From: Solirubrobacterales bacterium | GTDB lineage: Bacteria > Actinomycetota > Thermoleophilia > Solirubrobacterales > Solirubrobacteraceae | NCBI GenBank assembly: GCA_019240115.1 | Contig: JAFAYV010000042.1 | Location: 1 to 56,428 of the forward strand | DNA: 56,428 nt | Direction of reading: 5' to 3' | Shown: in pieces, positions 1 through 56,428 of the stretch | Position numbering within the stretch: position 1 is the stretch's first letter | Layout of the letters: every line of letters starts with the position of its first letter | Notes under the pieces: generated by a model | Seen by the model: only the letters and a program-made list of their open reading frames with translations | Told to the model about the DNA's origin: nothing | Database searches by the model: none | Translations under genes and position numbers: made by a program

Positions 1-128
1 CCCGGGCTGAGGTCGAGCAGCTGATCGCCGAAGCGATCCCGGCTCACTTGGGAGTCATGCGCGAGCGCGGCGAGCCGGTTCCCGAGCCCACGTCTCAGGC
101 CGGCGTCGTCCAGGTTTCCGCCGCCTGA
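1..128 (+). CDS. HicB-like antitoxin, C-terminal fragment
   Basis: Only the last 41 or so codons are in the window; the reading frame runs from base 3 to the TGA at 126-128. The visible peptide includes EQLIAEAIPAHLG and GEPVPEPTS. This is the usual tail of HicB-family antitoxins, where a segment like EAIxxHLExLRExGEPVPEP closes the partial RNase-H-like fold. HicB normally neutralises the HicA mRNA interferase and represses its own operon. No hicA-like ORF follows it on this strand, so the toxin is either upstream or absent. The assignment rests on the tail motif alone. Confidence 0.6.
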   Translation, partial: RAEVEQLIAEAIPAHLGVMRERGEPVPEPTSQAGVVQVSAA

Positions 129-338
129 AGCCCTTCCCGCGCCCGGAGGGCGCCGTGACGTTTGGTCTGCAGCGGGCGTTGAGCGGGCCGCCAGCCTGAC
201 GGGGAGTCGCGCTTGCTAGGTGGATGCCGGCGTGTCCCGGGGCACACCTTGAGTGTGGGTGAAGGCGGCAGCATTATCAACAATCCAGCCAACACAACCA
301 CTGCCGCGATTGTCGGCAAAGAACGCTAGGGTCCAGTC

Positions 339-983
339 GTGGCCGTCACGAGCTCGACGCCGGAGACCTACGAGCGGCTGCGCGCGGCGATCCTCTCCGG
401 ATCGCTCGAGCCCAACGAGCGCCTGGTCGAGGCCGACCTTGTTCGATCGCTCGAGGCCTCCCGCGGCGCGGTGCGCGGGGCGATCGCCCGCCTCGATCAC
501 GAGGGGCTCGTCGTGCACGAACGCAACCGGGGGGCCAAGGTCCGGCGGGTCAGCCTCGAGGAGGCGGTCGAGATCCTCGAGGCGCGCGCGGCGCTCGAGG
601 GCATCGGCGCCCGCGAGGCGGCGCGGCGCGCCGACCCCGACGCGATCGCACGGCTGCGCGCGGTGCTGGCGCGCATGCGGACCCGCTTGGCCGACGGAGA
701 CCTGCTCGCCACCTCCGAGCTCAACGGGGAGCTGCACGCGCGGATCCTGCGCATCGCCCACCACGCCACCGTCGAGCGCCTCGTCGAGTCACTGAGCTCA
801 CAGCTGGTCCGCTACCAGTACCGGACGATCCTCATCCCCGGCCGCGCCGGCGCGTCGCTCGCCGAGCACGCCGCGATCCTGGACGCGCTCGAGATGAGGG
901 ATGGCGACGCTGCCGAGGCGGCGATGCGGGCCCACCTCGATCGGGTGACCGACGCCCTGCGGACCGCGGGCGACGGTCGCTAG
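339..983 (+). CDS. GntR-family transcriptional regulator (FadR/FCD subfamily)
   Basis: The 214-residue protein starts at a GTG. Residues 8-70 form a winged helix-turn-helix of GntR type (TYERLRAAILSGSLEPNERL, then SRGAVRGAIARLDHEGLV). Residues 80-205 are a helical FCD effector domain, with histidines in ELHARILRIAHH and SLAEHAAIL that in this family bind a metal and a carboxylate ligand. It lies 46 bases upstream of the DUF6282/hydratase/aldolase/dioxygenase operon on the same strand. It is therefore the likely ligand-responsive repressor of that pathway, perhaps sensing an aromatic acid or a ring-cleavage product (inference). I found no convincing palindromic operator in the 210 bases upstream. 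Confidence 0.9.
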   Translation: MAVTSSTPETYERLRAAILSGSLEPNERLVEADLVRSLEASRGAVRGAIARLDHEGLVVHERNRGAKVRRVSLEEAVEILEARAALEGIGAREAARRADPDAIARLRAVLARMRTRLADGDLLATSELNGELHARILRIAHHATVERLVESLSSQLVRYQYRTILIPGRAGASLAEHAAILDALEMRDGDAAEAAMRAHLDRVTDALRTAGDGR

Positions 984-1029
984 CGGACGGGGGCACTGGC
1001 GTGCGGACGGGAGCCAGGTCGGGCAGGCC

Positions 1030-1965
1030 GTGAGCGCGCAGACGACAGCGACGCCCCCGCCGTCGCAGCGCGCCCGCGATCTGCTTCGCGGCGCCTACGA
1101 CACCCACGTCCACGTCGCCCCCGACACGGTGGAGCGGTCCGTCGACGACCTGACCCTGGCGCGTCGGTTCCTGCAGTGGGGCATGGCCGGGTTCACGCTG
1201 AAGTCGCACTACGGCTCGACCGCCGAGCGCGCCGCGGTCGTCCGCGCCGCGGTGCCCGGGATCGACTGCCGCGGCGCGATCGCGCTGAACCGCGCGGTCG
1301 GCGGGCTGAACGCGCTCGCGGTCGAGGTCGCCGCGCGGGAGGGCGCGCGCACCGTGTGGCTGCCGACCGTCGACGCCGTCAACGAGTCCCACGAGCGCGA
1401 GGCGCCCGCAGGCGCCAAGGTCCCTGTGTGGGTCGAGCTCCAGCTCGACCTGCGCGCGGCGGGCATCGAGATCGAGCCGGTGCCGGTCGTCGCGGACACC
1501 GGCTATGCGCTCCCGGAGGCCCACGCGGTGTTCGAGCGCATCGCGGCGCACGGCCTCGTGCTCGCGACCGGGCACCTCGGCCGCGACGAGATCTTCGCCA
1601 TGGTCGACGCCGCGCGCGCCGACGGGGTGACCCGGATCGTGATCACCCATCCCGAGTTCCCCTCGCAGTCGCTGAGCGTCGAGGATCAGGTCGCGCTCGC
1701 GCGGCGCGGCGCGCTGCTCGAGCGCTGCATGACCACGCCGCACACCGGCAAGATCGACTGGGAGACCTGGATCGATCACATCCGGGGGTGCGGCCCGGAG
1801 CACTCGGTGCTCTGCACCGATCTCGGCCAGGTGTTCAACCCGCCGGTGCAGGACGGGATGGCGATCATGGTCGACCGGCTGTTGGCGGCCGGGCTCAGCG
1901 ACGAGGAGGTGCACGTGATGGCGGTGGTCAACTCGCGGCGGGTGGCGGGGGCCGACCCGTGGTGA
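1030..1965 (+). CDS. DUF6282-type, amidohydrolase-like metal-dependent hydrolase
   Basis: A 311-residue soluble protein with a GTG start. Metal-binding-type motifs appear in amidohydrolase order: DTHVHVAPD near residue 24, TGHLGRDE near 180, VITHPEF near 205 and LCTDLGQ near 260. It resembles the DUF6282 family, whose substrates are not known to me. The stop overlaps the start of the GalB-type gene as GTGA, so translation is coupled. In the Sphingobium protocatechuate 4,5-cleavage route the pyrone-dicarboxylate hydrolase LigI and the hydratase LigJ are amidohydrolases. A hydrolase acting on a lactone or ring-cleavage intermediate is therefore reasonable here, but it is inference. Confidence 0.75.
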   Translation: MSAQTTATPPPSQRARDLLRGAYDTHVHVAPDTVERSVDDLTLARRFLQWGMAGFTLKSHYGSTAERAAVVRAAVPGIDCRGAIALNRAVGGLNALAVEVAAREGARTVWLPTVDAVNESHEREAPAGAKVPVWVELQLDLRAAGIEIEPVPVVADTGYALPEAHAVFERIAAHGLVLATGHLGRDEIFAMVDAARADGVTRIVITHPEFPSQSLSVEDQVALARRGALLERCMTTPHTGKIDWETWIDHIRGCGPEHSVLCTDLGQVFNPPVQDGMAIMVDRLLAAGLSDEEVHVMAVVNSRRVAGADPW

Positions 1966-2687
1966 CGCGGCGCCTGCTCGTCATCGGCGCCCACTCGGCC
2001 GACTTCGTCTGGCGCGCCAGCGGGGCGCTCGCGGCGTGCACTGCGGGCGGCGGGACCGGGCGGGTGATCGCGCTGTCCTACGGCGAGCGCGGGGAGTCGG
2101 GCGAGCTGTGGAAGGACTCGGATCCCGCCCACCCCCAGACGGTCGACAACGTCAAGCGGGTGCGCCACGGCGAGGCGCAGCGGGCGGCGGCGGCGCTCGG
2201 CGCCGACTTCGTTGCGATGGACCTCGGCGACTACCCGCTGCAGATCGACCGCGACGCGCTCATCGCGATCGCCGACCAGATCCGCGAGTTCGCGCCCGAT
2301 GTCCTGGTCACCCACACCGACGCCGATGCGTTCAACCCCGATCACCCGGTCGCCCACGCCGCCGTGCAGCGCGCGCGCAGCCTCGCCGCCGGCGCCGGCA
2401 TCCCGAGCGCGTTTGGCACCGTCCGACCTCCCGAGCTGTTCCTGTTCGAGCCCCATCAGCCGGAGCTGTGCAACTTCACCCCGACGACGTTCGTCGACAT
2501 CACGCCGGTGCTCGAGGCCAAGGTGGCGGCGATGGCCGAGATGCGCGCCCAGGCGTATCTGCAGACCTACTACCGCGAGCGTGCCGACCACCGCGGCAAT
2601 CACGCGCGCCGCGCATCGGGCAATCAGGACATCCGCCAGGCGGAGGCATTCCAGCGGGTGATCCCCGAGGTGAGGAGCGCCCTGTGA
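1962..2687 (+). CDS. galB: PIG-L-fold hydratase, GalB-like (4-oxalomesaconate hydratase type)
   Basis: A 241-residue protein. The start is GTG at 1962 (1959 is also GTG), overlapping the upstream stop by 4 bases. The N-terminal motif is GAHSADFVWRASG in place of the HPDDE of PIG-L deacetylases. Together with YGERGESGELW and FEPHQPE it matches what I recall of Pseudomonas putida GalB, the Zn-dependent 4-oxalomesaconate hydratase of gallate breakdown. Hydration would give 4-carboxy-4-hydroxy-2-oxoadipate, the substrate of the aldolase encoded immediately downstream. The GTGA junction with the next gene implies coupled translation. The exact substrate is uncertain because the dioxygenase here is not a gallate-dioxygenase (LigAB-type) protein. 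Confidence 0.75.
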   Translation: MTRRLLVIGAHSADFVWRASGALAACTAGGGTGRVIALSYGERGESGELWKDSDPAHPQTVDNVKRVRHGEAQRAAAALGADFVAMDLGDYPLQIDRDALIAIADQIREFAPDVLVTHTDADAFNPDHPVAHAAVQRARSLAAGAGIPSAFGTVRPPELFLFEPHQPELCNFTPTTFVDITPVLEAKVAAMAEMRAQAYLQTYYRERADHRGNHARRASGNQDIRQAEAFQRVIPEVRSAL

Positions 2688-2775
2688 GCGAGCCTGACCG
2701 AGCCGGCGCGGCTGGGATCGGCGACCCTGTGAGCGAGCCGCTGACCGAGCTGGCGCGGCTGGGATCGGCGACCGT
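2684..2775 (+). repeat. 45/47-bp tandem duplication of a gene start
   Basis: Copy 1 (2684-2728) and copy 2 (2729-2775) both begin GTGAGCGAGCC and share TGACCGAGC..GGCGCGGCTGGGATCGGCGACC. Copy 1 lacks a GC dinucleotide after GTGAGCGAGCC. The 45-base spacing keeps both GTG codons in the same frame, so the aldolase gains a 15-residue N-terminal extension. Confidence 0.9.
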
Positions 2776-3355
2776 GTACGAGGCCGGCGGTCGCGGCGGC
2801 TTCGTCGACGCCGACCTGATCCAGGTCGTACCCGGATCGCGGGTGGCCGGGCCGGCGCGCACCGTCGCCTGCGGCCAGGACGACAACCTTATGGTCCACG
2901 CCGCGATGGCCGCGGTCGCCCCCGGGGAGGTCCTCGTGATGACGATGCCCGAGCCGCGGCCGATCGCGCTCGTCGGCGACCTGCTCGCCACCCAGGCGCG
3001 CGCCCAGGGGGCGGCCGGCATCCTCGTCGACGCCGCGGTGCGCGACGTCGAGGAGCTCGTCGAGCTCGGGCTGCCGATCTGGGCGCGCTGGGTCCGGGTC
3101 CACGGCGCGGGCAAGGAGCTCCCCGGGAGCATCGGCGAACCGGTCGTCGTCGGGGGGGCGACGATCGGCGCCGGGGACATCCTGGTCATGGACCGCGACG
3201 GCGTGGCCGTGATCGACGCCGATTGCGTCGAGGAGGTGCTGGCGGCATCGCTCGCGCGCGAGGCGCGCGAGCACGCCAAGCGACTCAAGCTGCAGGCGGG
3301 CGAGCTCTCCTACGACCTCGACGGGCTGCGCGAGCGCGTGGAGGGCGCGTCGTGA
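2684..3355 (+). CDS. RraA-like pyruvate aldolase (4-carboxy-4-hydroxy-2-oxoadipate/HMG aldolase family)
   Basis: The RraA-like core shows LGSATVYEAGGRGG, GDLLATQARAQGAAG and the catalytic D-x-x-x-R-D segment DAAVRD. This is the class II pyruvate aldolase signature seen in GalC, LigK and ProA. The product would be pyruvate plus a keto acid such as oxaloacetate. I chose the GTG at 2684 because AGGAG precedes it at good spacing and it overlaps the hydratase stop as GTGA. A second in-frame GTG at 2729 gives 208 residues and matches the family N-terminus better. The two starts lie in two copies of a tandem duplication. The gene ends in a GTGA overlap with the dioxygenase gene. Confidence 0.85.
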   Translation: MSEPDRAGAAGIGDPVSEPLTELARLGSATVYEAGGRGGFVDADLIQVVPGSRVAGPARTVACGQDDNLMVHAAMAAVAPGEVLVMTMPEPRPIALVGDLLATQARAQGAAGILVDAAVRDVEELVELGLPIWARWVRVHGAGKELPGSIGEPVVVGGATIGAGDILVMDRDGVAVIDADCVEEVLAASLAREAREHAKRLKLQAGELSYDLDGLRERVEGAS

Positions 3356-4359
3356 CCGCCAACAACGCGCGGCCCCGCGACCTCGCCCACATCCACCATG
3401 CCGAGCTGCTGACCCCGTTCCCGCAGGAGAGCCTCGCCTTCTTCCGCGACCTGTTCGGGATGCAGGTCGAGCACGCCGAGGGTCAGTCGGTGTTCCTGCG
3501 CGGCTGGGGCGAGTACCAGCGCTACGGCCTCAAGCTGACCGAGGGGTCCCTGCCCGGCCTCGGCCACTTGGCGATCCGCGCCTGGGATCGCGGCGGGCTG
3601 CGCGAGCGCGTCGCCGCGATCGAAGCCGCCGGGCTCGGCGAGGGGTGGATCGACTCCGACCACGGGCACGGCGCCGCCTACCGGTTCCGCGACCCCGACG
3701 GCCATCACTGCGAGCTGCTCTTCGAGGCCGACCGCTACCGGCCGCCCGAGGCCCTGCGCCCGCGGCTGAAGAACGTTCCGCAGCGCCGCGTCGACCGCGG
3801 CGCCGCGGTCAAGCGCCTGGACCACGTCAACCTGCTCGCCGCCGACGTCGCCGCCAACCGCGCCTTCGCCGAGCGCGAGCTGGGCTTTCGCACCTACGAG
3901 CGGGTCGTGCTGGACTCGGGCGAGGAGACGGGCGCCTGGATGAGCCTGACGATCGCCGCCCACGAGCTGATCTACACCGCCGATCACGCGGGCGGCCACG
4001 GCCGGCTGCACCACCTCGCCTGGTTCGTCGACACCCGCGAGGAGCTGCTGCGCGCCGCCGACCTGTTCCTGGACGCCGACGTCCCGATCGAGGCCGCGCC
4101 CTCCAAGCACGCGGTCGCGCAGGGCATGTTCCTCTACGTCTACGAGCCCGGCGGCAACCGCGTCGAGGTGACGACCGGCACCCACTTCATCTACGACCCC
4201 GAGTACGAGCCCGTCGTCTGGACCGAGGCCGAGCGCGCTCGCGGCCAGGCCTGGGGCGTCAAGACCGTCGAGACGTTCCACACCTACGGAACCCCGGATG
4301 TCAGCGGCGCCGCGACCGGCCCGCCGATCCCGCCGACGAGTCGGCTGGCGACGATGTGA
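3352..4359 (+). CDS. Type I extradiol ring-cleavage dioxygenase (catechol 2,3-dioxygenase-like, VOC fold)
   Basis: A 335-residue protein with two vicinal-oxygen-chelate modules, about residues 10-130 and 148-290. The catalytic module retains the three Fe(II) ligand sites of catechol 2,3-dioxygenases: His in LDHVNLL, His in LHHLAWF and Glu in GNRVEV. It should cleave a catecholic ring next to the diol. As the last gene of a coupled operon with a hydratase and an RraA-type aldolase, it probably supplies their substrate. The downstream enzymes imply a carboxylated ring (inference). The C-terminal 45 residues (FIYDPEYEPVVWT onward) are a family-like tail that often packs near the active site. Confidence 0.9.
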   Translation: MTANNARPRDLAHIHHAELLTPFPQESLAFFRDLFGMQVEHAEGQSVFLRGWGEYQRYGLKLTEGSLPGLGHLAIRAWDRGGLRERVAAIEAAGLGEGWIDSDHGHGAAYRFRDPDGHHCELLFEADRYRPPEALRPRLKNVPQRRVDRGAAVKRLDHVNLLAADVAANRAFAERELGFRTYERVVLDSGEETGAWMSLTIAAHELIYTADHAGGHGRLHHLAWFVDTREELLRAADLFLDADVPIEAAPSKHAVAQGMFLYVYEPGGNRVEVTTGTHFIYDPEYEPVVWTEAERARGQAWGVKTVETFHTYGTPDVSGAATGPPIPPTSRLATM

Positions 4360-4394
4360 GCGCGCGCCGAGGCTCGACCGCGATCGTCCGGTCA

Positions 4395-4712
4395 TCACAG
4401 GCCGAGCACAACGGTCAGCGCTTCGTCCACCGCGCGCATCTCGTGAGCGTTGAGCCGTCCGGCGCAGTCGCCGAGGCGCTCGGTGCTGACCGCGGTCATC
4501 TGTTCGATGAGGACGCGGGTGATTTCGCCGCCGAGTTCGATGACCGGGCGGAATGACCGTGGCGGAGCCGAGCGCGAGGTCGGCGCGACGAGCACCGTGC
4601 TCAGCGCCAACAGCTCATCGGCCTGGACGATGACCGCAAAGCGCCCACCGCGCTGCTCGCCTCCGCGTCGGGCCCGGGAGATGCGCAGCCGCCGGACCTC
4701 GCCGCGGACCAC
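4395..4712 (-). CDS. MazF/PemK-family toxin (mRNA interferase)
   Basis: About 105 residues from a GTG at 4712, 2 bases past the antitoxin stop, so the pair is translated together. Sequence features fit MazF/PemK: VVRGEVRRLRI at the N-terminus, then GRFAVIVQADELL, LSTVLVAPTS, and TRVLIEQMTAVSTERLG with the usual QMT-(A/V) segment. MazF proteins are ribosome-independent endoribonucleases that cleave mRNA. The extended frame upstream of 4712 lies inside the antitoxin gene and is not coding. The order antitoxin-toxin is standard for mazEF. Confidence 0.85.
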   Translation of the reverse strand: MVRGEVRRLRISRARRGGEQRGGRFAVIVQADELLALSTVLVAPTSRSAPPRSFRPVIELGGEITRVLIEQMTAVSTERLGDCAGRLNAHEMRAVDEALTVVLGL

Positions 4713-4714
4713 GC

Positions 4715-4963
4715 CTATGCCTCGGGCCAGGGCGCCGCGACTGCGTCCATGTCCTCGCGGATCCGACGCGCCTCGGCGAGGTCCTCTGGGTCCTGGGACG
4801 CCAGCCGCGCCTCTTCTCGCAGCGCCGAACGCCGCCGTCGGCGCGCGGCGCACTCGCGCAGAGCGAGCCGGATGGCCTCCGAGTCGGTGGAGACCTCGCC
4901 GCGCAGAAGCGCGAGGTCATCCTCCGCACGCTCATCAAGCCGGGCCTGCACCGTTCGCGGCAT
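4715..4963 (-). CDS. Ribbon-helix-helix-type antitoxin (MazE-like)
   Basis: An 82-residue charged protein. The first 45 residues (MPRTVQARLDERAEDDLALL, then TDSEAIRLALRE) fit a short beta strand and two helices of the CopG/RHH DNA-binding fold. The C-terminal acidic helix (DPEDLAEARRIREDMD) would mask the toxin. Only three bases separate the ATG from an AT-rich TACGTTATT stretch, and there is no Shine-Dalgarno, so the transcript may be leaderless. An imperfect inverted repeat sits right at the start and is the probable autoregulatory operator. Divergent from the ligase gene. Confidence 0.8.
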   Translation of the reverse strand: MPRTVQARLDERAEDDLALLRGEVSTDSEAIRLALRECAARRRRRSALREEARLASQDPEDLAEARRIREDMDAVAAPWPEA

Positions 4964-4990
4964 GGGAATAACGTACTACGAAGCGTATTG
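4964..4990. promoter_or_regulatory. Putative operator/promoter between toxin-antitoxin and ligase genes
   Basis: The locally AT-rich segment contains AATAACG (4967-4973) and CGTATT (4984-4989), an imperfect inverted repeat around TACTACGAAG. On the minus strand TACGTT could serve as a -10 box positioned for a leaderless antitoxin transcript. This is inferred from position and symmetry only. Confidence 0.4.
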
Positions 4991-5002
4991 CAGACACGCG
5001 CG

Positions 5003-6562
5003 ATGACCGCGCTCACCGAGATCGTCGATGCGTCGCGTGGGGTCGCCGAGTCAAGCGCTCGCTCGGGCAAGGTCGCCATCCTCGCCGAGCTGCTCGGACG
5101 CCTGGAACCGGGGGAGGTCGCCGTCGGCGTCGCGTGGCTGTCGGGCGTGCCTCGGCAGGGCCGCGTCGGCGTCGGATGGTCGACCGTCCGCGACGTCGAT
5201 CCGCCGCCGGCGCCCGCGCCGACGCTGACGATCGCCGAGCTCGATGCCGCGATCGCTGAGATCGCCGCCGCTGCGGGCGACGGATCGGCCGGGGAGCGCC
5301 GGCGACGGCTCGAAGGGCTGCTGGCGAGCGCCACCGCGCCCGAGGCGGCGTTCATCCGGCGCCTGCTGACCGGGGAGCTGCGCCAGGGCGCGCTCGCCGG
5401 GGTCATGGCCGACGCCGTCGCCCGGGCCGCCGACGTCCCTGATCCGACGCTGCGGCGGGCGCTGATGCTCTCGGGCGATCTACCGGCCGTCGCCGAGGTC
5501 GCGATGCGCGACGGGACCGCGGGCCTGCGCGCCGTCGGCCTGCAGCTGATGCGACCGATCCTGCCCATGCTCGCCTCGCCGGGCGCCGGCGCAGCGCAGG
5601 CGGTCGCCGACTTCGGGCGCGCGTCGGTCGAGCACAAGCTCGACGGGGTGCGCGTCCAGATCCACCGTCGCGGCTCCGAGGTGCGGGTGTTCACGCGCAA
5701 GCTCAACGACATCACCGCCGCCCTGCCCGGAGTCGTCGCCGCGGCGCTCCGCCTGGCGCCGACGGCGCTCGTGCTCGACGGCGAGGCGCTGTGGATGAGC
5801 GAGCGCGGTCCCGCGAGCTTTCAGGAGACCATGTCCCAGATCGACGCCGACGCGCCGCCGGAGGGCGTCGTGACCTTCGTCTTCGACGTCCTGCACGTCG
5901 ACGGCCGCGATCTCCTCGACGCGCCGCTCGAGGAGCGGCTCCGGGAGCTCGCGGCGATCGCCCCCGAGCTCCAGGTCCCGGGCATCGTCACCACCGACCC
6001 CGACGCGGCCGAGCGGGTCCTCGCCGACGCGCTGCGCGCCGGCCACGAGGGGGTCGTGGTCAAGGACGCGACCTCGACCTACGCCGCCGGCCGCCGCGGT
6101 CGCGCGTGGCGCAAGGTCAAGCCGGTTCGCACCTACGACCTCGTCGTGCTCGGCGCCGACTGGGGTCACGGCCGGCGCCGCGGCTGGCTGTCCAACCTCC
6201 ACCTCGGCGCGCGCGATCCCGCCGCCGCGTCGTTCGCGATGGTCGGCAAGTGCTTCAAGGGATTGACCGACGAGCTGCTGCGCTGGCAGACCGACGCGCT
6301 CCTCGCGCTCCCGCACACCCGGCGCGGCATCTCCGTCCTCGTCGAGCCGGCGCTCGTCGTCGAGATCGCCCTCGACGGCGTCCAGTCCTCCTCGCGCTAT
6401 CCCGGCGGCGTCGCGTTGCGCTTCGCGCGCGTCCGCCGGTACCGCCCCGACAAGGACGCCGACGCCGCGGACACGATCGACGACCTGCGCGCGCTGCTGC
6501 CCGCCGGGCGCGGAGGTCGAGACGGTGAGGACCGAAGAACGCGATCATCGGACACGGCATGA
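5003..6562 (+). CDS. ligB: ATP-dependent DNA ligase, LigB type
   Basis: A 519-residue ligase from ATG 5003 (TTG 4988 is also in frame). The N-terminal DNA-binding domain occupies about residues 5-190. The adenylation motif is EHKLDGVRVQIH near residue 215, with Lys as the AMP acceptor. Motifs III (FVFDVLHVDG), IV (EGVVVKD) and V (AWRKVKPVRTYDLVV) follow, then an OB domain ending near VRRYRPDK. The length and motif set match mycobacterial-type LigB, an accessory nick-sealing enzyme beside the essential NAD-dependent ligase. It is transcribed away from the toxin-antitoxin pair. The last about 20 residues are polar and probably disordered. Confidence 0.92.
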   Translation: MTALTEIVDASRGVAESSARSGKVAILAELLGRLEPGEVAVGVAWLSGVPRQGRVGVGWSTVRDVDPPPAPAPTLTIAELDAAIAEIAAAAGDGSAGERRRRLEGLLASATAPEAAFIRRLLTGELRQGALAGVMADAVARAADVPDPTLRRALMLSGDLPAVAEVAMRDGTAGLRAVGLQLMRPILPMLASPGAGAAQAVADFGRASVEHKLDGVRVQIHRRGSEVRVFTRKLNDITAALPGVVAAALRLAPTALVLDGEALWMSERGPASFQETMSQIDADAPPEGVVTFVFDVLHVDGRDLLDAPLEERLRELAAIAPELQVPGIVTTDPDAAERVLADALRAGHEGVVVKDATSTYAAGRRGRAWRKVKPVRTYDLVVLGADWGHGRRRGWLSNLHLGARDPAAASFAMVGKCFKGLTDELLRWQTDALLALPHTRRGISVLVEPALVVEIALDGVQSSSRYPGGVALRFARVRRYRPDKDADAADTIDDLRALLPAGRGGRDGEDRRTRSSDTA

Positions 6563-7071
6563 GCTTCACCGCGGCCGTAGGGCTGCAACCGGGCGACGCG
6601 TCAGCGAGGTCGCCGGCGCGTGCTCGAGCCGGCGGGCCAGCTCATCGTCACCCTGCGCGCGTCCGATCAGGCCCACACCGCAAGGCAGTCGCCGCGGATC
6701 GTCGGAGATGCACCGCACCTCGGCGCCGTTCGCCGGCTGCGGCCGAGTCGCTCGCGCCGCGGCCCCGCTCGCTCGCCCGACGATCGAACCCACCGAACCC
6801 ACCGCGCCATCTTGGGCCGCGGCGGATTTCATCCACCTCCCGGCTCCTTTCCACCGACGTCCGCTGGTTGCGCGGAGGGTCGGTCGTTTGTATGCACTTG
6901 ATTTGCATGCGTGCCGCCCGCGGCAGCCACGCTAGGCGATCAGGAAGGCGGCGGGGTGCAGGCGACGGCGGCGCACGGCCCCAGCACCCGGAGGACCTGC
7001 GACGGCGACGCGACGAGGTTCGCGATCTCCAGCACCGGGCGCACGTCACACGCGCCCGCGCGTCGCGCCCG
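6563..7071. other. Non-coding stretch of about 510 bases without a supportable gene
   Basis: Several overlapping open frames cross this stretch, but none has recognisable motifs or convincing codon usage. A short minus-strand frame (GTG 7044 to TGA 6940, containing RPVLEIANLVASPSQVLRVL) continues in phase after the peptidase stop. It could be a degraded remnant. TTTGTATGC (6888-6896) and TTTGCATGC (6902-6910) form a small direct repeat of unknown meaning. The region may be decayed DNA next to the frameshifted peptidase gene. Confidence 0.4.
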
Positions 7072-8389
7072 TCACCCCAGGAGGGGCACGTCCGCGGTCA
7101 GCACTTCGTGGCCGGTCGCGGTGATGAGGACGTCGTCCTCGATCCGGATGCCGCCGAAGTGCGGCATCCCGTCGACGCGAGCCCAGTCGACCTCGTCGCG
7201 ATGGCGCCGACGGTGCTCGGGGTCCTGGAGGATCGCGGGGACGAAGTACAGGCCCGGCTCGACCGTCACCACCATGCCCGGCGACAGCGGCAGGTCGATG
7301 CGCAGCGCCGGGAACGGCGGCGGATCGTGGCGGCGCTCCGCGAGCGTGCCGCCAGCGTCGCGCACGCCGAGGCCGACGAGGTGGCCGATCCCATGGAGGA
7401 ATAACAGCCACACGGCGCCCGACCGCACCAGCGCGTCGGGTCGCCCGCGCAGGATGCCGATGTCGGCGAGCCCGGCGGCCAGGGTCGTCGCCGCCTCGGC
7501 GTGGACGTCGCGCCACTCAACGCTCGGAGCACAGCGCGCGATGCAGGCGAGCTCGGCGCGGCGGACGAGGCGATGGAGCTCGTCCTGCTCGGGGCTCAGA
7601 GACCTGCCGACCGAGTAAGTGCGGGTGATGTCGCTCGCATAGCCGCCGCACTCGGCGCCCGCGTCGATGAGCAGCAGGTCGCCGGCGCGCAGGCGCCGCG
7701 AGCTCGGCGGCACGTGCAGCACCGCCGCGTTGGGTCCCGAGCCGACGATCGTGTCATAGGTCATCCCGTCGGCGCCATGGCCCAACGCGGCCGCCTCGAG
7801 CTCGATCTGGATCTCGCGCTCGGTCCGGCCGGGCGCGATCGCGGCCACGGCGGCGGCGAATCCAGCGGCGGTCGCCCGCTCGGCCGCGCGCATCCGCCCA
7901 AGCTCCACCGCGTCGTTGGGCCGGCGCGCCGCCGCGAGGCGCAGCCGCAGCGTCTCGACGAACTCGGGGTCGGCGGCGCGCGCCGGCTCATCCTCGCGCG
8001 CGGTCGAGCCGGCGAGCCGACCGGCGCCACCCCGAGCAGCGCGAGCGGCCGCTGCGCGCGCGCCGCCAGCCATGGCTGCAGATCCTCGAGCGGCTCGCCC
8101 TCGGACGATCCGTCGACTCCCGACCAGAGGCGCTCGTCAGCGGTCACCGGAGCCACGAAGTCGCGCCACGTGCCCTCACGGGCGTCGAAGGCGAGCGCGC
8201 CGCCCGGTTGCGGTCGGTCAGCCAGTAGTAGTCGGAGTGCGCGCGGAACGGGTAGGTGATGTCGCCGCGACCGGGAATCGGGATCAGCTCTCCGGCGCCG
8301 ACGATCACGACCTCGTCGTCCAGCGCCCACGCGGCCGCCGCGGCGCGGCGGCGCTCCAGTTCCGGCCCGATGTCGCCGGTCGCGGACAC
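7072..8389 (-). pseudogene. Xaa-Pro dipeptidase/aminopeptidase P (M24), two frameshifts
   Basis: Three consecutive frames encode one M24 protein. From GTG 8389, frame 1 gives ELERRRAAAAAWALDD and SDYYWLTDRN. Near 8200-8208 it shifts to a frame with ALAFDAREGTWRDF and DERLWSGVDG. Near 8005-8030 it shifts again to the frame ending at 7072. Each shift corresponds to one missing base. The catalytic half is complete, with metal ligands in LIDAGAECGGYASDITRTY, LHGIGHLVGLG, TVEPGLYF and RIEDD. Damage is confined to the N-terminal creatinase-like domain. Start is 11 bases from the dehydrogenase stop, suggesting one operon. A sequencing or assembly error is as likely as real decay. Confidence 0.75.
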
Positions 8390-8399
8390 CGCGCGTCGG

Positions 8400-9770
8400 T
8401 TAGCCGCCGACGCGGATCATCTTCTTGTTGACGAACTCGTCCATGCCGAAGCGGCCGAGCTCGCGGCCGAAGCCCGAACGCTTGACGCCGCCGAACGGCA
8501 GCTCGGCGCCCTCGAGGCCGACGGCGTTGACGAACACCATCCCGGCGTCAATGCGGTCGGCGACCCGCAGCGCCTGGTCGCGATCGTTGGTCATCACGTA
8601 GGAGCCGAGGCCGAACGGGGTGTCGTTGGCCAGCCGCACGGCGTCGTCCTCGTCGTCGGCGCGGTAGACGGCGGCGACCGGCCCGAAGAACTCCTCGCGG
8701 TAGCCGTCGTTCGCGGGCGTGATCCCGGTCAGCACCGTCGACTCAAAGAAGTTCCCGTCATGCTCGCCGCCGGCGACGAGCGTCGCGCCCTGGTCGACGG
8801 CGCGCTTGACCTGGTCGGCGAGGCGCTCGGTTGCCGTCGAGGAGGACAGCGGCCCGATCGCCGCGTCGGGCGAGCTCGGGTCGGTCGGCTTGACCGCGGT
8901 CAGCGCCGCCGTGAACTTCGCAAGGAACGGCTCGTAGAGCTCGTCGACGACGATGAAGCGCTTGGCGGCGTTGCACGCCTGGCCGGTGTTCTCCAGGCGC
9001 GCGCCGACGGCGGCCTGCACCGCCGCGTCGAGATCGTCGGTGCCCAGGAGCACGAAGGGGTCCGAGCCGCCGAGCTCGAGCACGACCTTCTTCAGGTTGC
9101 GCCCGGCGATCTCGGCGACCGCCGCGCCGGCGCGCTCGGAGCCGGTCAGCGACACCCCCCGGACCCGCGGATCGGCGATCACCCATTCGATCTGCTCGTT
9201 GGTCGCGTAGATGTTCGTGTAGGCGCCCTCCGGGAATCCCGCGGCGTGGTACATCTGCTCGATCGCCTCGGCCGACTCCGGGCACTGAGGGGCGTGCTTG
9301 AGCAGGATCGCGTTGCCGACTGCGAGGTTCGGCCCCGCGAAGCGGGCCACCTGGTAGTAGGGGTAGTTCCACGGCATGATCCCGAGCAGCACGCCGTAGG
9401 AGCTGCGGCGGATGAAGGCCGAGCCGTCGCCCGCGAGCAGGTCGATCGGCTCGTCGGCCATCAGCCGGGCCGCATTGTCGGCGTAGAACTCGTAGATCGC
9501 GGTGCAGAAGTCGACCTCGCCGACGGCCTGCTCGATCGGCTTGCCCATCTCGCGGCCGATGATCTCGCCGAGCTCCTGCCGACGCTCGGCGTGGATCTCG
9601 CCGAGGCGGCGCAGGAGCGCGGCGCGGTCCTGCACCGTCGTCGTGCCCGTCCAGTCGCGGTGCGCGGTGTCGGCGCGACCGATCGCGGCGCGCAGATCCT
9701 CGTCGCTGATCGTCGGGTATTCCCGGACCGTCTCGCCCGTCGCCGGATTGATGACTGCGTAATCGCTCAC
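8400..9770 (-). CDS. NAD(P)-dependent aldehyde dehydrogenase, succinate-semialdehyde dehydrogenase-like
   Basis: A 456-residue enzyme from GTG 9770, preceded by GAGGAA. ALDH landmarks are INPATGETV at the N-terminus, MPWNYPYYQ, SLTGSERAG, the general-base Glu in LELGGSDPF and the catalytic Cys in NTGQACNAAKRF. The C-terminus has PFGGVKRSGFGRELG. The overall pattern (short N-terminus, LELGGSDPF) fits the SSADH/GabD2-like subfamily that oxidises succinate semialdehyde or related aldehydes. It is divergent from a PLP decarboxylase gene and in line with the peptidase remnant. Oxidation of an aldehyde derived from a decarboxylated amino acid is possible but inferred. Confidence 0.9.
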   Translation of the reverse strand: MSDYAVINPATGETVREYPTISDEDLRAAIGRADTAHRDWTGTTTVQDRAALLRRLGEIHAERRQELGEIIGREMGKPIEQAVGEVDFCTAIYEFYADNAARLMADEPIDLLAGDGSAFIRRSSYGVLLGIMPWNYPYYQVARFAGPNLAVGNAILLKHAPQCPESAEAIEQMYHAAGFPEGAYTNIYATNEQIEWVIADPRVRGVSLTGSERAGAAVAEIAGRNLKKVVLELGGSDPFVLLGTDDLDAAVQAAVGARLENTGQACNAAKRFIVVDELYEPFLAKFTAALTAVKPTDPSSPDAAIGPLSSSTATERLADQVKRAVDQGATLVAGGEHDGNFFESTVLTGITPANDGYREEFFGPVAAVYRADDEDDAVRLANDTPFGLGSYVMTNDRDQALRVADRIDAGMVFVNAVGLEGAELPFGGVKRSGFGRELGRFGMDEFVNKKMIRVGG

Positions 9771-9870
9771 TTCTGGTTCCTCGCTTGCCTCGTGATCGCG
9801 GCGGCCCGCCCGTATCCAGCTAGGTTCTAGCAGCGACACGCCGGCCGTCTGCGGGACAGAAAGGCGACAC

Positions 9871-11268
9871 ATGCGCCCTGAGGATGTACGACTCGATGAC
9901 GCGACGATGGCGGCGCTGCACGCGCGGGCCCGGTCGCTGTCGACGGCGGGCGACCTGTCGCCGCGCCACCGACCCGCGCCCGCGGAGCTGGCCGCGCTGC
10001 AGCGCCTCGTGGAACGTCTGGCCAACACCTATCCGTATCACGACGCCCACTACGTGGGACAGGTCCTCAAGCCGCCGCATCCGGTCGCCTGGGCCGCCTA
10101 CGCGACCGCGATGCTGCTCAACCCCAACAACCACGCGCTCGACGGCGGCCCCGCCACCGCCGAGATGGAGCGCGAGGCCGTCGCGGCGTTGTCGGGGATG
10201 CTCGGCTTCGAGCATGCGCTCGGCCATCTCGCGGCGTCGGGCACGATCGCCAACCTCGAGGCGCTGTGGATCGCCCGCCAGGTGCGGCCCGGCGAGGCGG
10301 TCCTGTCCGCGGCGAGCGCGCACTACACCCACGCCCGCATGTGCTCGGTGCTCGGTCTGGCGCACGAGACGCTGCCGGTCGACCAGCGCGGCGCGCTCGA
10401 CCTCGAGGCGCTCGAGGCTCGCCTGCGCCGCGGCGGGGTCGGCACCGTGGTGGCGACGCTCGGGACGACCGGCCTCGGCGCGCTCGATCCGGTGTCGGAG
10501 ATCGTGGGCCTCTGCCGGACCCACGGCTGCCGCGTCCACGTCGACGCCGCCTACGGCGGCTTCTTCGCACTCCTCGCCGACGGCCGCCGACCCGGGGTCG
10601 ACCCCGAGCCGTTCCGCGCGCTGGCCACGGTCGACTCGATCGTCGTCGACCCGCACAAGCACGGCCTGCAACCGTACGGCTGCGGCTGCGTCCTGTTCGC
10701 CGATGCCGCGATCGCCCGCCACTACGCCCACGACTCGCCGTATGCGTACTTCACCTCGCGCGATCTGCACCTGGGCGAGATCAGCCTCGAGTGCAGTCGC
10801 GCCGGCGCCGCGGCGGCCGCGCTGTGGACGACGCTGCAGGCGCTGCCCCCGACCCGGGAGGGCCTCGGGGCTCATCTCACCGGCGGCCGCCAGGCCGCGC
10901 TCGACGTCGCCTCCGCGCTTCGCGGCTCCGGGCGCGTCGGCCTCGCGGCCGAGCCCGAGCTCGACATCGTCTGCTCGTTCGCGCTGCGGCCCACGGCCAC
11001 CGAGGTCACCGCCGCCAGCGAGGCGGCGTTCGATTCGCTCGCCGCCGCCGGCTGGCACGCTGCCAAGCTCGCTGTCGACGCCCGGTGGCTCGCCGAGCGC
11101 CACCCGGGGATCGAGCCTGACGCCGAGACGGTCACCACGCTGCGCTGCGCGCTGATGAAGCCCGCGCACCTCACCGTCGCGCCGGCGCTCGCCGCGGCGC
11201 TCGTCGCCCATCTCGCGCCCGCCGCCCCGCCGTCGGCGACGAGCGATCCCGGACCGCGCGGCGCCTGA
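9871..11268 (+). CDS. PLP-dependent group II amino-acid decarboxylase
   Basis: A 465-residue fold-type I PLP enzyme. The cofactor Lys lies in VDPHKHGLQPYG near residue 263. The ring-stacking and phosphate residues appear in LAASGTIANLEAL, VATLGTTGLGALDP and HVDAAYGGFFAL. This is the group II decarboxylase pattern shared by glutamate, tyrosine and aromatic amino-acid decarboxylases. The substrate cannot be read off. The divergent semialdehyde dehydrogenase suggests the amine product may be channelled to a carboxylate. Its TGA directly abuts the stop of the convergent HU gene. Confidence 0.87.
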   Translation: MRPEDVRLDDATMAALHARARSLSTAGDLSPRHRPAPAELAALQRLVERLANTYPYHDAHYVGQVLKPPHPVAWAAYATAMLLNPNNHALDGGPATAEMEREAVAALSGMLGFEHALGHLAASGTIANLEALWIARQVRPGEAVLSAASAHYTHARMCSVLGLAHETLPVDQRGALDLEALEARLRRGGVGTVVATLGTTGLGALDPVSEIVGLCRTHGCRVHVDAAYGGFFALLADGRRPGVDPEPFRALATVDSIVVDPHKHGLQPYGCGCVLFADAAIARHYAHDSPYAYFTSRDLHLGEISLECSRAGAAAAALWTTLQALPPTREGLGAHLTGGRQAALDVASALRGSGRVGLAAEPELDIVCSFALRPTATEVTAASEAAFDSLAAAGWHAAKLAVDARWLAERHPGIEPDAETVTTLRCALMKPAHLTVAPALAAALVAHLAPAAPPSATSDPGPRGA

Positions 11269-11275
11269 TCAGGCG
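11262..11275. terminator. Perfect 14-bp palindrome spanning two convergent stop codons
   Basis: CGCCTGATCAGGCG is self-complementary and contains the TGA of the decarboxylase and, on the other strand, the TGA of HU, with no base between them. With no loop it could only form a tight cruciform or short hairpin and has no T-tract. A termination role is a guess. Confidence 0.35.
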
Positions 11276-11598
11276 GCCAGGCGCCGCCGCGCCTTCTGCA
11301 CCGAGGGCAGCGCGCCCTTGGCCTTGGCCAGCGGCCGCGCGCGCAGGTCGACGCTCGCCGGCTTGGCGGCGATGTCGATCTCCTCGCCGGTCGCCGGATT
11401 GCGCCCCCTGCGCTTCTTCTGCGCGGGCTTGACGCGCACGGTCAGCTGGACCAGACCGCCGATGCGGACCTTCTGGGCGTTGCCGAGTTCGGTGAGCACG
11501 ACCTCGTCGAGCGCGGTCAGAACACGCTTGGCGTCGGCCTTTGTCAGCCCCGATCTGTCGGCGACCGCGGCGGTCAACTGCGTCTGGGTGAGGGGCAA
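11269..11598 (-). CDS. HU/IHF-family nucleoid protein
   Basis: A 109-residue basic protein. The HU fold is clear: helices QTQLTAAVADRSGLTKADAKRVLTAL are followed by the strand VRIGGLVQLTVRVKPAQ. The beta-arm tip is RRGRNPATGEEI, whose proline intercalates DNA in this family. The tail (PLAKAKGALPSVQKARRRLAA) is a short lysine/alanine-rich extension, milder than the long tails of mycobacterial HupB. Whether this is the main HU of the organism or a paralogue cannot be told here. Confidence 0.93.
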   Translation of the reverse strand: MPLTQTQLTAAVADRSGLTKADAKRVLTALDEVVLTELGNAQKVRIGGLVQLTVRVKPAQKKRRGRNPATGEEIDIAAKPASVDLRARPLAKAKGALPSVQKARRRLAA

Positions 11599-11720
11599 TG
11601 GATCCTCCGATCGATGACTACGGTGCAGGACAGTGAACCCTGCGGGCCAGATGGAGAGCCATCATGACCGCCTCGGGCCCTCCAGGGCAATCCCTTCGAG
11701 GCCACAGTGCAGGCGCCGGG

Positions 11721-12767
11721 TCAGCGTTGCGGGGGGCGCAGCCGGCACTCGGGCAGCGACCACGTGTCGGCGAGCGCGAACCCGGCGCCGAGCGGATCGC
11801 GCGGGTCGCGCCCGATCTGGTGGGTCCCGGTGATCCACGCCCGCCCGGAGATGCTCGGGCGCACCGCGGGCACCCCGCCGACCGTGGTCAGGCCCTCGAT
11901 CCGGCCGGTGAACGTCGTTGAGATGACGCTCTCGTGGACGTACTGCTCGCCGACCGCGAGCTCGCCGCGCGCGTGCAGGACGGCGAGCCGCGCGGAGGTC
12001 GCGGTTCCGCAGGCGGAACGGTCGAGGCGACCGGGCTTGATCACCGTCGCGTTACGACCGTCGCCGCCGGCCCGCGGCCGGTCGGTGAACGTCGTGAAGG
12101 TGACCGTGTGCAGGTCGGGCCGGGTCGGGTGCACGCACGGCACCTGCTCGGCGACGGCCGCCGTGATCCGCCGGCCGGCCTCGGCGAGGCGGCCGGCCTG
12201 CTCGGGGACGGTCTGCAGCCCGAGCGTCGCCGCGTCCACGAAGGCAAAGAACGCGCCGCCCCAGGCGACGTCAACGACGACGCGCCCGGCGCCCGGCACC
12301 TCGACGACGACGTCGAGCGCCACGACGTAGGCGGGGACGTTCTCGAACCGCACGCGCTCGCAACGGCCGTCGCGGCAGTCGGCCTGCACCACGACGAGGC
12401 CCGCGGGGGTCTCGAGCCCGAGCGCGGTCGTCGGCTCGGACATCGCGACCATGCCCGTCTCGAGCAGGACGGTGGCGGCGCAGATCGCGTTGGAGCCCGA
12501 CATCGCGGGATAGTCGGTCGCCTCCATGATCACGATGCCGGCATCGGCCTCCGGGTCGGCGCTGTCAAACACGCAGACCGCGTGCATGCCGACGTGGCCG
12601 CGGGGCTCGAACAGGATCGACCGCCGCAGACGGTCGTCCTCGAGCAGGCGCAGGCGCTTATCGGCCATCGTGGCGCCGGGCACCCGGGGCAGGCCGCCGA
12701 CGACGACGCGGGTGAGCTCCCCCTCGGCGTGCGCGTCGACCGCGTGCAGAAGGCTCGTCAGCTGCAT
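11721..12767 (-). CDS. Proline racemase-superfamily enzyme, probable 4-hydroxyproline 2-epimerase or 3-hydroxyproline dehydratase
   Basis: A 348-residue protein. The second catalytic motif is intact (DRSACGTATSARLA, Cys near 253). The first motif reads MSGSNAICA, with Ser near residue 90 where racemases carry Cys in MCGH. A Ser/Cys pair has been described within the proline racemase superfamily for hydroxyproline-acting members, and differs from the Cys/Cys of proline racemase. The gene 4 bases upstream in the same direction encodes a FAD amino-acid oxidase, the expected partner of an epimerase that makes D-hydroxyproline. PrpF/GalD isomerases share the fold but lack this DRSxCGTxTSA signature. 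Confidence 0.85.
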   Translation of the reverse strand: MQLTSLLHAVDAHAEGELTRVVVGGLPRVPGATMADKRLRLLEDDRLRRSILFEPRGHVGMHAVCVFDSADPEADAGIVIMEATDYPAMSGSNAICAATVLLETGMVAMSEPTTALGLETPAGLVVVQADCRDGRCERVRFENVPAYVVALDVVVEVPGAGRVVVDVAWGGAFFAFVDAATLGLQTVPEQAGRLAEAGRRITAAVAEQVPCVHPTRPDLHTVTFTTFTDRPRAGGDGRNATVIKPGRLDRSACGTATSARLAVLHARGELAVGEQYVHESVISTTFTGRIEGLTTVGGVPAVRPSISGRAWITGTHQIGRDPRDPLGAGFALADTWSLPECRLRPPQR

Positions 12768-12771
12768 CGGG

Positions 12772-13878
12772 TCACGCCGCCGGCATCGAAGCGGGCGCCC
12801 CGAGGCGCTGCTCGGGCCTCAGCGACAGCCCCGAGGTGTCGCCGAGCGCGTGGGCGGCGAGCGCGCGGCCGACCGTCGGCGCGTGCTTGAACAGGTTGTT
12901 GCCGGCGAAGAACGCGGCGCCGCCGACGTCCCAGACGGCGAAGCCGTCGGCCGCCCACGGCAGCTCGGTCACCCAGCAGTGGCGCGCCTGCACCGGGCCG
13001 GGCGCCAGTCCGGGGAGCGCGCGGGCGACGTACCGCTGCGTCCGGGCCGCGATCGTCGCCAGCCCGTCGGGCTCGCACAGCGCGCCGTCGGCCCGCACGG
13101 GAGCCTCGTCGAGGCCGACCGCGTAGAGCTCGTTGCCCGGGAGCGGGTCGGCATAGGCGCTGCGCTCGCCGAACGCGCCGCGACGATCGAGCAGGCAGGC
13201 GAGCCGCGGCGGCGCGGAGCCGGCGACCGCGAAGGCGAGGCGGACGTGCGCGGACTGCGCGACCGGCAGCTCGAGCCCGGCGCCGCGGGCGAGCGCCGCC
13301 GTGCCGCGTCCGGCGCACACGATCACCCGCTCGTACTCGCGCGTCCCGTCGCCGGCGCGCAGCTCCACCGGCCCGGCGTCGGTCGGGCGCAGCGCCAGTA
13401 CCTCGTCGGGCACGAGCGCGTCCGCGAGCTCGCGGCTCAGCAGCTCGATCGCGGCCCCCGTGCGCAGCACCCCGGCCTCCTCGTCGAGCAGCCCCTCGCC
13501 GTCCTGCGCGCCGGGACCGAGCACGGGCAGGACCTTGCGCAGCTCGTCGCCCTGCACCCGACGCGCCGCCACCCCGCCGGCGGCGAGCAGCGCCGCCGGC
13601 TCGTCGAGGTCGGCGGCGAGGCAGAGGAGCCCGTCGGCGCGCAGCAGCTCGCGTCCCCACCGCCGCTCCCACGCGCGCCACAGCGCGCGGGACTCGCGCG
13701 CGAGCGCGACGAGCCGCGGGTCGGCGTGCAGGTGGCGGAAGATCCGCGAGTCCCCGCCCGACTGACCGTTGCCTGGCCGGCCGCGCTCGTAGACGGCCAC
13801 CTCGACGCCGCGGTCGGCCAGCGCGTGCGCGGTCGCGAGTCCCACGATGCCGGCGCCGACCACCGCGATCTCGGCCAT
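12772..13878 (-). CDS. FAD-dependent D-amino-acid/sarcosine oxidase-like (DAO family)
   Basis: A 368-residue protein from ATG 13878 (GTG 13887 is also in frame). The N-terminal dinucleotide fold is EIAVVGAGIVGLATAHAL, ending with ERGRPGNGQSGGDSR, the flavin-attachment region of DAO proteins. The middle domain ends with ELPWAADGFAVWD, and GNNLFKHAPTVGRALA closes the FAD site. It lies upstream of, and almost contiguous with, the proline-racemase-like gene. Oxidation of D-4-hydroxyproline or another cyclic imino acid is the simplest model (inference). No transporter for such a substrate is adjacent. Confidence 0.87.
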   Translation of the reverse strand: MAEIAVVGAGIVGLATAHALADRGVEVAVYERGRPGNGQSGGDSRIFRHLHADPRLVALARESRALWRAWERRWGRELLRADGLLCLAADLDEPAALLAAGGVAARRVQGDELRKVLPVLGPGAQDGEGLLDEEAGVLRTGAAIELLSRELADALVPDEVLALRPTDAGPVELRAGDGTREYERVIVCAGRGTAALARGAGLELPVAQSAHVRLAFAVAGSAPPRLACLLDRRGAFGERSAYADPLPGNELYAVGLDEAPVRADGALCEPDGLATIAARTQRYVARALPGLAPGPVQARHCWVTELPWAADGFAVWDVGGAAFFAGNNLFKHAPTVGRALAAHALGDTSGLSLRPEQRLGAPASMPAA

Positions 13879-14001
13879 CGCGATCACGTTAGTGGCCGGC
13901 CCCGCGAGGACGCTCGCATGCGAGCACTCGGTGTGACCGTACCGACGAGGTCGACCACTGCGCCGGTACGCTCGCGTCCGTGGCGCGCCGTCCCCGGTCC
14001 A

Positions 14002-14061
14002 CCGATCGCGCGTGGCTGACGCTCCGGCTCTCCGATCGCGCGTGGCTGACGCGCCGGCGCG
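14002..14061 (+). repeat. 30-bp tandem repeat, two copies, upstream of the transporter gene
   Basis: CCGATCGCGCGTGGCTGACGC occurs at 14002-14022 and again at 14032-14052, a 30-base period. It sits just before the transporter start. A GTG inside copy 1 (14012) is in frame with the transporter and would add a duplicated VADAP segment, so the repeat also blurs the start. Confidence 0.85.
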
Positions 14062-14086
14062 GGTTGGCAGCCGCGATCAGCGTCCG

Positions 14087-15325
14087 ATGAGCGAGGTCGT
14101 CGCACTGCTGGCGCTGGCGCTGGCCCTCGCCGCGTCCGTCGCGCGCGTCCGTTTCGCGCCCGACTGGGCGGTCGCCGTCGCCGGCGCGCTCGTGCTGCTC
14201 GCGGTCGGCGCAATCGGGCTGACCGGCGTCGGTCATGCCCTCACGCGTTTCGGCCCCACCGTCGGGTTCCTCGCCGCGCTGCTGGTGCTCGGCGACGGCT
14301 GTCGGCGTGCGGGCCTGTTCGACGCGCTGGCGTCCGTGATGGCGTCGTTCTCGCACGGCAGCGCGCGGCGGCTGCTCGCGATCGTGTTCGCGGTGGCGGC
14401 GGCCACCACGGCGGTGCTCAGCCTCGACGCGACGGTCGTGCTGTTGACGCCGATCGTGTTCGCGACCGCGTCCCGGCTGCAGCTCGGCTCCCGGGCGCCC
14501 ATGTACGCGTGCACGCACCTGGCCAACACCGCCTCGCTCCTGCTGCCCGTCTCCAATCTGACCAACCTGCTCGCCTTCCAGGCCGCCCGGCTGCCGTTCG
14601 CGCGCTTCGCTGCGCTGATGGCGCTGCCGTGGCTGACGGGGCTGGCGATCGAATGGCTCGTGCTCCGTCTCGCGTTTCGCGCCGAGCTCGACGTGGCCGC
14701 ACCTCAGGACGCCCAGGCGGACGCGGATGCCGAGCGCCGGCCGCTGCCGCGGTTCGCGCTGGCGCTGCTGGCGTTGACGCTGGCCGGGTTCGTCGCCAGC
14801 TCGACGCTCGGAGTCGCGCCCGTGTGGGTGGCGGTGATCGCCGCGGCGGCGATCACGATCGGCGTCCGGCCGCGCCCGGCCGAGCTCGTCGCCGCCGCCC
14901 AGCCGGCGTTCCTGGCGTTCGTGCTCGCGCTGGCGGTGATCGTCGCCGCCGCCGGCGCCCACGGGCTGTCCTCGGCCGTCGACGCGCTGCTGCCTCACGG
15001 GGACGGGCTGCTCGCGCTGCTGGCGGTGGCGGGCGTCGCCGCCGCGCTGGCCAACCTCGCCAACAACCTGCCCGCGACGCTGATCATCCTGCCGCTCGTG
15101 TCGGCGAGCGGTCCGGGACCGGTGCTGGCGATGCTCGTCGGCGTCAACATCGGACCCAACCTCACCTACGTCGGCTCGCTGGCGACATTGCTGTGGCGAC
15201 GGATCGTCCACGCCCACGACGAGACCGTCGACATCGCCGAGTTCACGCGGCTCGGCGCGCTGACGGTGCTGCCCGCGCTGGTGGCCTGCACCGCCGCGGT
15301 GTGGTTGGCTACGCAGGTGACCTGA
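14087..15325 (+). CDS. ArsB/SLC13 (ion transporter superfamily) membrane permease
   Basis: A 412-residue very hydrophobic protein with about 10-11 predicted membrane segments. Diagnostic stretches are LSLDATVVLLTP near residue 110, where ArsB-type proteins have an N-D-x-x-x-x-L-T-P pattern, and ANLANNLPATLIILPL with GVNIGPNLTYVGSLATLLW in the second half. Together they fit the arsenite/citrate-type ion transporter fold. Arsenite is not certain, since no ars genes are near; an organic anion is possible. The stop overlaps the start of the stress-protein gene (TGATG). ATG 14087 is chosen because the upstream frame only adds the repeat peptide. Confidence 0.85.
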   Translation: MSEVVALLALALALAASVARVRFAPDWAVAVAGALVLLAVGAIGLTGVGHALTRFGPTVGFLAALLVLGDGCRRAGLFDALASVMASFSHGSARRLLAIVFAVAAATTAVLSLDATVVLLTPIVFATASRLQLGSRAPMYACTHLANTASLLLPVSNLTNLLAFQAARLPFARFAALMALPWLTGLAIEWLVLRLAFRAELDVAAPQDAQADADAERRPLPRFALALLALTLAGFVASSTLGVAPVWVAVIAAAAITIGVRPRPAELVAAAQPAFLAFVLALAVIVAAAGAHGLSSAVDALLPHGDGLLALLAVAGVAAALANLANNLPATLIILPLVSASGPGPVLAMLVGVNIGPNLTYVGSLATLLWRRIVHAHDETVDIAEFTRLGALTVLPALVACTAAVWLATQVT

Positions 15326-15819
15326 TGCGCGCCGTCGTGTGGATCGCCGAGGGAAGCTGGCAGGCCTGCGTGGACCAGGCGCGCGCGATCCTGCCGCCGG
15401 ACACGGCGGTGACGCTGTTGCACGTGGCCCCCGGGGACGTCGAGGCGCTCGCCGAGGGCGCGCGCAGGGGGCTGTTCGGGCGCCATCCGCCCCCGCCCCC
15501 GCCGCACGGCAGTATCCGTGAGATCTCCGACGCCGAGGCCGGGAGGCTGCTCGCCACGGCGCGGGAGCGGCTGGGGCGCGAGTGCGAGACGATGGCGCGC
15601 CGCGGCCGAGTCGAGCGCGAGGTGATCGCCGCCTGCGCGCAGGCGGACGCCGACGTGCTCGTGCTCGCCCGTGACGGCGAGCGCAAGCTCGGCCCGCCGA
15701 GCCTCGGACACCACCCCCGCTTCGTCGTCGACCACGCGCCGTGCACCGTCGTGCTCGCGTGGGCGCAGGCGCCGCCGGCGGTGGAGACGATCCCGCCGCC
15801 CCCACGTCACCGTCCCTGA
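15325..15819 (+). CDS. Universal stress protein-like (UspA fold)
   Basis: A 164-residue protein. The beginning (RAVVWIAEGSWQACVDQARAIL, then VTLLHVAPGD) and end (DADVLVLARDGE, then DHAPCTVVLAWA) match the alternating beta-alpha UspA fold. The usual nucleotide-binding G-x-x-G-x9-GS is altered to GPPSLGHHPRFVVDHAPC. A proline-rich loop (HPPPPPPHG) sits mid-protein. It is translated from a TGATG overlap with the permease gene, so it may modulate or report on that transporter. This type of pairing is inferred from operon structure only. Confidence 0.75.
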   Translation: MRAVVWIAEGSWQACVDQARAILPPDTAVTLLHVAPGDVEALAEGARRGLFGRHPPPPPPHGSIREISDAEAGRLLATARERLGRECETMARRGRVEREVIAACAQADADVLVLARDGERKLGPPSLGHHPRFVVDHAPCTVVLAWAQAPPAVETIPPPPRHRP

Positions 15820-15845
15820 GCGAGCGGTCTGGGGCGGAGGCCCGC

Positions 15846-15944
15846 TCAGGTGATCAGGAGCACGAGGGCGACGGCGAGCGGCGCGCCGATCGAGACCGCG
15901 ATCACGAGCACGATCAGCCATCGGACGAGCGGGTCCTTGGGCAT
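15846..15944 (-). CDS. Possible 32-residue single-span membrane peptide
   Basis: The ORF starts MPKDPLVRW and continues with about 22 hydrophobic residues (LIVLVIAVSIGAPLAVALV). A GTG three codons upstream (15953) is also in frame. The frame stays open back to the RDD gene stop (16021) and reads a plausible amphipathic segment, EHLTDRLARVAARR. No standard start codon exists there; a CTG after GGGAG is conceivable. It would be the last cistron after the RDD gene. No family recognised. Confidence 0.35.
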   Translation of the reverse strand: MPKDPLVRWLIVLVIAVSIGAPLAVALVLLIT

Positions 15945-16020
15945 CGTTGGCACGGCAGCAGAGGTGAAGGGCTCCGTCCGGCGCGCGGCGACGCGGGCGA
16001 GCCGGTCGGTCAGGTGCTCC

Positions 16021-16449
16021 CTAGTACCCGGTCGTGGGCACGACGACGTCGGAGGCGAACTTGTCGTGCCAGCACTGCTTCTGTCCGTCCCACAGCATCC
16101 AGAAGTAGCCGAGGAAGATCGGAATCGTCGACACGATGCGACCGATATAGCGCACGAAGGCCCGCGGGTACCCGATCGCCCCGCCGGTGTTGACGTCGAC
16201 CACGCGGATGTTCATCACGCGCTTGCCCGGGCCGGCGCCCTGCGGTCCGCCCTCGAAGTACGTGTAGTAGGCGATGCCGATGATGGTCCCCACGACGTAG
16301 CTGGCGCTGGGCGCGCTGTGCAGGATCGCGCCGATGATGCCACCGACAATGCCGACGATCAGCGCGTCGATGACCGCTGCGGCGAAACGGCGCCAGAACC
16401 CGGCGCGGGCGGATCCGATCGCGGTCGGGGCGCTCAGTCCAGTTGCCAT
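16021..16449 (-). CDS. RDD-family membrane protein
   Basis: A 142-residue protein starting at ATG 16449, which is preceded by a strong AAAGGAGAGGG. The RDD signature is GFWRRFAAAVIDALIVG, with Arg-Arg and Asp in the first helix. It is followed by a second hydrophobic segment (SYVVGTIIGIAYYTYF) and GAGPGKRVMNIRVVD, the typical post-helix motif. A third hydrophobic stretch covers RIVSTIPIFLGYFWML. The family is found in Na+/H+ exchange and in unknown membrane roles. The end WHDKFASDVVV is the usual RDD closing motif. Confidence 0.88.
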   Translation of the reverse strand: MATGLSAPTAIGSARAGFWRRFAAAVIDALIVGIVGGIIGAILHSAPSASYVVGTIIGIAYYTYFEGGPQGAGPGKRVMNIRVVDVNTGGAIGYPRAFVRYIGRIVSTIPIFLGYFWMLWDGQKQCWHDKFASDVVVPTTGY

Positions 16450-16523
16450 TCCCTCTCCTTTGACTCCGGTCTCTGTGTGCGCGACAGTACCCGACTGATC
16501 GGGGCCTGGCCAGCGGCAACCCG

Positions 16524-17345
16524 TCACCGCAGGGAGAGGTCTCCGGAGCCGAGACCTTCGTCCGGGGGCGCGTCGAGCTCGCGCGCGATCTCCGCCGCCA
16601 TCGCCTGCAGCTCGCGGGCGACCTCGGGTACGCGCTCGAGGAAGCGGTAGCGCGGCGCCGAGACGTTCAGCGAGGCGATGATCGTGCGGCGCCGGTCGCG
16701 CACGGGGACCGCGAGGCCGACGAGCTCGGGCTCGAACTCCTCGTCGACGACGACGTAGCCGAGCTCGACGGCGGTCCGCACCGCGGCGAGGAGCGCCCGC
16801 GGGGAGGCGGCGGTGCGCGGCCCGCGGGCGATGAACGGCACCTCGGCGAACGCGGAGAGGATGTCGCCCTCGTCCCAGTCGAGCAGCATCGCGCGGCCCG
16901 CCGAGGTGCAGTATGCGGGGGTCACGCGGCCCGCCCAGCCGGTCGCCTGCACCGAGCGCGGGGCCGCCTGCGAGACGATGGTCAGCGCGTCGGTTCCCTG
17001 CAGCACCGAGAGGTGGGCCCGCTCGCCGATGCCGAGCGCGAGCCGGCGGACCCGCGGCGCCGCGGCGGCGAGCAGCCGGCTGTCGCCGGCGAGCTGGGCG
17101 ACCGCGAACAGCTTCCAGCCGAGGCGATAGGCCGAGCTCTCGGTGCGCTCGACGAGGCCGTACTCGCTCAGCGCCTTCAGCGCACGCGAGACCTGGCTCT
17201 TCTCGCGTCCGAGCAGCTCGGAGATCTGCGTGACCCCGAGGCCACCCGAGATCAGCGACTCCTCGCCCGCGAGCGAGAGCAGCACTTCGACGCCGCGGCG
17301 GATGCTCGTCTCACGCTCGGCGGTCGTGGTCTGCGTGGGGGTCAT
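16524..17345 (-). CDS. IclR-family transcriptional regulator
   Basis: A 273-residue protein from ATG 17345. The winged HTH is at residues 14-75 (GVTQISELLGREKSQVSRALKALSEYGLVER). The IclR effector domain follows, with VSQAAPRSVQATGWAGRVTP, YCTSAGRAMLL and AVPVRDRRRTIIASLNVSAP. It is divergent from a homocysteine-methyltransferase-type gene, 143 bases away. A perfect 20-base palindrome lies between them, close to this start, and is the probable binding site. The metabolite is unknown, perhaps a methylated compound handled by the methyltransferase. Confidence 0.93.
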   Translation of the reverse strand: MTPTQTTTAERETSIRRGVEVLLSLAGEESLISGGLGVTQISELLGREKSQVSRALKALSEYGLVERTESSAYRLGWKLFAVAQLAGDSRLLAAAAPRVRRLALGIGERAHLSVLQGTDALTIVSQAAPRSVQATGWAGRVTPAYCTSAGRAMLLDWDEGDILSAFAEVPFIARGPRTAASPRALLAAVRTAVELGYVVVDEEFEPELVGLAVPVRDRRRTIIASLNVSAPRYRFLERVPEVARELQAMAAEIARELDAPPDEGLGSGDLSLR

Positions 17346-17369
17346 GACACGGTCGGAGGAATCGCCAGG

Positions 17370-17389
17370 TTGCCAATGATCGTTGGCAA
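17370..17389. promoter_or_regulatory. Perfect palindrome, probable IclR operator
   Basis: TTGCCAA-TGATCG-TTGGCAA: the 7-base arms are exact inverse complements. It lies 24 bases upstream of the IclR start in the divergent intergenic region. Further TTGGC half-sites occur at 17444 and 17465 (the latter TTGGCAA), just ahead of the methyltransferase start. This would allow one regulator to act on both promoters. Confidence 0.7.
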
Positions 17390-17488
17390 AGCGTATCGCG
17401 ATCGCTGTCGTCAATCACTGAAGCGGTTGACGGCGCTCGTCTGTTGGCGTAGAACCATCAGCAGTTGGCAATACGGCTGGAGGTTGTG

Positions 17489-18541
17489 ATGACGGAGGTC
17501 ATGGTGAGCGTCGGCGGACTCCTCGAGCGGCTGGCCGAGGGGCCGGTCATCTGCGCCGAGGGCTACCTGTTCGAGTTCGAGCGGCGGGGGTACCTGCAGG
17601 CGGGCGCGTTCGTCCCCGAGATCGTGCTCGAGCACCCCGAGCTCGTCGCGGGCCTCCATCGCGAGCTCGTGCACGCCGGCTCCGACGTCGTCGAGGCGTT
17701 CACGTACTACGCCCACCGCGAGAAGCTGCGGATCATCGGCTCCGAGCACCTGATCGAGCCGCTCAACCGCGAGGCGCTCGCGATCGCGCGCGCCGTCGCC
17801 GCCGAGCACGGCTGCCTCGCCGCCGGCAACCTCTCCAACACGAACGTGTTCGCGCCCGACGCGGCCGGCCGCCGCGAGGTCCGCCGGATGTTCGAGGAGC
17901 AGCTGCAGTGGATCGTCGACGCCGGGATGGACTTCGTCATCGCCGAGACCTTCTCCTGGGGCGAGGAGGCGATGATCGCGCTGCAGGCGATCGTCGAGAC
18001 CGGCCTCACCGCGGTGGTGACGCTCGCCATCCATCGCGCGCCCGAGGTGCGCGAGGGGTGGAGCCCCGCCGACGCGTGCGCGCGGCTCGAGCAGGCCGGC
18101 GCCGACGTCGTCGGGCTCAACTGCATCCGCGGTCCGGAGACGATGCTGCCGCTGCTCGCCGACGTCCGCGCCGCCGTGCGCTGCCCGGTGGCGGCGCTGC
18201 CGGTGCCTTATCGCACGACGCCGCAGGAGCCGAGCATGCAGTCGCTCACCGACCCCGGCTGCGACTGCCTGCCCGGGTACCGGCCGTTCCCCACGGCGCT
18301 CGAGCCGCTGTCATGCAACCGCTACGAGATCGCTCGGTTCGCCGTCCGGGCTCGCGAGCTCGGGGTCGGCTACCTCGGGCTGTGCTGCGGGGCAGCCCCC
18401 CACACGATCCGCAGCCTCGCCGAGGCGCTCGGGCGCGCGACCCCGGCGAGCCGCTACAGCCCCGACATGAGCCGGCATGCATTCCTGGGCAGCGACGCGT
18501 CGCTGCGCGCGCACAACCGGACCTACGCCACGGAGCTCTGA
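17489..18541 (+). CDS. Homocysteine S-methyltransferase-family protein (betaine-homocysteine methyltransferase-like)
   Basis: A 350-residue TIM-barrel enzyme from ATG 17489, preceded by GGAGG. The Zn-binding cysteines appear at VGLNCIRG and in the C-terminal GLCCGAAP pair, the Cys...CysCys arrangement of the family. Other landmarks are EAFTYYAHREKL and VIAETFSWGEEAMIAL. The catalysed step is methyl transfer to homocysteine or another thiol from betaine, S-methylmethionine or a methylated nitrogen compound. Control by a dedicated divergent IclR protein suggests catabolic use of a particular methyl donor (inference). Confidence 0.87.
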   Translation: MTEVMVSVGGLLERLAEGPVICAEGYLFEFERRGYLQAGAFVPEIVLEHPELVAGLHRELVHAGSDVVEAFTYYAHREKLRIIGSEHLIEPLNREALAIARAVAAEHGCLAAGNLSNTNVFAPDAAGRREVRRMFEEQLQWIVDAGMDFVIAETFSWGEEAMIALQAIVETGLTAVVTLAIHRAPEVREGWSPADACARLEQAGADVVGLNCIRGPETMLPLLADVRAAVRCPVAALPVPYRTTPQEPSMQSLTDPGCDCLPGYRPFPTALEPLSCNRYEIARFAVRARELGVGYLGLCCGAAPHTIRSLAEALGRATPASRYSPDMSRHAFLGSDASLRAHNRTYATEL

Positions 18542-18574
18542 TGTCCGCGCCCGCGGGGCGTGCCGACAAGGACA

Positions 18575-20389
18575 TCAGCTCGTGTGGTGGACCTCCTGGA
18601 GCCCGTACACGGGGGTGTCGATCCCCTCCAGGCGAGCCTTGAGCTGGAGCGCCAGGAAGAGCGAGTAGTGCCGTGCCTGGTGCAGGTTGCCGCCCTGGAA
18701 CCACAGCGCCGGCTGCTGGGTCGGCTTCCACATGTTGCGCTCCTCGCCCTCCCAGGGACCGGGGTCCTTGGTCGTGTCCGAGCCCAGCCCCCAGACCTTG
18801 CCCACCGTATCGGCGACCTCCTGGGAGATGAGCTCGGCGGCCCAGCCGTTCATCGACCCGTATCCGGTGGCGTAGACGACGAGGTCGGCCGGCAGCTCGG
18901 TGCCGTCCTCGAGCACGACGGCGTTCTCGGTGAGGTGGTCGACCTGGCCGTGGGCGAGCTTGACGCGGCCGTCGGCGACGAGGTCGGCGGCGCCAACGTC
19001 GATGTAGTAGCCCGACCCGCGGCGCAGGTACTTCATGAACAGGCCGGAGCCGTCGTCGCCCCAGTCGTGGTCAAAGCCGGCCGCCTCCAGGCGGTCGTAG
19101 AGGTCGCGGTCGCGCTCGCGCATCTGCTCGTAGAGCGGGAGCTGCTGCTCGTGCATGATCCGGTAGGGCAGCGAGGCGAAGATCATGTCGGCCTTCTCGG
19201 TCGTGACGCCGTCGGCCACCGCCTCCTCTGAGTACAGCGGGCCCAGACCGATATCCATCAGCGAGTCCGAGCGCACGATGTGCGTGGAGGAGCGCTGCAC
19301 CATCGTGACGTCAGCGCCGACCTCGTACAGGGCGCCGCAGATGTCGAACGCCGAGTTGTTCGAGCCGACGACGACGACCGTCTTGCCGGCGTAGGCATCG
19401 GGGCCGGGGTGCTCTGAGGAGTGGTGCTGCTCGCCCGCGAACACGTCCTGTCCGGGCAATGCGGGCCGGTTGGGCTTGCCCGACATCCCGGTGGCGAGCA
19501 CCAGATGCTTGGGCGCCAGCACGACGTCGGAGCCCTCGCGCTCGACGTGGACCTCCCACTCGCCGGCGGCCTCGTCGTAGCGGGCCGACACCGCCTCGGT
19601 TGACGGCCAGTAGTTGATCTCCATCACCCGCGTGTAGGACTCGAGCCAGTCGGCGATCTTGTCCTTGGGCGAGAACACCGGCCAGTTGTCGGGGAACTTG
19701 ATGTAGGGCAGATGGTCGTACCAGACCGGGTCGTGCAGGCACAGCGACTTGTAGCGACGGCGCCACTGGTCGCCCGGGCTGGGATGGCGGTCGATCACGA
19801 TCGTCGGCACGTCGAGCTGGCGCAGGCGCGCGCCGAGCACGATCCCGCCCTGCCCGCCGCCGACGACGAGCACGTAGGGCTGAACCTCGGAGCCGAGGCG
19901 CTCGGCCTCGCGCTGGCGGCGCTCCAGCCACGACTCGCGATCGGCGTCGATCCCGTGCTCGGCGCCCATCGGCCGCCCCGAGCCCCGCGGCTCCTCGTGA
20001 CCCCGCAGCTCGGACAGCGTCGTCAGCAGCGTCCACGCCTGCCCGTCGCGCAGCCGCAGATGGCCCCAGCCGCGCCCGACCTTCGTCTGAAAGCGCAGCC
20101 ACGCCTCGGTCACGCCATCGGCCTCGGTGGGCGGCTCGAGCGCGGTGAAGTCGTGCGGCTGGGCGCTGTCCAGCGTGTGCTCGAGCATGTCGCGCACGCC
20201 GTCGCGGTCCTCGACGGTCTTGATGTTCCAGGTCAGCGCGATCAGGTCGCGCCAGAAGCAGGTGGTGGCGAACAGCTCCGCGGCGGCGGCCGCGTCGCGG
20301 GCCGCGAGCGCGGCGTTGAACTGCTCCAGCCACCGCGCGACCGCCCGGCCGGCGGCGTCCTGCTCGGGGGCGGCGGTGATCTCGGCCAT
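18575..20389 (-). CDS. Flavin-dependent monooxygenase with N-terminal SnoaL/NTF2-like domain
   Basis: 604 residues. Residues 15-130 fit an NTF2/SnoaL-like cone fold (FNAALAARDAAAAAELFA, CFWRDLIALTWN). The FMO part follows: FAD motif VLVVGGGQGGIVLGARL, WRRRYKSLCLHDP, YIKFPDNWPVF, a second dinucleotide motif VVVVGSNNSAFDI, and VYATGYGSM. The family oxygenates N, S or carbonyl carbon using NAD(P)H. Such SnoaL-FMO fusions occur in actinobacteria, but I know no assigned substrate. Preceded by GGAGAG. The next gene on this strand is the acyl-CoA mutase, 84 bases upstream. Confidence 0.9.
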   Translation of the reverse strand: MAEITAAPEQDAAGRAVARWLEQFNAALAARDAAAAAELFATTCFWRDLIALTWNIKTVEDRDGVRDMLEHTLDSAQPHDFTALEPPTEADGVTEAWLRFQTKVGRGWGHLRLRDGQAWTLLTTLSELRGHEEPRGSGRPMGAEHGIDADRESWLERRQREAERLGSEVQPYVLVVGGGQGGIVLGARLRQLDVPTIVIDRHPSPGDQWRRRYKSLCLHDPVWYDHLPYIKFPDNWPVFSPKDKIADWLESYTRVMEINYWPSTEAVSARYDEAAGEWEVHVEREGSDVVLAPKHLVLATGMSGKPNRPALPGQDVFAGEQHHSSEHPGPDAYAGKTVVVVGSNNSAFDICGALYEVGADVTMVQRSSTHIVRSDSLMDIGLGPLYSEEAVADGVTTEKADMIFASLPYRIMHEQQLPLYEQMRERDRDLYDRLEAAGFDHDWGDDGSGLFMKYLRRGSGYYIDVGAADLVADGRVKLAHGQVDHLTENAVVLEDGTELPADLVVYATGYGSMNGWAAELISQEVADTVGKVWGLGSDTTKDPGPWEGEERNMWKPTQQPALWFQGGNLHQARHYSLFLALQLKARLEGIDTPVYGLQEVHHTS

Positions 20390-20473
20390 GTCTACTCTCC
20401 TCGGCTACGGGACGACGTGTCAGGAAGTCTCCCGAAACGGCCCGGCACATGCCAAGCCGGCCGACCGCAACCC

Positions 20474-22120
<1,647 letters not shown>

Positions 22121-22200
22121 GGCCAGACTCTACCCTGTCGCCAGCGTTGCGCCTCGCCGATCCGCCGGTGGCGACGCCGCGCCGGCCGCTCCCCGCTCGC

Positions 22201-22320
22201 CGAGCCGCGGCGCCGATCGGGCGTTGCACAGGCTGCGCGGTTGACCGCGCAAAGCCACACGTTTTCGCACGCCGGGCCGAAACTCGGCAAGCGACATTGC
22301 AGGATCGCCGCGTGGGGGTA
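22201..22320 (+). promoter_or_regulatory. Possible structured leader RNA upstream of the GAF-GGDEF-EAL gene
   Basis: The 120 bases before ATG 22321 can fold into three helices. The outer pair is CGATC...TGCA (from about 22213) with TGCAGGATCG (near 22298). A hairpin follows, GGCTGCGCGG-TTGA-CCGCGC(AA)AGCC. An arm TCGC...GCGA encloses GCCGA-AAC-TCGGC. The segment GCAAAGCCAC resembles the conserved GCAAAGCC of GEMM c-di-GMP riboswitches, but the GGCAAACC and GGGTTRCC parts are not evident. This is pattern reading only. Confidence 0.3.
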
Positions 22321-24114
22321 ATGGCGTGCCGCCGGACGACCGGGCTCGGCGCGGCGATGGTCAGCGACGGTGCGCGCCTCGCTGCGCTGCGCGAGCTCGA
22401 GATCCTTGACACCGAGCCCGAGGGGGAGCTCGATCGCTTCACCGCGCTCGCCGCCGAGCTGCTCGAGGTGCCGATCTCGCTCGTGTCGCTCGTCGATCTG
22501 GACCGGCAGTTCTTCAAGAGCGCCCACGGACTGCCCGAACCGCTGGCCAGCGTCCGTGAGACGCCGCTCGACCGCTCGCTATGCCAGCAGGTCGTCATCC
22601 GCGGGGCGCCGCTGCTCATCGACGACACCCGCGAGCACCCGCTGGGGATCGGCAACCCCGCCGTGCAGGAGCTGTCGGTACTCGCCTACGCGGGCGTGCC
22701 GCTGACGATCGCCGACGGGCACGCCATCGGCGCCTTCTGCGCCATCGACACGACGGCGCGGCAGTGGACCGAGCGCGACATGCGGATCCTCACCGACCTC
22801 GCCTCCGCCGTCGAGACGATCCTCGAGCTGCGCCGGTCGACCCGCTCGGGCTGGACGCATGACCCCCTCACGGGGCTGCCGAATCGCGGCTTCACCTTCG
22901 CGTGGGCCGACCAGCTGGCGCGCTCGCGGGCCGATCGCGACGTGCTCGCCGTCGCCGTCGGGATCGACGGCCTCCGCGCGATCAACGAGACACACGGCGC
23001 CGGCCACGGCGACCGCGTCGTCGCACTCGTCGCCCGCCGCCTCCGGCACGCGCTGACCGCCGCGGACTTCCTCGGTCGCGTCGACGGCGACGTGTTCGTC
23101 GCGCTGCACCCGCCGTCGGCCGAGCGCCCCGCCGACGCTGCGCTTGCGCAGCGCCTGCGCCGGGCGGTCGACGCCCAGCCGCTGACCATCCGCGGCGAGC
23201 GCACCGCGGTCAGGGTCAGCGTCGGGCTCGCGGCCGGCGCGGCCGATGGCGACGGCGCCCGCCTCGTCACCCGCGCGATCGAGGAGCTGCGCGTGACCAA
23301 GGCCCGCCGCGGCCCCGGGCTCGGGGGGGTCGCGAGCTCGGCGACCGGGTCGGCGGAGCGGGCGCGCCTCGCGGTCGCGGTCGCCGGCGCCACCACGCGC
23401 GGGGAGATCGGCGTCGCCTTTCAGCCGATCGTCGACCTGGTCACCGGGCGCACGCACGGCTTCGAGGCGCTCGCGCGCTGGCGCCACGACGACCTCGGGG
23501 AGGTCGCGCCGACCGACTTCGTCCCCGTCGCCGAGGACAACGGGGAGATCGTGCGCATCGGCGAGCACGTGCTGCACAGCGCCTGTCGGCAGCTCGCCCG
23601 GTGGCGCCGGTGCAGCGACCACGAGCTGAAGGTCACGGTCAACATCTCTCCGGTCCAGCTCGGCATCTGCGACATCGATCGGCGCGTGTCCTCGATCCTT
23701 GACGAGCACGGCCTGCCCGGACACGCCCTGACGCTCGAGATCACCGAGGGCGTGTTCCTCTCTCCGGGTGCGGCCGAGCGCGGCTCCCTCGAGCGCATCA
23801 GGCGGCTGGGGGTGCAGATCGCGCTCGACGACTTCGGCACCGGCTACTCCGCGCTCGGCTATCTCAATCGGCTGCCGGTCGACGCGATCAAGGTCGACCG
23901 CTGCTTCGTCGAGGGCGTCGACTCCGACGAGCGCAACGCCGCGGTGATGCGCGCGATCCTCGCCATCGGGTCGGGGATGGACCTCGACGTCATCGCCGAG
24001 GGCGTCGAGACGCACGCGCAGAGCGAGCTGCTGCGCGGCGCCGGCTGCCGTCTCGGGCAGGGCTTCCTGTTCTCCCATCCGCGCCCCGCCGAGGAGATCG
24101 CGCTCGCCGGATAG
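22321..24114 (+). CDS. GAF-GGDEF-EAL protein, probable c-di-GMP phosphodiesterase with degenerate GGDEF
   Basis: 597 residues from ATG 22321 (ATG 22357 is an alternative). A GAF sensor domain spans about 25-165 (LDRQFFKSAHGLPEPLA, SVLAYAGVPL). The GGDEF domain is near 180-340 and begins DPLTGLPNR, but its active-site motif is RVDGDVF instead of GGDEF, so cyclase activity is unlikely. The EAL domain is near 360-595 with FEALARWRH, NISPVQL, EITEG, DDFGTGYSALGYL, IKVDR and EGVET, the set expected for active hydrolysis of c-di-GMP. No membrane segment. It is followed after 12 bases by a peptidase gene. Confidence 0.92.
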   Translation: MACRRTTGLGAAMVSDGARLAALRELEILDTEPEGELDRFTALAAELLEVPISLVSLVDLDRQFFKSAHGLPEPLASVRETPLDRSLCQQVVIRGAPLLIDDTREHPLGIGNPAVQELSVLAYAGVPLTIADGHAIGAFCAIDTTARQWTERDMRILTDLASAVETILELRRSTRSGWTHDPLTGLPNRGFTFAWADQLARSRADRDVLAVAVGIDGLRAINETHGAGHGDRVVALVARRLRHALTAADFLGRVDGDVFVALHPPSAERPADAALAQRLRRAVDAQPLTIRGERTAVRVSVGLAAGAADGDGARLVTRAIEELRVTKARRGPGLGGVASSATGSAERARLAVAVAGATTRGEIGVAFQPIVDLVTGRTHGFEALARWRHDDLGEVAPTDFVPVAEDNGEIVRIGEHVLHSACRQLARWRRCSDHELKVTVNISPVQLGICDIDRRVSSILDEHGLPGHALTLEITEGVFLSPGAAERGSLERIRRLGVQIALDDFGTGYSALGYLNRLPVDAIKVDRCFVEGVDSDERNAAVMRAILAIGSGMDLDVIAEGVETHAQSELLRGAGCRLGQGFLFSHPRPAEEIALAG

Positions 24115-24126
24115 GCTCCTGGGAGG

Positions 24127-25344
24127 GTGCTCCCTCGCGACGGCTCGATCACCGACCTGTTCCTCGGGCTCGTGTCGATCCCGTCGCCCAGCGGACGGGA
24201 GCGAGCGCTCGGCGAGCAGGTCCGCGACTGGCTGGCCGCCGCCGGGGTCCCGGCGCAGTTCGACGGCTCGGGCGCGCGCAACCACTCCGACGCCGGCAAC
24301 CTCGTCGCCGCCGCCGACGGCGCTCCCGGGGCTCCGCGGCTGCTCTTCGTCGCCCACCTCGACACCGTCGAGTCCGGCGAGCCCGCGGTGCGCCCGGTGC
24401 TCGGCGACGACGGCATCATCCGCTCGGCGTCGGACACGATCCTCGGCGCCGACAACAAGTCCGCGGTCGCCGCGGTCATGCGCCTGTGCGCGGCGGTGCG
24501 ACGGATGCCAGCCACGCGCCGGGCGCCGCTGGCGGCGGCGTTCACCTGCCGCGAGGAGTCGGGCCGGATGGGCGCCGGCTTCCTCGACCTCGCCGGCCTC
24601 GGCGTCGACTGCGCCTTCTGCGTCGACGGCGCCCAGCCGATCGGCACCGTCATCACCCGGGCCCTCGGGCAGACGACGTTCGAGCTGACCGTCCGGGGCC
24701 GCGCCGCCCACGCCGCCGCCGCGCCCGAGCGCGGGGTCGACGCGATCGCGGTCGCCGCCGAGATCGTGGGCGCGCTGCCGCTCGGGCGGCTGCCGGCCGG
24801 CGGGAGCGCGAACGTCGCCGCGATCGTCGGCGGCTCGGTGATCGATCGTCTCGACCGCGCCGAGGATCGCGGCCCCGGCACGGGCGCCGGCGGCCTCGCG
24901 CGCGCCGCGCTGGCCGCCGCCCCGACCAACTCGGTTCCAGACATCGCCCATCTCCGGGGCGAGATCCGCGGCTTCACCGTCGCCGAGATCGAGGCGACGG
25001 TGGCCGAGGTCGGCGCCGTCGCCGAGCGGGTGTGCGCGGCGCGCGGGGCGCGCTATCAGCTACGGCGCGATCGCAGCCGGATGATCCCGCCGCTGCCCGG
25101 GCGCCCCGACTCGCGCGCGCTGTCGCTCGTCCGCACGGCCGCCGCTGGGGTCGCCGGTGTGCGCTTCGCCGCCACCGAGGCGCACGCCACGCTCGAGGCC
25201 AACCATCTCGCCGCCGCCGCCGACGTCGTCGCGGTGGCGAGCGGCGGACGCGATCCCCATCAGCGCAGCGAGTCGATCGCGGTCGCCGAGCTCGAGCAGC
25301 TCGAGGCGCTGCTGACCGGCATCGCCGTCGCGGCCGCCGCCTGA
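24127..25344 (+). CDS. M20-family zinc metallopeptidase (peptidase T-like)
   Basis: 405 residues from GTG 24127; the upstream stop in this frame at 24112 allows no longer start. Metal-site motifs are LLFVAHLDTVESG (His/Asp), ILGADNKSAVAAV (bridging Asp) and TCREESGRMGA (catalytic and metal Glu). The dimerisation insertion contains TVRGRAAHAAAAPERGVDA, and EANHLAAAADVVAVASGGRDPHQ near the end holds the last ligand His. The family includes tripeptidases and carboxypeptidase-like exopeptidases; the specific substrate is unknown. It probably shares a transcript with the EAL gene. Confidence 0.85.
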   Translation: MLPRDGSITDLFLGLVSIPSPSGRERALGEQVRDWLAAAGVPAQFDGSGARNHSDAGNLVAAADGAPGAPRLLFVAHLDTVESGEPAVRPVLGDDGIIRSASDTILGADNKSAVAAVMRLCAAVRRMPATRRAPLAAAFTCREESGRMGAGFLDLAGLGVDCAFCVDGAQPIGTVITRALGQTTFELTVRGRAAHAAAAPERGVDAIAVAAEIVGALPLGRLPAGGSANVAAIVGGSVIDRLDRAEDRGPGTGAGGLARAALAAAPTNSVPDIAHLRGEIRGFTVAEIEATVAEVGAVAERVCAARGARYQLRRDRSRMIPPLPGRPDSRALSLVRTAAAGVAGVRFAATEAHATLEANHLAAAADVVAVASGGRDPHQRSESIAVAELEQLEALLTGIAVAAAA

Positions 25345-25365
25345 TCGCGGTCGGCTGCCGGCGCT

Positions 25366-25444
25366 CTGCAGCGTGCGCCCGCGGCCGCTCAGTCTGCAGC
25401 GTGCGCCCGCGGCCGCTCAGTCAGCGTGCCCGTGCGCCGCTCAG
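25366..25444. repeat. 28-bp tandem repeat, two perfect copies plus a degenerate third
   Basis: CTGCAGCGTGCGCCCGCGGC with its continuation CGCTCAGT occupies 25366-25393 and is repeated exactly at 25394-25421. A diverged third copy at 25422-25444 runs into the stop codon of the convergent SpeE-like gene. It fills most of the gap between the two convergent genes. Confidence 0.9.
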
Positions 25445-26241
25445 CGCTCGGGATCGCGCGGCGCCGGGGCGCCGGCGCTCAGCTGCGCCAGCGCTCGGTG
25501 TCCGGTCACGCGCGCCGGCGAGCGGTCGGCTGCGGCCCGCGCCGCGATCCGGTCGAGGTGCAGCGCCGCGACCGCGCCGACGAGGACGGTGTTGGCGCCG
25601 CGGCTGGACACAGCCCACATCCGGGGATAGGCCTCGCGCAGCCCGGCGGCGATCGCGCCGAGCACGCCGCCGGCGCGATCGTCGACGACGTTGACGATCG
25701 CCAGCGGCGCCACCCGCCGCACGTCGCGCAGCGCCTCGACGGTCACCAGGGCGCGCGGGATCCTCGCCCCCAGGAAGGCGTCGATGACGACCGCCTGAAA
25801 GCTCGCATCGGGCAGCCGGGCGACGTAGGCGCGTCCGTCGGCCTCGCGGACGTGCAGGCCCCGGGCACGACGCAGCCCGAGATGGCGCCGAGCGAGCTCG
25901 AGCACCTCGGCATCGAGCTCGCACACCTCCTGACGGCCGTCGGGATCGGCCGCCGCGAGCGCCCGGGCCAGCGCGCAGCCCGCCCCGCCGACGTGGAGCA
26001 CCCGCCGCGCCCGCGCCGCACCCAACACGATCCTCATCCAGCGCAGGTAGTCGAACTCGAGATGCCGGGGATCGGCGAGATCGACGTAGGAGGCCTCCAT
26101 CCCGGCCTGGCGCAGCAGCCGCCCCGACGGACGGTCGGGGTCGCGCTCGACGATCAGCTCGCCGCGCGCGGCGACGACGCGCGGAGCTCCCCGATGCCGG
26201 GCCACTGCCCGAGCCCGGACCGGTCGCGGTGGGCGCGCCAT
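25441..26241 (-). CDS. Spermidine synthase-like (SpeE fold) protein
   Basis: 266 residues with a class I methyltransferase/aminopropyltransferase core: RRVLHVGGAGCALARALA as motif I, EVCELDAEVLELARRH as motif II, and DGRAYVARLPDASFQAVVIDAF. The N-terminal segment ASYVDLADPRHLEFDYLRWM is the usual SpeE lead-in. Actinobacterial homologues are often annotated as fused-MFS spermidine synthases, but this one lacks the membrane part and does not show the full polyamine-binding set. It may therefore be a methyltransferase-like protein of other function. It is the last gene of the minus-strand operon with two esterases and the DUF2156 protein (16-base gap). Confidence 0.75.
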   Translation of the reverse strand: MARPPRPVRARAVARHRGAPRVVAARGELIVERDPDRPSGRLLRQAGMEASYVDLADPRHLEFDYLRWMRIVLGAARARRVLHVGGAGCALARALAAADPDGRQEVCELDAEVLELARRHLGLRRARGLHVREADGRAYVARLPDASFQAVVIDAFLGARIPRALVTVEALRDVRRVAPLAIVNVVDDRAGGVLGAIAAGLREAYPRMWAVSSRGANTVLVGAVAALHLDRIAARAAADRSPARVTGHRALAQLSAGAPAPRDPER

Positions 26242-26257
26242 GCCCGGCCGCCGCCCG

Positions 26258-27265
26258 TCATTCGGGCGCCGGCGCGGGCCCGGCGGCGAAGTCGCGTGCG
26301 GCGAGGAGGAGCATCTGGTTCAGCCGACCGGACCACAGGTTCCAGTTGTGCCCGCCGGGATAGATCGCCCAGTCGACGTCGCTGCCGGTGGCGCGCAGGG
26401 CGGCCACCATCGGCGGCGTCTGCCAGCTGTCGGACTCGTCGCGGCCGACATAGAAGAACGCGCGCAGCGGGTCTCGTCGCAACTGGACTCGCCGCGTGAA
26501 CACGTACTCGAGCGGGCTGTTGTCGAAGATCTGCTGCGGCGTGGCGTGGCTAAAGACGCCGGTGGGGGTCTGCAGGAAGTACCCCGACCAGACCTGGACG
26601 GCGCCGAACAGGGCCGGCGCGTGCAGGCCGAGGTTGACGGCGCCGTAGGCCCCCGCCGACAGGCCGGCGATGACCCGATCCTGACGGAACGGCAGCGTCG
26701 CGAACCGGAGGTCGACGTCGTGCACGACGTCGACGACGTAGCTCAGGAACGCGCCCGACCTCGTGTTCGCCCACTCCGAGTCCGACGACGTGCGCCCGTC
26801 GATCCGCCCGTCGGGGAAGACGAGGATCATCGGCGACACCCGGCCGGCGGCGATGAGCCGCTCCAGCCGGAGCTCGATGTCGGCGTTGGCGGTGAAGGCG
26901 AGCGGGCGCCCGGGCATGCCATGCAGGCCGTAGAACACCGGCAGGCGATGCGTCGGTCGGTAGTCGCGCGGCAGGTAGACGAGGTAGTCGGCGACCCGGT
27001 GAAGCGCTTGCGAATGGAAGAAGATCCGGCTCAGATGACCCGGACCGACCTGCGTCGCCGGGTGCGTCGCGGCGTAGCGAGTCCATCGTCGGACGCGTGC
27101 GCGGTCCTTGCCGTGACCGGCGACCGCGTGCGCCGGCGCCGCCGACGAGCCCTGAGAGCTCGGCGGGGCCGCGAGCAGGAGGTAGGCGACGATCGCCAGC
27201 GCCGCGCACGCCGCGAACGCGACGACGAGCGCGGGGCCGCGTCCGAAGCGGTGGCTATCGAGCAC
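26258..27265 (-). CDS. Membrane-anchored alpha/beta-hydrolase, putative esterase (esterase D/antigen 85-like)
   Basis: 335 residues. Residues 10-33 form a signal anchor (PALVVAFAACAALAIVAYLL), so the domain should be extracytoplasmic. The hydrolase core has an oxyanion strand VFYGLHGMPG, MILVFPDGRIDGR, the nucleophile Ser203 in GLSAGAYGA, probable Asp276 in VGRDESD, and His306 in GGHNWN. It is about 60% similar by eye to the N-terminal half of the next protein upstream (shared DSEWANT, WSGYFLQT, HATPQQ). It overlaps the end of that gene by 11 bases. Proximity to an aminoacyl-lipid synthase suggests a hydrolase of aminoacylated or other membrane lipids (inference). Confidence 0.87.
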   Translation of the reverse strand: MLDSHRFGRGPALVVAFAACAALAIVAYLLLAAPPSSQGSSAAPAHAVAGHGKDRARVRRWTRYAATHPATQVGPGHLSRIFFHSQALHRVADYLVYLPRDYRPTHRLPVFYGLHGMPGRPLAFTANADIELRLERLIAAGRVSPMILVFPDGRIDGRTSSDSEWANTRSGAFLSYVVDVVHDVDLRFATLPFRQDRVIAGLSAGAYGAVNLGLHAPALFGAVQVWSGYFLQTPTGVFSHATPQQIFDNSPLEYVFTRRVQLRRDPLRAFFYVGRDESDSWQTPPMVAALRATGSDVDWAIYPGGHNWNLWSGRLNQMLLLAARDFAAGPAPAPE

Positions 27266-29888
27266 GGCTGAGCGGGGGTGGCAGCGCGGGCAGGGCGGGC
27301 AGCCGCCGCGTCGCGAGGCCGCCGAGGCCGGGCAGCGGACGAGGCAGCAGGGCGGCGGCGGTGAGCAGCAGCCACGCGAGCCACGGGCCCAGGGGCGGCT
27401 GGCGGTCGAGCAGGACGTGCTCGAGCCGGAGGTTGCGCGCGAGCGCGAAGCTCGCGTCGGAGGCGGCCAGCAGCAGCACCGCGGCGAGACCGGCGACGAT
27501 CACCGCGCGCCGCGCCGGGGGCATGCGGTGAAGCGCCAACCCGAGCACGAGCCCGGTGGCGAGCCACGCGGCGAGCACCCGCGCGAGCGGCTGGGCGTCG
27601 AAGCCCGCCAGCTGGAGCAGCGGCAGCGCATCGGGCACCCGCGGCCCGGCGGCCAGCCAGCGCAGCTGACGCAGCTCGTAGAGCAACCCGGTGCCGGCGG
27701 CGACCGCGACGAGCACCGCCAGCACGGCCGCGACTCCGCGCGCGGCCGTGCGCGCCATCCCGCCCGCGGCCGCGCGCGCCGCCCGCCCCGTCGAGACCGC
27801 CGCCGCCAACGGCGGCGTCCGCGCGCTCTCCTCGTCGTCACCGACGAGCTCGGCCTGGGCCTCGGCGAGCGGCCGCACGCACGCGAGCACGAGGGCCACC
27901 GCCACGACGTGGCCGGCGGTGGCCGCCGGCGACCCGCCGATCGACTCGCCGAAGGCGACGACGCCGATGATCATCGCCGCCACCGCCGTGAACGCGTTCA
28001 TCAGCGACAGCGGCTTCACCGCGTCGCGCTCGCGCAGCGCGGCCTGGAAGGCGGCGAACCCGGCGAAGGTGCAGGTCGCGGCGAGGATCGTCCACCCCGA
28101 CAGCAGGGCGCCGAGCCCGTGGTGGCGCAGCGCGAACGCTTCGGCCTTGATCGCTGCGTCGGCGACCCCGTACATCACGCCCGCCGCCACCGCCTGGGCG
28201 GCGGTCCGCCGCGACGCCGAGAGCCCGGCGGCGACCGCGACCGCGAGCAGCGTGGCGAGCAGGAGCGCTCCCGGATGCAGGTGAGGATGACCGTGGGTGC
28301 TGTGAAATCCGACCGGCAGCGACGCCAGGCTGAGCGCGACGACGCCGACCGCGATCAGCTGCGCGCGTTCGATCCGATGCCCGAACAGGCGAGCGGCGAG
28401 CGGCACCGAGATCGCAAGGCTTCCGGCGGCGAACGCCTGGACGAGGGTCAGCGGCGCGATCGCGACGGCGACGATCTGACTGGCGAAGCCGAGCCAGCCC
28501 ACGGCCTGGCCGCCGAGCCACGTCCGATTGCGCAGCGCCTGCGCGAGCGAGGCGCGGCCGCGGGCGAGGTCCTGTGCCCGGCCACGGTGCTGCAGGACGA
28601 AGCCGAGGTTGATGAGCGCGGCCGAGACGAGCGCGAGCAGCAGGGCGGCGATGAGTCGCAGCTCGGAGTGATGGTGGGCGCGGCGGGGACCGACGGCCGG
28701 GGCGGTCGCCGCACGCGAGGTCGCCGCGCGCGAGGTCGCCGAGGGCTGGGACGCGGCGCCGGCGCCGGGGGCGGTCGCCGCGCGCGAGGTCGCCGGGAAC
28801 CGAGGCGCGGCGCCGGCGCGGCCGCCGGCCAGCCGGCCGAGGTTCGGCAATGCGAAACTGGCAGCCGGAACGTCGCGCCTGACCGGCTTATTGGCGGCCA
28901 CCCCCGTGTGGATAGCTAGCCGCCCGCGGTCGGCCAGCCTCGCGGCCTCGCGATGCGGTGCGGCGTAGCTGGTTCCCACCGGATGCGTGAAGTCCCAGGA
29001 GGCGAGGTCGAGCATCTGGTTCAGCCGCGGGTACCAGACCGACCAGTCGTGGCCGCCCGCGTAGACGCGGGCGGTGACCCCGACCCCGCGGGCGCGCAGC
29101 GCGCGGACCATCGGCGCCAGCTGGCGGGTCGCATCGTCGTCGCGCCCGGAGAACGCGTAGACGCGGAGCGGGTCGCTTCGCAGCTGGGCTCCCAGCGTGC
29201 GCACGTCCTCGAGCGGGCTGTTGTAAAACAGCTGCTGCGGCGTGGCGTGGGCGAAGACTCCGGTGTGGGTCTGCAGGAAGTACCCCGACCACGACTGGAC
29301 GTCGGCGAACTCGCCGAGGTGGTGCAGCGCGACGTTCATCGCGCCGTAGGCGCCCGCCGAGAAGCCCCCGATCATCCGGTCGCGGCGGTCGACGAGCGTC
29401 GCGAAGCGGTGGTCGACGTCGCGGACGACCTCGAGCACGTAGCTCTCGTAGTCCCCGCGGGCCGTGTTCGCCCACTCCGAGTCCGAGTAGACGCTGCCAC
29501 CGATCCGCCCGTCGGGAAAGACGAGGATCATCGGGCGCGCGCGGCCGAGGCTGATCTGGTTGTCGAGGCGGACGTCGAGGTTGGCGATCGTCACGAACAC
29601 GTGTGGCTGCCCCGCCATCCCGTGCAGCAAATAATCGACCGGGTAGCGCCGCGCGGGGTCGTAATGCGGCGGCAGGTAGACGAGGTAGTCGGCGCGCCGG
29701 TGAAGCGCCGACGAACGGAAGTGGACCTCCAGCAGGCGTCCGGTGCCCGCGCGCGGGAGCTTGACCACGGTCGCAAAGCCGCGGTGCAGGTCGTAGTCGC
29801 GGCTGTAGCTGACCGTGCCGACGAGCCCGACGGCGGTCACCGCCACCGCCGCCAGGACGACCGCGACCCGCAGCGCGGTCCGCCTCAT
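27255..29888 (-). CDS. Fusion: extracytoplasmic esterase domain + DMT/EamA-type membrane transporter
   Basis: 877 residues from ATG 29888. Part 1 (residues 1-305) is an anchored esterase: membrane segment 8-27, LLHGMAGQPH, Ser177 in GGFSAGAYGA, Asp250 in FSGRDD and His280 in AGGHDW. A 100-residue Ala/Arg/Thr-rich linker follows (repeated TSRAAT). Part 2 (409-690) is a DMT-superfamily permease of about nine helices (LINLGFVLQHRG, LTLVQAFAAGSLAISVPLAA, PLSLMNAFTAVAAMIIGVVAFGE). Part 3 adds about four more hydrophobic segments. No stop or plausible internal start separates the parts. The start overlaps the DUF2156 stop as ATGA. Joint lipid cleavage and export or flipping is a hypothesis. Confidence 0.85.
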   Translation of the reverse strand: MRRTALRVAVVLAAVAVTAVGLVGTVSYSRDYDLHRGFATVVKLPRAGTGRLLEVHFRSSALHRRADYLVYLPPHYDPARRYPVDYLLHGMAGQPHVFVTIANLDVRLDNQISLGRARPMILVFPDGRIGGSVYSDSEWANTARGDYESYVLEVVRDVDHRFATLVDRRDRMIGGFSAGAYGAMNVALHHLGEFADVQSWSGYFLQTHTGVFAHATPQQLFYNSPLEDVRTLGAQLRSDPLRVYAFSGRDDDATRQLAPMVRALRARGVGVTARVYAGGHDWSVWYPRLNQMLDLASWDFTHPVGTSYAAPHREAARLADRGRLAIHTGVAANKPVRRDVPAASFALPNLGRLAGGRAGAAPRFPATSRAATAPGAGAASQPSATSRAATSRAATAPAVGPRRAHHHSELRLIAALLLALVSAALINLGFVLQHRGRAQDLARGRASLAQALRNRTWLGGQAVGWLGFASQIVAVAIAPLTLVQAFAAGSLAISVPLAARLFGHRIERAQLIAVGVVALSLASLPVGFHSTHGHPHLHPGALLLATLLAVAVAAGLSASRRTAAQAVAAGVMYGVADAAIKAEAFALRHHGLGALLSGWTILAATCTFAGFAAFQAALRERDAVKPLSLMNAFTAVAAMIIGVVAFGESIGGSPAATAGHVVAVALVLACVRPLAEAQAELVGDDEESARTPPLAAAVSTGRAARAAAGGMARTAARGVAAVLAVLVAVAAGTGLLYELRQLRWLAAGPRVPDALPLLQLAGFDAQPLARVLAAWLATGLVLGLALHRMPPARRAVIVAGLAAVLLLAASDASFALARNLRLEHVLLDRQPPLGPWLAWLLLTAAALLPRPLPGLGGLATRRLPALPALPPPLSRAR
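28697..28805. repeat. Imperfect tandem repeat encoding the linker of the esterase-transporter fusion
   Basis: A segment beginning CCGGGGCGGTCGCCGC..GCGAGGTCGCC at 28697-28725 recurs at 28765-28794, with an extra 15-base GCGCGCGAGGTCGCC unit at 28726-28740. The tails before the third block are also similar (GCGGCGCCGGCG). The repeat stays in frame and encodes the TSRAAT-type low-complexity linker. Confidence 0.7.
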
Positions 29889-31348
29889 CGGCTCGCCCTC
29901 CCGAGCGTGGGCGGCAGCGCCGCCACCAGCCGCCGCAGCCGCGCAAGCTCGAGGCTCAGCAGGCGCCGCGGCTCGGGGAGGTAGCCCTCGGCCTGCAGCA
30001 CCCGATAGATCGCCCCCGGCAGCGCCGCGCGCGACTGGTAGACGAGGTAGCGCGGACGCCACTCGGGCGAGAACTTCTGGCAGAACTGCACGAGGCTGTC
30101 CATCTGGAACCGGCGGCGCAGCAGCGCCAGAGCGAGCCGGGTCAGCCCCCGCTGCAGCCGGTTGCCCGAGGGCTCGCGGCGCGCGAGGTGGGCGAGGCCC
30201 GCGTAGTTGAGGCTGACCTCGGGCACGCCGCGCTCGCGCGCGACGATCAGCGCACGGCAGACGAGCGCCTCGTTGAGGCCGTTCGGCGAGTCGCCGACGC
30301 GGCGCATCGTGTCCAGTGACAGGTTCCCGCGGTGGGCGAGGAAGCGCATCGACGCGCACAGCTCCCCGCTCGGGGATCGCGCGAGCAGGTAGAGGTCGTC
30401 GGGACGCACGCCGGGATCGAAGGCGCCCATGGACATCACGAAGCCGAGCAGGCGCTCGCGCTGGGCGCGCCACCGTGCCTCGAGCGCGTCGATCTCGGCC
30501 TCGAGCGCATCGTCGATCGCGCGTCCCTCGTAGGCGTCGATGCGCCAGCCGCGGCGCTCGATCCGGTGCACCGACTGGCGCAGCTTGCGCACCGGCCGGC
30601 CCTCGAGCGTGAAGCGCGCCGGGTCCACGACCGCCTCCTCGCCGACGCAGATCGCGCGCAGGCCGAGCCCCCGATAGTCGGCCAGGTGGCGCTCGGAGCT
30701 GCCGTAGACGACGACCCGGGCGCCGGTCCGCCGCGCCCGGTGCAGCAGCTGACCGAGCAGCGTGGCCGCCGCGCCCTCGGGCCCCACCGGATCGCCGGAG
30801 ACGACCGCGGTCCCGCCGATGCTGCGGAACGCGAGCACCCCGCCGGAGGTGAAGTGAAAGCTCTTGTCGGGTCGACAGACGAACGGCGAGAGCGAGTCGG
30901 TGCCGTGCGCGGCGACGACCGCTCGGGCGCGCATCAGCGCGTCGGGCGCGATCTCGCCCCGCAGCGGCTGCGGTCGCGCGAGCGCGCGGAGCGCGAGCAC
31001 CGAGGCGGCGACCGCGACGACGAGAAGCAGCTCGCCGAGCGCGCCGGCATGCGCGCGCGCGGTCGGGTGGGTCAGCGCGCCGCGAGCCACGGCGAGGACG
31101 CTGCGCCCCGAGGGCGGCTCGCTCAGGGCCGCCCAGCCGGCCAGCGCCCAGGCGAGCGCCGCCACCCAGACGGTGACCCGGCGCAGCGGGCCCGCGCCGT
31201 CGACGCTTGCGCCGGCCGCCGCCAGCATGCCGACGACGAGCACGAGGCCGACCGAGATCGCGGTCGTGCGCGTGCCGACGATCGGCCACGCGCCGAGCAC
31301 CGCGGCCGCGAGCAGCGCGACCCACCATCGCCGCGCGCTTACGGGCAC
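29885..31348 (-). CDS. DUF2156 phosphatidylglycerol lysyltransferase-like protein (MprF C-terminal type)
   Basis: 487 residues from GTG 31348 with GGAGG at good spacing. Residues 1-125 hold about four membrane segments, far fewer than the 14 of full MprF. Residues 130-475 are the cytosolic DUF2156 domain: DKSFHFTSGGVLAFRSIGGTAVVSGDP, ARVVVYGSSERHLADYR, KLRQSVHRIERRGW and SLNYAGLAHLARRE. These tandem GNAT folds transfer an amino acid from aminoacyl-tRNA to phosphatidylglycerol or another lipid, reducing surface charge. The flippase part of MprF is missing, so a separate exporter is needed. The fused permease in the next gene is a candidate. Confidence 0.85.
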   Translation of the reverse strand: MPVSARRWWVALLAAAVLGAWPIVGTRTTAISVGLVLVVGMLAAAGASVDGAGPLRRVTVWVAALAWALAGWAALSEPPSGRSVLAVARGALTHPTARAHAGALGELLLVVAVAASVLALRALARPQPLRGEIAPDALMRARAVVAAHGTDSLSPFVCRPDKSFHFTSGGVLAFRSIGGTAVVSGDPVGPEGAAATLLGQLLHRARRTGARVVVYGSSERHLADYRGLGLRAICVGEEAVVDPARFTLEGRPVRKLRQSVHRIERRGWRIDAYEGRAIDDALEAEIDALEARWRAQRERLLGFVMSMGAFDPGVRPDDLYLLARSPSGELCASMRFLAHRGNLSLDTMRRVGDSPNGLNEALVCRALIVARERGVPEVSLNYAGLAHLARREPSGNRLQRGLTRLALALLRRRFQMDSLVQFCQKFSPEWRPRYLVYQSRAALPGAIYRVLQAEGYLPEPRRLLSLELARLRRLVAALPPTLGRASR

Positions 31349-31377
31349 TTGACCTCCGCCCTGGCAGACTCATCCGC

Positions 31378-32040
31378 GTGCTCCGCCGCCTGAGGGTCGG
31401 GTTCGCCATCGTGGCGCTGCCCGTCGTCGCCGCGGCGCTGGCCGAGGAGCATCTGCAGGCGATCGTCGTCGCGCCCCAGGGGGCGCGAACGCAGAACGAC
31501 GACCCCGAGTACCTCGACTGGTCGCCGACCGACGACTGGTCGCGCGCGATCAGCGACGAGTTGACGAGGTGCGTCGACCACCGCCTGCGGACGATCGCAA
31601 GCCGCGCCGGCCGGGCGCTCATCGGGCTCTCGGCCGCCGGATACGGGGCCCTGAACATCGGGCTGCGCACGCTTGCCACGTTCGCGGCGGTCGAGTCCTG
31701 GAGCGGCTACTTCGTCGCCACCGACCCGAGCGGCCGTCACGCGCTGGCGCTGCGGACGCCCGCCGCGCGCCGGGCCGCCACCGTCCCCCGCGGCTCCGAG
31801 CTCGCCGCCGAGCTCGCGCGCTTCCCGTCGCTCATCGCCTTCTACGTCGGGCGCGGCGACGGCCGCTTCCTCGACATGAACAAGGCGTTCGACGCGACGC
31901 TGACCCGCAGCCACATCGCGCACGTCTACCGCTCGTATCCCGGCGGGCACTCGCCCGCATTGTGGCAGGAGCAGGCGCCCTCCTGGCTGTCGCTGGCGCT
32001 GACCGCTCTGCGCCGTGACCGCGCGGCGGCCGGCCGCTGA
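31378..32040 (+). CDS. N-terminally truncated esterase paralogue
   Basis: 220 residues from GTG 31378. The C-terminal two-thirds match the two esterases on the other strand: Ser85 in GLSAAGYGA, WSGYF, Asp161 in YVGRGD and His191 in PGGHSP. About 100 residues that carry the first strands and the oxyanion loop (LHGMPG in the paralogues) are missing and replaced by a short hydrophobic leader. There is no visible Shine-Dalgarno. The start is only 29 bases from the divergent synthase start, leaving little room for a promoter. It may be a decaying copy or a remnant of an inversion or deletion. Confidence 0.6.
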   Translation: MLRRLRVGFAIVALPVVAAALAEEHLQAIVVAPQGARTQNDDPEYLDWSPTDDWSRAISDELTRCVDHRLRTIASRAGRALIGLSAAGYGALNIGLRTLATFAAVESWSGYFVATDPSGRHALALRTPAARRAATVPRGSELAAELARFPSLIAFYVGRGDGRFLDMNKAFDATLTRSHIAHVYRSYPGGHSPALWQEQAPSWLSLALTALRRDRAAAGR

Positions 32041-32054
32041 TCGTGTCGCGGAGC

Positions 32055-32255
32055 TCATGCGCGGTGCACCAGGCGCCAGGCGAGGCGCGACAGCGCCCAC
32101 GGGCGGTGCACGGGTGACGGACCGGCGCGCTCGGCGCGCTCGCGCGAGTTGCGTCCGTAGCCGCAGAGCGCGCATCCCGCGATCAGCGAGGTCACCCGCT
32201 CGCCGCACGACGGACAGATGCGGGCGCGCTTGTCCGGGCTGAAGAGCATCGCCAT
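32055..32255 (-). CDS. Small zinc-ribbon protein
   Basis: 66 residues from ATG 32255. Two Cys pairs, ICPSCGERV and GCALCGYGRN, separated by 11 residues form a zinc-ribbon knuckle. The rest is basic (NSRERAERAG, LSRLAWRLVHRA). No wider family is recognised; such miniproteins are common in actinobacteria. It converges with the truncated esterase gene and is divergent from the response regulator. Confidence 0.6.
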   Translation of the reverse strand: MAMLFSPDKRARICPSCGERVTSLIAGCALCGYGRNSRERAERAGPSPVHRPWALSRLAWRLVHRA

Positions 32256-32400
32256 GGAGTCTGCGCAGGTCCGCGGGCGAGCTCCATCGGTCGATGCGGG
32301 TGTTGCGGCGGACGTCGCACATCCGCCGATCGGGCGACCGCCGTCACCCCGATCGGCCGATGTCCGACGCAAGCGTCGCGTGCTACAAGCTGCTCATAGC

Positions 32401-33045
32401 GTGACCAGACCTCCGATCACCGTGCTCGTCGCCGACGATCACCCGCTGTTTCGTGACGGCATCGTGCGGGCGGTGCGCGAACGTCCGACGCTCCGGCTCG
32501 TCGGGGAGGCCTCCGACGGACGCGAGGCGCTGGCGCGGATCCGCGAGCTCGCGCCCGACGTCGCCGTGCTCGACCTCAAGCTGCCCGAGCTCGACGGGCT
32601 CCAGATCGTCCGGGCGCTGCGGCGCGACGGGGTGCCGTCTCGGGTGCTGATGCTGTCCGCATTCACCGACGGCCCGGTCGTGCACGAGCTGCTCTCGGCG
32701 GGCGCCGCCGGCTTCCTGCCCAAGAGCGTCGAGCGCGTCGAGGTCTGCGACGCGATCGAGAGCCTCGCGCGCGGCAACACCGTGCTTGAGCCCTCGCTGC
32801 AGGACGGCCTGCTCGCGGCGATCCGCGCCGGGGGGGCGCAGGCCGAGCAGCCGTGGCTGACCGATCGCGAGCGCGAGATCCTCGGGCTCATCGCCGAGGG
32901 GCTGACCGCGCCCGGCATCGGGGAGCACCTGCATCTCGCCTCGGGCACCGTCAAGACGCACCTCAGCCACCTGTACGAGAAGCTCGGGGTGTCGGACCGC
33001 GCCGCCTGCGTCGCCGAGGCGATGCGCCGCGGCCTGCTCGAATGA
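32401..33045 (+). CDS. NarL/FixJ-family response regulator
   Basis: 214 residues from GTG 32401. Receiver domain 1-125: acidic pair in VLVADDHPLFRDG, phosphoacceptor Asp in VAVLDLKLPELDG, Thr/Ser in LMLSAFTDG and Lys in GFLPKSVER. A LuxR-type HTH occupies residues 150-210 (LTDREREILGLIAEGL, then GTVKTHLSHLYEKLGVSDR). Its stop overlaps the kinase start as ATGA, so the two form a cognate pair. Target genes are not evident. Confidence 0.95.
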   Translation: MTRPPITVLVADDHPLFRDGIVRAVRERPTLRLVGEASDGREALARIRELAPDVAVLDLKLPELDGLQIVRALRRDGVPSRVLMLSAFTDGPVVHELLSAGAAGFLPKSVERVEVCDAIESLARGNTVLEPSLQDGLLAAIRAGGAQAEQPWLTDREREILGLIAEGLTAPGIGEHLHLASGTVKTHLSHLYEKLGVSDRAACVAEAMRRGLLE

Positions 33046-34211
33046 GCAACTGGCGTCCGCGGCTCGACGAGCAGCTGGGTATCGCCGCGCTGCGGCTCGC
33101 GCTCGTCCCGGTGGCGCTCATCACCTGCTCGGGCAAGGGAAGCCTGAACTCGCAGCTCTACCCCTGGTTGATCGCCACCTTCGGCCTCTACTCGGTCGGA
33201 TCGCTGATCGTCGCCGCGTTCGGCGACCCGACGCCGCGGATCTCGCTGACCCCGGCGGTGGTCGACCTGTGCGCGGTGGCCGCGCTCGTCTACGTCACCG
33301 GAGGCGCGCATTCGCCGCTGAAGTTCGCCTTCTACGTGCTGCCGATCGCCGCCGCGCTGCGCCTGTCGCCGAGCCTGACCGCGAGCTGGGCGGTGCTGTC
33401 GGTGCTCGCGTTCCTCGCGGTCACGCTGCCCGACCCGCGCACGGTGCTGCCCGACGACCTCGACCTCGTGCTCGACGACAGCCTCTCGCTGCTGTGGGTC
33501 TCGAGCGCCGCAATCATGCTCTCGGCGATGGTGGGCAGCCGCCAGCGCGCGCTCGTCGGGTTCGCCGAGATGCGCCGTGACCTCGTCCAACAGGCGCTCG
33601 ACGCCGGAGCCCACGAGCAGCGCCGGCTCGCCGAGGAGCTGCACGACCACGCCGTCCAGAACGTCCTGCTCGCCCGCCAGGAGCTCGCCGACATCGTCCG
33701 CGGCGTGCCCGGCGCCGCCGACCGGGCCCGCGCGGCCCTCGACGAGACCGACCGCCAGCTGCGCCAGGAGATCTTCGCCATGCATCCGCTCAGCCTCGAG
33801 CAGGCGGGGCTGTCGGCGATCCTCTCCAGCCTTGCCGAGGGCGCCGGGCACCGCGGCGGCTTCTCGACGCGGGTTCGCGTCACCCCGGCCGCCGAGCGCG
33901 GCGGCCAGCGGGACATCATCGTCACCAGCGCCCGGGAGCTGTTGACCAACGTCGCCAAGCACGCCCACGCCAGCCACGTCGAGGTGCAGCTGCGCACCGC
34001 CGACGGCATGCTCGAGCTGACCGTCTCCGACGATGGCGCCGGCATGGACCGCGACGAGGTCGCCGAGGCGGTGCGGGGCGGCCACATCGGCCTGGCCAGC
34101 GTCCGCGAGCGGCTGCGCTCGCGCGACGGCCGGCTCGACATCAGCGCTCGGCCCGGCGCCGGAACGACCGCGACGGTGACGATCCCCCGCGACGGCCGGC
34201 CGTCGCGCTGA
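33042..34211 (+). CDS. Membrane sensor histidine kinase (NarL-type, HisKA_3)
   Basis: 389 residues. About five membrane segments lie within residues 10-165 (LALVPVALITCS, LIATFGLYSVGSLIVAAF, VVDLCAVAALVYV, LSVLAFLAVTLP, LLWVSSAAIMLS) with short loops, so the signal may be sensed within the membrane. The DHp helix contains the phospho-His in EQRRLAEELHDHAVQNVL. The ATPase domain shows ELLTNVAKHAHAS (N box), VSDDGAGMD (G1) and GHIGLASVRERLRS (G2). It is translationally coupled to the response regulator. Confidence 0.94.
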   Translation: MSNWRPRLDEQLGIAALRLALVPVALITCSGKGSLNSQLYPWLIATFGLYSVGSLIVAAFGDPTPRISLTPAVVDLCAVAALVYVTGGAHSPLKFAFYVLPIAAALRLSPSLTASWAVLSVLAFLAVTLPDPRTVLPDDLDLVLDDSLSLLWVSSAAIMLSAMVGSRQRALVGFAEMRRDLVQQALDAGAHEQRRLAEELHDHAVQNVLLARQELADIVRGVPGAADRARAALDETDRQLRQEIFAMHPLSLEQAGLSAILSSLAEGAGHRGGFSTRVRVTPAAERGGQRDIIVTSARELLTNVAKHAHASHVEVQLRTADGMLELTVSDDGAGMDRDEVAEAVRGGHIGLASVRERLRSRDGRLDISARPGAGTTATVTIPRDGRPSR

Positions 34212-34217
34212 CGTCAG

Positions 34218-35459
34218 TCAGCCGGCCGCGGGGTCCCCGGCCGAGCGCGCGAGCAGTCCGGCGGTCGCGTAGATGTGCGCGAACGCTCGCGCCTGCGACC
34301 CCGTCCACAGCGACGAGCCGTGGCCGTAGGTCGAGCCCAGCCCCCGGCCGGCGTCGAGCAGGCTGTACGGGCTCGCGCACCCGAGCGCGATGATGTTGCC
34401 CTTGTGCAGACGCACGCGGACATCGCCGGTGACCCGGCGCTGCGAGCTGTGCAGCAGCGCTCGGATGTCGTCGAGCAACGGGTCGTAGTAGCGCCCCTCG
34501 TGGAGCATGTCCCCGAACGTCGTCCCCAAGGACGCCTTCAGCGTCTGCTGGGCGCCCGTCAGCACGAGGCGCTCGAGCTCGCGGTGGGCGGCGATGAGGA
34601 TCATCATGCCGGGCGCCTCGAAGCCGAGCCGCCCGACGATGCCCATGATCGTCTGGCCGGTGTGGATCCCGCGGCCGACTCCGTGCACCGCCCCGATCCG
34701 GTTGAGCGCCGCCAGCACGTCGTAGCCCGGCATGCCGATGCTGACGTCGGCGGGTATCTCGGCGCCCTGCAGCGCCGTCGGCAGGCCGCGCTCGAAGTGC
34801 AGCTGCAGCTCGAGCGGCTCGTCGGGAGCGTCGACGATCGCGCGCGTCGTCGGCCACGCCGCCTCGGGCAGGTAGTCCCACGAGCCGTAGGTCTCGCCAC
34901 CGCCGATCGTCGTGCCGAGGATCCCGACGTTGAACGAGTACTCGGCGGTGATCTCCGACACCGGGTGGCCGCGCTCGCGCAGGAAGTCGCGCTCCTCCTC
35001 GCGGGTGTGCGACTCGTCGCGGATCAGGCCGACGATCTGCAGGTGCGGCGCCATCGCGGTGGTGACCGCGTCGAAGCGGACGTGGTCGTTGCCGGCGCCC
35101 GTCGAGCCGTGGGCGATCGCCTCGGCGCCGCGCTCCAGCGCCACCCGGGTGACCTCCTCGGCCTGCAGCATCCGCTCGACCCCGACGCAGGACGGGTAGA
35201 CCCCGTTGCGCAGGTAGTTGGCGGCGAGGATGTCTGAGACGAACTCCTGGTAGAGCCGGGCGCGCCCGTCGACGACGACGTGCGCCACCGCGCCGAGCGC
35301 CCGCGAGCGCAGCTCGATCTCGGCGAGCTGCGCCTCGTCGAAGCCGCCGGTGTTGACCGTGACCGTCGTGACCTGCTCGCCGCGATCGACGAGCACCGCG
35401 AGCCCGTAGGAGGTGTCCAGGCCGCCGGAGAAGGCGAGCACGACGTCGCGGCCGGGCAT
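34218..35459 (-). CDS. argG: Argininosuccinate synthase
   Basis: 413 residues from ATG 35459. The ATP pyrophosphatase loop is LAFSGGLDTSYG. NTGGFDEAQLAEIE, GVYPSCVGVERML and AHGSTGAGNDHVRFD are the citrulline and aspartate sites, followed by SIGMPGYDVLAALN and GRGIHTGQTIMGI. The NTGGF and GSTGAGND wording follows the variant I associate with Bacteroidetes-like ArgG, not the DVGQ/GCTGKGND form. It condenses citrulline and aspartate in arginine synthesis. No other arg genes are present. The start overlaps the stop of an unknown gene (TGATG). Confidence 0.93.
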   Translation of the reverse strand: MPGRDVVLAFSGGLDTSYGLAVLVDRGEQVTTVTVNTGGFDEAQLAEIELRSRALGAVAHVVVDGRARLYQEFVSDILAANYLRNGVYPSCVGVERMLQAEEVTRVALERGAEAIAHGSTGAGNDHVRFDAVTTAMAPHLQIVGLIRDESHTREEERDFLRERGHPVSEITAEYSFNVGILGTTIGGGETYGSWDYLPEAAWPTTRAIVDAPDEPLELQLHFERGLPTALQGAEIPADVSIGMPGYDVLAALNRIGAVHGVGRGIHTGQTIMGIVGRLGFEAPGMMILIAAHRELERLVLTGAQQTLKASLGTTFGDMLHEGRYYDPLLDDIRALLHSSQRRVTGDVRVRLHKGNIIALGCASPYSLLDAGRGLGSTYGHGSSLWTGSQARAFAHIYATAGLLARSAGDPAAG

Positions 35460-36301
35460 CAGCCGCGCTCCAGGATCGGCACCCGATCGCCGTCCAGGCC
35501 CGGCGGCAGGACGTAGACCTCGGCGCCGGCGTCGATCCGCTCCTGCAGGGTCGCCTGGGCGGCGCCGTCGTGCGCCGGCAGCAGCGCCGTCGGCGGCGGA
35601 GCGCAGGCGTCGTCCTCGAACACGTCGGTCCGGTAGACCATCGTGTGCGGGACCGGGTGCAGTTCGAGCACCGCCGCCAGCACGCGCATGCGCCCGAACT
35701 TGCGATGCACGCGCAGCGCCGGGTCCGGGAACTGGGCCACCCCGGTCACCGTCGCCGCGTCGTAGGCGCGCAGCGCCACCCCCTTGGCGACCGTCCCCAG
35801 GCCGGGGATCGCCGAGCACAGCGACCAGCCGACCCATGCGCCCGGAGACGGGGTCGGCGCCGCGCAGTAGCCGGCGACCGGGATCGGCCCGCGATGCCCG
35901 AGGCGCTGCGCCTCGGCGAGCACCGCCGACAGCACCCGTGCCACCCGGGTCCGCTGCGCGGCGCTCAGTCGGGGGTCGGTCATCGCCGCGGCCGCCCGGC
36001 CCGCGGTCAGCGTGATGAGCAGGAACGCCGAGGGCAGCAGCCCGAGATCGATCATGACCCAATTCTGCAACGGTATGCCCTTGTCGCCGAACGCGGTCGC
36101 GTTGAGCACGTTGTAGACGCGCATCAGGTCGGCGATCCGCCACTCCCGTTCGGCGGGGGCGAGGACGTCAAGCGCGCTGACGTCGATGCCCGCCGGCGCC
36201 AGCCGGTCGAGCACCGCGCGATTGGAGGCCAGCCAGAAGCCGTAGCCGTCGTCGCGCAGCCGCTGCGCCGCGGCCGCGACGTCGGCCTGGGTCAGGGCCA
36301 C
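35459..36301 (-). CDS. Protein of unknown function coupled to argG
   Basis: 280 residues from GTG 36301. I recognise no family. Two moderately hydrophobic stretches (WVMIDLGLLPSAFLLITLTAG near 80-100 and WVGWSLCSAIPGLGTVAKGVA near 155-175) could be membrane-associated. A conserved-looking core reads YGFWLASNRAVLD and FGDKGIPLQNWVMIDLG. Late motifs are FGRMRVLAAVLELHPVPHTMVYRTD and a C-terminal LPPGLDGDRVPILERG. Translation is coupled to argG by TGATG and the gene follows the acyl-CoA dehydrogenase gene by 16 bases. Confidence 0.7.
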   Translation of the reverse strand: MALTQADVAAAAQRLRDDGYGFWLASNRAVLDRLAPAGIDVSALDVLAPAEREWRIADLMRVYNVLNATAFGDKGIPLQNWVMIDLGLLPSAFLLITLTAGRAAAAMTDPRLSAAQRTRVARVLSAVLAEAQRLGHRGPIPVAGYCAAPTPSPGAWVGWSLCSAIPGLGTVAKGVALRAYDAATVTGVAQFPDPALRVHRKFGRMRVLAAVLELHPVPHTMVYRTDVFEDDACAPPPTALLPAHDGAAQATLQERIDAGAEVYVLPPGLDGDRVPILERG

Positions 36302-36317
36302 CCGCGAGTCCCGACCC

Positions 36318-37502
36318 TCAGCGGAACGCCTGGATGCCGGTGAGCGCGCCGCCGACGATGAGCGCGTGCACGTCGGCGGTGCCCTCGTAGGTGACCACCG
36401 ACTCGAGGTTCACCATGTGGCGCATGACCGGATACTCGAGCGTGATCCCGTTGGCGCCGAGTATCTGGCGAGCCGTGCGGGCGACCTCGAGGGCGGCGTT
36501 GACGTTGCCGAGCTTGGCCATGCTGACCTGCTCGGGCGCCAGCTCGCCGGCGTCCTTCATCCGCCCCACGTGCAGCGCCAGCAGCGTCCCACGGTTGACC
36601 TCGAGCGCCATCTGGGCGAGCTTGGCCTGCTGGATCTGGGTCGCCGCGATCGGCCGCCCGAAGGCCTGGCGCTCCAGCGCGTAGTGCAGCGCCGCCTCCA
36701 GGCACGCGCGCGCCGCGCCCATCGCGCCCCACACGATCCCGTAGCGCGCCTCGTTCAGGCACGACAGCGGGCCGCGCAGCGAGGTCGCCTCGGGCAGCAT
36801 CGCCGACGCGGGCAGCCGCACGTCGTCGAGCAGCAGCTCGCTGCTCACCGACGCCCGCAGCGAGAGCTTGCGGTGGATGTCCTGGGTGGTGAAGCCGCGC
36901 GTCTCCCTCGGGACCAGGAAGCCGCGCACGCCGTCGTCGGTGCGCGCCCACACGACCGCGATGTCGGCCGCCGACCCGTTGGTGATCCACATCTTCTGCC
37001 CGTGGAGCACCCAATCGGCGCCGTCGCGGCGCGCGCGGGTGCGCATCGTCCCGGGATCGGATCCGGCGTCGGGCTCGGTCAGCCCGAAGCAGCCGATCGC
37101 CTCGCCCGCGGCCATGCGTGGCAGCCACTGGAGCTTCTGCTCCTCCGAGCCGAAGCGGTGGATCGCGTACATGGCGAGCGACCCCTGCACCGAGACGAGG
37201 CTGCGCACGCCGCTGTCGCCGGCCTCGAGCTCGAGGCACGCGAGCCCGTAGGCGGTGGCCGATGCGCCGGCGCACCCGTAGCCGTCGAGGTGCATGCCGA
37301 GCACTCCGATTGCGCCCAGCTCCCGGGCGAGCTCGAGCGGGATCGTGGCGTGTTCGAACCACTCCCCGACGTTCGGAACGATCTTGTCGGCCACGAACGC
37401 GCGCACCACATCGCGAATGTCGCGCTCCTCGTCGCCGAGCTGGCGGTCGATGGCCAGAAAGTCGCGTGGGTTGACGGTGACGGGAGCAGAGGCGGTGGTC
37501 AT
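36318..37502 (-). CDS. Acyl-CoA dehydrogenase, glutaryl-CoA dehydrogenase-like
   Basis: 394 residues from ATG 37502. FAD and substrate motifs are CFGLTEPDAGSDPGTMRTRA and KMWITNGSAADIAVVWA. ARYGIVWGAMGAARACLEAALHYALERQAFGRPI follows. The catalytic Glu lies in VVTYEGTADVH. The GSDPG/TMRTRA wording and NEARYGI fit glutaryl-CoA dehydrogenase, which oxidises and decarboxylates glutaryl-CoA to crotonyl-CoA in lysine, tryptophan and benzoate breakdown. A 3-hydroxyacyl-CoA dehydrogenase for the downstream steps is encoded 1.5 kb away at 38990-39853. No glutarate regulator or CoA-transferase is adjacent. Confidence 0.88.
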   Translation of the reverse strand: MTTASAPVTVNPRDFLAIDRQLGDEERDIRDVVRAFVADKIVPNVGEWFEHATIPLELARELGAIGVLGMHLDGYGCAGASATAYGLACLELEAGDSGVRSLVSVQGSLAMYAIHRFGSEEQKLQWLPRMAAGEAIGCFGLTEPDAGSDPGTMRTRARRDGADWVLHGQKMWITNGSAADIAVVWARTDDGVRGFLVPRETRGFTTQDIHRKLSLRASVSSELLLDDVRLPASAMLPEATSLRGPLSCLNEARYGIVWGAMGAARACLEAALHYALERQAFGRPIAATQIQQAKLAQMALEVNRGTLLALHVGRMKDAGELAPEQVSMAKLGNVNAALEVARTARQILGANGITLEYPVMRHMVNLESVVTYEGTADVHALIVGGALTGIQAFR

Positions 37503-37538
37503 GAGGGAGGTGTAGCACCGACCCACTAGGTTGGGGGC

Positions 37539-38840
37539 GTGGCCCGTCCGCGCCCCGCTGCATCGCCGCTCGTGCTGACCGCCGGGGTGATGGTGATCGC
37601 CGTCAACCTGCGACCGGCGGCGGCGAGCCTCGGTCCCGTCCTTCACCGCATCCAGTCAGCGACCGGTCTGTCCTCGAGCGCCGTCGGCCTGCTCCCGACG
37701 TTGACCGTCCTGTGCTTCGGCCTGCTCGCGCCGCTCGCGCCCGTGCTCGCCCGGCGCGTGGGCATGCACGCGACGATCGCGGCGTCGATGTGGCTCCTGC
37801 TCGCCGGGCTCGCGCTCCGCCTCGTCCCCGGCATCGGGCTCCTGTTCGCGGGCACGGTCCTCGCCGGCACCGCGATCGCCGTCGGCAACGTGCTCGTGCC
37901 GGTGCTCGTCCGCCGCGACCTGCCCGAGCGCACGGGGACGACGATGGCGCTGTACACATTCGCGCTGATCGGGTTCGCCTCGCTCGCCTCCGGGGTCACG
38001 GTGCCGGTCGCCGACGCGCTCGGGGGCGGCTGGCGGCCGGGCCTGGCGGTGTGGGCGATCCCGGCCGCCATCGCCGCCGTCGCATGGCTGCCGGCGCTCG
38101 GGCGCCGCGCCGCCCCCGCCGGGACCGGCGGCGACCCCGCCCCCGCCGGGACCGGCGGCGACCCCGCCCCCGCCGGACCGGTCCGCGACGTTCCGGCGCC
38201 GCCGCCCATGCGCGAGCTCGTGCGCCATCCGCTCGCCTGGCAGGTGACGCTGTTCTTCGCGCTGCAGTCGGGCGGCTACTACTCGACGCTCGCCTGGCTG
38301 CCGAGCATCTTCGCCAGCCACGGGGTCAGCGACGCGCACGCGGGCCTGCTGCTGAGCCTGACGACCGGGGTCGGTCTCGTCGTCGCGCTCGTCGTCCCCG
38401 GCCTCGCCGGCCGCTTCCGCGACCAGCGCGCCCTGATCGTCGGCTGCTGCGCGTTGACCGGCGCCGGCATCCTCGGCGTCTGGCTGGCGCCGCTCGCCGC
38501 GCCGTACCTCTGGACCGTCCTGCTCGGGCTCGGGCAGAACGCCGCCCTCCCGCTCGCGCTGATGCTGATCGTCCTGCGCGGCGGCGACGTCGCGACCACC
38601 GAGAGCCTCTCGACGATGGCGCAGTCGATCGGATACGTGCTCGCCGCCGCGGCCCCGCTCGCCGCGGGCGCCCTGCACGGCCTCGCCGGATCCTGGGACC
38701 CGCCGCTCGTGCTGATGCTCGCGCTCGTCGCCCCCGAACTGCTGATCGGCCTGCGCGCCGCCCGCGACCGCCGGCTCGACCTCTCCGCCGGGCAGCCCGG
38801 AGAGGACGGGCATGCCCGGGGGCAGCCCGCCCTCTCCTGA
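37539..38840 (+). CDS. MFS transporter, CynX/NimT-like
   Basis: 433 residues from GTG 37539, twelve hydrophobic segments. The first helix VLTAGVMVIAVNLRPAAASLGPVL with its NLRPA motif is typical of the cyanate/2-nitroimidazole permease branch. LAPVLARRVGMHATI follows. The cytoplasmic loop after helix 6 contains GTGGDPAPAG twice, from a 27-base DNA repeat. The second half begins LAWQVTLFFALQSGGYYSTLAWLP. Substrate unknown. It is divergent from the glutaryl-CoA dehydrogenase gene, 36 bases between starts, so the two may share a control region. Confidence 0.87.
   Translation: MARPRPAASPLVLTAGVMVIAVNLRPAAASLGPVLHRIQSATGLSSSAVGLLPTLTVLCFGLLAPLAPVLARRVGMHATIAASMWLLLAGLALRLVPGIGLLFAGTVLAGTAIAVGNVLVPVLVRRDLPERTGTTMALYTFALIGFASLASGVTVPVADALGGGWRPGLAVWAIPAAIAAVAWLPALGRRAAPAGTGGDPAPAGTGGDPAPAGPVRDVPAPPPMRELVRHPLAWQVTLFFALQSGGYYSTLAWLPSIFASHGVSDAHAGLLLSLTTGVGLVVALVVPGLAGRFRDQRALIVGCCALTGAGILGVWLAPLAAPYLWTVLLGLGQNAALPLALMLIVLRGGDVATTESLSTMAQSIGYVLAAAAPLAAGALHGLAGSWDPPLVLMLALVAPELLIGLRAARDRRLDLSAGQPGEDGHARGQPALS
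38112..38177 (+). repeat. In-frame 27-bp tandem repeat inside the MFS gene
   Basis: The unit GCCCCCGCCGGGACCGGCGG with its continuation CGACCCC occupies 38112-38138 and 38139-38165, with a partial third copy to 38177. It expands the central cytoplasmic loop of the transporter by a GTGGDPAPA unit and leaves the frame intact. Confidence 0.9.
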
Positions 38841-38911
38841 CCGTTCCCTCGATGGACGGCTGATGTGGCCCGCGTCCTGCGACCTGGTCGACGCGGGGGT
38901 TGTACTCGCGA

Positions 38912-38929
38912 CGACGGCTGACGCCGTCG
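38912..38929. terminator. Possible hairpin between convergent genes
   Basis: CGACGGC-TGAC-GCCGTCG is a perfect 7-bp stem with a 4-base loop in the 149-base gap between the convergent MFS and 3-hydroxyacyl-CoA dehydrogenase genes. There is no U-tract. It could stop either transcript or neither. Confidence 0.4.
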
Positions 38930-38989
38930 ATGTGGCGAGGCTTGGTTGCAGGCGGAGTAATCGGCTGTGGCCGGGGTTTCTTTAGCCCG

Positions 38990-39853
38990 TCACTGATAGT
39001 CGTAGAAGCCCTGGCCGGCCTTGCGGCCCAGGTGGCCGGCGACGACCATCCGCTTGAGGAGCGGCGGAGGCGCGAACTCGGGACGCTTGAACTCGTCGTA
39101 GAGCGACTCGCACACCGCCAGCAGGACGTCGAGGCCGATGAAGTCGCACAGGGTCAACGGTCCCATCGGATGCCCACAGCCCAGCCGCATCCCCTCGTCG
39201 ATGTCCTCGAGGCTCGCGAAGCCGTCCTCGTACATCCGCATGGCCGCCATCAGATACGGCACGAGCAGCATGTTGACCACGAAGCCGGCCCGGTCCTTGG
39301 TGCGGATCGGCGACTTCTTCAGCTGGCCGACGAGGCCCTCGGCGCTGCTCAGCGTCTCGGTCGAGGTGTCGAGCGCGGCGACGACCTCGACGAGCTTCAT
39401 CACCGGCACCGGCGAGAAGAAGTGCAGGCCGAGAACCCGGTCGGGCCGCTTGGTCCGCGAGCCGAGCTCGGCGATCGGGATCGACGACGTGTTGGAGGCG
39501 AGAAACCGCGCCTCGGGCACCCGCTCGTCAAGCGTGGCGAACAGCTCGCCCTTGACCCGCGGATCCTCGGTGACCGCCTCGAGCACCGCCTGGACGCCCT
39601 CGAGGTCGGCCATGTCGGTCGTGTAGGCGACCCGCGCGATGACGTCGTCGGCGGCGTCGCGGCTGAGCTTGTCGCGCGAGACCGCGCGGGCGACCGATCG
39701 CTGAAGGCTCTCGCGCGAGCGCTGCAGCGGCGCCTCCTGGGGCTCGAACACGGTGACGTCGAGACCCGCCGAGGCGGCCGACTCCGCGATGCCCGAGCCC
39801 ATGAAGCCGCCGCCGACGACGGCGACGCGGGTGATGGGTTCCGTTGCGCTCAT
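38990..39853 (-). CDS. 3-hydroxybutyryl-CoA dehydrogenase-like (3-hydroxyacyl-CoA dehydrogenase)
   Basis: 287 residues. The NAD-binding motif is VAVVGGGFMGSGIAESAA with FEPQEAPLQRS. The catalytic pair is in LASNTSSIPI and GLHFFSPVPVMKLVEVV (His and neighbouring Ser/Asn). The C-terminal helical domain has KDRAGFVVNMLLVPYLMAAMRMYEDG and MRLGCGHPMGPLTLCDFIGLD. It oxidises 3-hydroxyacyl-CoA to 3-ketoacyl-CoA. It could act after the glutaryl-CoA dehydrogenase product is hydrated, or in fatty acid and phenylacetate routes. Confidence 0.93.
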   Translation of the reverse strand: MSATEPITRVAVVGGGFMGSGIAESAASAGLDVTVFEPQEAPLQRSRESLQRSVARAVSRDKLSRDAADDVIARVAYTTDMADLEGVQAVLEAVTEDPRVKGELFATLDERVPEARFLASNTSSIPIAELGSRTKRPDRVLGLHFFSPVPVMKLVEVVAALDTSTETLSSAEGLVGQLKKSPIRTKDRAGFVVNMLLVPYLMAAMRMYEDGFASLEDIDEGMRLGCGHPMGPLTLCDFIGLDVLLAVCESLYDEFKRPEFAPPPLLKRMVVAGHLGRKAGQGFYDYQ

Positions 39854-39871
39854 GGGCGCTCCTTTTCGCTC

Positions 39872-40558
39872 TCAGCAGCCGCCGAGCGCGCGGAGCCGCG
39901 CCCGGTAGACCTGCATGTCCTTGTGTACGAAGTCGCCGTGGGTCTGCGTGCGCAGCGACGGCACGTCCTCGCGGTGATACGGGCTCGAGAGGCTCTCGTT
40001 GTGCCCGATGACGTTGCGGTTCAGGATGTGGTACCGGCAGCTCAGCCAGTGGACGAGCCGCAGGCTGGCGGTGATCTGGGCGCGGTCGTCGAGCACCTGG
40101 GCGTCGCTGTCGCCGACGTGCTCGACCCCGATCGCGGTCCAGTTCAGGCCGACCGTGTGGCGGGCGATCGTGCCGAGCGAGACGAGCTGGTGGATCGTCC
40201 CGTCGGTATCGATGACGAAGTGCGCCGAGGTCTGCGGCAGCTCGTGCAGCTCGGAGTCCGGGACGTCGTCGGCGAAGGTGGCAAACGTCGAGCTGTAGCT
40301 CGCGTCGGTGTAGTGGATGACGATCACGTGCGGGTCGCGCAGGCGCCACGTCGGCGCAAAGAAGCTCCCGTAGTGGCGGCGGGTGTAGGCGACCGTCTCG
40401 GCCTTGCGCGTGGCCCCGAACGGGATCGGGTCCCAGACGATCGGCGGCTTGGCCGCCGGCGGACCGACGGGGCTGCGATGACCGGCGCGGTGCGCGGTTC
40501 CGGCCGCGCCCCCGAGGCTCGACAGCACAGCCATGATCGCCACCAGCAGCGCGCGCAC
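39872..40558 (-). CDS. Secreted N-acetylmuramoyl-L-alanine amidase (Amidase_2)
   Basis: 228 residues from GTG 40558. This start gives a signal peptide (VRALLVAIMAVLSSLGGAAG), whereas the longer frame upstream lacks one. The Amidase_2 zinc ligands fit His in VIVIHYTDAS, His in the HTVGLNWTAIGVEHVGD region and His in VIGHNES. It would cleave the lactyl-Ala bond of peptidoglycan outside the cell. The C-terminal segment THGDFVHKDMQVYRARL completes the domain; no binding repeats. It sits 18 bases upstream of the dehydrogenase gene. Confidence 0.87.
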   Translation of the reverse strand: MRALLVAIMAVLSSLGGAAGTAHRAGHRSPVGPPAAKPPIVWDPIPFGATRKAETVAYTRRHYGSFFAPTWRLRDPHVIVIHYTDASYSSTFATFADDVPDSELHELPQTSAHFVIDTDGTIHQLVSLGTIARHTVGLNWTAIGVEHVGDSDAQVLDDRAQITASLRLVHWLSCRYHILNRNVIGHNESLSSPYHREDVPSLRTQTHGDFVHKDMQVYRARLRALGGC

Positions 40559-40652
40559 CGATACAGCGTGCCAGTTCGCGGCGTGCGGTGTCCGGATGCC
40601 ACGCGTCTTGCCGAGGCATCCGGGTCCCGTGATCCGACAGGTGTTCCCGGCC

Positions 40653-41228
40653 TTAGCGAATGGGCGGGGGCGCCAGGCCGTCGACCACCAGGGTGAGGGC
40701 TCGGCTTGCCGCGGCGGCGCGAGCCGCTGGGCCATCGGCGGTCGACGCCGCGCCTCTGACCATCGACAGCACGGTGAAGAGGTCGTCGAGGGTTACGTCG
40801 CGGCGCAGCCTCCCTGCTGCCTTCGCAGCGCAGAGCGGCCCCGTGAGCAGTTCCTCAACCCGGTGGCGGCATGCTTCGAGCCGGGAGCCGAGGCAGGCGT
40901 CCTGCTGCGCAAGCTCGCTCAACGCATGCATGTATGCACATGAATCAACTGTTGATCGCAGCAGGACGAAGAAGGCGTCGGGGTCCGCGGCGTGGGTCTC
41001 GGCGAGTTGCTCGAGATGGCCGAGGCCCTCGTCCAGCAGGGCTGCCGCAAGCTCTCGCTGGTCGGGGAAGTTGCGATAGAGGGTGGCCTGGCCAACGCCG
41101 GCCCGGCGCGCGATCTCATACATCGGGACATCAGCGGACTCGGCGAACAACTCGCGCGCAGCGGCGAGGATTGCCTCACGGTTGCGCTGCGCATCCTTAC
41201 GACGCGGAGCGTCGCTGATGGTGGTCAT
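40653..41228 (-). CDS. TetR-family repressor
   Basis: 191 residues. The N-terminal HTH is RNREAILAAARELFAESADVPMYEIARRAGVGQATLYRNFPDQREL. The ligand domain follows with SELAQQDACLGSRLEACRHRVEELL. It is divergent from a DHA2-like MFS exporter, with 181 bases of slightly less GC-rich DNA between the starts. It is probably the local repressor of that exporter. A CTAGTAG-rich element lies 10-15 bases from its start, but I could not define an unambiguous palindrome. Confidence 0.92.
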   Translation of the reverse strand: MTTISDAPRRKDAQRNREAILAAARELFAESADVPMYEIARRAGVGQATLYRNFPDQRELAAALLDEGLGHLEQLAETHAADPDAFFVLLRSTVDSCAYMHALSELAQQDACLGSRLEACRHRVEELLTGPLCAAKAAGRLRRDVTLDDLFTVLSMVRGAASTADGPAARAAAASRALTLVVDGLAPPPIR

Positions 41229-41409
41229 TGAATAAGTCTAGTAGCGCGTTCGGGGTGCCCGCAAGTGCGCCAGCTTGGTCTCGGATCACCTGGAGCGAAC
41301 CTAAATGGACAAAGTTCTCCGATTCTGTTATAGGTTCCCCGATCGCTTGCCAGCATCTGGAAAGCGCGCCTCGAAGGCGCCAGACCACGTCCTCGATAGC
41401 GCCTCGCTG

Positions 41410-42900
41410 ATGCGCCCGGGTCCGCTCGCCGGTCGCTATCCCGCCGCGGCCGCGATGGTGATGTTTGCGTTGATCCCGTACCTGGCGCTGTCGGCGGCCA
41501 TAGGTCCCGTGACGCCGATCATCGCCCATCAGCTGCACGCGAGCCTGCAAACGATGAGCGTGGCATCGGGCATGGGCAACGCCGCGTACGCCATGGGAAC
41601 GGTGCTGGCGGTGTGGTTCGCCCAGCACCTGCCGCAGCGACGAATGATGCTCGTCTACGTCTCGCTTCTCGTCGTCGGATCGGTGCTCGCGGCAGCAGCG
41701 CAAGATCCCGCGATGTTCATTGCCGGACATGTGCTCCAAGGGATGTGCACGAGCTTGCTCCTGATCGCCGCAGTGCCACCGCTGGCTCTCGGCTTCGGCT
41801 TGGAGAGGCTGCGTGAGACTGCGGTGATCATGAGCATGTGCATCTTCGGCGCGGTGGCGCTCGGACCGACGGTCGGCGGCCTTCAGGCCAGCGCCCACGG
41901 GTGGCGGCCCCTCTTCTGGATCATCGCCGGGATCTCGTCCGCGGCGCTGGTGCTCTCGGTCCTGACCTTCGAGGACGCTCCGCCGGCGGACCCAAGCGCT
42001 CCTCGGGGGGTGACGGCGATCGCCCTGGCCGGAGCTGGTGCAGCGGCCGCGTTCTACGGGGCCTCGCAGCTGCTCACCCACAAGTTCCTCCAGGTCCGGA
42101 CCTTCGGGCTGCTCATCATCGGCTTGGCGCTGATCGTGATTCTCATCGTCAATCAATATCGAGCCAAGCGGCCGCTCTTGACCATCCGCAGCATGCTGTC
42201 CAGCACCATTCCGATAGCCGGGATCGTCCTGGCTCTGTTTGCTGCCGCGGCCTCGGTGTCGGCCACAGCCCTGACTGCCAACCTTCTCACGGGCCGCTAC
42301 AGCCCGGTGCACCTCGGGCTTCTGTACCTGCCTGAACTCGCGGGTGCGGTGCTCACCGCGGTTGCGCTCGGCGTTGTCATCGACAAGCGCGCGATGCAGT
42401 ATCTGCCGTTGGTCGGGATGGCTTTCCTGGCGACGGGGATCGCGGTGTTTCGGATCCAGCTTCCCCCGACCACGGCGACCACGCTGATCGGATCGGCTTT
42501 GACCGGCGTCGGCCTCGGCGCCACGGTAGCGCCAGCGTTGTTTGCCGCGGGATTCTCCCTGCCCTCGGCCAACCTGCAACGCGTGTTCGCGATCGTGGAG
42601 CTACTGCGTGCCGTGGCTGCGTTCATGATCGCTCCCGTGTTCGCACACTTCGCCGCCACCGTCGGGGGCAAGCCCGGGACGGGAACCGGCATCGCGCTCT
42701 GGGTCGGATTGGGCATGGCGGTCGGCGGCGCCGGGATCGCGATCCTGCTCTACCTGCTCGGCGGGGCCCGCCCGCAGACGCCGCGACTGGAGCGGTTCCT
42801 TGCCGGCCAGGCGGCCGCGTGGTACTCGCCACCGTTGCTGGCCGCCGTTCGAGAACGTGCGGACCGGACAAGCCTCGCGGAGGACGCGACACGACCGTGA
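41410..42900 (+). CDS. MFS efflux transporter (DHA2-like, 14-TM type)
   Basis: 496 residues from ATG 41410; an in-frame ATG at 41305 would add a polar leader without membrane character. About 14 hydrophobic segments. MFALIPYLALSAAIGPVTPIIAHQLHA starts the first, and GMGNAAYAMGTVLAVWFAQHLPQRR holds the loop 2-3 motif A position. GPTVGGLQASAHGWRPLFWIIAGIS is motif C/post-C of exporters. Codon use is a little less GC-biased than the neighbours, which hints at transfer. The TGA overlaps a small ORF as GTGA. Likely a drug or metabolite exporter under the divergent TetR. Confidence 0.9.
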   Translation: MRPGPLAGRYPAAAAMVMFALIPYLALSAAIGPVTPIIAHQLHASLQTMSVASGMGNAAYAMGTVLAVWFAQHLPQRRMMLVYVSLLVVGSVLAAAAQDPAMFIAGHVLQGMCTSLLLIAAVPPLALGFGLERLRETAVIMSMCIFGAVALGPTVGGLQASAHGWRPLFWIIAGISSAALVLSVLTFEDAPPADPSAPRGVTAIALAGAGAAAAFYGASQLLTHKFLQVRTFGLLIIGLALIVILIVNQYRAKRPLLTIRSMLSSTIPIAGIVLALFAAAASVSATALTANLLTGRYSPVHLGLLYLPELAGAVLTAVALGVVIDKRAMQYLPLVGMAFLATGIAVFRIQLPPTTATTLIGSALTGVGLGATVAPALFAAGFSLPSANLQRVFAIVELLRAVAAFMIAPVFAHFAATVGGKPGTGTGIALWVGLGMAVGGAGIAILLYLLGGARPQTPRLERFLAGQAAAWYSPPLLAAVRERADRTSLAEDATRP

Positions 42901-43055
42901 CCGAGACCGGCTTGCTGCCCGCGGGTGAACCGAGCTCCGATGCGCAGCAGAGCGCGGCGGTTCGCCGGGCCGCCGAGCACCCCCCCGCCTACGGAGCCGC
43001 GCTAGCCGACGCCGCCGGGCACGTGACCGCTCGTGTCAGCACACCTATCCAATGA
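42897..43055 (+). CDS. Small ORF coupled to the MFS exporter, unknown
   Basis: 52 residues from GTG 42897, beginning TETGLLPAGEPSSDAQQ and containing AVRRAAEHPPAYGAALADAAG. It starts in a GTGA overlap with the exporter stop and ends in an ATGA overlap with the next gene. The double overlap is the main support. No motif recognised; no membrane segment. Confidence 0.5.
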   Translation: MTETGLLPAGEPSSDAQQSAAVRRAAEHPPAYGAALADAAGHVTARVSTPIQ

Positions 43056-43387
43056 CGAACACGACGTCAAGACGCCCGCGCCAGTCCGATGCCAGACCTG
43101 CTCCATCGCGACCCTCGCGCACACCCACAGATCACGAATGGCGACGCGAGGTCTGGCAGCGCGAGATGAGCCGAGTTCGCGTCGTCATTCGCATCCTGAG
43201 CATCGTGCTGCTCGCGCTGCTCGCGCGCGTGCTGATCGACGGTCTCACCACACTGACCGCCGTCATCGGGGCGATCATCGTCACACTCCTCCTCGTGTCG
43301 GTAGGCCTGTATCGCTACGGCCTCCGCGTCGAGCCGGCCCTGAGCCCCTCGCGCCACTCCCCCCATGAGCGGCAGCCAGCCCCGTAA
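43052..43387 (+). CDS. Small membrane protein, unknown
   Basis: 111 residues from ATG 43052. A basic N-terminal half (RRPRQSDARP, TDHEWRREVWQREMSR) is followed by a hydrophobic hairpin: VVIRILSIVLLALLARVLI and TAVIGAIIVTLLLVSVGLY. The tail RVEPALSPSRHSPHER is polar. It may be an accessory subunit of the exporter operon. No family recognised. Confidence 0.6.
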   Translation: MTNTTSRRPRQSDARPAPSRPSRTPTDHEWRREVWQREMSRVRVVIRILSIVLLALLARVLIDGLTTLTAVIGAIIVTLLLVSVGLYRYGLRVEPALSPSRHSPHERQPAP

Positions 43388-43440
43388 GCATCCGGACGAC
43401 CACCGACCCCCTCCCGCGCACACTCCCTAAGCTCGCCCCG

Positions 43441-44151
43441 GTGCGCCCGACGCTCGTGATCACCCACTTGGCCGATCGCGACTCGGGACTCGTCGAGGAC
43501 GCGCTGATGCGCGCCGCCCCGGTCCGCCGCTTCGACGCCCTCGCCGCCGAGCCGCTGCCGGCGCTGCACGAGATCGCGGGGATCGTCACCCTCGGCGGCC
43601 GTCAGAGCGCCACCGCGGTGGCGAGCGACCCCGCGCTCGCCGCCGAGGTGGCGCTCCTGCGCCGCGCGCTGGACGAGGAGGTGCCGGTGCTCGGCTTCTG
43701 CCTCGGCGCGCAGCTGCTCGCCGTCGCCGGCGGCGGCCACGTGCGCGCGCTCGGCGAGATGCGCGCCGGCTGGCCGCAGCTGCGGCGGCTGCCGTCGTGT
43801 GCGCAGGATCCCGTGTTCGCCGAGTTCCCCGACGAGCTGCGCGTCCTGCGCTGGCACGAGGACCTGATCGAGGCGCCGGGGTCCGCCACCCAGCTCGGGA
43901 CCACCCCCGGCCCCGGCGACGCCCTGTACCGTCTCGGCGCCGCCGCCTGGGGCAGCCAGGCCCACCTCGAGCTCACCCCGGCGCTGCTCGTCGACACGTG
44001 GCTGACCCAGCCCCGCGGGGTCGTCGAGGTGCAGGCCGCGGGCCATCGCATCGACGACTTCGCCCGCGACAGCCGCCGGCTCCTGGCGCCGCAGATGGCG
44101 GCCGCCCGGCGTGCGCTGCAGCGCTTCGCGATCCTGCTGCGCCGCGACTGA
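43441..44151 (+). CDS. Class I glutamine amidotransferase-like protein
   Basis: 236 residues from GTG 43441. The nucleophile elbow is VPVLGFCLGAQLLAVA, with Cys in the expected position. VTLGGRQSATA is the oxyanion-side glycine turn, and AWGSQAHLELTP supplies the His (and later Glu) of the triad. Stand-alone proteins of this kind are labelled GMP-synthase-like amidotransferases and may act on gamma-glutamyl compounds. The C-terminal helices RDSRRLLAPQMAAARRALQRF extend past the core. A PhyH-like gene follows after 55 bases. Confidence 0.85.
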   Translation: MRPTLVITHLADRDSGLVEDALMRAAPVRRFDALAAEPLPALHEIAGIVTLGGRQSATAVASDPALAAEVALLRRALDEEVPVLGFCLGAQLLAVAGGGHVRALGEMRAGWPQLRRLPSCAQDPVFAEFPDELRVLRWHEDLIEAPGSATQLGTTPGPGDALYRLGAAAWGSQAHLELTPALLVDTWLTQPRGVVEVQAAGHRIDDFARDSRRLLAPQMAAARRALQRFAILLRRD

Positions 44152-44206
44152 CGTCGGGCGTCAAGCGGGGATGTTGTCGGTGGCCCTCGCGGGGTAGGCC
44201 GTCGTG

Positions 44207-44845
44207 ATGCAACCGCCCCGGTCGTCTCCCGCGACGTTTGACATCGCCCGGGCCGTGATTCCCCCGCGCGTGATCGACGACGCGCTGCGCATCCTGCATC
44301 TGGACCTGCTGGAGCGCGGCGCGACCGCCGACGAGCTAGGCCGCTGGCTGTGGGGTTGCCATTGGTTTCCCCACCTCAACGACGACCCGCGGATCGTCGC
44401 CCTGGCCGATGCGCTGCCCGAGTCGTGGCGCAGCGGCGAGCGCTGCAACACGCAGATCCTGCTGCAGTTCCCCCACACCGGGCCCGAGCCGGAGATCACC
44501 TTCCACCTCGACCGTGAGCCCGACTGGGCGGACGGCCGTCGCTACCTGCGCATCGTCGGGATCGCGCTGAGCGCGTGGTCGGCGGCCAACGGCGGCCTGC
44601 TCGTCCGCCCCGACGATCAGGTCGTCGCGGTGCAGCTTGCGGCCGGCGACGCGGTCCGGATGGACCCCGGGCTCCTGCACTCGAGCGCCATCAACCGAAC
44701 CGGCGGGATTCGCTACGCGGTGTACTTTCGCTGGCTGCAGGCCGCTGCGCCGCGCGATGGCGATCAGCGACCGCCGGCCGCGGCAAGCTCAGCGTCGCGA
44801 ATGCAGCGCGCCTCGTCGGCCGCCGGATCCGGCTCGCAGACATAG
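44207..44845 (+). CDS. Putative Fe(II)/2-oxoglutarate-dependent oxygenase (phytanoyl-CoA dioxygenase-like)
   Basis: 212 residues from ATG 44207 (GTG 44204 adjacent). The facial triad fits His100-x-Asp102 in ITFHLDREPDW and His158 in DPGLLHSSAINR. Arg169 in GGIRYAVYFRW is the 2-oxoglutarate anchor. Jelly-roll spacing is right for PhyH proteins. The last 30 residues (GDQRPPAAASSASRMQ onward) are low-complexity and overlap the 3' end of the convergent methyltransferase by 82 bases. The conserved domain ends before that overlap. The substrate may relate to the glycan cluster beside it. Confidence 0.65.
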   Translation: MQPPRSSPATFDIARAVIPPRVIDDALRILHLDLLERGATADELGRWLWGCHWFPHLNDDPRIVALADALPESWRSGERCNTQILLQFPHTGPEPEITFHLDREPDWADGRRYLRIVGIALSAWSAANGGLLVRPDDQVVAVQLAAGDAVRMDPGLLHSSAINRTGGIRYAVYFRWLQAAAPRDGDQRPPAAASSASRMQRASSAAGSGSQT

Positions 44846-45552
44846 ATCTCGTGGCCGGGCGTGGCGCGGATTCGCATCCCGGCGCAGCGCAGCATCGCCC
44901 GCACGCAGCCGTCGTCGGGAATCCACCAGTTCGTGGGGTCGCCCGCCAGGGAGTGCTCGACGAACGCCGCGCGCGGCCAGCCGGGCGCGGCCAGCCGCTC
45001 ACGCCGGCCGAACGGGAGATCGCGCGGCGTATCGAGGACGTAGGGGACCGGCATCGTCAGCGTCTGCACGACGAGCGTGCCCGTCGTCATCCCGGCGACG
45101 AGATCGAGCGCGAGCTGGGGATAGCGCAGGTGGTAGAGCACGCCGAGGAAGAGGACCAGGTCGAAGCGGCGGGTCAGCCGCGCGAGGTCGTAGACCTGCA
45201 TCGTCCGGAACTCGACGCGCCCCTCCGGGTCCAGCCAGCGAGCGGCCCAGCGCGCCTGGCCGAGGTAGTGCTCGTCGGTGTCCAGCGCGAGCACGTGCGC
45301 CCCCCGGCGGGCGAGCTCAAAGCTGTAGAAGCCGGCGTTGCAGCCGACGTCCAGCGCTTGCACGTCGCGCAGGTCGGCGGGCAGGATGGCGCCGATCTGC
45401 TGCCACTTGTAGTCCGGAAAGTCCCCGAGTGGATGATCGGGCGCCGTGCTCTCCCCGCCGGGAAGATGGAGGTTGTGAAACCACGGCGCCAGCGCGTTGA
45501 TCTCTCGGCGGCGCTCGCCGCATCCCGGCGCGCCGTGCGACTGCAGCGTCAC
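44764..45552 (-). CDS. SAM-dependent methyltransferase, TIGR04290-like
   Basis: 262 residues from GTG 45552. Motif I is QALDVGCNAGFYSFELARRGAHVLALD, with motif II/post-I HYLGQARWAARWL and motif IV FDLVLFLGVLYHLRYPQLAL. The flanking WFHNLHLPGGEST and FGRRERLAAPGW, VEHSLAGDPTNWWIPDD match a TIGR04290-type methyltransferase as I recall it, often found beside glycosyltransferases. It is the last gene of the nine-gene cluster and overlaps the upstream glycosyltransferase stop by 4 bases. Confidence 0.85.
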   Translation of the reverse strand: MTLQSHGAPGCGERRREINALAPWFHNLHLPGGESTAPDHPLGDFPDYKWQQIGAILPADLRDVQALDVGCNAGFYSFELARRGAHVLALDTDEHYLGQARWAARWLDPEGRVEFRTMQVYDLARLTRRFDLVLFLGVLYHLRYPQLALDLVAGMTTGTLVVQTLTMPVPYVLDTPRDLPFGRRERLAAPGWPRAAFVEHSLAGDPTNWWIPDDGCVRAMLRCAGMRIRATPGHEIYVCEPDPAADEARCIRDAELAAAGGR

Positions 45553-46622
45553 GCCGGCACCGCCCCGCGGGCACGCGCGACCTCACGCTCGAGCATCTCG
45601 ACGCGACGCTCCGCGGTGTGCTCGGCCAGGACGCGCGCCCGCGCGCGGCGGCCGATATCTCGGCGCCGGGCCTCGTCGGGGTCGCGGAGAAGCTCGATCA
45701 CCTCGTCGGTGCTCCGCGCGACGAGGATCTCCTCGCCGACCGAGAACACCTCGTCGAGACCAGGCCAGTCGTCGGAGATGATCGGCACCCCCACGGCAGC
45801 GGCCTCGAACAGGCGCACGCTCGGCGACCAGCCGGCCGCCCGCATCCGGGCACGGGTGAGGTTGAGCGTGAATCGCTGGCTCGCGTAGAAGCGCGGGTGG
45901 TCGGGGGGAGCGACATGCTCGGTGCGCGTGAGGTTGGCCGGCCACGCGATCTGCACCGGATAGCTCGGCCCGGCCAGCGCGAACCGCCCCTCTGGCAGCC
46001 GGCGCGCGACCTCGAGCAGCAGCGCCTCGACGCCGGCCTGGCGATCCTCGCTGTAGGTCCCGAGATATCCCAGCTCGAACGTGAGCGGCGCCTGGACCGG
46101 CGCGTAGGCGGCGGGGTCAACGAGGCAGTAGAAGGCGAGCGGTCGCCGCGCGCCGAACCGCTGCGCGAGCACGTCGAGCGTCGGTCCGCCCGTGAACGAG
46201 AGGTAGAGGTCGAACTTCGGGACCTGGTCGGCGTCGAGGTACTCGCGGTCGCCGCAGGCAAGCTTGGCCAGCGTCACGGGCGTGTCGATGTCGTAGAACG
46301 CCACGCAGCCGCCGGCGGCCGCAAGCAGCCAGTCGGCGACGGCCACGCCTTCGGGCACGTAGGAGCCGAGCAGGACGAGATCGGCGTGCGCCACCGCGGA
46401 GCCGGCTCGATCGCGCAGCTCGCCCAGGTCCCGGTACAGGCACAGCTCCCCGCCGGGCGGGCGCTGCAGATCGCGGTGCGCGGCGTACCACGGGACGTCG
46501 CGTTCACAGAAGAGCACGGTGTGGCCGCGCGCCGCCAGCTCGCCGACGAGCGCTCGGTAGTTGGTGGCATGGCCGTTGCCCCACGATGACGTGATCGACA
46601 GGCCGACGAACACGACCTTCAC
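45549..46622 (-). CDS. Glycosyltransferase (CgeB-like, GT-B fold)
   Basis: 357 residues from GTG 46622. The N-terminal Rossmann domain begins KVVFVGLSITSSWGNGHATNYRALVGEL. SDEVFSVGEEILV-type elements appear in the C-terminal nucleotide-sugar domain: FTLNLTRARMRAAGWSPSVR, LFEAAAVGVPIISDDW and GLDEVFSVGEEILVA. This is the CgeB-like pattern. It is similar to the next gene upstream (GNGHA/WNGACT at the N-terminus, S-P-S/T-R-x-FEAA in the C-half), so the two arose by duplication or share ancestry. The start lies at the end of a 35-base tandem repeat. Confidence 0.85.
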   Translation of the reverse strand: MKVVFVGLSITSSWGNGHATNYRALVGELAARGHTVLFCERDVPWYAAHRDLQRPPGGELCLYRDLGELRDRAGSAVAHADLVLLGSYVPEGVAVADWLLAAAGGCVAFYDIDTPVTLAKLACGDREYLDADQVPKFDLYLSFTGGPTLDVLAQRFGARRPLAFYCLVDPAAYAPVQAPLTFELGYLGTYSEDRQAGVEALLLEVARRLPEGRFALAGPSYPVQIAWPANLTRTEHVAPPDHPRFYASQRFTLNLTRARMRAAGWSPSVRLFEAAAVGVPIISDDWPGLDEVFSVGEEILVARSTDEVIELLRDPDEARRRDIGRRARARVLAEHTAERRVEMLEREVARARGAVPA

Positions 46623-46718
46623 GAGACCGCGACCCCCTGCTCGGCGAGAACCCTCACGAGATCGCAACCTCCTGCTCGGCGAGAACCCTCACGAGACCGC
46701 AACCTCCTGCTCGGCGAG
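46623..46718 (-). repeat. 35-bp tandem repeat at the junction of two glycosyltransferase genes, with overlapping mini-ORFs
   Basis: Three copies of the end of the upstream gene, read CTCGCCGAGCAGG..GTTGCG.TCTCGTGA, recur with an exact 35-base period. Stop codons end at 46689, 46654 and 46619. GTG codons at 46692, 46657 and 46622 each overlap the preceding TGA as GTGA. The two extra units encode VRVLAEQEVAIS and VRVLAEQGVAVS. The last GTG starts the downstream glycosyltransferase. Confidence 0.9.
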
Positions 46719-47783
46719 GATCGCCTCCACCTGCGCGGCGCGATGGGCGTAGGTGTGCGCGCCCAGGATGCGCCGGCGAGCCGCGGCGCCGATCTCGGCG
46801 GCCCGGCGGGGATCGAGCTCGGCGACCAGCCCCGCCACCTCCCGGCCGTCGCGAGCGACCAGGACCTCCTCGTCGGCGGCAAGGAACTGGTCGATCCCCT
46901 CCCAGGCGTCGGTGATGAGGCAGGCTCCGGCGCCGGCGGCCTCGAACACGCGGGTCGGAGGCGAGAAGCCGTTGGCCGCCATGCTGTCGCGAGTGACGTT
47001 GAGGACGGCTCGCGCGCTGCAGTTGACGGCATTGTGGTCGGCGGGCGAGACGTGTCCGAGGTAACGCAGGTTCGGCGATCTCACCCGGTCGCCCCAGCCG
47101 TTGCCGCCGAGCACGAAGCGCGAAGCCGGCGCCCGCGCCACCGCGCCGAAGAACAGGTCGTCGACCCGACGTTCGCGATCGGGCAGCCGGTTGCCGAGGA
47201 AGACCAGATCGCACGCCAGGTCTCGGCGCCCGGGCACCGGGTGATGGGTGGCGGGATCCAGCGCGTTGTAGACCGCGTCGCAGCGTCGCGCGCCGAGCGC
47301 GCGGTAGCGGTCGACCACCGGGCGGCCGCCCCCGTAGGTGAGCACGAGGTCGTAGTCGGCGATCCGCGACCGCAGCCCGGCCAGCTCCCCGCTCTCCATC
47401 GCGGTCAGCGTCGCCGGCGCGTCGACGTCCCAGAAGATCCTCATGGCGGGACCGTCCAGGTCGGCCACGGCGGCCTCGAGCACGTCGTCGAACACGCCGA
47501 CGCCGCTGCACTTGACGATCACGTCCGCCCCCCGCGCCCGCGCCACGACCGATCGCACCGCGGCGGCGTCGGTCGGCTCATAGACGACGATGCGCGCCCA
47601 GGCCGGATCGTCGATGTCGCGATGCTCCTGACGCTCGTACGCGCGGGGCTCATAGAAGGTGATCCGATGGCCGCGCGCGTGCAGCGCCCGGACGAGCCCG
47701 CGGTAGTACGTGCAGGCGCCGTTCCAGTAGGCCGAGATCAGGCTCGAGCCGAAGAAGGCGAAACGACGCGAGCGGACGGTCAT
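46689..47783 (-). CDS. Glycosyltransferase (CgeB-like, GT-B fold)
   Basis: 364 residues from ATG 47783. The N-terminal half has FAFFGSSLISAYWNGACTYYRGLVRAL and RIFWDVDAPATLTAMESGE. The C-terminal half has CDLVFLGNRLPDRERRVDDLF, LNVTRDSMAANGFSPPTRVFEAAGAGACLITDAW and GIDQFLAADEEVLVA, the donor-binding region of CgeB-type transferases. It starts in an ATGA overlap with the upstream transferase. Its terminal codons are part of the 35-base repeat. Donor and acceptor are unknown. Confidence 0.87.
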   Translation of the reverse strand: MTVRSRRFAFFGSSLISAYWNGACTYYRGLVRALHARGHRITFYEPRAYERQEHRDIDDPAWARIVVYEPTDAAAVRSVVARARGADVIVKCSGVGVFDDVLEAAVADLDGPAMRIFWDVDAPATLTAMESGELAGLRSRIADYDLVLTYGGGRPVVDRYRALGARRCDAVYNALDPATHHPVPGRRDLACDLVFLGNRLPDRERRVDDLFFGAVARAPASRFVLGGNGWGDRVRSPNLRYLGHVSPADHNAVNCSARAVLNVTRDSMAANGFSPPTRVFEAAGAGACLITDAWEGIDQFLAADEEVLVARDGREVAGLVAELDPRRAAEIGAAARRRILGAHTYAHRAAQVEAILAEQEVAVS

Positions 47784-48895
47784 CGCGGCATCGAGGATGC
47801 CCCGACCGGCGCCAGCCGCTCATGGATGGACAGCAGCTCGTCGACCCGGGCCGCGCACGTGTGCCGGCGCAGCACGGTGGCCCGGCCGTGGCGAGCCATC
47901 TCCGCCGCCGCCTGCGGATCGGCCAGCAGCGCGTGGATGGCCGTCGTCATCTCGCGCCCGTCACGCGCGCTCAGGAAGTCCTCCCCGGGCGTGAACAACC
48001 CCTCGACGTCGTCCCAGGGTGAGCACACGAGCGGGATCGCGCACGCCAGCGCCTCGAACACCCGGATGGTCGGGATGCCGGGAAGCGCGCGGACGTAGGG
48101 GCCGCGGGGGACGTGGACGGTGAGCCGGTGGCGCGCGAACACCTCGGGCACGCGGTGGTTGGCGATCCACCCGCGATAGCGCAGGCCCGAGCGCCAGATC
48201 CGCCACCGTGCCCGCCGTGGATAGCGCACGCCGTGGATCGCGCCTCGCAGAGCCAGCCGCCGGGCGGGGTGCAGCAGGAACTCGTGCAGCTCCGCGGTGC
48301 GCTCGTCGTCGCCCCAGTTGCCGACCCACACGAGATCGGCGGGATCGGCGGCGGGCGGGTGGGGGGCGAAGACGCGCGTGTCGGCGGCCTCGTGCCACGT
48401 GAAGGCGCGGCTCGCCCAGCCCCGGTCGACGTAGATCTGCCGGATGACCTCTCCGAAGGCGAGCACCCCGTCATAGCCCGCGAGGTCGAAGCGCGCCAGC
48501 TCGTCGGGGGCCGTCGCCGCGCGATGGTGGGTGTCGTGGAAGAGCAGCGTGTAGCGACCGCCGGCGCCGCGATGCGTCCCGATCCGCTTGACGAGCTCCG
48601 GATCGTTCCATTCGTGCACGAGCACGAGGTCGGCGTGATCGAGGGCGCGCTCGAGGTCGAGCCGCTCCGGCTCGTACTGGTGGCTGACGAGGTCCGGGAA
48701 GCGCTCCGCGAAGGCCCGGATCGCCCGCTCGCCCTCGAGCCGCTCGAGGTTCGCGCGGCTCCAGCCGCCGCGTGGCTCATAGACGGTGACGTCGTGACCA
48801 CGGTCCTGCAGCTCGCTGACGATCCCGCGCAGGAAGTGCGCGTTGCCGTGGTTCCAGTCCGAGACCAGCGAGTGGCAGAAGACGACGACTCTCAT
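47780..48895 (-). CDS. Glycosyltransferase (CgeB-like, GT-B fold)
   Basis: 371 residues from ATG 48895. MRVVVFCHSLVSDWNHGNAHFLRGIVSEL parallels the N-termini of the two following transferases. The middle has DLVLVHEWNDPELVKRIG and LLFHDTHHRAATAPDE, and the donor half has LVWVGNWGDDERTAELHEFL, IPTIRVFEALACAIPLVCSPW and FTPGEDFLSARDG. Both ends overlap neighbours by 4 bases. With three related transferases in a row, the cluster probably builds an oligosaccharide by successive additions. Confidence 0.87.
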   Translation of the reverse strand: MRVVVFCHSLVSDWNHGNAHFLRGIVSELQDRGHDVTVYEPRGGWSRANLERLEGERAIRAFAERFPDLVSHQYEPERLDLERALDHADLVLVHEWNDPELVKRIGTHRGAGGRYTLLFHDTHHRAATAPDELARFDLAGYDGVLAFGEVIRQIYVDRGWASRAFTWHEAADTRVFAPHPPAADPADLVWVGNWGDDERTAELHEFLLHPARRLALRGAIHGVRYPRRARWRIWRSGLRYRGWIANHRVPEVFARHRLTVHVPRGPYVRALPGIPTIRVFEALACAIPLVCSPWDDVEGLFTPGEDFLSARDGREMTTAIHALLADPQAAAEMARHGRATVLRRHTCAARVDELLSIHERLAPVGASSMPR

Positions 48896-49950
48896 CGCGC
48901 CACCAGCTCGTAGAGCTCCCGATAGCGATCGGCCATCCGCCCGGAGCCGTAGCGCCGCGACCGGCGCTGCGCTCGCTCCCCGAGGCGTGCGGTCTGCGCC
49001 GGATCGGCCAGCAGCCGCGCGAGCACCGCGGCCGCGGTCGCGGCATCGCCCGGAGCGACGTAGGTTGCCGCGTCGTCCCACACCTCCCGCAGCGACGGGA
49101 TGTCGCCGAGCACCAGCGCGCAGCGATCGCGCGCCGCCTCGAGGATCGAGAGGCCGAACGGCTCGTAGCGCGCCGGAGCCGCGAACACGGCGGCGCGCCG
49201 TCGCTCGGCGGCCAGCTCCTCGGCGTCCAGCATCCCGAGGCGGGTCAGGTGCGCGTCGGCGCGCCGGTCACCCGCATCGCCGGCGACCCGCACGGTGCCG
49301 GGCGGCATCCGGGTCGCCACGTCGGCGAGCAGCGCGAGGTTCTTGGCCTCGTCCCAGAGGCGGCCCGCGGCGAGCACGACCGGTTGCTTCTCCGGCGCGC
49401 AGGCAACGGGGGCCGAGGTGCCGTTGTGGATGACCGCGCGATGACCACGACCCCCGCCGTGCTCGCGCGCCAGCGCGTCGAGCATGGCTCGCGTCGGCGC
49501 CACGACCGCGTCGGCGGCGTCCAGCCCGGCGCGGATCCAGGCTCGGTAGCGATCCCACTCCGCCGGCGGGGTGCGTCCGTGCACCGCCCGCCACCAGGAG
49601 TAGACGCAGGAGTGCGCCCCCACCACGACCGGCGCCCGCCACCGCGCGGCGGCGTGGCCGAAGCCGTTGAGGTGGACGACGTCGGGACGGTGCTCGCGCT
49701 CGAGCTCGAGCAGCCAGCGCTGCGCGACCTCGAGATCGTCCCACGGGTCGGACATCCATTCGAGCTTGCCCGCGCTCTCGTACCATTGCGCGGGCGCGGC
49801 CTCCGCGATGCGCGCCCGCTGCGCCGGGCGCGCGGCGGCGCCGAAGGTGACCAGGACGACCTCGACCGCGCGCTCGCGCAGGCCGGCGATCAGCTCGGCT
49901 GCGTGGGTGAACACTCCGCCGACGGTGTCGGCCGTCATCAGGATCCTCAT
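48892..49950 (-). CDS. GT4-family glycosyltransferase
   Basis: 352 residues from ATG 49950. The N-terminus MRILMTADTVGGVFTHAAELIAGL and DVVHLNGFGHAAARWRAPVVVGAHSC form the acceptor half. The donor half has VVLAAGRLWDEAKNLALLADVATRM and the GT4 E-x7-E region EPFGLSILEAARDRCALVLGDIPSLREVW. Unlike the three CgeB-like partners it is a standard GT4 retaining enzyme. ATGA overlaps at both ends. Confidence 0.92.
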   Translation of the reverse strand: MRILMTADTVGGVFTHAAELIAGLRERAVEVVLVTFGAAARPAQRARIAEAAPAQWYESAGKLEWMSDPWDDLEVAQRWLLELEREHRPDVVHLNGFGHAAARWRAPVVVGAHSCVYSWWRAVHGRTPPAEWDRYRAWIRAGLDAADAVVAPTRAMLDALAREHGGGRGHRAVIHNGTSAPVACAPEKQPVVLAAGRLWDEAKNLALLADVATRMPPGTVRVAGDAGDRRADAHLTRLGMLDAEELAAERRRAAVFAAPARYEPFGLSILEAARDRCALVLGDIPSLREVWDDAATYVAPGDAATAAAVLARLLADPAQTARLGERAQRRSRRYGSGRMADRYRELYELVAR

Positions 49951-50990
49951 CGCGCGGCGTCGTAGATCCGGTCCAGGACGTCGGCGACGAGCTCCAGGCC
50001 GCGCGCCCGGTCGGCATCGAAGCCGGTGCCGTCCGCGACCCGAGCCGCCCATCGCGTGATCCCGCGGGCTCCCCAGTCCTCTCCCGGCGCGCTCAGGCGC
50101 TCGGTCCGGGTGCCGACCCAACGCTCGGCCACGAAGTCGTAGAACGATCCGTCGAGGTTGCCCATCGTCACCGCCCCCGTCGTGCCGTACAGCGTGCACT
50201 CAAACACGCAGTCGCGCCCGGCGGACAGAAACCAGGAGCAGGCCAGCCGCATCCGCACGCCGGCGTCGGTATCGATCTCCGCGGTGGCGAACTCCTCCAC
50301 CGCGGATCCGTCGGGGTCGACCGGCTCGCCGCCTGCGAGCACGCGCGCGCTGACGATCTCGGCGCGGGTGCTGGCGGTCAGCCACAGCCCGAGGTCGACG
50401 AGGTGCGTGCCCAGATCGACCAGGCAGCCGCCTCCGGACAACTCGCGCTGCGTAAACCACGCCTTGTCGGGGCCGTAGGCGTTGTGAAACGCGAGGTCGA
50501 CGGAGTGAACGCGTCCGATCCCGTCCCCGGCGAGCGCGAGGCGAAGGCCGCCGACGGCATCGGTGTGGCGGTAGCAGAGGTCGACGCCGAGCGGGCGGTC
50601 CGCGGCGCGCGCCGCGGCCAGCACCCGCCGGGTCTCGGCGCCCGTGCGAGCCAGCGGCTTCTGGCAGTACACCGCCGCGCCGAGGCCGAGGATCGCGATC
50701 GCCTGCTCGGCGTGCAGCGCGCTCGGGGTCGCGATGACCACCCCGTCGGGCTCGAGCGCCAGCAGCTCCTCGAGCCCGACGACGACGTCCGCCTCGGGCG
50801 CCAGCCGCGCCGCCTCGCGCCGGGCCTCGGCACCGGGATCGGCGACGCCGACGACATGCGCGGTCCCCGAGGCGATGAGCGAGGCCAAGCGGCGAGCGCC
50901 GATCCACCCGGCGCCGAGAAACGCGATGCGCGGGCGTCGTGTCGACGGCCGTGCCCGCGATCGCGCTCGCGCTCGAGCGAGCGTGCTCAC
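49947..50990 (-). CDS. Gfo/Idh/MocA-family oxidoreductase
   Basis: 347 residues from GTG 50990. The NAD(P) fold is RIAFLGAGWIGARRLASLI. The EKP-type motif appears as VYCQKPLARTGAETRRVL, with the catalytic Lys retained. HNAYGPDKAWFTQRELSGGGCLVDLGTHLVDL supplies the usual G-G-G-x-x-x-D-x-G-x-H-x-x-D active-site segment. Such enzymes oxidise or reduce sugar nucleotides or inositol. It sits between alcohol dehydrogenase and GT4 genes, so modification of a nucleotide sugar is likely. 4-base overlaps on both sides. Confidence 0.9.
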   Translation of the reverse strand: MSTLARARARSRARPSTRRPRIAFLGAGWIGARRLASLIASGTAHVVGVADPGAEARREAARLAPEADVVVGLEELLALEPDGVVIATPSALHAEQAIAILGLGAAVYCQKPLARTGAETRRVLAAARAADRPLGVDLCYRHTDAVGGLRLALAGDGIGRVHSVDLAFHNAYGPDKAWFTQRELSGGGCLVDLGTHLVDLGLWLTASTRAEIVSARVLAGGEPVDPDGSAVEEFATAEIDTDAGVRMRLACSWFLSAGRDCVFECTLYGTTGAVTMGNLDGSFYDFVAERWVGTRTERLSAPGEDWGARGITRWAARVADGTGFDADRARGLELVADVLDRIYDAAR

Positions 50991-51946
50991 ACCGTCACCA
51001 GCGCCTTGATGAAGCCGGCGGGCCGCTCGCGCATCGCCGTGAACGCCTCGCCCAACCCCGAGAGCGAGTAGCGGTCGGTGTACAGCGGACGCGGGTCCAG
51101 CCGTCCGGAGGCGATGGCGTCGACGGCCCCGCGGATGCCGTCGAGATAGACGGAGCGGTCGCGCTCGTGGGCGTTGATGATGTCAAGCCCCCGCCAGTTC
51201 CAGCTCTGCATGTCGACCGTCCGCGGCCCGTCCTGGTGATAGCCGGCGATCACCAGCCGTCCGCGGACGCGGACCAGGTCGCCCGCGAGGTCCAGCGTGT
51301 CCTGCCTGCCGGCGGCCTCGATCGCGAGATCGCAGCCCTGGCCCGCGGTGAGCTGCGCGAGGCGCTCGCGGTCCTCGGGCGCGAGCGTGATCTCGGCCCC
51401 CATCGCGGCGGCGGCGCGCCGAGCCGTCGCGCGCCGCGACACCGCGATCACCCGCGCGCCCGCAGAGGCGGCCAGCCCGATCAGAAGACAGCCGAGAAAG
51501 CCGGCGCCGATCACCGCCACGGTGTCGCGGGCTCCGACCTGCGCCCGGTGAAACGCGTTGACCGCACACCCGAGCGGCTCCCCGGGGAACGGCTGATCGT
51601 CGAGCAGTGCCGGCAGCACGACGAGACGATCCGCGTCCACCACCTCGTACTCGCTGTAGGAGTGATAGCCGAGGATGGCGACGCGGGCGCCGATCGACGG
51701 CTGCTCGACGTCGGCGCCCACGGCGTCGATGCGACCCCATCCCTCGTGACCCGGCGCGCCCGCGGGCCGCGGATAGTCAAACCAGGACCGGCCCTCCCAG
51801 ACCGGGAGGTCGGAGCCGCACACCCCGCACCCCTCGAGCGCGACGCGGACCTCGCCGCGCCCGGGCGCCGGCCGGGGAACCTGGCCGATCCGCATCTCGC
51901 CGCCGCCCACCACGACCGCCGCGCGCATCGTGCGGTCGGTCGTCAT
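50987..51946 (-). CDS. Medium-chain (zinc-type) alcohol dehydrogenase without the structural-zinc lobe
   Basis: 319 residues from ATG 51946. The catalytic zinc ligands fit Cys in EGCGVCGSDLPVWEG, His-Glu in PGHEGWGRID and a later Cys in GEPLGCAVNAF. The four-cysteine structural-zinc loop normally found after the ARVAIL strand is missing, and the protein is about 30 residues shorter than usual. The coenzyme fold is DTVAVIGAGFLGCLLIGLAA. It may oxidise a hydroxyl on a sugar nucleotide, acting before the Gfo/Idh enzyme. ATGA overlap with both neighbours. Confidence 0.88.
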   Translation of the reverse strand: MTTDRTMRAAVVVGGGEMRIGQVPRPAPGRGEVRVALEGCGVCGSDLPVWEGRSWFDYPRPAGAPGHEGWGRIDAVGADVEQPSIGARVAILGYHSYSEYEVVDADRLVVLPALLDDQPFPGEPLGCAVNAFHRAQVGARDTVAVIGAGFLGCLLIGLAASAGARVIAVSRRATARRAAAAMGAEITLAPEDRERLAQLTAGQGCDLAIEAAGRQDTLDLAGDLVRVRGRLVIAGYHQDGPRTVDMQSWNWRGLDIINAHERDRSVYLDGIRGAVDAIASGRLDPRPLYTDRYSLSGLGEAFTAMRERPAGFIKALVTV

Positions 51947-52977
51947 GAGGTGATCGCCAGCGAGCTGCGTTCGTCGATCAGCCAGGCGTGCAGGACGTCC
52001 AGCCCGATTCGCGGATCGGTTCGCGCGGTCCAGCCGGTGGCTCGCGAGAACGCCGAGGTGTCCGAGACGTAGTAGCGCTGATCGCCCGCGCGCCACGGCG
52101 CGCGAACGACGCGCGGCGGCCCGCACAGCTCGCCGATCATGTCGAGCAGCTCGAGCAGGCTGACCGCGTTCGCCGGCCCACCGCCGATGTTGAAGGCGCG
52201 GCCGCTCAGCCGACGCGAACCCTTCGCGGCGAGCACGAGCGCGTCGACCAGATCGTCGATGAACAGGACGTCCCGGACCTGCTTGCCGGATCCGTAGATC
52301 GTGATCGGCCGGTCCTGCAGCGCGCTGATGAGGAAGTGCGCGACCCACCCCTGATCCTCGGTGCCGAACTGGTGGGGGCCGTAGATGCAGCTCATGCGAA
52401 AGACGACCGTCGGCACGCCATAGCTCGACGCCCAGTCGACGACGTACTGGTCGGCCGCGCCCTTCGAGCAGCCGTACGGCGTGCAGAAGCGCAACGGTCG
52501 CGTCTCGTCGATCCCACCCGTCCTGATGTCGGGCTCCCGCGGGTCATAGCGGCGACCGCGCTCGTCGAGAGCGAGCTCGGGCAAGGCGCCGTAGACCTTG
52601 TTCGTGGAGGTGAACACGATCGACGGCGGATGCGCGCGCCCCCGGCAGGCGTCGAGCACGTTCAGCGTTCCCTGCAGGTTGACGCCCGCATCGCACAGCG
52701 GCGCGTCGAAGCTGGTCGTGACGGCGACCTGGGCCGCGAAGTGAAACACGTGGTCGATGCCGCGGATGGCGCGCGCGACGCGCGCGGGCTGGCGCACGTC
52801 GGCGATGACGACCTCGAGCGCGGACCCGTGGGTGGCCTCCAGCCAGCCGAGGTTCGCGGCGACCCCGGTCCGCGACAGATCGTCGAGGACGCGCACCCGC
52901 CATCCGTCGCGCAACAGCCGGTCGGCGGTGTTCGTGCCGACGAAGCCGGCGCCGCCCGTGATGAGCGCGGTGCTCAT
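51943..52977 (-). CDS. NAD-dependent sugar-nucleotide epimerase/dehydratase (CDP-paratose 2-epimerase-like)
   Basis: 344 residues from ATG 52977. The extended SDR fold begins TALITGGAGFVGTNTADRLL. The active site includes VFTSTNKVYGALPE and CTPYGCSKGAADQYV (Tyr-x-x-x-Lys). The STNKVYG wording is characteristic of CDP-paratose/tyvelose 2-epimerases, which invert C2 via an oxidised intermediate. FRMSCIYGPHQFGTEDQGWVAHF follows. The exact nucleotide sugar is not determined. It overlaps both neighbours by 4 bases. Confidence 0.87.
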   Translation of the reverse strand: MSTALITGGAGFVGTNTADRLLRDGWRVRVLDDLSRTGVAANLGWLEATHGSALEVVIADVRQPARVARAIRGIDHVFHFAAQVAVTTSFDAPLCDAGVNLQGTLNVLDACRGRAHPPSIVFTSTNKVYGALPELALDERGRRYDPREPDIRTGGIDETRPLRFCTPYGCSKGAADQYVVDWASSYGVPTVVFRMSCIYGPHQFGTEDQGWVAHFLISALQDRPITIYGSGKQVRDVLFIDDLVDALVLAAKGSRRLSGRAFNIGGGPANAVSLLELLDMIGELCGPPRVVRAPWRAGDQRYYVSDTSAFSRATGWTARTDPRIGLDVLHAWLIDERSSLAITS

Positions 52978-54125
52978 ATCGTCAGCCCGTGGGCCGCCAG
53001 CTCGGCGGCGGCCGCCTCGACGCGATCCTCGGACACCCGCCCCTCCAGCCACCGCGCGAGCTCCAGCATGCCCGCCTCGAGCTCGACGGCGGGCGCGTAG
53101 CCGAGCAGCCGCTGCGCGGCCCCGACGTCGGCGAAGCAGTGACGCACGTCGCCGAAGCGGTACTTGCCGGTGATCACCGGCTCGCAGCCACGGCCGTCCA
53201 GGATCGCCGCCAGCCGGCGCGCGATCTCGGCAACCGTGGTCCGCGAGCCGCTGCCGATGTTGAGCGCCTGGCCGTCAGCCCCGTCGTGCGCGATCGCCAG
53301 CGCGCAGCCATGGGCGACGTCGGCGACGCTGACGAAGTCCCGTCGCTGCTCGCCATCCTCGAAGATGAGCGGCGGCCGGCCGTTGAGCAGGCGCGCGGCG
53401 AAGATCGCCAGGACGCCGGTGTAGGGGTTCGACAGCGCCTGGTCGGGGCCGTAGACGTTGAACAGGCGCAGCGCGACGGTGGGCACGGAGTACGCGGAGC
53501 CGAACAGCAGGCACATCCGCTCCTGATCGAACTTGCCCAGCGCGTACTGCGATGCGAGCGCGGGAGGCTTCCACTCGGCCGTCGGAATCGGCTCAAGCGT
53601 CCGCCCGTCCTCGTCCTGCAGCTCCCAGCGCGCGCCCTCGAGCTGCTCCCGGGACCGCTCGGTCCCGGGGCGGACGCGGCCGCCGACATCGCGGTACAGA
53701 CCCTCGCCGTAGATGCTCATGCTCGAGGCCACGACCAGCTTGCGCGGGGGCCGCTTCATCATCGCCTGCAGCAGCACGCCCGTGCCGTGGGTGTTGGCCG
53801 ACGCGTAGTCGGCCACCTCGTACATGCTCTGGCCCACGCCGACGCGCGCCGCCAGGTGGACGACCACGTCGATTTCGCGAAGCGCCTGGTCGACGGCCTC
53901 GCGGTCGCGCACGTCGCCGACGACGAGCTCGACGTCGTCCTCGAGGTACGCCGGACGGCGACAGCCACCGTGGACCTGCTCGACGAGGCTGTCCAGCGCG
54001 CGGACAACGTTGCCGTCGCGCAGGAGGCGCCGGGCGAGATGGGAGCCGATGAAGCCGGCTCCGCCGGTGATCAAGATCCGTTCGGGCACGTCGGCTCCTG
54101 GGTCGAGGGTGAGTGCTTCAGACAC
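52974..54125 (-). CDS. NAD-dependent epimerase/dehydratase, first gene of the glycan cluster
   Basis: 383 residues from GTG 54125. The NAD fold is RILITGGAGFIGSHLARRLL, followed by VVGDVRDREAVDQAL, VVVHLAARVGVGQSMYEV, the catalytic Ser/Tyr region VASSMSIYGEG and SQYALGKFDQERM, and LRLFNVYGPDQALSNPYTGVLAIFAARLL. This is the GalE/WbpP/RmlB-like extended SDR pattern. An insertion of about 45 residues (REQLEGARWELQDEDGRTLEPIP) separates the Ser and the Tyr. It is likely the promoter-proximal gene; 136 bases separate it from the next gene upstream. Confidence 0.9.
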   Translation of the reverse strand: MSEALTLDPGADVPERILITGGAGFIGSHLARRLLRDGNVVRALDSLVEQVHGGCRRPAYLEDDVELVVGDVRDREAVDQALREIDVVVHLAARVGVGQSMYEVADYASANTHGTGVLLQAMMKRPPRKLVVASSMSIYGEGLYRDVGGRVRPGTERSREQLEGARWELQDEDGRTLEPIPTAEWKPPALASQYALGKFDQERMCLLFGSAYSVPTVALRLFNVYGPDQALSNPYTGVLAIFAARLLNGRPPLIFEDGEQRRDFVSVADVAHGCALAIAHDGADGQALNIGSGSRTTVAEIARRLAAILDGRGCEPVITGKYRFGDVRHCFADVGAAQRLLGYAPAVELEAGMLELARWLEGRVSEDRVEAAAAELAAHGLTI

Positions 54126-54261
54126 TTCATCTTCATCCCTCCTGCTGCGCGTTCCGGCGGGCGGCCAAACATTCGCTGGCCGCGAGCTCGTCAGGCGCCG
54201 CGGTGTACGACCGGTGCTGCGGTGGCGGGCGGCGAGCTCATCGCGTCGCCGCCCACCGCCA

Positions 54262-54531
54262 TCACGTGCCCGGCGGCCGCGTCCCGAACATCAGCGTGCG
54301 GCGCTCGATGTCGTAGTAGACGGGCGTGGCGCGCGCGAACAGCCCCTGGAGCACCTCGGCATCCTCGGCGGTGGCGGTGACCACCTCCTCCCACGCGCCC
54401 TCGTCGAGCACGAGCTGCAGCGTGAACGTGCCCGCCGCCTGCGGCTCGCCCGCGACCCAGCTGAACTGGTAGTGCGAGACCTGACGAACCTTGATCACGT
54501 CGTCGGTGATGTGCTGGGGAACCTGTGGCAT
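54262..54531 (-). CDS. Small protein of unknown function
   Basis: 89 residues from ATG 54531, preceded by AGGAG at good spacing. The sequence alternates beta-like stretches: VIKVRQVSHYQFSWVAGEP, GTFTLQLVLDEGAWEEVVTATAEDAEVL, and PVYYDIERRTLMFGTRPPG. It lacks signal and membrane segments. The good Shine-Dalgarno and balanced composition support a real gene. It is divergent from an SDR gene and upstream of the glycan cluster on the same strand. Confidence 0.75.
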   Translation of the reverse strand: MPQVPQHITDDVIKVRQVSHYQFSWVAGEPQAAGTFTLQLVLDEGAWEEVVTATAEDAEVLQGLFARATPVYYDIERRTLMFGTRPPGT

Positions 54532-54658
54532 GGCTGTCTCCTATTCGCTCGGCCGCGCCTCGCTACCCCCGTCCCGCGCGCGCAAACCGGCGCGCATGCC
54601 TGTGACCCGGTTGCGTCGAGGGGTAGCGCGCTGGCACACCACGACGAAAGGAACGCGC

Positions 54659-55453
54659 ATGGAAACCGACCGAACGCGACCGCTGGCCCTGGTCACCGGA
54701 GCCTCGAGCGGCATCGGGTTCGAGCTCGCGCGGCAGTTCGCCGCCGGGGGCTTCGATCTCGTGATCGCGGCCGAGGACGACGAGCTCACCGCTGCCGCCG
54801 AGCAGCTGCGGCGCGAAGGCGCGCGCGTCGAGGCGGTGCAGGTCGACCTGGCGGCGGCCTCGGGTCCCGATGAGCTCTACCAGCGGGTCCTGGACACCGG
54901 CCAGCTGGACGCGGCCGCGCTCAACGCGGGCATCGGCGCCGGGGGCGCGTTCGCCACTGACACCGAGCTCGACAAGGAGCTGGCGCTCGTCGACCTCAAC
55001 GTGCGCAGCACCGTCCATCTCGCCAAGTACGTCGTCGCCGACATGGTGGGGCGCGGATCGGGCCGGGTGCTCTTCACCTCGTCGATCGCGTCGACGATCC
55101 CCGGAGCCTTCCAGGCGGTGTACAACGCCTCGAAGTCCTTCGTGCAGTCCTTCGCGCTGGCGCTGCGCAACGAGCTGAATGACACCGGGGTGACGGTGAC
55201 GTCACTGATGCCCGGACCGGTGGAGACCGAGTTCTTCGAGCGGGCCGGGATGCAGGACACGAAGATCGGCGCGAGCGAGAAGGACGACCCCGCCGAGGTG
55301 GCCCGGGACGGCTTCGACGCGCTCATGGCCGGAGACGAGCGCGTCGTGTCGCACTCGTGGTCGACCAAGGCGCAGGGCATCGGCAGTCGCGTGCTGCCCG
55401 ACAGCGTCAAGGCCGAGTCGCACCGACGGCAGGCGAAGCCCGGCTCGGCCTGA
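54659..55453 (+). CDS. Short-chain dehydrogenase/reductase (classical SDR)
   Basis: 264 residues from ATG 54659, preceded by AAAGGA. The cofactor motif is LVTGASSGIGFELARQF, with a Glu/Asp-containing VIAAEDDELTAAA. The structural Asn is in AALNAGIGAGG, the catalytic Ser in LFTSSIAST and Tyr-x-x-x-Lys in YNASKSFVQ. PGPVETEFFERAG covers the cofactor loop. Such SDRs reduce carbonyls on varied substrates. A hairpin follows, and the sigma-factor gene comes 123 bases later. Confidence 0.92.
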   Translation: METDRTRPLALVTGASSGIGFELARQFAAGGFDLVIAAEDDELTAAAEQLRREGARVEAVQVDLAAASGPDELYQRVLDTGQLDAAALNAGIGAGGAFATDTELDKELALVDLNVRSTVHLAKYVVADMVGRGSGRVLFTSSIASTIPGAFQAVYNASKSFVQSFALALRNELNDTGVTVTSLMPGPVETEFFERAGMQDTKIGASEKDDPAEVARDGFDALMAGDERVVSHSWSTKAQGIGSRVLPDSVKAESHRRQAKPGSA

Positions 55454-55477
55454 TCGGTCGAGGTTGAGAAGCAACCG

Positions 55478-55503
55478 CAACGCTGCGGAGCGGTGCAGCG
55501 TTG
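55478..55503. promoter_or_regulatory. Inverted repeat between SDR and sigma-factor genes
   Basis: CAACGCTGC (55478-55486) and GCAGCGTTG (55495-55503) are exact inverse complements with an 8-base loop. A smaller GGTTG-AGAAG-CAACC hairpin precedes it (55462-55476). No U-tract follows. It might end the SDR transcript or serve as an operator for the sigma-factor promoter. Confidence 0.45.
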
Positions 55504-55576
55504 GCGTACGTTCTGCGAACCGCGCCGCTCCAGACCCCGGTGGCGCTCCCGAGTCAGCGACGACAGGAGCGATACC

Positions 55577-56359
55577 GTGTCCACCGACCAGGGTCCGCCG
55601 GGACTGCGACCGGCCCGTCCGGAACTGCGCCGGACTCCGACGGAGTCGCTGTGGAGCCTCCGAGAGCACGACCGCGAGGCGGTCGACGACGAGCTCCTGC
55701 GGCGCATGCTGCCGCTCGCCCACAAGCTGGCGGGCCGCTATCGCAACGTCAACGAGCCCTTCGACGATCTCGCCCAGGTGGCCAGCATCGGGCTGCTGCG
55801 CGCGATCGAGCGCTTCGACCCCGGCCACGGCGCCCCCTTCGTGTCCTTTGCCGTCCCGACGATCCTCGGCGAGCTCAAGCGGCACTTTCGCGACACCGGC
55901 TGGACGGCTCACGTCCCGCGCAAGGCCCAGGAGCGGGCCCTGCGCATCGAGCGCGCGGTGACCGCGCTGACCAACGAGCTCGGCCGCGAGCCGCAGGTGG
56001 GCGAACTGGCCGACCACCTCGGGCTTTGCACCGAGGACGTGCTCGAGGGGCTCGACGCTCGGGCCGCTCACTTCGCCGCGTCGTTGGACGCTCCCGCCAA
56101 CCGGATCGAAGGTGACGAGGCGACGCTTCAGGACACGTTCGGTCGCGAGGACGACGGTTACGACCTGGTGGAGCTCGTCTCCGCGCTCGGTGACGGGCTG
56201 CGGCGTCTGCCGTTCGTCGAGCGCCAGGTCGTCGACATGCGCGCTTGCTGCGACATCCGGCAGAGTGAGATCGCCGAGCGCCTCGGTTGCTCGCAGATGC
56301 AGGTGTCGCGCCTGCTCGGCCGAGCCCGCCGGCGCCTCGCCCAGGTCACCGCAGCCTGA
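55577..56359 (+). CDS. RNA polymerase sigma factor, SigB/SigF/SigG family
   Basis: 260 residues from GTG 55577, with AGGAG eight bases upstream. Region 2 covers LRRMLPLAHKLAGRYRNVNEPFDDLAQVASIGLLRAIERFDP and VSFAVPTILGELKRHFRDTGW. Region 3 begins VPRKAQERALRIERAVTALTNELGREPQVGELADHLG. Region 4 ends with LPFVERQVVDMRACCDIRQSEIAERLGCSQMQVSRLLGRARRRL, where the -35 recognition helix sits. The family handles general stress or sporulation-like responses in actinobacteria and is usually held by an anti-sigma factor; none is adjacent in the window. Confidence 0.94.
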   Translation: MSTDQGPPGLRPARPELRRTPTESLWSLREHDREAVDDELLRRMLPLAHKLAGRYRNVNEPFDDLAQVASIGLLRAIERFDPGHGAPFVSFAVPTILGELKRHFRDTGWTAHVPRKAQERALRIERAVTALTNELGREPQVGELADHLGLCTEDVLEGLDARAAHFAASLDAPANRIEGDEATLQDTFGREDDGYDLVELVSALGDGLRRLPFVERQVVDMRACCDIRQSEIAERLGCSQMQVSRLLGRARRRLAQVTAA

Positions 56360-56374
56360 GGTGAGTCGCCGGCC

Positions 56375-56428
56375 TCAGCGCTGCGGCAAGTGTCCGACGA
56401 AGTCGACAACCTCCTCGCCGGCGACGAT
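56375..56428 (-). CDS. C-terminal fragment of an unidentified protein
   Basis: The minus-strand frame entering from the window edge reads IVAGEEVVDFVGHLPQR before a TGA at 56375. It is convergent with the sigma-factor gene, 15 bases from its stop. It is too short to assign; support is limited to an open frame with ordinary composition. Confidence 0.35.
   Translation of the reverse strand: MVAGEEVVDFVGHLPQR

What the first reader, a model, noticed from the sequence alone, without database searches (positions are those of the whole stretch)
46619..46718. Chain of overlapping 12-codon mini-ORFs created by a 35-base repeat between two glycosyltransferase genes
Because one mini-ORF of 39 bases minus a 4-base GTGA overlap equals 35, each repeat unit exactly regenerates a stop/start junction. 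Ribosomes ending the upstream gene could reinitiate at VRVLAEQEVAIS, then VRVLAEQGVAVS, then the next transferase. This would preserve coupling across an insertion or tune expression by copy number, like a slippage-driven phase or dose switch.
Basis: partly seen in the sequence, partly recalled or inferred. Interest (0 to 1): 0.65.

Follow-up and report, generated by a model that had tools for sequence, protein, structure and literature searches.

The report
Junction repeats preserving gene-to-gene translational contact
Two tiny genes made by copying a 35-letter stop/start junction sit between two sugar-transferase genes so that stop and start signals always touch, and the same genome, with a few relatives, has made such bridges independently at other gene junctions, a natural experiment on how bacteria may hand ribosomes from one gene to the next.

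Summary
Window 46615-46718 (minus strand) holds three copies of a 35-bp unit. The first is the end of a glycosyltransferase gene. The other two are 12-codon mini-ORFs joined by GTGA overlaps, and the last GTGA starts the next glycosyltransferase gene. In 18 relatives with the same gene pair the array is absent. All 18 keep stop-start contact: 14 by a 4-nt overlap, 3 by a 1-nt overlap or direct abutment, 1 by an unrelated mini-ORF bridge. The array is therefore a local tandem duplication of a conserved overlap.

It is not a one-off. In 1.28 Mb sampled from this genome, unrelated units (14, 17, 23, 35 and about 44 bp) form similar chains at other junctions, including gatA-gatB, where 20 of 29 relatives have a plain 4-nt overlap. 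Two more cases turned up in other Solirubrobacterales. Unit lengths at such junctions favour 3n-1 (6/8, or 7/10 by a second method; p about 0.02), the one class that leaves both proteins and the contact unchanged.

The closest known kind is the mycobacterial MIRU, but these are not one dispersed family. Preservation of coupling is plausible. The copy-number dose or phase switch has no support.

The parts
46615..46718 (-). Tandem array, 3.0 copies of a 35-bp unit (copy 0 = 3' end of gene A; copies 1 and 2 = inserted units)
   Evidence: TRF score 180, 92% matches
46689..47783 (-). Gene A, glycosyltransferase (PF13524), 364 aa, ends ...LAEQEVAVS|GTGA
   Evidence: orthologues in 18 other genomes with gene B next to it
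46654..46692 (-). Mini-ORF 1, 12 codons, VRVLAEQEVAIS; start overlaps the stop of A by GTGA (46689-46692)
46619..46657 (-). Mini-ORF 2, 12 codons, VRVLAEQGVAVS; start overlaps the stop of mini-ORF 1 (46654-46657), stop overlaps the start of B (46619-46622)
45549..46622 (-). Gene B, glycosyltransferase (PF13524), 357 aa, GTG start VKVVFVGLS aligned with the start in relatives
46703..46708 (-). SD AGGAGG in copy 0 (for mini-ORF 1)
   Evidence: duplex with anti-SD -11.0 kcal/mol
46668..46673 (-). SD AGGAGG in copy 1 (for mini-ORF 2)
   Evidence: -11.0 kcal/mol
46633..46638 (-). SD AGGGGG in copy 2 (for gene B)
   Evidence: -10.1 kcal/mol
44764..54089 (-). Operon of eight co-directional genes; the A-B junction is the only one bridged by mini-ORFs, the others can be read as direct 4-nt overlaps

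Best explanation
The array is a local tandem duplication of an ancestral 4-nt (GTGA) stop-start overlap, arisen in a lineage prone to intergenic minisatellites. Because the unit is 35 = 3x12-1 bp and contains the SD, each copy is a complete relay cistron (SD, GTG start, 12 codons, TGA). It leaves proteins A and B unchanged and keeps every stop in contact with the next start. Shown: the array, its absence in relatives, the conserved contact, and recurrence with unrelated units at other overlapped junctions. Inferred: terminating ribosomes reinitiate stepwise (A, mini-1, mini-2, B), so coupling survives a roughly 70-nt insertion that would otherwise break it, and duplications of other lengths are more often lost. 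Copy number itself probably has little or no regulatory role.
For: 18 relatives with the A-B pair lack the array and all keep contact; 14 of them by a 4-nt overlap. The one other separated pair (G108) is also bridged by a mini-ORF. The rest of the operon is overlapped. Unrelated arrays of the same design occur at gatA-gatB, L084, L093, L109, lexA (L136), L116, L056 in this genome and in G080 and G016; at gatA-gatB 20 of 29 relatives have the plain overlap and none the repeat. Period 2 mod 3 in 6 of 8 stop-spanning duplications at co-directional junctions (p=0.020), but 4/6/6 at convergent ends. Duplications at NTGA co-directional stops 7/274, at other co-directional stops 0/368 (p=0.0025). Strong SD before each start. 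Published reporters: about 20-38 nt of separation nearly abolishes reinitiation (PMC10666635).
Against: No expression data. An intact chain is close to automatic for most duplication lengths, so the case for selection rests on the length bias alone, from few arrays (p about 0.02). B has its own strong SD and could be initiated afresh. One NTGA array (L123, 17 bp) does not form a chain, and rph-rdgB relatives mostly have short gaps rather than overlaps.
Confidence: 0.6

Rival explanations
1. Neutral minisatellite. The lineage duplicates short segments everywhere. An insertion just downstream of A's stop is harmless because B keeps its own SD and start, and the mini-ORF chain is only a by-product of duplicating an open frame of length 3n-1.
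For: Noncoding repeats are frequent in this genome (convergent gaps 26.5 per Mb, against 0 and 2.5 per Mb in the two comparison samples). Simulated 3n-1 duplications keep the chain in 99% of cases. B has a strong SD of its own.
Against: Length bias at overlapped co-directional junctions (6/8 or 7/10) but not at convergent ends; no stop-spanning duplications at 368 non-overlapped co-directional stops; contact kept in 19 of 19 A-B pairs.
Confidence: 0.27
2. Copy-number dial. Each unit adds a strong SD and start (or a reinitiation step), so the number of units tunes B relative to A, and slippage changes it.
For: All three starts carry strong SDs. Precedent: the length of the rnc-fpg1 repeat region correlates with fpg1 mRNA in M. 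tuberculosis (PMC2734929).
Against: No copy-number series among relatives; copies have diverged; units do not change the frame of B; many unrelated operons carry such arrays, which suits a general mutational process better than tuned switches.
Confidence: 0.1
3. A mobile MIRU-type element inserted at the GTGA junction.
For: Same architecture as MIRUs: a short ORF coupled to the neighbouring gene with -4 spacing (PMC12548453).
Against: The unit occurs once in the genome. Copy 0 is the native end of gene A with a length typical of relatives. Other arrays have unrelated units that match the end of their own upstream gene.
Confidence: 0.02
4. Structured RNA element or leader.
For: Repeats can pair with each other in the minimum-energy fold.
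Against: Fold no more stable than shuffled sequence, z = -0.06; no Rfam match.
Confidence: 0.01

Closest known systems
Mycobacterial interspersed repetitive units (MIRUs; Supply et al. 1997, described in PMC12548453)
   Same: Short ORFs between co-directional genes with -4 stop-start spacing, so that an inserted unit leaves the neighbouring gene coupled; tandem copies occur.
   Different: MIRUs are one dispersed, apparently mobile family. Here each junction has its own unit, copied from the end of its upstream gene, and the unit is unique in the genome.
Termination-reinitiation at 4-nt gene overlaps (Huber et al. 2023, PMC10666635)
   Same: NTGA overlaps, SD within the end of the upstream gene, strong dependence on stop-start distance.
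   Different: Here the single contact is replaced by a chain of two (elsewhere up to four or five) relay mini-ORFs.
rnc-fpg1 tandem repeat region of M. tuberculosis (PMC2734929)
   Same: Lineage-specific tandem repeats grown between two co-directional genes that lie only a few bp apart in relatives.
   Different: A longer and more complex region (279-358 bp), with an expression effect measured at mRNA level; no mini-ORF relay described in the passages read.
Synthetic bicistronic design (short leader cistron; mentioned in PMC12548453, details from memory)
   Same: A short translated leader carrying an internal SD, whose stop overlaps the start of the gene.
   Different: Natural, inside an operon, tandem, and made by duplication.

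Membership tests
MIRU | Small ORF whose ends overlap the flanking genes with -4 spacing | tested here: met
   GTGA at all three junctions
MIRU | Same repeat family dispersed at many loci, apparently mobile | tested here: not met
   One location in the genome; other junction arrays have unrelated units
MIRU | Sequence similarity to mycobacterial MIRU consensus | not testable with these tools
MIRU | Copy number polymorphic between strains | not testable with these tools
   One genome per species; no reads or metagenome scan available
Termination-reinitiation coupled pair | 4-nt (or 1-nt) stop-start overlap | tested here: met
   Met through the chain here; 14 relatives have a direct 4-nt overlap
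Termination-reinitiation coupled pair | Contact conserved across relatives | tested here: met
   19 of 19 pairs
Termination-reinitiation coupled pair | Translation of B depends on translation of A | not testable with these tools
   Needs reporters or ribosome profiling
Phase-variable repeat (contingency locus) | Unit gain or loss switches the gene on or off, for example by frameshift | tested here: not met
   B keeps its own start and SD whatever the unit number
Structured RNA element | Fold more stable than shuffled sequence, or an Rfam match | tested here: not met
   z = -0.06; no Rfam match

The most novel reading that the evidence does not exclude
In Solirubrobacterales, overlapped gene junctions repeatedly spawn local minisatellites obeying a 3n-1 length rule. 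Each unit works as a relay cistron, so ribosomes pass through up to four or five successive reinitiations without losing coupling. The arrays are fossils of selection for stop-start contact, arisen independently of any mobile MIRU.
Probability: 0.4. Interest if true: 0.65.

Novelty: new variant of a known kind. Interest (0 to 1): 0.5.

Why it matters
If the relay is real, these arrays are natural mutants of the coupling distance. They show which insertions between overlapped genes evolution accepts. They offer ready constructs (one, two or four relay cistrons) to measure reinitiation efficiency per step and to separate reinitiation by the same ribosome from fresh initiation. They would also show that MIRU-like architecture can arise repeatedly without a mobile element.

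Tried and rejected
RNA structure or known RNA family: no signal. Second genomic copy of the unit: only a 75% match over part of the query at C13, which does not look like a junction array. Mobile MIRU-like insertion: disfavoured, because the unit matches the native 3' end of gene A. 'Chain kept in all cases' as proof of selection: rejected after the simulation, since contact survives most random duplications. TRF periods of 34 (L084) and 47 (window 2680) were corrected by eye to 17 and to 45/48. Paper searches found no report of such arrays outside mycobacteria in the held library; subscription papers are mostly not covered. rph-rdgB: relatives mostly have short gaps, so that bridge is not evidence of conserved contact.

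Full report
Observation. TRF finds 3.0 copies of a 35-bp unit at 46615-46718, score 180, the strongest tandem repeat in the window. Read on the minus strand, gene A ends in ...GTCTC|GTGA, followed by two mini-ORFs (VRVLAEQEVAIS, VRVLAEQGVAVS), each ending in GTGA, the last GTGA being the start of gene B. Copy 0 is the coding end of gene A, so two units are inserted. Copies 1 and 2 differ at three of 35 positions, so the array is not brand new, and diverged copies are hard to get by assembly error (inference). Each of the three GTG starts has a strong SD (-11.0, -11.0, -10.1 kcal/mol; median of 196 plain overlaps -5.55).

Surroundings. A and B are PF13524 glycosyltransferases in a run of eight co-directional genes at 44764-54089. 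Every other junction of that run can be read as a direct 4-nt ATGA or GTGA overlap; for one of them the gene finder preferred a later start. The genome is an unnamed 4.03-Mb assembly in 99 contigs. Relatives recovered with names are mainly Solirubrobacterales MAGs.

Relatives. A-B pairs from 18 other genomes have no array. Fourteen have the 4-nt overlap (two of them with a slightly longer B N-terminus), two have TGATG, one has TAG|ATG. One (G108, L034) has a 56-nt separation bridged by a single unrelated mini-ORF (TTGA, LTAHHGSPAAVSLGGGRSR, ATGA). So contact is kept in 19 of 19, including both pairs that are physically separated. The overlap is ancestral and the 35-bp units are derived.

Not a single case. 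I sampled 1.28 Mb of the same genome and 0.40 Mb each of two relatives and used a simple codon-score gene finder (sanity check: 123 of 135 coding repeats have period 0 mod 3). Chains of tandem mini-ORFs appear at gatA-gatB (23 bp, VSGSQVRT, VSGSQVRP; Pfam Amidase and GatB_N), between two genes for conjugation-type ATPases (17 bp, four units VRGAWR/VRGARR), at L093 (23 bp, LSSGLASG, MSSGLASG), after lexA (35 bp, one unit), at L109 (14 bp, three units, then two non-repeated mini-ORFs), at L116 (one 44-bp unit), at rph-rdgB (44/50 bp, diverged) and at L056 (17/35-bp mixture, five units by eye, one link CTGA instead of GTGA). The units are unrelated to each other and in the clearest cases match the end of their own upstream gene. 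No such chain was found in the G011 or G056 samples. Two more lie in other genomes: rdgB to a cation-efflux gene in G080 (32 bp) and a racemase gene (murI-like) to rph in G016 (32 and 65 bp). For gatA-gatB, 20 of 29 relatives have the plain 4-nt overlap and none has the repeat; the L093 pair is also a plain overlap in most relatives.

Is it more than chance? Stop-spanning duplications at co-directional junctions: 6 of 8 have period 2 mod 3 (binomial p=0.020); at convergent gene ends the split is 4/6/6. With TRF, hand-corrected, 7 of 10 at NTGA stops have period 2 mod 3, against 27 of 86 other noncoding repeats (the script tested 8 of 10, before I reclassified window 2680 as 45/48). Duplications occur at NTGA co-directional stops (7/274) and not at other co-directional stops (0/368; p=0.0025). 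A caution came from simulation: random duplications across a 4-nt overlap keep contact in 99% of cases for 3n-1, 96% for 3n (by extending B) and 9% for 3n+1 with one extra copy (93% with two). An intact chain therefore proves little; only the length bias does, and it is modest. The 3n-1 class is the one that changes neither protein nor the contact.

Mechanism. Published reporters show reinitiation nearly abolished by about 20-38 nt of separation (PMC10666635). A 70-nt insertion would thus uncouple B unless bridged. I infer that terminating ribosomes reinitiate at each GTGA in turn. The alternative, that B is initiated afresh from its strong SD and the array is neutral, remains open (about 27%). 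A dose or phase switch is not supported: unit number does not affect the frame of B, and no copy-number series is seen among relatives.

Known kinds. MIRUs of mycobacteria have the same architecture (small ORF, -4 spacing; PMC12548453) but are one dispersed family; this unit is unique in its genome. The rnc-fpg1 repeat region of M. tuberculosis is a precedent for lineage-specific junction arrays with an expression effect (PMC2734929). I rate this a new variant of a known kind: locally generated, recurrent, coupling-compatible relay arrays.

Noticed in passing
window 2680-2777 (+): A second stop-spanning duplication in the same window: units of 45/48 bp (0 mod 3) across a GTGA stop, so the next gene can be read in frame from the first junction with an N-terminal extension (VSEPDRAGAAGIGDP...).
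   Followed up: partly
G000 sampled stretches (L052-L138) and window: Repeats in convergent gaps are about ten times denser in this genome (26.5 per Mb) than in the two comparison samples (0 and 2.5 per Mb); cause unknown.
   Followed up: partly
L056:13445-13606: Five-unit relay of 17- and 35-bp units between a gene for a phosphorylase-like protein (unconfirmed) and an amidase gene, intact except for one start codon changed to CTG.
   Followed up: partly
L063:16773-16952: A 34-bp array (5.2 copies) after a GTGA stop runs to the contig end, so assemblies may break at such arrays and undercount them.
   Followed up: no
L123:12150-12262: A degenerate 17-bp array across a GTGA stop that does not form a chain to the next gene: an exception to the pattern.
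   Followed up: partly
L252 / L264 (G004), homologue of the L093 junction: A non-repeated mini-ORF (VTEPCRPARL) bridges a gap between genes that overlap directly in most relatives, like the G108 bridge at the A-B junction.
   Followed up: no
window 14002-14058 (+): A 30-bp tandem duplication (96% matches) at the end of a 497-codon ORF.
   Followed up: no
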